This document shows, one piece after another, positions 1 through 37,750 of a DNA stretch of 37,750 bases (position 1 is the stretch's first letter; each line of letters begins with the position of its first letter). This DNA is from Candidatus Woesearchaeota archaeon. GTDB taxonomy: Archaea; Nanobdellota; Nanobdellia; Woesearchaeales; GW2011-AR9. The translations under genes and the position numbers were made by a program. The stretch covers positions 1 to 37,750 of the forward strand of contig JABHRR010000015.1 of NCBI GenBank assembly GCA_018670095.1, in the 5' to 3' direction. The notes beneath the pieces were generated by a model, which was not told the DNA's origin, did not search any database, and worked only from the letters and a program-made list of their open reading frames with translations.

Positions 1-426
1 GAAAAAGATAATGTTTACAATTTTGAAGTTAATGGTGAAAAAATAAAAGTTACTAGAGATATGGTTAATGTTGAGAGAGATGTTCCAGAAATTTATAAAG
101 AGGGTGAATTTAAGTTTGGCCAAGTATATTTAAATACTGAAAGAACTGAAGAATTAGAAGCAGAAGGTTATTCCCGAGAAGTTACCAGAAATGTTCAACA
201 ACTAAGAAAGAAGGCCGGTTTTGAGAAGTTAGATCAAATTGTATTGTTTATCAAAACAAGTAAAGAAATGAGAGAAGCCTTAGAAAACTATAAAGAAGAG
301 ATTGAAGAAAAAGTTGGCGCTGACAAAATGGAAATCTCTATTGTTAATTCTGTAAAGAAACACGAACAACAAGCTGAATTTAAAGTTAAATGGGAAAAGT
401 TCCAGGTTTGGTTCAGTAAAGTTTAA
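1..426 (+). CDS. ileS: Isoleucyl-tRNA synthetase, C-terminal fragment (5' truncated by window edge)
   Basis: Frame is open from base 1 (EKDNVYNFEVNGEKIKVTRD...). VYLNTERTEELEAEGYSREVTRNVQQLRKKAGFEKLDQI resembles the C-terminal domain of archaeal-type IleRS. Confidence 0.82.
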   Translation, partial: EKDNVYNFEVNGEKIKVTRDMVNVERDVPEIYKEGEFKFGQVYLNTERTEELEAEGYSREVTRNVQQLRKKAGFEKLDQIVLFIKTSKEMREALENYKEEIEEKVGADKMEISIVNSVKKHEQQAEFKVKWEKFQVWFSKV

Positions 427-429
427 TTC

Positions 430-528
430 TTACGGTTGATATCCTGTCAACCACAGATAAATAGCTACCATGATTATGATTAGAATTACTAATATTATAA
501 ATGACGATCCACTATTTGCTTTCTTCAT
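430..528 (-). CDS. Small single-pass membrane protein, 32 aa (not in ORF track)
   Basis: ATG at 528 to TAA at 430: MKKANSGSSFIILVILIIIMVAIYLWLTGYQP. Basic N-terminus followed by one long hydrophobic helix. Confidence 0.45.
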   Translation of the reverse strand: MKKANSGSSFIILVILIIIMVAIYLWLTGYQP

Positions 529-588
529 CTGTTAAAGGAAATCTTTTTAAGTATATAAATTTTCTTCTTTACATTAGAGGTGAACATA

Positions 589-1248
589 ATGCGAAAAGTA
601 TTAATTATTAGTTTAATTGTTTTAAGTATTTTCTTAGTTGGTTGTGGTACAGTTTTAGATTATCTTTTAGATGCAACAGACGATTCTGATTCTACTCCTC
701 CTGCCACTGTAGACAAAGATGATCCCAATAACCCAGATGCGCAAGATTCAGGAACAACTGTTTCAGCAGGAAAGAAAACTTCAATTTCAGATTCAGATAC
801 AGCAACCGGAACAAAAACTTCAACAAAAGATGAACCTGAATGTATTCAAAATTCTGATTGTGCTTGGGATGAATCTTGTATTGATGGTGAATGTGGCACT
901 GTTGCTAATCTATATGTGACGGAAGGTTGTACAAAAAAATGTAATTTTAATTCCGTTGTCTTAGAAACAAGCGATAAACAAACCTTTACTCTTAACCGTG
1001 GAAAAGGGGATTATACTGCTGCTGGTGCTATTGAATGGAAACTTGTAACCGGTCCAAATTATTGTCCCGGAGATGATATTATTGTTCCTGTAAGTATTAA
1101 GAAAAAGTATTCAGGAAAAATAGTCAATGAACAATACGTAACTGTTAAAGTTGGTGAGAAAAGTGAAGTGATAACTCATCCAAATATGAAATCAATACAG
1201 TTTACGTTTACTGTGAAGAGTGTCAAAGAAGAATGTACTGGATCATAA
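589..1248 (+). CDS. Putative lipoprotein with Cys-rich segment
   Basis: Signal peptide and lipobox MRKVLIISLIVLSIFLVGCG; CIQNSDCAWDESCIDGECG motif. AGAGGTG Shine-Dalgarno just upstream of ATG 589 (track uses GTG 580). Confidence 0.7.
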   Translation: MRKVLIISLIVLSIFLVGCGTVLDYLLDATDDSDSTPPATVDKDDPNNPDAQDSGTTVSAGKKTSISDSDTATGTKTSTKDEPECIQNSDCAWDESCIDGECGTVANLYVTEGCTKKCNFNSVVLETSDKQTFTLNRGKGDYTAAGAIEWKLVTGPNYCPGDDIIVPVSIKKKYSGKIVNEQYVTVKVGEKSEVITHPNMKSIQFTFTVKSVKEECTGS

Positions 1249-1301
1249 AAAATAGTAACAAATATAAAGCGAAATAATATCCTTAATTAAAAAGAGGTCA
1301 G

Positions 1302-2546
1302 ATGGAATTAAATATCTTACAAAATTTTCTTATTGCTTTAGGTTTAGGTGCATTAATTGGTTTAGAACGTGAATATGCACGTTTTAGAAAACGTGGTCAT
1401 GATTATGCAGGGATTAGAACTTTTCCTTTGATCGCTCTTTTCGGAGCACTTTCTGCCTATCTTGGAGATTTAATCTCGCCATGGATTTTAATTGTCGGAA
1501 TTTTATTGGCAGGAATTTTAGTTATTGTTGCTTATTATGTAATTGTTAAAAGTTCAAAAGCACATTTTGGTGCTACTTCAGAAATGGCTGGTTTTCTTAC
1601 TTTCTTTTTAGGAGTTTTAGCTTATTATAACGAAATTACACTTGCTATTGTTTTAGCAGTTGCGATTACGATTATTCTTTATGCCAGATCAATATTACAT
1701 CATTTTGCTGAAAAGATTAAGAAACAGGAAATGGCTGATACCTTAAAGTTTGCCGTGATTGCTTTTGTTATTCTTCCTTTATTACCAAATCATGGCTATG
1801 GTCCTCATGAAATGTTTAACCCTTACGTTATTTGGCTGATGGTAGTTTTCATTTCCGGAATTGGTTTTGCTGGTTATGTGTTGATGAAATGGTTTGGCGA
1901 GAAAGGAATTGAGTTGGCAGGAATTCTTGGTGGTTTAGTAAGTAGCACCGCAGTTACTTCAAGTTTCGCAGCCAGAAGTAAAAAAGAAAAGAAAATTTAT
2001 CTTGCTCTTGTCTTGGGAGTCATTTTAGCTAATACAATTATGTTTATCAGAATTCTTATTGAAGTGTTTGTTATTAATCGAGCCTTATTACCAAAAGTTA
2101 TTGGCCCCATTTCAATTTTAATAGTTGTTTGTTCAATCTTTTCATACTTGTTATGGAGAAAAGCTAAAGATGCTAAAGGTAAAGTTGAATTATCTTCTCC
2201 TTTCACGTTAGGACCAGCATTAAAGTTCGGTGCTTTCTTTGCCGTAATTTTAGCTTTAGTAAAACTAGCTGATGTTTACTTATCTTCAAGAGGAGTTTAT
2301 TTGGTAAGTTTCATCTCCGGATTCGCTGATGTGGATGCGATTACTGTTTCTTTATCACAGCTAGCGAAAACTACTTTGTCCTTAGAAACTGCTCGTAACG
2401 GAATCGTTTTAGCGGCTTTAACCAATGTGGGCGTGAAAGGCGGAATTGCTTATATCTTCGGAGATAGAAAGAAGTTTGGTAAAATTATTTTAGCGTTTTA
2501 TGTTGTCCTGATTTTGTTGGGATTAGGGTTGTTATGGGTGTTTTAA
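1302..2546 (+). CDS. MgtC/SapB family membrane protein with DUF4010-like C-terminus
   Basis: N-terminal LGLGALIGLEREY is the MgtC signature; GGLVSSTAVTSSFAARSK and SGFADVDAITVSLSQLA in the second half. Confidence 0.85.
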   Translation: MELNILQNFLIALGLGALIGLEREYARFRKRGHDYAGIRTFPLIALFGALSAYLGDLISPWILIVGILLAGILVIVAYYVIVKSSKAHFGATSEMAGFLTFFLGVLAYYNEITLAIVLAVAITIILYARSILHHFAEKIKKQEMADTLKFAVIAFVILPLLPNHGYGPHEMFNPYVIWLMVVFISGIGFAGYVLMKWFGEKGIELAGILGGLVSSTAVTSSFAARSKKEKKIYLALVLGVILANTIMFIRILIEVFVINRALLPKVIGPISILIVVCSIFSYLLWRKAKDAKGKVELSSPFTLGPALKFGAFFAVILALVKLADVYLSSRGVYLVSFISGFADVDAITVSLSQLAKTTLSLETARNGIVLAALTNVGVKGGIAYIFGDRKKFGKIILAFYVVLILLGLGLLWVF

Positions 2547-2581
2547 AAATAGTGCTTTACATATATTAAATGGTGACGATA

Positions 2582-2974
2582 ATGAAAATTAAAGAATTTT
2601 TTACAACCGGGGAAGGTTTACTTCGTCTTGGAGTATTTGGAAGTTTTTTCGGACATGGAATTTTTGCGTTACAAGTTAAACAAAGTTGGTTGCCATACTT
2701 TACAGCTGTAGGTTTATCAGAGTCAGTTGGAACTGTTTTGTTGCCCTTGATTGGAATAATGGATATTGTTGTTGCATTGATTGCACTTTTGTATCCTTTG
2801 CGGATAGTGTTGGTTTGGGCAGCGGCATGGGGATTTTGGACTGCTTTGATGAGACCAATAGCTGGAGAACCAATTTGGGATTTTGTTGAAAGATCTGCAA
2901 ATTGGGCGGCACCACTTGCTTTGTTAGCTTTACAAGGGTGGCCAAAGAAAGCAAAAGATTGGATTATGAAGTAA
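2582..2974 (+). CDS. DoxX-like small integral membrane protein
   Basis: Four predicted TM segments, MKIKEFFTTGEGLLRLGVFGSFFGHGIFAL. The track start at 2570 is the upstream alternative. Confidence 0.5.
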   Translation: MKIKEFFTTGEGLLRLGVFGSFFGHGIFALQVKQSWLPYFTAVGLSESVGTVLLPLIGIMDIVVALIALLYPLRIVLVWAAAWGFWTALMRPIAGEPIWDFVERSANWAAPLALLALQGWPKKAKDWIMK

Positions 2975-3112
2975 TCAGTTCTAAAAAAACTGTAACTTCG
3001 GTTCTTCGTTATCTTGATTTTATTAGGATTGCTATGGGTGTTTTAGATATTTGTTTAACAAGGAAAATTATTATGCGAAAAGTTTAATAATTAGTATGGA
3101 ATTACAAAAATA

Positions 3113-3583
3113 ATGAGATTATTGAATATATTTTCAAGAAAGAAGAAAGTAGTGTCTAGTAATTGGGTGGAGAATGGCTATCTTCTTCTTGAGAAATTAA
3201 TGAAAGGAACGGAAGCAAAGGACATACGTTCTATCTTGAAAATAATTAATAGTGGTGAGTATCAGATTTTTGATAGAGATATGGCAGAAACCATTCAGGT
3301 AGTTTTAGAAAAAGTAGATTCTGGAGAGAAAAAGTATTCAAAAATTTTAGAAATTAGTGAAGAGTTTACTGGGTGGGACAGAGTTCCTGAAGCGAAAAGA
3401 TGGAAGTTAGGAGCGCATCCTGGTAAACAAAACATTTTAGAAATATTAAGAGAACAGGGTAAAAGATTTCAGGATTGGAAAGAATTGAAATCTGAATTAG
3501 AGTCTATTAAAATTTTTTTGTTAGGATTAATAGCCGAAGAAAAGAGGCTTGGAATAAAATTACATGAATTATCAAATAGATGA
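3113..3583 (+). CDS. Hypothetical protein
   Basis: 156-aa ORF with plausible composition; no recognised motif. Confidence 0.5.
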   Translation: MRLLNIFSRKKKVVSSNWVENGYLLLEKLMKGTEAKDIRSILKIINSGEYQIFDRDMAETIQVVLEKVDSGEKKYSKILEISEEFTGWDRVPEAKRWKLGAHPGKQNILEILREQGKRFQDWKELKSELESIKIFLLGLIAEEKRLGIKLHELSNR

Positions 3584-3668
3584 GATTACTTCTTTTTAGA
3601 TTATTTTTTGCCAGTTAATAATCATAAAAATGCCTAAAACCAAATTAAACTTAACAAAAGCTAACAAC

Positions 3669-3968
3669 CTAGAAAAACTGTAACTTCGGTTCTTCGTTTT
3701 CATCTTCTTCTTTCTTGTTAACTAGATTCATGAAACCAGAAAAGTCTGGGGCCGTATCTGTTTCCGGTTCTTTCTTCTCGCCGGGATTGGCAAACATGCT
3801 CATTAAGTTTCCCGTGTCAGATGGTTCAGAATTAGAACTAGCAGAATTTAATCTTTCAGAATCTAAATCAACACTTCCTTCTTTCTTTTCCAGGATGTGC
3901 GTTAGAATGTGTAATACTTTACGAATATCATCATGAGTGTCATGTTTTGTATCAATAGTAAGCTTCAT
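3669..3968 (-). CDS. Hypothetical acidic protein
   Basis: 99-aa ORF, MKLTIDTKHDTHDDIRKVLHILTHILEKK..., AT-rich promoter-like region upstream. Confidence 0.6.
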   Translation of the reverse strand: MKLTIDTKHDTHDDIRKVLHILTHILEKKEGSVDLDSERLNSASSNSEPSDTGNLMSMFANPGEKKEPETDTAPDFSGFMNLVNKKEEDENEEPKLQFF

Positions 3969-4085
3969 TGTCTATCACCTATACCCAAGAAAATATTATT
4001 AGTATATAATATTTACTACTCTGTTACCTAAGTATTTAAATAGTAATTTCTAATTTTTGAAAAGAATTTCAGAGCAATCAATAAA

Positions 4086-4442
4086 ATGACAGACATTGCA
4101 GATAAGTTTAAAGAAAAACTTAAAAAAAGTAAATCTAAAAAATCAGTTGATTTGCTAATTTTAATTAATAAAATCCCTGAAACTTATTCTGTTTGTTCTG
4201 ATAATGGAAAAACAAGAGTTGTAATCCCTCTTGGTAATCATAAAAATTTGATGGGACAATTGAAGACCTATTTGAATTCTTTTCAAAATGGCCATGAACA
4301 AAATTATGATTTTGCTGAAATGTATGGTCTTATTCAAACTAATTTAACTGCGAAAGAAGCAACTTCTTTGTATGAAAATAAAAAGTTTAAAAGAAAAGTC
4401 ACTCTTCTACCTGGAAATTTAATTGTAACATTAAAACCATAA
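4086..4442 (+). CDS. Hypothetical protein
   Basis: 118-aa ORF between intergenic regions, codon usage like its neighbours. Confidence 0.6.
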   Translation: MTDIADKFKEKLKKSKSKKSVDLLILINKIPETYSVCSDNGKTRVVIPLGNHKNLMGQLKTYLNSFQNGHEQNYDFAEMYGLIQTNLTAKEATSLYENKKFKRKVTLLPGNLIVTLKP

Positions 4443-4451
4443 ATAGGAAAA

Positions 4452-4559
4452 TGGTGCGCCTGCTGGGATTCGAACCCAGATCACAGGCTCACATCAAAGT
4501 GAGTAGTTGACTACAGACCTTATGGAAGGCCCGGATTCTAGCCATTAAACTACAGGCGC
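4452..4559 (-). tRNA. tRNA-Gly(UCC), CCA encoded, with one 33-nt intron (4490-4522) at 37/38
   Basis: Acceptor GCGCCTG/CAGGCGC, T-arm CTGGG-TTCGAAT-CCCAG, anticodon stem CGGGC/GCCTG, loop CTTCCA^intron^A. Bulges CA^T and TG^A flank an imperfect central helix CUUC/GAUG. TATA-like TTTTATAAATA upstream. Confidence 0.9.
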
Positions 4560-4643
4560 GTAATAGGTTTAATTTGCTAGTTATTTATAAAAGTTACTTA
4601 CGAAAACAATAATATTATAAAATAAAATAACTTTCTTCCTAAA

Positions 4644-5294
4644 ATGCCACAAAAAAAGAGGGAATCTATCATTGTCTTCGGTTCGCATTCAGACGATTTT
4701 GTTATTGGTGCAGGTGGTGCTATCGCTAATTATGCTCAAGATGGTAAAAAAGTAACTTCTATAGTATTTTCTCATGGTGAGAAGTCTCATCCTTGGTTGA
4801 AAGAGAAAGTTGTTCAAGATATGCGTTCAAAAGAAGCTTTGGAAGCCAGCGACCTTTTAGGTTGTAAAACTGACATCTATGACTTGGGAGAAATGAAATT
4901 CTTAGAACATTATCAAGAGAGAGGATTAGAAAAAGAGTTATTAAAAAAAATAAATAAAGAGAAACCTACAAAAATATTCACGCATAGTATTGAAGACCCT
5001 CATCCTGATCATAAAGCCGTGTATCAAATCACTTTGGACCTTTACGAAAAACTCGATTTTAAACCAGAACTGTATGTTTATTCTGTTTGGAATCCAGTTT
5101 CATTTAAAACTAATTGGCCTTCATTGTATGTTAATATTACAAAAACTTTTTCATTGAAATTGAAAGCGTTAAAATCATTCCGTAGTCAGAAAGTTCATGT
5201 TGCTTATCCTTTTTTACTTTTATTATTTAGAGCAATTAAGAATGGATTTAAAATTAGAACTCTCTTTGCAGAGAAGTTCTTCAGAATAAAATAA
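4644..5294 (+). CDS. PIG-L/LmbE family deacetylase
   Basis: IIVFGSHSDDFVIGAGGAIANYAQDGKKVTSIVFSHGE and HSIEDPHPDHKAVY match the metal-binding motifs of the PIG-L family. Confidence 0.88.
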   Translation: MPQKKRESIIVFGSHSDDFVIGAGGAIANYAQDGKKVTSIVFSHGEKSHPWLKEKVVQDMRSKEALEASDLLGCKTDIYDLGEMKFLEHYQERGLEKELLKKINKEKPTKIFTHSIEDPHPDHKAVYQITLDLYEKLDFKPELYVYSVWNPVSFKTNWPSLYVNITKTFSLKLKALKSFRSQKVHVAYPFLLLLFRAIKNGFKIRTLFAEKFFRIK

Positions 5295-5310
5295 CCCCAA
5301 AGTAAATAAA

Positions 5311-6447
5311 ATGACAGAAAAGAAAAAATTATTACTTGTATCCGACACTTATCATCCAAAAGTAGACGGTACGGTGATGTTCATTGACGAATTTTTAAGA
5401 AGAGCAGCAGCATTTTTTAATTTAAGTTTACTTGTTCCCAACTTTGGCCCCCATAAATCTAACAAAAGTATTAACACATATTATTTAACAACTTCAAAAT
5501 TTATTTCCCCACTTCCAACATATCCAGCAATTAGATTATCATTAAAAAATTTCATGGAAACAAAAAAAGCTGTCAAAGAAACCGATTTAGTTTTTGCTCA
5601 GGGTCCTGCTCTAGCGAGTTTTCTTGCTATTCGTTATGCTCGTAAATATAAGAAGAAAGCTTTTTTTTATACTCATGTTTTACCCTGGGAACTTTTAGAA
5701 AAATCTAAACGTACTTTTTGGAGTAAAACCCTCGCTTACTTAGTAAAAAAGATCAGTATGCATTATTATAATAAATGTGATAAATTGATTGTTCCTTATC
5801 ATGAACTTGGCGAACAGATGAAGAAGAATGGTGTTAAAACTAATATTGCTGTTGCTCGGTTAGGAATTGATATTGATAAGTTTTCTCCAACAAAAGATAA
5901 AGCTGCTAGTAAAAAGAAAATTGGCATTGAAGAGAATAAACTAGTTATTGGTTACGTTGGTAGAATCTCAAAAGAAAAGAATACTGAAATTTTATTGGAA
6001 GCATTTCAGAAATTAAATAATCAAAATAATGTGGTCCTATTAATAGTTGGAGATGGCCACAAAGGTCTAGTCAATAAATTTAAAGAAATTAAGAATTGTA
6101 AAGTTACTGGTTTTGTAAATAATGTTGAAGATTATCTTAAAGCGATGGATATCTTTGTCATGCCTAGCTTAACTGAAACTACTTCACTTGCTACTTTAGA
6201 AGCGATGTCTTCCGGCTTGTCAGTTATTGCTACAAAAGTTGGTTTTATTAAAAATTATATTGTTAAAAGTCATAATGGTGTTTTTTTCCCTAGAAATAGT
6301 TCAACAATGTTAGCTATAAAAATTGAGAAATTATTAAATAATGAATCATTAAGAGAAAAGTTGAGTAATAATGCCCGAAAAACTGTGGCTTATTCATTTT
6401 CATGGGAAAGATCAATTAACAAGATCAAAAGGATATTATTGGAATAA
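5311..6447 (+). CDS. Glycosyltransferase family 4 (GT-B fold)
   Basis: SDTYHPKVDGTVMFIDE N-terminal motif; IGYVGRISKEKN and MPSLTETTSLATLEAMSSGLSVIAT C-terminal motifs. Confidence 0.88.
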   Translation: MTEKKKLLLVSDTYHPKVDGTVMFIDEFLRRAAAFFNLSLLVPNFGPHKSNKSINTYYLTTSKFISPLPTYPAIRLSLKNFMETKKAVKETDLVFAQGPALASFLAIRYARKYKKKAFFYTHVLPWELLEKSKRTFWSKTLAYLVKKISMHYYNKCDKLIVPYHELGEQMKKNGVKTNIAVARLGIDIDKFSPTKDKAASKKKIGIEENKLVIGYVGRISKEKNTEILLEAFQKLNNQNNVVLLIVGDGHKGLVNKFKEIKNCKVTGFVNNVEDYLKAMDIFVMPSLTETTSLATLEAMSSGLSVIATKVGFIKNYIVKSHNGVFFPRNSSTMLAIKIEKLLNNESLREKLSNNARKTVAYSFSWERSINKIKRILLE

Positions 6448-6552
6448 TCACTTATATCTAAGCTAAAAAACATATGCGCATATATACTATAGGCGAAAGA
6501 TTTAAAAGCAAACCCGAAAAAATATAACTTAGGCATATGGAGGTTGAATAAA

Positions 6553-6789
6553 ATGGAAGATTATGTTGATGATGCAGAGCCAGTAAAGAAAGAACAATTT
6601 ATTGAGGAAGACGATCTAGACGCAAGTTTCATGAAAGGTTATGCTGATGATGAAAAAATGGACGAATGTGCAGAGTGTGGTTCAGCAGTTAATGATGAAA
6701 AGAAAGTATCACAGGAAATTGAAGGCGAAGAATATGTTTTCTGTTCTGATGTCTGTTTGAACGAATTCAAAGAAAGTATTGGTGACTAA
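6553..6789 (+). CDS. Small protein with TRASH/YHS-like zinc-binding motif
   Basis: CAECGSAV...EEYVFCSDVCLNEF (CxxC...CxxxC). Preceded by GGAGG; ATG 6553 preferred over track start 6544. Confidence 0.6.
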   Translation: MEDYVDDAEPVKKEQFIEEDDLDASFMKGYADDEKMDECAECGSAVNDEKKVSQEIEGEEYVFCSDVCLNEFKESIGD

Positions 6790-6798
6790 TTTATTTAC

Positions 6799-8508
6799 TT
6801 ATTTTTTTAACACTTTTTCAATTTTATTTAAGTTATAACAATTTAAAATATCTTTTTTCTCTAACCAACCTCTTCTTGCTTGAGTAACTCCTAAAACATA
6901 ATTTTCTAAATGTTGTAAATTGTGGCCGTCTGTACTTAATACAAATTTGCATCCCATTTTCTTTGCAGCTTTGATGTTCTCACCATTAAGATCTAATCTT
7001 TCAAAAGATGAATTAATTTCTAAATAAACATTATTTTTTTTAGCAGTTAAAAAAACTTTTTCTAAATTAAGTTTAATTGCTTCTCGGGAATTAATTAATC
7101 TGTCGGTGGGATGAGCAAGAATATTAACTGGATAATTTTCTAAAGCATCACAGACTCGTTTTGTCATCTTCTCTTCAGGCATTCTTGTAGCTAAATGAAT
7201 TGCTGCAATTACCACATCTATCTTTTTCAATTTCTCTGCGGATAAAGGAAGTTTTCCATCTTTAAGAATATCAATCTCAACCCCTGAAAAAACTTTAATT
7301 TTTACTTTTTTTCTAACTTTTTCTATTGCTTTTAGATATCCAACAAGCCTTTTTTCGTTAAGTGGATTAGTAATTGCTATATCTCCATAATGATCATTGA
7401 AAGAAATGAATTTCATTCCTAACTGTTCTGCTTTTTGAGCCATTTCTAGCATGGAATTATTACCATCACTCCATTTAGTATGATTGTGAAAAACACCTTT
7501 AATATTTCTGTTTGTAATTAATTTAGGTAGTTTCTTCTCTTGAGCAGCTTTAATTTCTCCACTGTTCTCTCTTAGTTCCGGTTCAATATAATCCATTCCC
7601 AATTTCTGATAAATTTCTTCTTCAGTTCTTCCAGCAACCCATTTCTTTCTTTTGAGTCTAAACAATCCATACTCGCTTAACGTATAACCTTTAGATAAAG
7701 CGATTTTTCTTAATTCAATATTATGTTGTTTGTTACCAATAAAATACATTAGCGCCGAACCCAATTCTTTTTCTTTAACCACCCTAAGATCTACTTGTAA
7801 TCCGTTACTTAATCGGACCGAACTTCTGGTTGTTCCTTTTGAGATTATTTTTTTTACGTCTGGTAATTGCATAAATAATTTCATTACTTCATTTGCTTTA
7901 TTAGATATCACTAAGAAATCTAAATCGCCAATTGTTTCTTTTCCCCTTCTAAACGAACCCGCAACTTCTATCTTTTTAACAAATCCAGATTTGTTAAAGT
8001 AATTTTTTATTTCGTTAACAATAGGAAGGGCTTGATAGTAAAGAAATCTTTTTGGACGGCTTTTAACTAACTTAATCCCTTCTGATAAATTTTTCTCAGT
8101 TTCTTCTCCAAACCCTTTCAATTTTTTTAATTTCCCTTTCTTGATCGCTTTCTCTAAATCTTTGATATTTTTGATCTTTAATTTCTCGTACAGAAACTTA
8201 ATCTTCTTCGGTCCTAAAGTAGGAATCTGATGAAGTGATTCAATGTCAATCTTAACTTTCTTTTTTAACTGATTATAATACTTTGATTTACCTTTCTCTA
8301 AATATTCTGCAATCTTTTCCGCAATGTGTTTACCTACTCCTGGAATATTCTCCAATTCGCCTCTTTTGTAAACATCTGCTATATCTTCAGTTAACCCTTC
8401 TACTCCTCTGGCTGCGTTACGATATGCTCTAGGTTTAAATTGTATTTCCTGTAGTTCAAGAATGTCAGCAATATTGTTCAGGATTTTAGCTATTTCTAGA
8501 TTTCTCAA
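6799..8508 (-). CDS. polX: DNA polymerase X family with C-terminal PHP domain
   Basis: HhH region (IPGVGKHIAEKIAEYLEKGK), GSFRRGKETIGDLDFLV polymerase motif, GVFHNHTKWSDGNNSMLEMAQKAEQLG PHP motif. Confidence 0.95.
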   Translation of the reverse strand: MRNLEIAKILNNIADILELQEIQFKPRAYRNAARGVEGLTEDIADVYKRGELENIPGVGKHIAEKIAEYLEKGKSKYYNQLKKKVKIDIESLHQIPTLGPKKIKFLYEKLKIKNIKDLEKAIKKGKLKKLKGFGEETEKNLSEGIKLVKSRPKRFLYYQALPIVNEIKNYFNKSGFVKKIEVAGSFRRGKETIGDLDFLVISNKANEVMKLFMQLPDVKKIISKGTTRSSVRLSNGLQVDLRVVKEKELGSALMYFIGNKQHNIELRKIALSKGYTLSEYGLFRLKRKKWVAGRTEEEIYQKLGMDYIEPELRENSGEIKAAQEKKLPKLITNRNIKGVFHNHTKWSDGNNSMLEMAQKAEQLGMKFISFNDHYGDIAITNPLNEKRLVGYLKAIEKVRKKVKIKVFSGVEIDILKDGKLPLSAEKLKKIDVVIAAIHLATRMPEEKMTKRVCDALENYPVNILAHPTDRLINSREAIKLNLEKVFLTAKKNNVYLEINSSFERLDLNGENIKAAKKMGCKFVLSTDGHNLQHLENYVLGVTQARRGWLEKKDILNCYNLNKIEKVLKK

Positions 8509-8589
8509 ATTATCTACCTCTTTTATATTCTCAGAAAGATTTTTATGTTTATAAAAATTTGGATTATAATTAAAAAATAAATTAAAATT

Positions 8590-10767
8590 CTAAACCGCTT
8601 GATCTAAGTTCCTATAATCTCTTGCTGGTGAAGGCGCATTTAGATTATTATCTCTGTTTGCTCTTTGAGCATTTAAATCAGTAACATTATTACCATTAGC
8701 TTGATTTTCTTGCATTCTTAAATCATTAGCCTGATTTTCATGATGCCTGATTTGATTATTTCTCATCTGACTCTGATATTCTTCACGATTAAGTGCTTGA
8801 TAATCTCCTGCCCCTAAACCAAACTGACTTGGGTCGAAAGGTATTCTTTGTCCATTCTGTTGATTTATTAAATATTCATCCTCTCCTTCTCTTAAAACTG
8901 GAATTCTTCCGGACCTGACTGCTTGTCTAAACTTATTTATATCCTCTTCTGAAATTTCTCTTCCTTCTCCTCTTTGTTGAGGAACAACATCTTCCGAGAT
9001 ATCACCAACATTAAAATTAAATGTTTCAGCAATCTCTTCTTTAGTTCTCTCTCTACCAACGTAATCTTCTTTCTTTTGATAAGACTTTAATGTGTCCATA
9101 TGGTCTGAAGTGATAATTCCTTCTTTAAAAGTTTTATACCATAATTGGAAAGCTTCTTTATTTACAACATCATACTTCCGTTCAAAGTTTTGGGGCATAT
9201 ATAATTCTGCCATTTCTTGATAATCACTATCTTTTATATCGCCTAGAATATGTTCTTGGTAAGCGTTGCTTAGATTTTCTTGACTTTCTTTAATCACCGA
9301 ACCAGAAATATTTTTCAAATCATCAGCGGATTTAGCATTACTTACTCCTTCACGTAAAGATGGCGCTAATGATCCATGATTTATTCCAAAAATTAATTTG
9401 TTAATGCTAGCTGTTAAATATTTGCCTTCAAAACCATCTAAATCAAAACTATCTTTAATATAATCCCAGTTAACACCGAGAGCAGAACAAGATTCTTTTG
9501 TAATCTCTTGATGGATTTCATCAATAGTTTGTTCTAAATTTGTTAAATCTAATTTCCCATAACTATCAATCAAATGATTGTGGGTAATGGCAATTGAAAT
9601 ATCTTTAATTTTTTTTGCTGTTGCTTCTAGTTCACTTCCCATCACCATAATGTTTCTTCTTAACAACGAATCTTTCTCAGCTGCATTAGATAAAGATGAA
9701 TAATTAACATCTATCTTTCTAGTTAATTCCAAATTATCATCTAATGATAAGTTATTACAAAACTCAGGAATATTCCTTTCTTGTAAAATAACTGTGTTCT
9801 GTTCAGTAAAATCAGCTTTTTTATTTTCATAATCTAAATCCCAATGTCCTGTTTGTTTAATTTCAGTTAAACCTTTTAATGAGGAAATAATTTCGTACTT
9901 ATTTATTTTAGTTAGCTTGTTTTCATCATTGAATTCCCCAATTAAGAACGCAGGTATATCGGCTCCGTGAGTAGATCCAGCCGGGCCAGGATTCACTAAA
10001 AATGCACCCATCTCTTCATCATATTTTACACTTGTTGCGTGTCTATGACCATGAAGATGTACTTCTGGAACATCAAACCCTTGTTGTTTTCTTGCTAAAA
10101 TTGAATTTTTTAAATGTTCAACTGCATTTTCTTTTTTAACATTCTCGCCATCAGTAGTCGGCATATGTGATATTAATAAATCTGCGTCAAATGATTGACC
10201 AGATCTTAATTTTTCAGTCCAAGTTTGATATTGTAACCCTTGGTGATCTTCATTGTCGGCTAAAGTTTCTGTTCTACAAGTAAGAGCAGTAGGACTACCT
10301 CCACCTGAAAAACCTAATACATTTAATCCCGCAATGTTTTTTGTACTAGCATTAAGATAATCTCCTTCAAATACTTCTTCTATCTCTTCTTTATAATCCC
10401 AATTACCACCAACTACAGCTAATTCTAATCCAGAAAGAATTTCTTTCATTTCTTGATATTCTGCTTTAGCAATTTTCTTACTTACGGTTTTATTATATTC
10501 TAAAGAATGAAGTAAACGATTAATTTGAGTTTCACTAAATAACCCTTTTTGGTAATCTTGTCGAAATGTGGAATCTATTTTTAGTTGTTCTACTAATGAA
10601 TGAGCACGATTTTCTTCAGCTGAAGTCACTTCTGAACTCGTTTTATATAGAAAATCTCCTAGGAATACAGATGAATCTACACCTAAATTTTTTAAGAGTT
10701 GAGCATAGCAATATAAGCTTCTCTTATCGGAGTGCAAATCTGAAAATATACCTACTTTTCTACTCAT
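8590..10767 (-). CDS. Calcineurin-like metallophosphoesterase with long C-terminal region and N/Q-rich tail
   Basis: GIFSDLHSD, FLGDFLY, VVGGNWDY, HLHGHRHAT and VNPGPAGSTHG are metallophosphoesterase motifs. Confidence 0.82.
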   Translation of the reverse strand: MSRKVGIFSDLHSDKRSLYCYAQLLKNLGVDSSVFLGDFLYKTSSEVTSAEENRAHSLVEQLKIDSTFRQDYQKGLFSETQINRLLHSLEYNKTVSKKIAKAEYQEMKEILSGLELAVVGGNWDYKEEIEEVFEGDYLNASTKNIAGLNVLGFSGGGSPTALTCRTETLADNEDHQGLQYQTWTEKLRSGQSFDADLLISHMPTTDGENVKKENAVEHLKNSILARKQQGFDVPEVHLHGHRHATSVKYDEEMGAFLVNPGPAGSTHGADIPAFLIGEFNDENKLTKINKYEIISSLKGLTEIKQTGHWDLDYENKKADFTEQNTVILQERNIPEFCNNLSLDDNLELTRKIDVNYSSLSNAAEKDSLLRRNIMVMGSELEATAKKIKDISIAITHNHLIDSYGKLDLTNLEQTIDEIHQEITKESCSALGVNWDYIKDSFDLDGFEGKYLTASINKLIFGINHGSLAPSLREGVSNAKSADDLKNISGSVIKESQENLSNAYQEHILGDIKDSDYQEMAELYMPQNFERKYDVVNKEAFQLWYKTFKEGIITSDHMDTLKSYQKKEDYVGRERTKEEIAETFNFNVGDISEDVVPQQRGEGREISEEDINKFRQAVRSGRIPVLREGEDEYLINQQNGQRIPFDPSQFGLGAGDYQALNREEYQSQMRNNQIRHHENQANDLRMQENQANGNNVTDLNAQRANRDNNLNAPSPARDYRNLDQAV

Positions 10768-10833
10768 TTTTACATATATAATAGAATTTAGTTTATAAAT
10801 CTTTCGGTTTATTTATCCCTGGCCAGTGACACA

Positions 10834-11490
10834 TTATTTCTTCTTTTTCTTATCTTTCGGTTTTAACTTTTTTCCAACGATTCTCTTCAAAAGGTCTTCT
10901 GATATACTCTCACCTTCAGATCTCCACCCTTTAAGTAATGCTTTGGATTCATCAACTGAAAGTTGACTGGTTAACCTATTTTCAATTCCAAGATCTTTAG
11001 CAATTCTCTTTGTATGTTCTTCATCAATATGTTCTGTTGTTGGTGCATAAACTTGTGGTTCTAATTCGTTTTCAAATCTCGGGACCACGTTTCTTTTATA
11101 GAAATCCCAATTAAAACCACTGCCATATTGATTTAAATGATCATCAATAATACTCATATCTACGCCGTACCAGACTTTAGCGATACTATCTCTAGCAAAC
11201 TCATCTTTGATTTCAGTATTTAATTTTTTTTCAATTTTTTTAACATAAAAATCACGCATTTCTTTTTTGAAACTTTTTCTTACATCTCTTGCTGAAATCT
11301 TTTTATCACCATCTTTTTTACCCTCATCTAACCATTCATAGTGGACTTCTCCTTTTTCATCTGTTAAATGTTCATCAACACTTTTTGCATACGCTTTATG
11401 GTGGTGGTGTTTAAATGTGTTAAAAGAAACTTCTGCAGCATCGTGCATCTTCTTATGTTTCGCTAAATAATCATCTTTCGCTTCTGCCAT
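10834..11490 (-). CDS. Hypothetical charged protein
   Basis: 218-aa ORF with Lys-rich C-terminus; no recognised domain. Confidence 0.6.
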   Translation of the reverse strand: MAEAKDDYLAKHKKMHDAAEVSFNTFKHHHHKAYAKSVDEHLTDEKGEVHYEWLDEGKKDGDKKISARDVRKSFKKEMRDFYVKKIEKKLNTEIKDEFARDSIAKVWYGVDMSIIDDHLNQYGSGFNWDFYKRNVVPRFENELEPQVYAPTTEHIDEEHTKRIAKDLGIENRLTSQLSVDESKALLKGWRSEGESISEDLLKRIVGKKLKPKDKKKKK

Positions 11491-11538
11491 ATTACCCAGT
11501 AAATCAAAACCCTATTTAAATATTTCTTTTCTGGATAA

Positions 11539-11640
11539 GCGAAAGAACTGCAATAAAAGTTTTTTAGGGGACTAAGTGAGCGTAACGAACGCATGTCGCC
11601 TCTCGCTCCCAGTTCGCGAAAGAACTGTAATCAAAAGGTC
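11539..11640. other. GC-rich intergenic element, candidate structured RNA or dispersed repeat
   Basis: GCGAAAGAACTG occurs at both ends (11539 and 11616). GAGCG/CGCTC pairing and GTTC-GCGAAA-GAAC hairpin; visibly GC-richer than the surroundings. Confidence 0.3.
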
Positions 11641-11733
11641 TCACCCCCCTCCCAAACAATTATAACCACGTAAAACATATACTCTATTACAACATTAAAA
11701 AGTCACACCACAAATAAGGAGATGAAAATAAAT

Positions 11734-13608
11734 ATGGCAAAAAAATCGAATAAATCTGTTAAACCAAAATCAATGAAACCAGCTAAAAGTAATGAAGTTG
11801 CACCTGCAGGGGCACCTAAATTGCCTCCTGAATTGGAAAAGAAATTAAAAGCTTTGAAAACAAAATTAGATAAACTTAAAGATAAAGTTCTGGATAAATT
11901 TGGAGATTATATTGTTGGTATTACTTTATTGCCACCGGAAAAAACAGCTCCTAAAGATGAAAAAGCTGATGATAAGAAAGAAAAACCTAATCCTGATCAA
12001 ATTAATATTATGGTTGTTGTTGATGATACCACTTCTAAGAAAATGTCTAAAGATGAATTACATCAAAAGTTCTCTAGTATTATTGGCAAATTTGCTGAAG
12101 AGATTGATAAAAACATTAAAACTCAAAGTATCTTGTTAACTGACATTTGGCAGAATTGTTATGATGGAAAAAGTGATATGAATAAATTGATTTCTGTTGG
12201 TGCACCAATTTTTGATACTGGAATGTTAGCAGCAATCAAGATTGCAGAAATTCATAAATCTATGGTTATCAAGAAATTTGATAAATATATTTTAAGTTAC
12301 GTTCTTGCTGGAAGTTTAGTTCAGGGTAGAGCTACTGCCACTTCAGATATTGATGTTTGGATTGTCATTGACGATACTGATGTTAAGAAAATGACTCGTG
12401 CTGAATTGAAAGATAAGTTGAGAGCAATCATTATTGGGATGGGTGCAGAAGCAGGCGAGATGACTGGAATTAAGAATAAATTAAACATTCAAGTTTATAT
12501 CTTAACTGATTTCTGGGAATCTCTAAAAGATGCTAACCCTATCATCTTTACTTTGCTTAGAGACGGAGTTCCATTCTATGACCGGGGAATCTTTATGCCT
12601 TGGAAACAGTTGCTTAGAATGGGCAGAATCAAGCCGAGCAGAGAAGCGATCGATTTGTTTATGAGTACTGGTGAGCAGAGTATTAACCGGGTAAAATTAA
12701 AACTGAAAGATATGGGCATGGAAGATACATTTTATGCTATCTTAACTCCAAGCCAGGCCGCTTTAATGCTTTATGGAATTCCTCCACCAACACCAAAAGA
12801 AACTCCTGAAGTTTTGGAAGAGATCTTTGTTAAGAAAGAGAAAATGTTGGAACCGGAATATATCGAAATTCTAAAGAAAAATGTTCAAGTTAGAAAAGAT
12901 ATTGAACATGGTACAAGAAAAGAATTGTCTGGGATTGAACTTGACGAATTGATTAAGAACGCTGAAAAATATCTTAAGAGAATTAAAGAGTTGTTTAAAA
13001 CAATTGAAGAGATGCATAACCAGAAAAGTGTTATAACTCTTTATGATGAAATCATGACCATTATCAGAGATGTTCTGAAAATGGAAGGTATTGAAAAAGC
13101 ACAAGATGAAGAAATCATCAAGTTGTTTGAAGATGAATTAATCTCTACTGGAAAAGTGCCTGCTAGATATTTAAGAGACTTGAATGAGGTTGTGGAAGCG
13201 AAAACAAAACATGATCAGAAAAAGTTAAGTAAAGCTGCTGTTGAAAAAGCTCGTAAAGGTAGTACTGGTTTGATTAAATTCTTGATTGAGTACATGCAAA
13301 GGAAACGTGGCCGAGAATTAGAAAGAACAAAAATCAAAGTTAAACACGGCGATAAGTATGGTGAGGTTATTTTGCTTGACAAAGTAGCTTTTGTTATCCA
13401 TGACATTGATGCTAAAGATAAAAGAATTGAGAAAGCTAAAATTAATGAAGATGGCAGTTTGGGAACTTTAACAGATTCTTCTCTTGGGGAATTTGAAAAA
13501 GCGTTAGCAGATCTGAAAATGCCTAAGCGTGCGTTCATTAAAGAACCAGTTTTCGAAGACTTGAAGACTATCTTTGGTAGAGACGTGCAGGTGTTAGTTA
13601 ACTATTAA
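11734..13608 (+). CDS. Protein with two tandem nucleotidyltransferase-like domains
   Basis: LAGSLVQGRATATSDIDVWIVIDD is a Pol-beta-type NTase signature. A similar but degenerate domain precedes it. AAGGAG precedes ATG 11734. Confidence 0.75.
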   Translation: MAKKSNKSVKPKSMKPAKSNEVAPAGAPKLPPELEKKLKALKTKLDKLKDKVLDKFGDYIVGITLLPPEKTAPKDEKADDKKEKPNPDQINIMVVVDDTTSKKMSKDELHQKFSSIIGKFAEEIDKNIKTQSILLTDIWQNCYDGKSDMNKLISVGAPIFDTGMLAAIKIAEIHKSMVIKKFDKYILSYVLAGSLVQGRATATSDIDVWIVIDDTDVKKMTRAELKDKLRAIIIGMGAEAGEMTGIKNKLNIQVYILTDFWESLKDANPIIFTLLRDGVPFYDRGIFMPWKQLLRMGRIKPSREAIDLFMSTGEQSINRVKLKLKDMGMEDTFYAILTPSQAALMLYGIPPPTPKETPEVLEEIFVKKEKMLEPEYIEILKKNVQVRKDIEHGTRKELSGIELDELIKNAEKYLKRIKELFKTIEEMHNQKSVITLYDEIMTIIRDVLKMEGIEKAQDEEIIKLFEDELISTGKVPARYLRDLNEVVEAKTKHDQKKLSKAAVEKARKGSTGLIKFLIEYMQRKRGRELERTKIKVKHGDKYGEVILLDKVAFVIHDIDAKDKRIEKAKINEDGSLGTLTDSSLGEFEKALADLKMPKRAFIKEPVFEDLKTIFGRDVQVLVNY

Positions 13609-13625
13609 TTTTTATTTTTCTTTTT

Positions 13626-15341
13626 TTAATTTACTTTTTCTATTCTTTCTTTGTCGTAAGTGATACAATTCTGACGAACATTTCTAAGATCTTTCTTGAA
13701 CCGCTTTTTAGTCAAACCTCTATGTTCTTCGGGAAGCATGTTTTGAATTGGTTCTTCTTGTAACAAATTAAAAAGATCTTCAACTTCCCAAATGTGGTAG
13801 AATTCAAAACCATCATACTCTGGACGTGTAATACTATCTTTCTTTCTTTGACCAGCCTGTTTAAGAGATAGGTTGTTCTTTTTATCTAATATAGAACAAG
13901 GGTGATATTCAATAAATGCTTCTCCCACCAAAAAATCAATACTGTTTCGCTTTTTGCAATTAACGTGAACGTGCAGATTAATCCCTTCTGTGAATGAATC
14001 TACCAACCCATACTCACCAAGCATAATCCCCACAATCCTTTCCGGATAAGAATCAAAATGTGCTTCTTCATCTCCAAACACGTAGAAGTATGGGGCTTTA
14101 CGTGGCGGAAACAATATTTGCGTTAATTCTTTCCTTTTCTTTTCATTAACTTTTCCATTTTGATCTCTTGCTTCATTATTTATCCATACTCTATAAGCAG
14201 CGTAAAATGCTTTTGCTCCAGATTCTTTATCTTTTTGCATTTCCTCAGTTGATTTCCCTTTCCATTCTGGATTTTTTTCATAATGAGCAATCCAATGGTC
14301 AATTGTAGTATATGCAGACCAGTCATTATGTCGTGATGGAAAGATTATTTCAATTAATTCTTTTCTTATCTTTTCATTAACTGTTTCTTTATTTACCCAT
14401 GACTTGAAAGCAGCATAAAATTTTCTAGATTCTTCACCTTTTCGCATTTCATGAGTTGATTTTCCTTGCCATTCTGGGTTTTTTTCATAGTGAGCAATCC
14501 AATGATCAATTGTGATGTAAGAAGACCAATCATTTCGTTTTGGTGTGAAAATTCTTTGAGTTAATTCTTTTCTTTTCTTTTTATCCTCAATTCTATTTCC
14601 ATTAGTTGTTTCTTTTTTTGTCCATTTACTAAAAGCAACATAAAATTTTCTAGATTCTTCACCTTTTCGCATTTCATATATTGATTTCCCTTGCCATTCT
14701 GGATTTCTTTCATGGTGAGCAATCCAATGATCAATAGTGGTGTAAGAAGACCAATTATTTTTTTTTGGTGTGAAGATTCTTTTTATTAATTCTTGTTCTT
14801 TCTTTTTATTAGTTGTTCCATTTTCATTAATTGCTTCATTTTTTACCCATCTATTAAATGCATCATAAAATGCACTCGCTCCAGATTCTTTATCTTTATT
14901 CATTTCAGTTATTGATTTTCCTTGCCACTCTGGATTTCTTTCATAGTGATCAATCCAATGGTTAATTGTGGTGTAAGCAGACCAATCATTTTGTTTTGGT
15001 GTGAAAATTCTTTGTGTTAATTCATTTCTTTTTTTTTTATTCTCAATTCCATTTTCATCAGTTGCTTCTTTTTTTGTCCATGCCTTGAAAGCTTGATAAA
15101 ATGATTTAGCCCCAGATCCTTTATCTTTTTGCATTTCAGATGTTGATTTTCCTTGCCATTCTGAATACAAACTATGATAAAGTTTCCAATCATCTATTTC
15201 TTCAAGATATCTTGCACGTGGTTTTCGTTTCTCTGGATTATTAACTTCATACTCAACTAAACATCTAACTCTCTCAATAGTCTCCTCACTATATTGGGTG
15301 TTTTCTACAAGTACATTTTCCAACATATCTTCTAGTCCCAT
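13626..15341 (-). CDS. Modular repeat protein (five ~70-77 aa repeats) with C-terminal candidate PD-(D/E)XK nuclease domain
   Basis: Repeats of the form NDWSxYTTIDHWIAHYEKNPEWQGKSxxEMxK...FYxAFxxW; C-terminus SYPERIVGIML...SIDFLVGEAFIEYHP...QAGQRKKDSI resembles E...D...ExH nuclease motifs. Confidence 0.7.
   Translation of the reverse strand: MGLEDMLENVLVENTQYSEETIERVRCLVEYEVNNPEKRKPRARYLEEIDDWKLYHSLYSEWQGKSTSEMQKDKGSGAKSFYQAFKAWTKKEATDENGIENKKKRNELTQRIFTPKQNDWSAYTTINHWIDHYERNPEWQGKSITEMNKDKESGASAFYDAFNRWVKNEAINENGTTNKKKEQELIKRIFTPKKNNWSSYTTIDHWIAHHERNPEWQGKSIYEMRKGEESRKFYVAFSKWTKKETTNGNRIEDKKKRKELTQRIFTPKRNDWSSYITIDHWIAHYEKNPEWQGKSTHEMRKGEESRKFYAAFKSWVNKETVNEKIRKELIEIIFPSRHNDWSAYTTIDHWIAHYEKNPEWKGKSTEEMQKDKESGAKAFYAAYRVWINNEARDQNGKVNEKKRKELTQILFPPRKAPYFYVFGDEEAHFDSYPERIVGIMLGEYGLVDSFTEGINLHVHVNCKKRNSIDFLVGEAFIEYHPCSILDKKNNLSLKQAGQRKKDSITRPEYDGFEFYHIWEVEDLFNLLQEEPIQNMLPEEHRGLTKKRFKKDLRNVRQNCITYDKERIEKVN
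14097..15194 (-). repeat. In-frame tandem repeat array within the modular nuclease gene
   Basis: Protein residues 50-117 (degenerate first unit), 118-194, 195-269, 270-338 and 339-415. Confidence 0.9.
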
Positions 15342-15478
15342 TTCTTCCCTCTTAGAAATTTCAATATAGCTTCCTCTACCAAATGACTTTTATTACGAAA
15401 AGAACTATTTCTAGTAGAATCTCTAATCTTCTGAACTGTTTTTTCATCTAAAGAACATATAAATACTTGCTTTGTCAT
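15332..15478 (-). CDS. Ribbon-helix-helix (CopG/Arc-like) protein, 48 aa (not in ORF track)
   Basis: MTKQVFICSLDEKTVQKIRDSTRNSSFRNKSHLVEEAILKFLRGKKWD: beta strand plus two helices with an FRNKSHLVEEAILKFL second helix. Stop overlaps the ATG of the downstream nuclease gene. Confidence 0.75.
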   Translation of the reverse strand: MTKQVFICSLDEKTVQKIRDSTRNSSFRNKSHLVEEAILKFLRGKKWD

Positions 15479-15484
15479 TGAGAA

Positions 15485-15503
15485 GTAATAAATATTATTA
15501 CTC
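15485..15503. promoter_or_regulatory. Perfect 8-3-8 palindrome AGTAATAA-ATA-TTATTACT, candidate repressor operator
   Basis: Between the TATA-like element (15505-15512) and the RHH start codon (15478). Confidence 0.55.
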
Positions 15504-15504
15504 A

Positions 15505-15523
15505 TTTATAAGTCTTTCGGCTA
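15505..15523 (-). promoter_or_regulatory. BRE/TATA promoter of RHH-nuclease operon
   Basis: Minus strand AGCCGAAAGACTTATAAAT, about 27 nt upstream of the ATG, fitting a leaderless transcript. Confidence 0.55.
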
Positions 15524-15547
15524 TTTACTATTAATAGGTAACAACTT

Positions 15548-16213
15548 CTAAAATGTCTTACTATAATCAACGTCACCGGTAACGCCATATAAATTCTCAA
15601 ATAAGTTCATCAAACCTTTGTTGAAAGAAACCCAGGTAGCAAATTGTCTTCTTTTTTCAAGACTCATTTCAGTCATTGATCCTAAAACCGTGGCGTACTG
15701 AATAGAAACAAGTGTTTCTTTAGCTTCTTCTATATCCATGTTTTCGTAACCATCTCCTGAATTTGCTAAAGAGTCATTTTCATATACATCAAAACTATTT
15801 ACTTTAATTCCAGAAAATGTATAAGAAAATAAATTATCATAATCCACATTTGATTTATAGAAATTCTCTGCTAATAATTGTTCATGTTGAGAAGCATAAG
15901 TAATAGCATCATGATTCTTAATATTATCTTTTTTAACAGTTTTTTCTTCTAATTTTTTCTTTTTATCTTTTAATGATCTTTCTTTAATAGGTTTCTTCTT
16001 TTCATCAGTTCCAGATTTTTCTTCATCAACTTTTTGTTCTAATTCCCCTTCTTTATCTTTAGTTTCTTTTTCCCCTTCTTTTTCAATAATAAATTGGTGT
16101 ATTGCAATAGCTATTTCGTTAAAACTTGAATACTTTTCAATAACATCCTCTATTGCTTTTTCTAAAATATTACACCACCCTAATCGTAAAGTATTGGAAG
16201 AAACGTTTTTTTA
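15548..16213 (-). pseudogene. Hypothetical ORF without canonical upstream start (annotated GTG at 15847 is probably internal)
   Basis: Frame stays open from the TAA at 16214-16216 through ...GWCNILEKAIEDVIEKYSSFNEIAIAIHQ... into the 99-aa ORF; no in-frame ATG, GTG or TTG upstream of the GTG at 15847. Confidence 0.4.
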
Positions 16214-16248
16214 CTTAAATGTTGTTGATTGTGAGTTAGTAGTAAATC

Positions 16249-17406
16249 TCAAATTAATGGCGGATGAAACTTTTCTTCTTTAGCAACTAACTTAACATGT
16301 TTAAGTTCATCATTAATTACTTTATCAAAGTTTAAATTAGTTCTGTTTGTAGGGATTTCAATTACTTGGTAATCTGTTCCTACATCTGTAATTAAAATTT
16401 GTACATATCTCTTTGGTCGAGGAATAAGTTTTCTCATATTTATGTCTAAATCATATTCATCTCTCCATGAACCTGGATGAATTAAAGCGATATTATCTTT
16501 ATCCTCAACAAATTTTTCGTGAATGTGACCTAAAACAAAAATTCTATCTTTTTTAAACGAATGTTTTTTCTTTCTTTTAAATGTGGGTATCACATTGTCA
16601 ACGTCCCAATGAACATTTTTTAATCTGATATATAATTCCCTAAACAATTCTCGGGGATAAGTATAAGTTGGGTCATAAAAATATCGTAACGGATAATATA
16701 ACATACTTTTTACAAAATACCCTACCGTTCTTCGAGTAAGTTTCTTAATTAATCTCCGCTGTAATTTTAACAGGTCTTTTCTAGGGAAAATTCTTTCTAG
16801 AAATGGATGGGCTTCTTTCATATGCATAAATCTACTAATCAAACCGAACGAAATAAATGATTGGTTTAGAATTTCTTTGCCCCGATAATTAAGAAATAAT
16901 TTATCAAAATTGATCTTTGTTAAAAAATCGTATTGTTGTCCATGTTCAACATGAACATTTTTGTAACGATAAACTTGTTTAAAATAAATGTTTTTTGGAT
17001 TGCCCAATAATTCTTTGATTCTTTTTTGTACTCCCAGGTAAACTAAATCTGTATCGTGGTTTCCAATATTAAAGTATAATTTATTATTCTTATCTTTACA
17101 AAACTTTCCTAACGCTCTGAAAACTTTGTTATGAGCATGATAAATCAAATTAAGTTTGTTAATAGAAATTTCGCTAGTAATGTGTCGCGGATAACTTAAT
17201 TGATTAGCACTAAAGTAAGGGCATTTAAGAAAGTCAAACGTATCACCATTAAGAACCAAATCAATAGCATGGGGCCGTTTGCTTAGTTCAATAATTAATT
17301 CCGATAAAGCATTATCACTAATAAAATCGTCAGTTAAATTACCAGCGCCCATCTCAATATCTCCAAGGACAATTATTTCTCGTTCTAACGGCATAAATAG
17401 AATCAT
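16249..17406 (-). CDS. Metallophosphoesterase (UDP-2,3-diacylglucosamine hydrolase-like)
   Basis: VLGDIEMG, LVLNGDTFDFL, NIGNHDTDL, VEHGQQYD and VLGHIHEK motifs. Confidence 0.82.
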   Translation of the reverse strand: MILFMPLEREIIVLGDIEMGAGNLTDDFISDNALSELIIELSKRPHAIDLVLNGDTFDFLKCPYFSANQLSYPRHITSEISINKLNLIYHAHNKVFRALGKFCKDKNNKLYFNIGNHDTDLVYLGVQKRIKELLGNPKNIYFKQVYRYKNVHVEHGQQYDFLTKINFDKLFLNYRGKEILNQSFISFGLISRFMHMKEAHPFLERIFPRKDLLKLQRRLIKKLTRRTVGYFVKSMLYYPLRYFYDPTYTYPRELFRELYIRLKNVHWDVDNVIPTFKRKKKHSFKKDRIFVLGHIHEKFVEDKDNIALIHPGSWRDEYDLDINMRKLIPRPKRYVQILITDVGTDYQVIEIPTNRTNLNFDKVINDELKHVKLVAKEEKFHPPLI

Positions 17407-17510
17407 TACTTTCTAGAATATAAATTTAATGGTTATGTGTGGAAAAAACAGTAAAATTAGCTTAACTATCAACTAACAGAATAATCTAACAAATCATTCA
17501 AATAATCAAT

Positions 17511-18980
17511 CTAATAACTCTTTCCAAAATGCATCCATAATTTTGCTTCTTCTTTACAGAATGAACATTTCTGACTTTTTTTCAACTTAGGCTGCTCCAG
17601 AGGGCTATTTAATGACTTAGCTCCTGTTTTCTCTTTAAAGATATCTTCGCATTCAACAGCACTACACCAAGGGGCAATAACAATCTTCTTGTCTTTAAAT
17701 GCGGCTTTAGCATCTTTCAAATTGTCAACTTTAAGAATACTTTTATCAAGAATCGTTTGTGCTTTATCAAACAAACTTTTTTGAATATCATCTAATAAAA
17801 TTCTAACTTCATCAGCAATTGCCGTTATTTCTAAAGCTTGTTTCTCAGAAGTATCTCTTCTGGCAACCATAACTTGATGTTTCTCTAAATCTCTTGGCCC
17901 TAACTCTATTCGTACAGGAATACCTTTCATTTCCCATTCATTGAATTTCCAACCAGGACTATAATTTTCTCGATCATCTAAGTAAACAGAAATTCCTTTC
18001 TTCTCTAGACTCTTTTTAATTTCTCTAGCTTTCTTTAATACTTCTGCTTTAGAATCTTCAAATAGAATTGGCACGATTACTGCTTGAGTTGCTGCTAATT
18101 TAGGAGGGAGAACTAATCCTTTATCATCACTGTGAATAGCAAACATTACTCCAATCATTCTTGTTGAAATGGCCCAAGTGTTTTGCCAAACATAACTTTC
18201 TTTACCTTCTTCGTTTTGAAATTTAATATCATAAGCTTTAGAAAAATTTTGTCCATCATGGTGAAAAACTGGTCCTTGAATTGCTTTCCCATTATCCATC
18301 ATAAATTCCATTGAAGTAGAATATACTGCACCTGCAAATGTTTCTTTTTCAGATTTCTTACCTATTAAAGCTGGAAGAGCTAAAAAGTTTTCACAAACAT
18401 CAGTGTACATTGCAATAATTTCTTCTCCCTCTTTCTCGGCTTCTTTTTCTGTTGCAAAACAAGTATGTCCTTCATTAAAATAAAATTCTCTTGTTCTAAA
18501 AAAAGGAGTTGGATGCTTAAATTCCCATCTGACTACATTACTCCATTGATTGTATTTTAACGGCAAATCATTATGGGATCTAATCCACTTTGCATAAGAA
18601 TCGTACATGATAGCTTCTGAGGTAGGTCTAACTGCAAGACGTTCACTTAATTTAGTATTTCCTGCATGTGTTACCCAAGCAACTTCTGGAGCGAAACCTT
18701 CAATATGTTTGGCTTCTTTAGTAAGTAACGATTCAGGAATAAACATTGGAAAAGCCACATTTTGAACGCCTAATTTTTTAATTCTTTCATCAACTTGGTC
18801 TCTAATCTTTTCCCAAATTGCCCAGGCTGCTGGTTTAATTACCATACATCCAGATACTGCTGAATAATCTGCTAAGTCTGCTTTCTGGATAACTTGTGTG
18901 TACCATTCACTAAAATCGTTCTCTTTGCTTACACTAATTCCTTTTGTTCCTCTAGATTTCTTTTGCTCTTTCTTTGCCAT
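17511..18980 (-). CDS. proS: Proline--tRNA ligase (archaeal type)
   Basis: RPTSEAIMYDSYAKWIRSHNDLPLKYNQWSNVVRWE, FFRTREFYFNEGHT, C-terminal CSFCKEEAKLW...Y. ATG 18980 (MAKKEQKK) preferred over track start 19046. Confidence 0.97.
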   Translation of the reverse strand: MAKKEQKKSRGTKGISVSKENDFSEWYTQVIQKADLADYSAVSGCMVIKPAAWAIWEKIRDQVDERIKKLGVQNVAFPMFIPESLLTKEAKHIEGFAPEVAWVTHAGNTKLSERLAVRPTSEAIMYDSYAKWIRSHNDLPLKYNQWSNVVRWEFKHPTPFFRTREFYFNEGHTCFATEKEAEKEGEEIIAMYTDVCENFLALPALIGKKSEKETFAGAVYSTSMEFMMDNGKAIQGPVFHHDGQNFSKAYDIKFQNEEGKESYVWQNTWAISTRMIGVMFAIHSDDKGLVLPPKLAATQAVIVPILFEDSKAEVLKKAREIKKSLEKKGISVYLDDRENYSPGWKFNEWEMKGIPVRIELGPRDLEKHQVMVARRDTSEKQALEITAIADEVRILLDDIQKSLFDKAQTILDKSILKVDNLKDAKAAFKDKKIVIAPWCSAVECEDIFKEKTGAKSLNSPLEQPKLKKSQKCSFCKEEAKLWMHFGKSY

Positions 18981-19296
18981 TTCATTAAGTAGTGTTGTGG
19001 GTTTTATAAAGTTTATTGCTGTGAGAATGACTTTTTTGTCGCACAACCCATTGGTCAGGTGCGGGCAAATTATATAAATCAGTTCTACTACTAAGAATAA
19101 CGAAAAAGAGTGGATCCAAAACCATACAAAAAAACAAAGATTTTTTTGGGGTTCCAGAAAAGTAAAGCTTTTCTCAGAACTCTTAATAAAATTCTTTGGT
19201 TTAGGAAACTAAAAGAAATTTAATGAGTTCTGTTAGAATTGCTCTCTTTCTACGCTCATTGTTTTTAAAAATATATAAAATAAAGAGGTGATTTAA

Positions 19297-19998
19297 ATGA
19301 ATGTTGGGAAGATTTATCAATTACCTATTAATGAAGAAACTGCTTATATCGCAGGAGTAATCGTTGGGGATGGACATATCTCTAACTCGCACAAAGCAAA
19401 TTTGACTAAATCCAAAGATTATAAAATTGCTATTGAAGTTATTGATTTGGGTTTTTTAAAAAAAGTTGAAACTTCAATTAAATCAGTGATTCAAACAAAA
19501 AGTACAATTAAAAAAAGACCAAAAAATAGAGGAAACAGAAAATCACTGTATTATTTTAATTTTAGGAACAAAAGTTTTTATTATTTTCTTACGGACACAT
19601 TGGGAATTCCTGCGGGTAGAAAATGTTCTTCAGTTAGAATTCCGCAAAAGATCTTTATTTGTATGAGTTTACAAAAACATTTTATTGCTGGTTTATTTGA
19701 TACTGATGGTGGGATCAGAGGAAATACTATCGGCTTTACTTCGGCAAGTAAATTATTAATGGATGACGTTGGAATGATACTTAAAAACTGGGGGTTCCGT
19801 TTTTATTCTGAAAAATGGTTAAACCAGAAATATCAACGAAATTATTATGGAATAAAAATATACAAAAGAGATAGCGATAGGTTTTTAAAGTATTTACCTT
19901 TAAAGAACAAAGAAAAGCTTGAGAAAGTTTTTCGTCATGTGGACGTGCCGGAGTGGTCAAACGGGCTGGATAATTCCTTGATGAAAATCAAGAGTTAG
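19297..19998 (+). CDS. LAGLIDADG-family homing endonuclease
   Basis: Two motifs, YIAGVIVGDGHIS and FIAGLFDTDGGIR. GAGGTG Shine-Dalgarno. The 3' end overlaps tRNA-Leu. Confidence 0.85.
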   Translation: MNVGKIYQLPINEETAYIAGVIVGDGHISNSHKANLTKSKDYKIAIEVIDLGFLKKVETSIKSVIQTKSTIKKRPKNRGNRKSLYYFNFRNKSFYYFLTDTLGIPAGRKCSSVRIPQKIFICMSLQKHFIAGLFDTDGGIRGNTIGFTSASKLLMDDVGMILKNWGFRFYSEKWLNQKYQRNYYGIKIYKRDSDRFLKYLPLKNKEKLEKVFRHVDVPEWSNGLDNSLMKIKS

Positions 19999-20073
19999 GC
20001 TATGCTTAGGCTGTTTCGACAGAAGACACCCAGTAGCTTAGTGCTTACGCAGGTTCGAGCCCTGCCGTCCACA
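19939..20073 (+). tRNA. tRNA-Leu(UAG) with two introns: 19970-20003 (34 nt, position 30/31) and 20011-20027 (17 nt, position 37/38)
   Basis: Acceptor GTGGACG/CGTCCAC, D-stem CCG/CGG, T-arm GCAGG-TTCGAGC-CCTGC, long variable arm. Removing both introns gives CTGGG-CTTAGGA-CCCAG. Both introns have hairpins and bulge-helix-bulge-like junctions. Confidence 0.85.
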
Positions 20074-20408
20074 TATTTTTATTTAAATTAGATGCTTTTT
20101 TGTGGGAAATATAATGCTTTTTCTCTTTTAATTCTTATTATGACTGATTTCTTCAGGAAAAGTAATTTATACTATTATTGATTCTATAAATCTATGAAAA
20201 CTACAACTAGTATTGGAAAAGAAATTTCTGTTATTACTAGTTGGCACTATTTCTATTAAGATTAATTAGAACTGATATAAATTCTTACAGCTTCTGGAAA
20301 TTAAATTCTGGGATGGATGGGGTTTGAAAATTAGTTCTTGGCAAATAAAGATGTTGATTTAGATGTTACAAAAAAATAAAAATAAAAATACTTAGGAGGT
20401 AAAATAAA

Positions 20409-20828
20409 ATGATTGGAATAACAATGTTGATTGGAATTGGAACTTGTGCTGCTTTGGTGGCTCATTTGTACGGATACAGAGGAATGATTGATGAAGGAGT
20501 AAGAACGTACAATCTGACCGCGATTGGTAGAGTTATATCTCGCGACCGAGAAATCAGGGAAATGCTTCCTGCCGATGATATCAGTGATATTTTGCAAAGA
20601 CGTGCAAGTGATAGAGATATTGAGCGGATAGGGAGAAGAGTTACAACTTTGATGGGAAGTTTAGATCCGAGCACGGTTATTGCTAAAGTCAGTGAACTGG
20701 AATCTGATTGTCCAGGCATATTAGATGCTTTGACACCAGAAGAAAAGAACATTTATGGTAGAGTTCTTACAGGTCAAGAAATTAGCAAGAAAGAAAAGTG
20801 CGTTTTAATGGAAACATTAGGGATTTAA
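20409..20828 (+). CDS. Hypothetical protein with N-terminal TM helix
   Basis: AGGAGGT Shine-Dalgarno upstream; MIGITMLIGIGTCAALVAHLYG. Confidence 0.65.
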   Translation: MIGITMLIGIGTCAALVAHLYGYRGMIDEGVRTYNLTAIGRVISRDREIREMLPADDISDILQRRASDRDIERIGRRVTTLMGSLDPSTVIAKVSELESDCPGILDALTPEEKNIYGRVLTGQEISKKEKCVLMETLGI

Positions 20829-20890
20829 CTTTTTTTAATTTTTTTTCTTTTCCAACAAAATATATAAACTTCAAATAATTACTTCTATTT

Positions 20891-21271
20891 ATGGTTTCAA
20901 AAGAAGAGTGGAAAAAGAAACTTTCTAAAGAACAATATCATATTCTTTGGGAGAAAGGTACAGAAGCTCCATTTTCCGGAAAATATGTTAAACATAACAA
21001 AAAAGGGAAATATGTCTGTGCTGCTTGTGGTAACGAACTTTTCAATTCTGATACAAAATATGATTCAGATTGTGGCTGGCCAAGTTTCAATGATGCCAAG
21101 AAAGAAGCTGTTGAATTTAAACTTGATTTGAAGTTAGGTATCTCTAGAAAAGAAGTTCTTTGTAAGAAATGTGGTGGTCATTTGGGACATATTTTCCGTG
21201 ACGGCCCTAAACCAACAGGTAAACGTTATTGTATCAATTCCTTATCTTTAAAGTTCAAAGAAAAGAAGTGA
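20891..21271 (+). CDS. msrB: Peptide-methionine (R)-S-oxide reductase
   Basis: [33 protein letters not shown] and catalytic [11 protein letters not shown]. Confidence 0.96.
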
Positions 21272-21341
21272 AAGATTATCCAAAAATTTTATAAATAAAC
21301 GCATTAATGTTAAGTTTGGCCCTGCTGTGGTTTAAGTTCAC

Positions 21342-21454
21342 AGCCCCGTGGAAAAGTTTTTTACTTTGCGGACTGTAGTGGACTATCATAGTGCCCTTTG
21401 GACCCTTCTTGGGAAGGAGAGGCATTGACCGCGGTTCAAATCCGCGCGGGGCTA
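21342..21454 (+). tRNA. tRNA-Gln(UUG) with two introns: 21352-21373 (22 nt, position 10/11) and 21402-21419 (18 nt, position 37/38)
   Basis: Acceptor AGCCCCG/CGGGGCT, T-arm CGCGG-TTCAAAT-CCGCG. Spliced sequence AGCCCCGTGGTGTAGTGGACTATCATAGTGCC-CTTTGGA-GGCAT. Both junctions form bulge-helix-bulge motifs with 3-nt bulges. Confidence 0.88.
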
Positions 21455-21528
21455 CTTTTTTTAATCATTTATTTTCTTTAGGGGTAAATACAGAAAGATT
21501 TAAAAAGAATTATTTATCACTCAAAATT

Positions 21529-21807
21529 ATGGCAATAGACGAATATGTGGCACAAACTTATCCAATTGAATGCAAAGGTAGAAATAATGTTGGAGACGAG
21601 GTTCTGGATACCCCAGTAGGTGTTAAAATTGAGATACATAAAAGTCCCGGAAGTAGTATGATCTCAAGTAATGTTGAATGTCTATACAACGCGGGTGGAC
21701 ATGGACAAAGATGCAAAGCATCTCATCCAGAAGTTGATAAAGTTAAAGAGGGTGTTGGATGCCCATATAGTTTTGACATTCCATATGCATTTGAAACAAA
21801 TAAGTAA
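21529..21807 (+). CDS. Hypothetical protein
   Basis: MAIDEYVAQTYPIECKGRNNVGDEV...; promoter-like GAAAGATTTAAAAAG about 26 nt upstream of ATG 21529. Confidence 0.65.
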   Translation: MAIDEYVAQTYPIECKGRNNVGDEVLDTPVGVKIEIHKSPGSSMISSNVECLYNAGGHGQRCKASHPEVDKVKEGVGCPYSFDIPYAFETNK

Positions 21808-21876
21808 AGCTTTTCTCAATTTTTTTAATTAATTTTTTCGTTACATTTATATACCTTTTACATATAACAATATACT

Positions 21877-22797
21877 ATGAAAAAGACGGTGAAAGAAAAA
21901 AGTAGATTTTTCCCTATTCTATTGACCGTTTTAGCAGTTCTTTTCGTCCTCTTCATTTTGTTACCAATCTCATTATCACTCTTTGACGGTTCTAAAATCG
22001 GCAACGTGGCTATAATCCCCATTGATGGTCCAATTACTGGTAATGGTGGAAGTTACTTAGGACAATCTACAACCTCTGCAAAGACAGTTGTTAATTTTAT
22101 TAAAGAGGCAGAAAATAATAAACAAATTAAAGTAATTCTTTTTGAAATCAATTCTCCTGGCGGTTCAGCCGTAGCCTCAGATGAAATTGCTTCTGCAATT
22201 AAGAAAACAACTAAACCAACCATTTCTGTAATCAGAGAAGTTGGCGCTTCTGGTGGTTATTGGATTGCTTCTGCAACCAATCATGTTATCGCTAATAGAA
22301 TGTCTATTACAGGAAGTATTGGCGTGATTTCTTCATTCTTAGAATTTAGTGGTTTAATGGATAAGTATGGTGTTGGTTATGAACAATTAACTGCTGGCGA
22401 ATATAAAGATGCTGGCACTCCTTACCGAAAACTTACTGAAGAAGAAAAAATTATTCTTCAAAAGAAAATTAATAAGATTCATGATTACTTCATTGAGGAA
22501 ATAGCAAATAATCGAAACCTAGAAAAAAGTAAAGTTACTGAATTGGCAACTGGAGAATTTTATTTGGGAATTGAAGCTTTAGAACTAAATCTAATTGACC
22601 AATTAGGGGATAAAGATTCAGCTGAACAATACATCAAAGATAATTATGATTTAGAAGAAGTTGATTTTGTGTCTTATCAAACAGAACTTAGTTTCTTTGG
22701 TTTATTGACGGGAGTATTTTCAGAAGCCTCTTTCAACATTGGAAAAGGTTTAGGTTCTATCCTCTTAGAAAAAAGTAATAAACTGATGTTAATTTAA
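21877..22797 (+). CDS. sppA: Signal peptide peptidase SppA (S49)
   Basis: N-terminal TM; EINSPGGSAVASDEIA, GASGGYWIASA and SITGSIGVI motifs. Confidence 0.95.
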   Translation: MKKTVKEKSRFFPILLTVLAVLFVLFILLPISLSLFDGSKIGNVAIIPIDGPITGNGGSYLGQSTTSAKTVVNFIKEAENNKQIKVILFEINSPGGSAVASDEIASAIKKTTKPTISVIREVGASGGYWIASATNHVIANRMSITGSIGVISSFLEFSGLMDKYGVGYEQLTAGEYKDAGTPYRKLTEEEKIILQKKINKIHDYFIEEIANNRNLEKSKVTELATGEFYLGIEALELNLIDQLGDKDSAEQYIKDNYDLEEVDFVSYQTELSFFGLLTGVFSEASFNIGKGLGSILLEKSNKLMLI

Positions 22798-22799
22798 AA

Positions 22800-25700
22800 A
22801 TGAAACAAAGAACATGTATCTTGGGACTACTTTTATTATCTTTAACTATCCTAGTTGTTACTAGTAATAGTTTCTTTGCTTCAGAATCATCAGTTATAAT
22901 TGATCCTTTTGTAGAAAATGCTTTTTCTAACAATCTTTTATCTGGAGCTGCAGTTGGTTTAAATGAAGATGAAACAGTTTCTGTTATCATTACTTTGAAA
23001 GAAGACGAAGAAACTTTGTCCGATAATCTTGAAGAAAGGAAAGAAGCAATCAGAGATAAACAAGAAGAAGTTTTAGAAAATTTGGGTATTGATACTGAAG
23101 AAGGAATCACTATTAGTGCCGATGAAGAAACTAAAGAAAATGAAAATACTGAAGAACCCATTCAGGATGAAGAAAACATAAACCAAGAAAACAATCCTCC
23201 TAAAGAAAACGAAGAAACCATCCAAGAAGATATTGAAGTAGAACATCTTTACTCAACCATCAACGCCATCTCAGGAGATATTACTGAAGAGGGTTTAGAA
23301 AAACTTAAAGATGATCCAAATGTTGAACGAGTAGATTTTAATTATCCAATTATGCTTTCCCTTGACACTTCTACATCTTTAATTAACGCAGATGATGTTT
23401 GGGATGTTTCTGTTAATGGTGCGGCAATAGATGGTTCTGGCGAAACAATTTGTGTGATTGATACTGGTGCAGATTATACTCATCCTGCTTTGGGTGGCTG
23501 TACTACTGAAGAATTCTTAGCCGGAAATTGTAATAAAGTTATTGCCGGTTATGATTTTGGTAACGATGATGATGATCCTAAAGATGTGCATGGTCATGGT
23601 TCGCACGTTTCAGGAATTGCCACTTCAGAAGATTCTACTTATCGCGGTGTAGCGCCGGGTGCAAAAATTGTTGCGATGAAAGTTTTTAGTGATGCTGGAT
23701 ATGGTAATACTGCTGATGCAATTTCTGCAATTGATTGGTGTGTTAATAACGCTACCATCTTTAATATTTCGATTATCACTATGAGTATTGGCGTTACAAA
23801 TAATCAAGGTGCAGAGATACCTTATCTTAGCACTTGTGATGATGATGACCCTTTAGCTGCAAAATCTAGTTGGGCGGTTTCACAAGGAATCTTTGTTGAT
23901 GCTTCCGCCGGGAATAGTAAAAGCTCAGCCGGAATTACGGCCCCTGCTTGCGGTGAGAATGTTACTTCTGTTGGTTCAGTAAATGATGGTGATTCTATCT
24001 CTAACTATAATACCGCTCCTATTCTTAGTGTTTTAGCGCCGGGCAGTTCTATTACTTCAACAATAACGAATTCTAACTTTGGAAGTAAAAGCGGCACTTC
24101 AATGGCTGCTCCACATGTTGCCGGTGCTGCCGCTCTTGTCATGGAATATTGGAAAAGTGCGTATGGTGTTACTCCTACTCCTCTTCAAGTAAAAGATAGG
24201 TTAAGAAGATCTGGAGAACTTATCCTTGATACTAGAAACAATATTTATTTCCCTCGAATAGACGTTTTGAAAGCAATTCAACCTTTCATCAATTATACTG
24301 TTGATACTCCGATTAATGCCATCACTCTCCTAACATCTACAGCAACAATCAATATCACTTCTGACGTAAATTTAAATTCTGCAATTGTTGAATGGGAATC
24401 TAATAATGGTTCTATTAATAATTATTCAATGACAGAATTAAGTGATACTAATTTTCAGTTTACTATGAATGCATTAGAATCTGGTAATCACACTTATCGT
24501 GTTTATGGTAATGATATCATTAATACTACTGGTGTTAGTGCTGATAGAACTTTAATTGTTGATCTTCCTATTCCTGTCATTACTTTGCCCTCCATTATAT
24601 TCATTTCACCGAGAAACAATTCTTTTCTAAAAAACAATTTTAATTTAAATATCACCCTTGTCAACTCAATTATTTCATCAACCAATTATACTATTAAAAA
24701 TAGTGCTGGGACAGTTCTTGTAAGCAATTTTAACAATAATATCTCTAGTGCCATTTTTTCTTGGACTGATATTATTAATATTTCTAGTAATCTAATTCCT
24801 GACGATACTTATACTTTAACAGTTTCTGCTAATGGTTCTTCAAATATTTTTAACACTAGTGAAATTGTTTTTGTTGTTGATAGAACATTTCCATCATTAT
24901 ACGTAATCAACATTTCTCAAAGCATATACAATGATAATACTATTAATTTTAGAATTAACGTTACTGATAAATACCTTAACGATTCAACCATTTATTTTGA
25001 ATCTGATTACTCTGGCAATTTAACTAACTATACAATGCAATTAGAAAATAACAGTTGGTATAATTATATTTTAACTGGTCCAAATAATTTAATTAATCAA
25101 CAGAACGTTTCCTATCGGTTTTATGCTAAAGATTTAGCAGGAAATATTAATGCTTCCAATCTTTTTAGTTTTGTTGTTCAAAATAGAATTCCGGTAGTCA
25201 ACATTCTTTCTCCGGATAATGAAACCACTATCGAATTTGGTGATTCCCTTGCAGTTACTTCAGCAGCTACAGACATTGATGGGGATTCATTAACTTACTC
25301 CTGGGACTTTGGAGATTCTGGATTAGGGGTAGGAGATAATCTAAGTCATGATTACGATTCAATTGAAACTTTTATTATCACTTTAAATGTTTCTGATCCT
25401 TTTAGTTCCATAACAAAAAGTAGAACAGTAATTGTTAGTGATACAACGGCACCAATAATTACTACTAATTACGATTCTGAAGTTCATTTGGAAAGAGATG
25501 GAACCATGAGTTTGGGAGCTATTACTACTGATCATTCTGGAATATTTAATTTGACTGGAAGCTTTGAAGGTCTAACTCTTCCTTCAGGAACTTCTTATTG
25601 TACAGATTTGAATACTACTGCCAAAAGTTGTACTTGGACAATTACTTTTGAAGGTGAAGATGTTGGTAGTCATGGTTTTACTATTGATGCTACGGATGAT

Positions 25701-26222
25701 TCTTTAACAAAACAAACTACTTCCTCCTCTTATTCAGTTAGTTTTACTTCCTGTTCTGATAGTTCTCAGAATGGTGATGAAACAGGAACTGATTGTGGTG
25801 GTTCGTGTACTACTGTTTGTTCTCCTGCTGCTAGTTCAAGTTCTTCTAGTTCTTCTGGTGGCGGAGGAGGAGGCGGTGGTGGCGGTTCTAGCAGTAGTTC
25901 CAGCAGTAAAACTGCTTCACCAACATCAATAACTTCTGCAGCTGTAACAGAAGAAACTGTTACCAAAGAACCGATTGTAGAAGAAGTAGCAGAAACAACA
26001 ACAGAAACTCAAGAACTTTCTGATACTTTAGAAACTAACACGATTATTGAATCAAATGATCCAGAACTTGAAGCTAGTTGGTTTAACGGTTTAACTGGTG
26101 CTTTTGGTGTGGAGACTATTTCTAATTTGAATAGCCAATGGCTTGTCTTATTAACACTCATTGCTTGTATTGTTATCCTATTAGTAATCTACTTATTTGT
26201 CTGGGATAGAAGTAAGTATTGA
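22800..26222 (+). CDS. Subtilisin-like (S8) serine protease with PKD-like domain, Ser/Gly stalk and C-terminal TM anchor
   Basis: CVIDTGADYTHPAL, GHGSHVSGIA and GTSMAAPHVAGAAAL catalytic motifs; PKD-like YSWDFGDSG; CSDSSQNGDETGTDCGGSC; Ser/Gly tract; C-terminal hydrophobic helix. Confidence 0.94.
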   Translation: MKQRTCILGLLLLSLTILVVTSNSFFASESSVIIDPFVENAFSNNLLSGAAVGLNEDETVSVIITLKEDEETLSDNLEERKEAIRDKQEEVLENLGIDTEEGITISADEETKENENTEEPIQDEENINQENNPPKENEETIQEDIEVEHLYSTINAISGDITEEGLEKLKDDPNVERVDFNYPIMLSLDTSTSLINADDVWDVSVNGAAIDGSGETICVIDTGADYTHPALGGCTTEEFLAGNCNKVIAGYDFGNDDDDPKDVHGHGSHVSGIATSEDSTYRGVAPGAKIVAMKVFSDAGYGNTADAISAIDWCVNNATIFNISIITMSIGVTNNQGAEIPYLSTCDDDDPLAAKSSWAVSQGIFVDASAGNSKSSAGITAPACGENVTSVGSVNDGDSISNYNTAPILSVLAPGSSITSTITNSNFGSKSGTSMAAPHVAGAAALVMEYWKSAYGVTPTPLQVKDRLRRSGELILDTRNNIYFPRIDVLKAIQPFINYTVDTPINAITLLTSTATINITSDVNLNSAIVEWESNNGSINNYSMTELSDTNFQFTMNALESGNHTYRVYGNDIINTTGVSADRTLIVDLPIPVITLPSIIFISPRNNSFLKNNFNLNITLVNSIISSTNYTIKNSAGTVLVSNFNNNISSAIFSWTDIINISSNLIPDDTYTLTVSANGSSNIFNTSEIVFVVDRTFPSLYVINISQSIYNDNTINFRINVTDKYLNDSTIYFESDYSGNLTNYTMQLENNSWYNYILTGPNNLINQQNVSYRFYAKDLAGNINASNLFSFVVQNRIPVVNILSPDNETTIEFGDSLAVTSAATDIDGDSLTYSWDFGDSGLGVGDNLSHDYDSIETFIITLNVSDPFSSITKSRTVIVSDTTAPIITTNYDSEVHLERDGTMSLGAITTDHSGIFNLTGSFEGLTLPSGTSYCTDLNTTAKSCTWTITFEGEDVGSHGFTIDATDDSLTKQTTSSSYSVSFTSCSDSSQNGDETGTDCGGSCTTVCSPAASSSSSSSSGGGGGGGGGGSSSSSSSKTASPTSITSAAVTEETVTKEPIVEEVAETTTETQELSDTLETNTIIESNDPELEASWFNGLTGAFGVETISNLNSQWLVLLTLIACIVILLVIYLFVWDRSKY

Positions 26223-26277
26223 ATTATTAACAATTATAGAAAAATAAAGAAATAAAAAAATAAAAACAACTCACTGT

Positions 26278-26667
26278 TTAATCAAACTTTTCTTGCTTAG
26301 CACGGTGAATTCTAGCAAAATATGGAACAGCTACAACATAATCTTCACCAAATCCAGCAATGTCACCATCGATTGCTTCACAAGTTTTTCTCAACTTAGA
26401 AACTGCTCTCTTAAGTTCTACTAAATCCTTGTCTTTAAGTGGTTTAATGTTTACTAAAGCAATAGTTGATCCTTCCCTAAGTACATCCAGAATTTCTTTG
26501 ATATCTTCAAATTCTTCCAGTATAAATGGTCTTACCAGAACTTTAGCTTGTTCTTCTTTAGTGGAACCTGCACCTAACTCTACATAGTGGTCGCCTTGTT
26601 CTATTTCATCTTCTTCTTCTATTGGTTTAACAAATTTGTCCTTTAATTGTAAAAAAAAGTCTTTCAT
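26278..26667 (-). CDS. sepF: SepF-like cell division protein
   Basis: KVLVRPFILEEFEDIKEILDVLREGSTIALVNIKPL...DGDIAGFGEDYVVAVP matches the DUF552/SepF core. Confidence 0.85.
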   Translation of the reverse strand: MKDFFLQLKDKFVKPIEEEDEIEQGDHYVELGAGSTKEEQAKVLVRPFILEEFEDIKEILDVLREGSTIALVNIKPLKDKDLVELKRAVSKLRKTCEAIDGDIAGFGEDYVVAVPYFARIHRAKQEKFD

Positions 26668-26789
26668 TTTTACACCCTCTCTTAACTTTGATTATTATTT
26701 TATTGTTATTTAATTGTAATAAATCACCTTATATATAAATGTTTTTGTGTTCTAACAATCACATTTAATCTTAACAATGATTAATATTA

Positions 26790-28247
26790 TCAAGTACTTA
26801 TATTGAAAACGTTTGAGTAAGCTTTTCCTTTCTTACCCCTTTTTCGAGCATATTCAACAGTTGCTCTGGGTAAACTGAAAGTCCCTACAATATTAAGTTT
26901 TGCTCTGACTTTGTACGTAATGATCCGATGCTCGTGAGCATCAAGTTCTACTAATGACCAAATAACTTTTGTTCCTTTCTTTGAATGTTTAATCTCTTTT
27001 GGTCTTAATGTTCCTAATTCTAAACTTTTTTCAACATTTGCAATGCCCGGAACTTGATCAATAATATCAATTCCTTTTATGTTTCTTTTAGTTCTATTTT
27101 TTACTTCCAAAGTAACTTTAATCTCTGATAAAGCACCTTCATTATGTTCAGTTTTAGTTGTCATTGCACTTTTACTAATTGATAAAGGTGATTGAACATA
27201 AAAATAAAATCCAGCAAAAATAAGTAAAATTGCTAAGATATAAATCACAACCCGATAATTAGTTGTAAAATTAAGAGTAACTGACTCGTTAGGACTTATA
27301 GACTGTTCCCATACTAAATATCTTTCTCCCTCAATTTTTTCTGATTTTCCTTCACTTGTTGTGAACAAAACTTTCCATAAAGAAATTGGATAGAGAACTT
27401 TTTGTGTATTTTTAACATTACCATCATTAGTAACAATCAATTCGTTATAATACCTAAACAATTTGCTATTCTCATTAACTTCTTTTTTAAATTCAGGTTG
27501 TAATGAAAGAATTTCAATTTTTTGATCTATAATTTTAGCTACTTCTCCGTTATGTTCAAAGACAAAGAAAATAATATACTCTTTTGGTTGTTGAAATTGG
27601 TTAGGATTAATTGAGAACTCAATAGTTTTCTTTTCTAGCGGTGGTAAATCTATTGTCGCCTCTTTAATAAATTCTGGCATATCACTTTGAATTTTCACTA
27701 CTAATCCTGTTAAATCTAAAGGGTTCCTGTTTTCTAAAAATAATTTGATTGAAACTCCATCTTTTGGACTAATCTTATCATTCATGTCAATTGTTGCTTT
27801 TATCGCCGGTAAATAATCAATTGGCTTTTCTGGACTTAAGTAAACTTTTAATGATTCTGTGTAAGTTTCCCCTAGATCACTAGCAATAGATATCTGAACA
27901 TAATAAATTCCTGGTTGTAAACCATCATCAAAAGCTTGAGCTTGAATTATTGTTGTGTAACTTTTTCCAGGATATAACTCAATAATCTTATCCTTCAACG
28001 GAAATGGGTCTACATTCCATCCTTGTCCTGACTGAAGAGAATAAATACTATAACGTTGTTTTTCATCAGCATTATTAGTAATTTTTAAATTAAACTGTGC
28101 TCTTTCACTAAATGCAATATGGTTATTTTTAACTGTTATTTCAATATCCGATTCCGCTAAAGAAGATGTTGCTAATACTGAAAAAATAACTAGTAAAAAA
28201 ACTGATAATAAGATAACTTTATTCACCCTCACTTTTTCCCACCTCAA
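26790..28247 (-). CDS. Secreted/membrane protein with NEW3/CARDB-like beta-sandwich domains
   Basis: Signal peptide, repeated beta-rich segments, TM helix (VIYILAILLIFAGFYFY), C-terminal DUF11-like region. Confidence 0.6.
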   Translation of the reverse strand: MRWEKVRVNKVILLSVFLLVIFSVLATSSLAESDIEITVKNNHIAFSERAQFNLKITNNADEKQRYSIYSLQSGQGWNVDPFPLKDKIIELYPGKSYTTIIQAQAFDDGLQPGIYYVQISIASDLGETYTESLKVYLSPEKPIDYLPAIKATIDMNDKISPKDGVSIKLFLENRNPLDLTGLVVKIQSDMPEFIKEATIDLPPLEKKTIEFSINPNQFQQPKEYIIFFVFEHNGEVAKIIDQKIEILSLQPEFKKEVNENSKLFRYYNELIVTNDGNVKNTQKVLYPISLWKVLFTTSEGKSEKIEGERYLVWEQSISPNESVTLNFTTNYRVVIYILAILLIFAGFYFYVQSPLSISKSAMTTKTEHNEGALSEIKVTLEVKNRTKRNIKGIDIIDQVPGIANVEKSLELGTLRPKEIKHSKKGTKVIWSLVELDAHEHRIITYKVRAKLNIVGTFSLPRATVEYARKRGKKGKAYSNVFNIST

Positions 28248-28458
28248 AATAATAGATTATAAAATTATACTTATATTTAAAGACTTCGTTTTGTAACAAT
28301 ATAGGTTAACTATCTAATCAACTTTGTCTTTAGAAACATATTAAGAAATTAAATGAAATTTAATTTCTGTATGTCCCAGAAACTTTAACTTAAGTTTCCG
28401 ATACATTTATATACTATTCTCTATTAATTATTGATTATTAAAAGAGGTATAAAACGAG

Positions 28459-29019
28459 ATGGTACAAGAAAGCGCTTTTCGAGGCATAATTGGTTTTTTG
28501 GATAAGATTGGAGTTTATGATGTTATTCTACCCTTCTTACTTGTATTCACAATTGTTTTTGCAATTCTAGAAAAAACTAAAGTTTTAGGATTAGATAAAA
28601 TTGATGGTAAAGAATTTACCAAAAAGAATCTAAATTCTATGGTTGCTTTTGTAATCTCTTTTTTGGTTATCGCTTCTACACAATTAGTTTCCGTAATTAA
28701 TGAAGTTTTAGCTAACGTTGTTTTATTACTAATCTTAGCGGTTTGTTTTTTAATGTTAGTTGGCGTATTTTTTGGAGATCAAGAATTTACTTTGAAAGAT
28801 TTTCCTGGTTGGAGTAAATTTCTGATGATCTTAATGTTTATTGGCATTGTGGTTATTTTTCTTAATGCTTTAGATTGGTTAAAATATATTTTAGTCATAT
28901 TTGTTTATTGGGATGCAGAATGGGCATCTACCATCATCTTTTTCATTATCATCCTTGGTTTCATTGTGTATATCATTAGGGATCCAAACACAAATAAATC
29001 AAGCGAAAAGAAAGATTAA
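28459..29019 (+). CDS. Polytopic membrane protein, paralogue 1 of 3
   Basis: YDVILPFLLVFTIVFAILEKTKVLG shared with the next two ORFs. Confidence 0.75.
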   Translation: MVQESAFRGIIGFLDKIGVYDVILPFLLVFTIVFAILEKTKVLGLDKIDGKEFTKKNLNSMVAFVISFLVIASTQLVSVINEVLANVVLLLILAVCFLMLVGVFFGDQEFTLKDFPGWSKFLMILMFIGIVVIFLNALDWLKYILVIFVYWDAEWASTIIFFIIILGFIVYIIRDPNTNKSSEKKD

Positions 29020-29060
29020 TAAAACTTAGAATAATTATAACAAAAAAGGAGGAATATAAA

Positions 29061-29636
29061 ATGGCATTTTCAAATTTGGGTTTTTCACAATTAGCATATT
29101 ATTTTCAGACGTACGGAATCATGGATTTCTTGTTACCGTTCTTACTAGTTTTTACAATTATATACGCGGTAATGCAAAAAACAAAAATTCTTGGTGACAA
29201 GAAGAACTTTAATGTTATAATCGCTTTAGTAATAGCTTTAACTTTCGTTGTTCCTCACGTTATTGGTTATTACCCTTTAGGTTATGACCCAGTTCAAGTG
29301 ATGAACGAATCTTTACCTAGTGTTGCTTTAGTTGCTGTTGCAGCCGTTATGCTTTTAATATTAATGGGCGTTTTTGGTGCTGATTTTTCTAAGTCAGCAG
29401 CTCCGATTATTGCTATTGGAGCAATTGCATTTGTAATTTATATTTTTGGATCTTCATTAAGTATTTGGACTGGCCCTTCAGATTTATTTTATTGGTGGGG
29501 TTCAGATGTTACAGAACTATTAATTATTCTGCTTATGTTTGGGTTGGTAGTGTTCTTTATAGTTAAAGAACCAAGCGACAAATCTAGAGGCTCTGAAATG
29601 ATGAAGAGTGTTGGAAAATTATTCGAGAAGAAATAA
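29061..29636 (+). CDS. Polytopic membrane protein, paralogue 2 of 3
   Basis: MDFLLPFLLVFTIIYAVMQKTKILG shared motif; GGAGG Shine-Dalgarno. Confidence 0.75.
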   Translation: MAFSNLGFSQLAYYFQTYGIMDFLLPFLLVFTIIYAVMQKTKILGDKKNFNVIIALVIALTFVVPHVIGYYPLGYDPVQVMNESLPSVALVAVAAVMLLILMGVFGADFSKSAAPIIAIGAIAFVIYIFGSSLSIWTGPSDLFYWWGSDVTELLIILLMFGLVVFFIVKEPSDKSRGSEMMKSVGKLFEKK

Positions 29637-29639
29637 ACA

Positions 29640-30197
29640 ATGGTAACGGTACTTGATTTAGGATTAATACAAGCGTTTGACGTAATCTTCCCAGTTTTGT
29701 TAGTTTTCGCTTTAGTCTTTGCTATTTTTCAGAAAACTAAAGTTGTTGGTGAATCTGTAGGAATAAATTCAATTATCGCCATTGCTGTAGCATTTATGGT
29801 CTTAATTTCAGACACTTTAACTCAAATAATAAATTTTATGGTGCCGTGGTTCGCTGTTGTTATTGTTTTTTTTGTACTTTTAATTTTAATTTTTCAAATG
29901 TTTGGAGCAACCGATGCAGATTTGGCAACAGCAGTAAAAGATAAAAGTGTTTATTGGGCAATCTTAGGAATAGCACTAATTATTCTATTGGCGGCTCTTG
30001 GAAATGTTTTAGGTCAATCATTTACCGAGAAATCATTCGAAGCAGGACAAAATGTTACTGTTACCGGTAGTTCAGGAGTAGCTTCATCAAGTTTTGAAGG
30101 TAGTGTAACTGCAACTTTATTTCATCCAAAAGTATTGGGAATGATGATCATGTTTGCAATCGCAGTATTCGCTGTAGCACTCTTAAGCGGCGGATAA
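29640..30197 (+). CDS. Polytopic membrane protein, paralogue 3 of 3
   Basis: FDVIFPVLLVFALVFAIFQKTKVVG shared motif; starts 3 nt after the preceding stop codon. Confidence 0.75.
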   Translation: MVTVLDLGLIQAFDVIFPVLLVFALVFAIFQKTKVVGESVGINSIIAIAVAFMVLISDTLTQIINFMVPWFAVVIVFFVLLILIFQMFGATDADLATAVKDKSVYWAILGIALIILLAALGNVLGQSFTEKSFEAGQNVTVTGSSGVASSSFEGSVTATLFHPKVLGMMIMFAIAVFAVALLSGG

Positions 30198-30237
30198 AAA
30201 TAAAAAGAAATTTTTTTAAATATTTTTTAAACTATAC

Positions 30238-30801
30238 TTACTCTTTCTTAACGCCCTGAGTAATACTCTTCAGTTCTTTAACGTTCTCAACAAATTCAGG
30301 CACTACATCTTTGAAAACTTTACCAACGGCTTTAAGTTCTGTACCTACATCACTCATTCTAGAATCATAATCCTCTAATCTTCCTAAAACACCCTGATGT
30401 AATATTTTAAAATCTTCTTTAAGTTTCTCTAAATCGTTAAGCATTTTGGTTTGCTTTTCTTCAACTTTTTCTTTCCACTCAACAATTTTTTTTACTTCAC
30501 CAATTAAAGCATCCCATTTCTCGTCAATCATACTTTCTGTAATCGCTTCAATTCTTTCATAGATGTTACCCTCATCACCGCTTGGCTGAGCACCCATTGA
30601 AGGACCACCAGGCATAGGGCCAGGCATAGTTGGTTCTTGAGGCATTGCAGGCATACCACCAGGCATTGCAGGAGTATTAGCGTTTTCTATTGCAGCATTA
30701 ATTTGTTTTGGGTTCATTCCATTCTTTCTAAGTTCTTCTTCAATTAATTCATCAGTAAGACCTTGTTGTCTTAATTGTAATATTTGTTGAACTGGATCCA
30801 T
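30238..30801 (-). CDS. Coiled-coil protein with small N-terminal helical domain and Pro/Met/Gly-rich linker
   Basis: LRQQGLTDELIEEELRKNGMNPKQINAAIENA, then PMPGGPSMG linker, then heptad-rich region. Confidence 0.7.
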   Translation of the reverse strand: MDPVQQILQLRQQGLTDELIEEELRKNGMNPKQINAAIENANTPAMPGGMPAMPQEPTMPGPMPGGPSMGAQPSGDEGNIYERIEAITESMIDEKWDALIGEVKKIVEWKEKVEEKQTKMLNDLEKLKEDFKILHQGVLGRLEDYDSRMSDVGTELKAVGKVFKDVVPEFVENVKELKSITQGVKKE

Positions 30802-30830
30802 TTTATATCACCTACATATTTTTTTAATTA

Positions 30831-31265
30831 TTAGTTGAATGGGCTATGTGTTTCATCTTTTGGAACTAATTTAACTTTTTCTGGTTTATTTAACTTTTGT
30901 TCGACCATCCTTTCTAAATCTTTCTGGGTAACAAAAGTCATCGGGTTCCATAATTCCATATATTTTTTCAATGTTTTTACTTCTTCTATCCCTGCAGTTT
31001 GTTTAAGTTCTTTAACTATTAAGTCCATTTTCTCAATAGTTTTCTCGTGGTCATGTCTGAATTCTAACAAATCTGCACTCGTATCTTTCATATCTTTTTT
31101 CAAATCATTGGTTCTTTTGATAAAATCGTTTTTAATCATGTCAACTTCTCTTAAAAGATTGTTAACTTTTCCTTCCAATGCTTTTACCCAGAGGTACAAT
31201 TTAGCTTGGTCAAATCCTCCTTCTTGTTCCGGTTTAACTGCCGGTTTCTTAGTTCCAAAGTCCAT
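30831..31265 (-). CDS. Coiled-coil protein, possibly ArlC/D/E-like
   Basis: MDFGTKKPAVKPEQ start preferred (ATG 31265); YMELWNPMTFVTQKDLERMVEQ near C-terminus. Confidence 0.6.
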   Translation of the reverse strand: MDFGTKKPAVKPEQEGGFDQAKLYLWVKALEGKVNNLLREVDMIKNDFIKRTNDLKKDMKDTSADLLEFRHDHEKTIEKMDLIVKELKQTAGIEEVKTLKKYMELWNPMTFVTQKDLERMVEQKLNKPEKVKLVPKDETHSPFN

Positions 31266-31378
31266 AATTATCTTAAATAAAGAAATCAATATAATAAAGT
31301 TATGGGAGTACTCTAAAGTAGTATTGCCAAAATATAACACAACATTTAAATTCCTTTACCAATTTAATATATAAAAAG

Positions 31379-33691
31379 ATGGTGCTAACAGAAAAAAAGT
31401 GTTTTGAGTACGAAACTATCCATGAAGGAGAAAATAAGATTCTTAAGATTCCTTTAGAAAGATGTACCTTCCCTCCTTCAATTGAATATAGTGATTTGTG
31501 TATGGCTAAAGTTGTTGACGCTTTGTTAGAAGTTACTGGGGTAACCATAATCAATCTAACCCAATTAAGAGAGTACGAATATGATTATTCACAAACTCAT
31601 CTACTAATTGAATTGGCTTTACTTTACAAGAGATTAAACAAAGATGAACGGCTTGCTTATTCCCATCTTGTTCTTGATCCGCAACATGAACGTTATATTC
31701 GTGGAAGTTATGCCAAATTTCAAAGGATCATTTCCAAATTGTTGAAAGAAGACCCTTTAGCTGCTTACATTACATTAAAACGTTTAGAAGTGAGAGAAAA
31801 AACTAAACTAAACAATTTAATCGATGAAAGACATTCAGTCTCACAACAAAAATTTGTTGAAGTTTTAATGGCAGTAATTCAAGAGCTGGAAAAGTTAAAG
31901 ATTATTCAACAATTAATGCCCCATACTAAAGAAGAATACAAGTTAGGTTCTAGAGATATTTATGGCAATATTTTTCATCCTACTACTCGACCAGATTTTA
32001 TGTATACTAGATTAATTTTAGAATTTCCAGAAGGTAATTTAGAAGAAAGTTATCAGTTTGGTGATGGTGAAGATAAGTGTGATGTTAACATTTTTTCTTT
32101 TGATAATAATATTAAAACTATGTTTCATTTAACTCCACCTGAATTTCGTTTCACTGAAGAAGTTTATGAATTGTTGGATGATGCAAAAAGAATTATGTCT
32201 GAACATAAACCCAGTCGAGAAGAGTTTGTTGATCCTCAGAGAATGAGAGAAGTTTTCTTTAACATTGGTAAAGATTTATTGAACGATTTGATTGAACATA
32301 AGAAGCTGAAACTTTCTGATGATAAAGTTAATCAGTTAGCTCAAGCTTTACTGCGTTACACAGTTGGTTTTGGATTGATAGAACTTTTATTGTCAGATCC
32401 GAAAGTTCAAGACGTAAATATTAACGCCCCTAACGGAGAATTGCCAATTTTTATTGTTCATCAGGATTATGGTGATTGTTATACCAATATTTATCCTACT
32501 CGGCAAGAAGTTGATTCCTGGGCAACTAAATTGAGATTAATTTCCGGTAGACCTTTAGATGAAGCAAATCCTATTTTGGATACAGAACTTAAAGTTGAAG
32601 GCTTCACATCAAGAGTCTCTGCGATTACCGCCCCTTTAAGCCCCCTAGGGTTAGCTTTTTCATTTAGAAGACATCGGGATTATCCTTGGACATTTCCTCT
32701 CTATATGCAATCACATGTTAGGTATATGGGTGCAATGGCCGCCGGTCTGTTAAGTTTTATTATTGATAATAACGCAACAATCTTAGTTGCCGGTACTCGA
32801 TCTTCAGGAAAGAGCAGTTTGTTAGGAAGTTTCTTAGTTGAAATGTCTCGACGTTCAAGAATTATTACTATTGAAGATACTTTTGAACTTCCGCAAGAAG
32901 CAATGCGGGCTTTAGGTTATAACGTTGAAAATATGAAAGTTGCCGGTGCTTTATCTGCTCCTGGTTCAGAAGTTGATCCTAGTATTGGTATTCGTTCAAC
33001 ATTACGTTTAGGAGATTCCGCAATCTTTGTCGGAGAAGTTAGATCCCACGAGGCCGTAGCTTTGTTTGAAGCGATGCGAGTTGGTGCAGCAGCAAACGTT
33101 GTTGCAGGAACAATTCACGCTGATAGCCCTTATGGTGTTTATGACCGGGTTGTAAATGATATTGGTGTTCCAAAAACTTCATTTAAAGCGATTGATATTA
33201 TTGTAACAACTAATCCCGTAATTTCTGGTTTGAAAAAATATAAAAGAGTTTTACGAATTACTGAAGTTAGAAAACAGTGGGATGAAGATCCGCTAAAAGA
33301 ACATGCTTTTGTAGATTTGATGGTTTATAATCCTAAAACAGATAAGTTAGAAATTACTGACGATTTGATTAACGGTAATTCTGAAATATTGAAAAGAATG
33401 GCTGGTAAAGTTAAAGAGTTTGCTGGCGATTGGGATGCTGTCTGGAATAATATTCAATTAAGAGCAGATTGTAAACAAGCGATTGTTGATATTGCTGCAG
33501 AGTTTAAAGATGATCAAATTTTGGAAGCAGAATTTGTAGTTGGCGCTAACGATATGTTTAAATTAATTTCTGATCGAGTTAAAGATAAGCACGGGACATT
33601 AGATTCATCTCGAATCTTGTTTGATTTCAAAGAATGGTTAAGAAAAGAAGTCAGAAAGAAAGTTAAAGAAGAATCATCATCATTCATCTAA
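31379..33691 (+). CDS. Type II/IV secretion or archaellum ATPase (ArlI/GspE-like)
   Basis: Walker A GTRSSGKSS; FVGEVRSHEAVALFEAMRVGAAANVVAGTIHADSPYGVYDRVV is the secretion ATPase Walker B/His box region. Confidence 0.92.
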   Translation: MVLTEKKCFEYETIHEGENKILKIPLERCTFPPSIEYSDLCMAKVVDALLEVTGVTIINLTQLREYEYDYSQTHLLIELALLYKRLNKDERLAYSHLVLDPQHERYIRGSYAKFQRIISKLLKEDPLAAYITLKRLEVREKTKLNNLIDERHSVSQQKFVEVLMAVIQELEKLKIIQQLMPHTKEEYKLGSRDIYGNIFHPTTRPDFMYTRLILEFPEGNLEESYQFGDGEDKCDVNIFSFDNNIKTMFHLTPPEFRFTEEVYELLDDAKRIMSEHKPSREEFVDPQRMREVFFNIGKDLLNDLIEHKKLKLSDDKVNQLAQALLRYTVGFGLIELLLSDPKVQDVNINAPNGELPIFIVHQDYGDCYTNIYPTRQEVDSWATKLRLISGRPLDEANPILDTELKVEGFTSRVSAITAPLSPLGLAFSFRRHRDYPWTFPLYMQSHVRYMGAMAAGLLSFIIDNNATILVAGTRSSGKSSLLGSFLVEMSRRSRIITIEDTFELPQEAMRALGYNVENMKVAGALSAPGSEVDPSIGIRSTLRLGDSAIFVGEVRSHEAVALFEAMRVGAAANVVAGTIHADSPYGVYDRVVNDIGVPKTSFKAIDIIVTTNPVISGLKKYKRVLRITEVRKQWDEDPLKEHAFVDLMVYNPKTDKLEITDDLINGNSEILKRMAGKVKEFAGDWDAVWNNIQLRADCKQAIVDIAAEFKDDQILEAEFVVGANDMFKLISDRVKDKHGTLDSSRILFDFKEWLRKEVRKKVKEESSSFI

Positions 33692-33910
33692 TTCTGTTAA
33701 TGGAATCACTCTAAATGATGGAGTTTCAAAGTTGGTAATAGCATATAAATCATAACAAGCTTGGTTTTCAGATAATTTTTTTACTGGACAACCTTGGGCA
33801 TTATGGAAATAATCTCCGCGGATTAAGTCTATAACTCCATCTTCAAGTTTTTCTATTGGTTCTCTACAATAACCACAAATATATTCTGTTATTTTTATTT
33901 GATATTCAGT
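33680..33910 (-). pseudogene. Short zinc-ribbon-like ORF without canonical start codon
   Basis: Open frame TEYQIKITEYICGYCREPIEKLEDGVIDLIRGDYFHNAQGCPVKKLSENQACYDLYAITNFETPSFRVIPLTELDE; no in-frame ATG, GTG or TTG after the upstream TAA. Confidence 0.35.
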
Positions 33911-33938
33911 TTAGTTTAAAAGAATTTCTATAGTTTAA

Positions 33939-34340
33939 TTATTTTTGTCTAACAATTCTTAGAATAGTAGTTTCTACCTCTTCTCTATGTAATTCTCTTA
34001 ATACTTTCTCATCAAGAACTTTTCTTTCAATATAAGAATAATCTGCTTCTGGATTTTCTGGTTCATCTTCTTCATGACCTTTGATTCCTAAGAATTCGTT
34101 ATAACCTAAGTCAACAATTGTATAAAGAGTATCAATTTTTTTCCTTGTTACATCTGCAACAAAATTAAATCTTGCATTTTCAATTTCTTGTCGGTCCCAT
34201 CCTCTTACTATCAGAGATTGTTCTAATTTGCCTTCTCTTAATTGATGTAACTCGTACCCCAAAGAAATGGGGCCCACTCTATCGGAAAATTCTTCATAAC
34301 AAAAAGCAACATAATCTCCTTCTTGTAATTTTACTTTCAT
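33939..34340 (-). CDS. Hypothetical protein
   Basis: 133-aa ORF, MKVKLQEGDYVAFCYEE...; no clear family. Confidence 0.6.
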   Translation of the reverse strand: MKVKLQEGDYVAFCYEEFSDRVGPISLGYELHQLREGKLEQSLIVRGWDRQEIENARFNFVADVTRKKIDTLYTIVDLGYNEFLGIKGHEEDEPENPEADYSYIERKVLDEKVLRELHREEVETTILRIVRQK

Positions 34341-34397
34341 ATTTTCCTATTTGAGACTTATATTTATATTTATTTTGGTGTTTAAGAAGTTAGAAAG

Positions 34398-35204
34398 TTA
34401 TTTCATTACTACATAAAACAGTTCATTACTAAATTCTAACAATTTGAATTCATATCCTAATCGTTTACACATTAATTCTATCCATCCTCTACGAGGATAA
34501 TTCATTTTTTTCCCAGAGATGGTTAAGGTTGCGAAACTTACTACTACAAATTTTGCAGGAATAGCTTTGATAATTTCTTCAGAAGTCTTATGCCCTTTCC
34601 CTTTATCTAAGACATCAGTCATCTTGAATAAGAAAGCAACTTCTGCTTTGGGTAATTTCTTTACCTTTTCTATCTGTAATAAATCTAGAATTCCTGCTTT
34701 TCCTTTAATCTTTTGATCTTTGAAGAATTGGTTTAATATTTTCACTTCTTCTTTGCTTAAATCGTAAGCAAAATAATTTACTTTCTTTAAATTCATGTGA
34801 GAAAACGATAAAGGGTTAATTCCACTTCCTAAATCCAGAATGGTTTTTGGTTCACCAGTAATCTTGAAAATTTTCTGATATAATAGATCATAGAAAGATA
34901 ATCTTTCTTTAGTAGAAGAATGTGTTGCTAATATTTTTTGATAATCTTTTTTCTTAAATAATTCTTTTAAATCTTTACTTTCTTTCTCAACCCGAAACAA
35001 ACCATAACTTCTTCTTAACTTTGCGCGAACTTCTTTTATTGTTTGTTTATATTCTTTAGATTTAGGATTCAGTTCCTCGCTTAATTTCTTTAATATCTTC
35101 GGTTCTTTTTTGAAATATCTGTTTAATTCTTCTTTTACAAACTTACTATCTAACTCAGCCAATTCTTTTTTCTGTTTAATATCTTTGATAAGTTGGGTTA
35201 GCAT
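34398..35204 (-). CDS. FmrO/ArmA-like 16S rRNA methyltransferase family protein
   Basis: ATHSSTKERLSFYDLLYQKIFKITGEPKTILDLGSGINPLSFSHM and FVVVSFATLTISGKKM...FSNELFYVV resemble the G1405 N7-methyltransferase family. Confidence 0.75.
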   Translation of the reverse strand: MLTQLIKDIKQKKELAELDSKFVKEELNRYFKKEPKILKKLSEELNPKSKEYKQTIKEVRAKLRRSYGLFRVEKESKDLKELFKKKDYQKILATHSSTKERLSFYDLLYQKIFKITGEPKTILDLGSGINPLSFSHMNLKKVNYFAYDLSKEEVKILNQFFKDQKIKGKAGILDLLQIEKVKKLPKAEVAFLFKMTDVLDKGKGHKTSEEIIKAIPAKFVVVSFATLTISGKKMNYPRRGWIELMCKRLGYEFKLLEFSNELFYVVMK

Positions 35205-35276
35205 TAAGATTATTATTTTTTTAGTGTATATAAATTTTCGCTACATTTTTAAATAAACGAATATTAATAATCTCTA

Positions 35277-35918
35277 ATGAAAGAACATTTAAAGAAAACC
35301 TGGAAGTTTTTCTGGGACGATGATAGTATTTGGAGTTGGTTAGCTAATATTATTGTTGCTTTCTTAGTTATCCGTTTTCTTGTTTATCCTCTCCTGGGCG
35401 TAATTCTAGGGACAGGTTTTCCAATTGTCGCAGTTATTTCGGAATCAATGGAACATGGTACTCATGCAGACTTAATTTGTGGACAAAAATTCACAGAATT
35501 CCCAGAATCATTTGATAGTTATTGGCAAGTTTGTGGTCAGTGGTATGAATCTAACGGGATTACTAAAGAACAATTTAATAAATTTCCTTTCCGGGACGGT
35601 TTTAGGAAAGGTGATGTGATTATTCTTTGGCGAGCAAATAAGAATAATTTAGATGTCGGAGATGTTTTAATATTTCAGGGAAGTAAACCGCAACCATTAA
35701 TTCATCGGGTTGTTAAAGTTTGGGAAGAAGATTCGCAAACATATTATCAAACTAAAGGTGATCATAATAGCGGTAGTATCTCAGGCAGTTTAGGTGAAGA
35801 GAAGATTTCTGAAGATAGATTGTATGGAAAAGGGGTTATCAGAGTTCCATATCTTGGCTGGATAAAGATATTATTTGTGGATGCCGTTAAACCATTAGGA
35901 ATAAATATTGTCCGATAA
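35277..35918 (+). CDS. Signal peptidase I (S26B-like)
   Basis: VISESMEHG catalytic Ser; GDVLIFQ...PLIHRVVKVWE; TKGDHN. Confidence 0.9.
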   Translation: MKEHLKKTWKFFWDDDSIWSWLANIIVAFLVIRFLVYPLLGVILGTGFPIVAVISESMEHGTHADLICGQKFTEFPESFDSYWQVCGQWYESNGITKEQFNKFPFRDGFRKGDVIILWRANKNNLDVGDVLIFQGSKPQPLIHRVVKVWEEDSQTYYQTKGDHNSGSISGSLGEEKISEDRLYGKGVIRVPYLGWIKILFVDAVKPLGINIVR

Positions 35919-35955
35919 TTCTGCTTCTGCACCAAGAGAACAATAGAAGACATAA

Positions 35956-35975
35956 ATAACACATAAAAGTGTTAT
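35956..35975. repeat. Inverted repeat ATAACAC-ATAAAA-GTGTTAT
   Basis: 7-bp perfect arms, 6-nt loop, downstream of the signal peptidase gene. Confidence 0.5.
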
Positions 35976-35986
35976 ATCTTCTAAAC

Positions 35987-36032
35987 TTTAGTTGAGGAAA
36001 AATGATATTTAAAACTATTGTCCTCAACTAAA
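35987..36032. repeat. Inverted repeat TTTAGTTGAGGA...TCCTCAACTAAA flanking a TATA-like element
   Basis: 12-bp perfect arms (35987-35998 and 36021-36032) around ATATTTAAAA. Confidence 0.6.
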
Positions 36033-36073
36033 ACATCAAAACATTTATAATTGAAAAAGATTTATCTTCTATT

Positions 36074-36466
36074 ATGGCAAAAAAGAGTTGGTGGCAAAAA
36101 CATTTTGCTCGGGATGAACATCAAGAAAAAATTGATATTGTTAAAGACTTAGATGCAATTGTTGAATATTTAGAAGAAATCAATTATGATGTTAAAAGTA
36201 TTCTTCCTGAACTTAAAAAATTGATGGAATTGGAAAAAGAACGTAAAGTTGCTGATTCTAGTATAACCCATATCAATTTGGAAACACAAGCTTCTATTTT
36301 GGATAAGTTATTAGAAAAATACGAATTCTTTCAAAACGATGTTGATATTAACGGCTTGAGATTAAAAGCGATCGCTAACCAATTCTTAAGAAACGCTAAG
36401 AAACATGGCTTAACTGATTTAGTCAAAGAAAAGAAAGCCGATCAAAGATGGAAATTCTTTTGGTAG
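36074..36466 (+). CDS. Hypothetical protein
   Basis: 130-aa ORF, helical and charged. Confidence 0.6.
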   Translation: MAKKSWWQKHFARDEHQEKIDIVKDLDAIVEYLEEINYDVKSILPELKKLMELEKERKVADSSITHINLETQASILDKLLEKYEFFQNDVDINGLRLKAIANQFLRNAKKHGLTDLVKEKKADQRWKFFW

Positions 36467-36527
36467 AAATGTTGATAATATTTTTGTAAACTCTTTTTTG
36501 GCGAGAAGAAAAAAATACATTTTACAA

Positions 36528-37055
36528 TTATGGTTGATGAGAAACTTCATTCATCATAACATTCTTTATTGGAATAACATACTTGTTCAAAAAAGATTCT
36601 CTGCTTCTTGCTTGTTTTTTCACTTTCTTAGGAAATAATTTTAATCCTAAACAATGAACAGCAGCACTAAATCCATCAAATGCTCTATAAACCTGTTTTA
36701 AATTTGGATCTGGTAATATAACATTTTCTATGTTTCTATCGCTAAAGTATTGTTGATAAACTTTCATTCTTTGCGTATGTGATTGATGACTAATAAAAGT
36801 TAATTCGTCGTCTTCGTCTGTGGTATCACAAACAGTTACATAGCTACCAAAAGTTGAGAAAGCTTCTGAATATTCAGCATTCTCTAATCTCCCATCTAAA
36901 CAGTGTAATTCATCAGCAATATAATTTCTATCTAATGACTGTTGATCATATCTCCTTCCAGAAATAACTAATTTATCAAAGTCTCTCTTTAGAGCTTCAT
37001 CTAGTCTTAATTGCATAACTTCTTCTGCTGCACCTAAGATAATTCCTATTTTCAT
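36528..37055 (-). CDS. YdcF/DUF218-like protein
   Basis: IGIILGAAEEVMQLRLDEALK, KLVISGRRYD, LTFISHQSHTQRMKVYQQYF. Confidence 0.5.
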   Translation of the reverse strand: MKIGIILGAAEEVMQLRLDEALKRDFDKLVISGRRYDQQSLDRNYIADELHCLDGRLENAEYSEAFSTFGSYVTVCDTTDEDDELTFISHQSHTQRMKVYQQYFSDRNIENVILPDPNLKQVYRAFDGFSAAVHCLGLKLFPKKVKKQARSRESFLNKYVIPIKNVMMNEVSHQP

Positions 37056-37144
37056 TTAATGATAAGATTTAGTGTGTTTTTTATAAAACTAACATTAAAA
37101 AATTTGTTTTTGAGAAAAATTGAAAAATATAAAAAAAAGAAAGT

Positions 37145-37750
37145 TTATTTTATTACTATTGGACCAGTGAAAGCATCATCAGTATTGTATGCCCAAAGTT
37201 CTTTACCAGTTGCAGTGTAAAAAGCGTAAAGATAATCAGATTCACCTAAAACGTATCCTACGCCTCCTTTTACCACCACTGAACCCTTGAACCCATCATC
37301 AGTATTGTATGCCCAAAGTTCTTTACCAGTTGCAGCGTTAAAAGCGTAAAGATAATCAGATTCACCGATAACGTATCCTACACCACTTTCTATTACTATC
37401 GGACTAGTGAAAGCATCATCAGTATTGTATGCCCAAAGTTCTTTACCAGTTGCAGCGTTAAAAGCGTAAACATAATCAGATTCACCAAGAACGTATCCTA
37501 TTCTGCCTTCTATCACTATCGGACCAGTGAAAGCATCATCAGTATTGTATGCCCAAAGTTCTTCACCAGTTGCAGTGTCAAAAGCGTAAACATAATCAGA
37601 TTCACCGATAACATATCCTACTCTGCCTTCTATCACTATTGGACCAGTGAAAGCATCATCAGTATTGTATGCCCAAAGTTCTTTACCAGTTGCAGCGTTA
37701 AAAGGGTAAACATAATCAGATTCACCAAGAACGTATCCTATTCTGCCTTC
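37145..37750 (-). CDS. PQQ-type beta-propeller repeat protein, C-terminal part (5' end outside window)
   Basis: Repeated 40-aa unit VIGESDYVYAFNAATGKELWAYNTDDAFTGPIVIEGRVGY; frame appears open to the window edge. Confidence 0.8.
   Translation of the reverse strand, partial: EGRIGYVLGESDYVYPFNAATGKELWAYNTDDAFTGPIVIEGRVGYVIGESDYVYAFDTATGEELWAYNTDDAFTGPIVIEGRIGYVLGESDYVYAFNAATGKELWAYNTDDAFTSPIVIESGVGYVIGESDYLYAFNAATGKELWAYNTDDGFKGSVVVKGGVGYVLGESDYLYAFYTATGKELWAYNTDDAFTGPIVIK
37161..37750. repeat. 120-bp tandem repeat, about five copies
   Basis: GACCAGTGAAAGCATCATCAGTATTGTATGCCCAAAGTTCTTTACCAGTTGCAG recurs with 120-bp period from 37161 to the end with few substitutions. Confidence 0.95.

Follow-up and report, generated by a model that had tools for sequence, protein, structure and literature searches.

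A conserved archaeal locus with three membrane paralogues, coiled-coil proteins and an ATPase as the likely core of a type IV filament-superfamily machine

The locus formed by M1-M2-M3, CC1-CC2 and a secretion-type ATPase likely encodes the inner core of a machine of the type IV filament superfamily, with the M proteins as its scaffold. The block is near-universal in the phylum and present also in Aenigmarchaeota. In the window (the whole 37,750-nucleotide stretch analysed here), the three M genes lie on one strand, CC1 and CC2 on the opposite strand, and the ATPase comes next. The original prediction of a variant type IV pilus (T4P) or archaellum-like machine with triplicated membrane parts is supported by the conservation of this block, by the finding of a platform protein, PLAT, and by prepilin-like genes downstream of PLAT in sister lineages.

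M1 (28459..29019, + strand, 186 aa), M2 (29061..29636, + strand, 191 aa) and M3 (29640..30197, + strand, 185 aa) are true paralogues, and the N-terminal motif noticed in all three ORFs is real. BLASTP gives E-values of 7e-14 for M1/M2, 7e-12 for M1/M3 and 1e-11 for M2/M3, and profile-profile comparison based on orthologue profiles gives 99.9% (E 3e-33), 98.9% and 98.8%, respectively. Since M1 and M2 match at this level, their likeness extends over nearly the full length. Five transmembrane (TM) spans are predicted in 82 of 84 M members, and the positive-inside topology is N-out in 82 of 84. With five spans and an N-out/C-in arrangement, the shared motif therefore ends in a basic EKTK/QKTK loop on the cytoplasmic side, conserved as EKTK in M1. 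M3 has a longer predicted outer loop preceding its last TM span.

The AlphaFold model of M1 is all-helical (pLDDT 81, pTM 0.53), and Foldseek found no fold match for it in the PDB (best E 0.57). Single-member and family-wide Pfam searches and NCBIfam gave nothing above the curated cut-offs, the listed matches being scattered (best 5.7e-5); the paralogues thus matched no known unrelated transporter family in either collection. Derivation of M from the membrane part of PLAT/TadC was considered, and the profile comparison was negative; homology of M to known T4P parts was likewise undetected. In a maximum-likelihood tree of 83 M proteins, M3, M1 and M2 form separate groups with support of 100/100, 98/96 and 99/93 (one row called M1 by best score groups with M2), which indicates that the triplication predates the radiation of the phylum. 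That three ancient paralogues of equal topology have stayed side by side suggests a hetero-oligomeric ring or scaffold.

The two coiled-coil ORFs are present at 30238 and 30831, where they had been placed. CC1 (30238..30801, - strand) has a short N-terminal HTH/UBA-like segment and a Pro/Gly-rich linker, and CC2 (30831..31265, - strand) has a conserved C-terminal YxxxWNPxxFVTxxDL motif. The CC2 ORF was listed to 31340, and its true start is probably the ATG at 31265, in agreement with the starts of most orthologues. Because 52 of 55 CC1/CC2 members lack a signal peptide or TM span, the two proteins are most likely cytoplasmic; in the other three the predicted starts look over-extended. An identity with FlaC/D/E was rejected, since FlaC_arch is not among the leading Pfam matches listed for the 55 members, although they could be divergent homologues. 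A cytoplasmic location fits accessories of the ArlCDE kind around a motor better than external attachment fibres.

The ATPase (31379..33691, + strand, 770 aa) is a hexameric secretion/pilus-type ATPase of the GspE/ArlI/TadA superfamily, with a T2SSE domain above the cut-off (PF00437, 4e-14) and PDB relatives that include the A. fulgidus protein 2oap (2.5e-30), CpaF and FlaI. Its motifs are intact (Walker A GTRSSGKS, EDT, GEVR and GTIH), and the Walker A, Asp, GEVR and His motifs are invariant in the family. The unusually long N-terminal region is a conserved extension of about 245 aa, and residues 1-245 matched nothing in the PDB. The top NCBIfam match is archaellum FlaI (6.5e-37), with 127 bits against a cut-off of 550, and the TadA family scores 117 bits against a cut-off of 373.

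No platform protein or pilin had been recognised in the window, which is correct, and both are present elsewhere in the same genome. The search for an ArlJ counterpart led to PLAT (C89:15910-18096), a GspF/ArlJ/TadC-like protein of about 730 aa on contig C89 with a double T2SSF region and nine hydrophobic spans by scan. PF00482 alone overlooks PLAT in this genome, where it is detected only with the family's own sequence, and T2SSF was matched in four of 16 family members (best 4.8e-5). Homology to platform proteins is brought out by an hhalign comparison with a profile of conventional TadB/C-type T2SSF proteins (E 1.5e-6) and by the structural model, which matches the cytoplasmic domain of EpsF/GspF (2vmb; probability 0.98, target TM score 0.70, 3.3 A) and SpoIIIAB (probability 0.95). 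The Foldseek E-values for PLAT are weak because the matched domain is short. In relatives PLAT usually lies directly downstream of the ATPase; in the window's genome it is on a different contig, and platform and pilins are there unlinked from the locus.

Conservation of the gene neighbourhood is strong, and the block is encountered across the window's phylum as well as in Aenigmarchaeota. A search with the ATPase only returned 46 loci, most of which have M1-M2-M3, CC1-CC2 on the opposite strand and then the ATPase where the contig is long enough. In twenty loci belonging to other families within the phylum the gene order is unchanged and PLAT immediately follows the ATPase, a few of these loci having an uncalled or cut gene; as they were picked for an ATPase co-located with PLAT or M1, they show order and not linkage frequency. 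Among the best-scoring matches listed, which were not chosen for proximity, M1 and the ATPase are at most 15 kb apart in 76 of 102 genomes, and the ATPase and PLAT in 86 of 106. In Aenigmarchaeota, M matches occur in 37 of 57 genomes, and six of seven loci, selected for their M arrays, have PLAT-ATPase, CC2-CC1 and three to four or more tandem M genes.

Archaeal pilus systems are usually described as accessories. Across 279 genomes spread over the phylum (Nanobdellota, or Nanoarchaeota in the wide sense), M is present in 268 (E<=1e-4), the ATPase profile in 275 (E<=1e-30; 266 better than 1e-100), PLAT in 271 and the A24 prepilin peptidase in 268. A motor and its own membrane paralogues are thus kept in 96-99% of the sampled genomes in a phylum whose cells are reduced and mostly symbiotic. 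This retention, and the occurrence of the block in a second phylum, suggest that its function is a core one, for which contact with hosts or other cells is plausible. M and the canonical ATPase are jointly absent from seven genomes versus 0.5 expected (p 2e-8), the ATPase and PLAT are also absent together (p 6e-10), and genomes without M are often also without PLAT; contig dropout in MAGs may contribute to such joint losses among linked genes. For the A24 peptidase, absence shows no significant association with that of M, the ATPase or PLAT (p 0.06-0.28).

In the window's genome the A24 prepilin peptidase is on contig C71 (7.5e-17) and adjoins two pilin-like genes encoding proteins of 179-182 aa. 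Their class III signals read NKKG followed by SLSLSINAVIVIVIAF... and MKKKA followed by ALGLSVNTLVVI... Homologues of the first of the two proteins occur in 134 of 145 genomes of the order; they are often encoded in tandem pairs and share a conserved KK(A/G)(S/A)LxLSINAIV signature. Genes next to the peptidase in other families were rejected as pilins, being HIT-family and other non-pilin proteins, so only the window's relatives show the peptidase-pilin linkage. Six sister-lineage loci (L125, L126, L127, L129/L032, L035 and L036) have two to five same-strand prepilin-like genes right after PLAT, with MKNKRGQGISMDVIIITIIVVIVLVIV and MIMRKGQISMNTIVYVAIALLVLVLIV as examples, called by the class III signal pattern alone. 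This predicted PLAT-prepilin linkage is the strongest single argument for a type IV filament machine. Many relatives additionally carry a conventional TadB/C system, so the pilins and the peptidase could serve that system instead; the window's genome, however, gave no further T2SSE or T2SSF match.

In the superfamily, a hexameric ATPase hydrolyses ATP, the platform is turned or pushed, and processed pilins are extracted from the membrane. Applied to the present genes, the ATPase would drive the double-T2SSF platform PLAT, which would lift the prepilin-like subunits of contig C71 out of the membrane after their processing by the A24 peptidase. Around the platform, M1-M3 would probably come together as a hetero-oligomeric ring or scaffold in the membrane. 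Their basic loop and C-termini, which face the cytoplasm, would probably dock CC1 and CC2, much as ArlCDE surrounds the archaellum motor. We infer that all of these parts form one machine, and its role may be in surface or cell-cell attachment.

A secretion or exchange device derived from T4P, such as a T2SS-like pseudopilus or channel in which M1-M3 are the conduit and the small pilin-like proteins only a piston, is an unlikely reading of the same genes. Near-universality even in the smallest genomes would suit it, as would three polytopic paralogues, which are unusual in a simple archaeal pilus, and the size of the genome's own pilin-like pair, at merely 179-182 aa. Larger prepilin-signal proteins of 275-533 aa also adjoin PLAT in sister lineages and are possible cargo or minor pilins. 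However, neither an outer pore nor a dedicated cargo was identified, prepilin-like genes occur in several copies, and M resembles no known channel by Foldseek of M1 or by Pfam.

The place of M1-M3 as physical parts of a filament machine is suggested by their conserved linkage and co-occurrence with its motor. It is rather improbable that they stand outside it as conserved neighbours with another membrane role, for example in envelope maintenance, beside a conventional T4P made of the ATPase, PLAT and perhaps the CC proteins. The lack of detected homology between M and T4P parts agrees with such a separation, as does the distance between M and the ATPase in a quarter of genomes, to which MAG fragmentation contributes. 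Against it, the block with its tandem M paralogues is kept across two phyla, and genomes that lack both M and the canonical ATPase are far commoner than chance would predict. An ordinary or degenerate archaellum, to which FlaI as the top NCBIfam match would point, is very improbable and largely refuted by the ATPase score below the FlaI cut-off, by CC1 and CC2 that do not match FlaC, and by the description of T4P and a true archaellum as separate systems in Nanoarchaeota (PMC6142677).

The locus has a precedent in Hamm et al. 2024 (PMC11291902), whose text describes two loci of T4P homologues in cluster 2 DPANN with CpaF, TadC and coiled-coil proteins, proposes a role in host interaction and likens the coiled-coil proteins to viral attachment proteins. 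Locus 2 of that description has an ATPase, a TadC-like platform and two coiled-coil proteins, and is given for Woesearchaeota, Pacearchaeota, Nanoarchaeota, Aenigmarchaeota, Nanohaloarchaeota and Undinarchaeota. The block is almost certainly this locus 2, matched by gene content and lineages and not by sequences. It differs in that CC1 and CC2 here carry no signal or TM span and look cytoplasmic, and neither the M paralogues nor pilins linked to locus 2 appear in the main text of that paper. What is new here is the M triplet with its family, together with its age, its near-universality, its occurrence in a second phylum and its linkage to prepilin-like genes; the machine as a whole has partly been reported before.

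The archaellum motor (ArlI, ArlJ, ArlCDE) has a related ATPase, a T2SSF platform and cytoplasmic coiled-coil accessories; the ATPase of the block, however, is about 250 aa longer and far under the FlaI cut-off, there is no FlaC match, the platform is about 730 aa, and three five-span paralogues are added. The archaeal T4P of Makarova et al. 2016 (PMC4858521) share an ATPase, a TadC-like platform, an A24 peptidase and class III pilins, whereas the block is near-universal in one phylum, and M1-M3 and CC1-CC2 are not described in the portions of that paper compared here. That paper also mentions nanoarchaeal ATPases without recognisable cognate pilins. The Tad pilus (CpaF, TadB, TadC) is similar in its ATPase superfamily and T2SSF domains, but the block has a single large platform instead of a TadB/TadC pair, and its ATPase is under the TadA cut-off. 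In Nanoarchaeota, a FlaJ/TadC homologue carries non-synonymous SNPs at high density, and a part in the symbiosis was proposed for it (PMC6142677).

Cryo-tomography of Nanobdella aerobiophila and of YN1 has revealed a cone, a portal and an intercellular filament; their proteins are described as unknown, and the authors of the YN1 study suggest that attachment organelles may be ubiquitous in Nanobdellota (PMC11104419, PMC11420986). It is speculative, and doubtful at present, that M1-M3, CC1/CC2, the ATPase and PLAT make up the base of this organelle. If they do, the organelle would be a type IV filament machine rebuilt around a triplicated membrane scaffold. The set of M1-M3, CC1-2, ATPase, PLAT, pilin pair and peptidase can be used to test the composition of DPANN attachment structures. 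The block, which probably builds a surface filament, is a concrete candidate for how tiny, mostly symbiotic archaea hold their hosts.

A promoter-like scan of the region gave a signal no higher than chance. The gene for the SepF cell-division anchor (26278..26667, - strand) and the gene at 26790..28247 (- strand), which is divergent to M1, are neighbours and not core; both were rejected as machine parts, their adjacency being confined to loci of the window's own lineage. The protein at 26790 had been described as NEW3-like and secreted, and was listed among the nearby genes. Its domain match is to DUF11, and it is a secreted or anchored protein with a signal peptide, extracellular domains and a TM span at residues 333-351.

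The M triplet, three tandem five-TM paralogues, adjoins a SepF gene and a DUF11 secreted/anchored protein (window 26278-28247, minus strand). SepF and the DUF11 protein neighbour the triplet in loci from the window's own lineage, where PLAT, the double-T2SSF platform protein, has often been relocated away. In other families a translin-like gene, or else an S2P-like protease, occupies this position. A complete M/CC/ATPase/PLAT block, including the coiled-coil (CC) genes, is also present on L026, a contig labelled Candidatus Aminicenantes bacterium; its sequences group with those of DPANN, and the record is probably mis-binned.

The gene for the ATPase, a GspE/ArlI/TadA-superfamily protein, carries an intein of ~500 aa within its catalytic region at L023:10001-13789 (Intein_splicing, 1.4e-17; LAGLIDADG, 4e-21), and likewise at L027, L043 and L046; it is therefore a repeated intein target. 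The window has a free-standing homing-endonuclease-like ORF (19297-19998, plus strand; LAGLIDADG_3, 1.7e-13), and no tRNA was found within the window.

On C71, another contig of the window's genome, the prepilin peptidase gene is accompanied by two more coiled-coil genes in divergent orientation (L131:6856-8256), which may encode extra accessory proteins.

The window also encodes, on the minus strand, a 571-aa protein without a Pfam match, built from repeated ~70-aa units (HWIAHYEKNPEWQGKS...; 13626-15341), and, close to its right end, near-perfect tandem PQQ-like repeats (GYVxGESDYxYAFxxATGxELWAYNTDD; 37145-37636).
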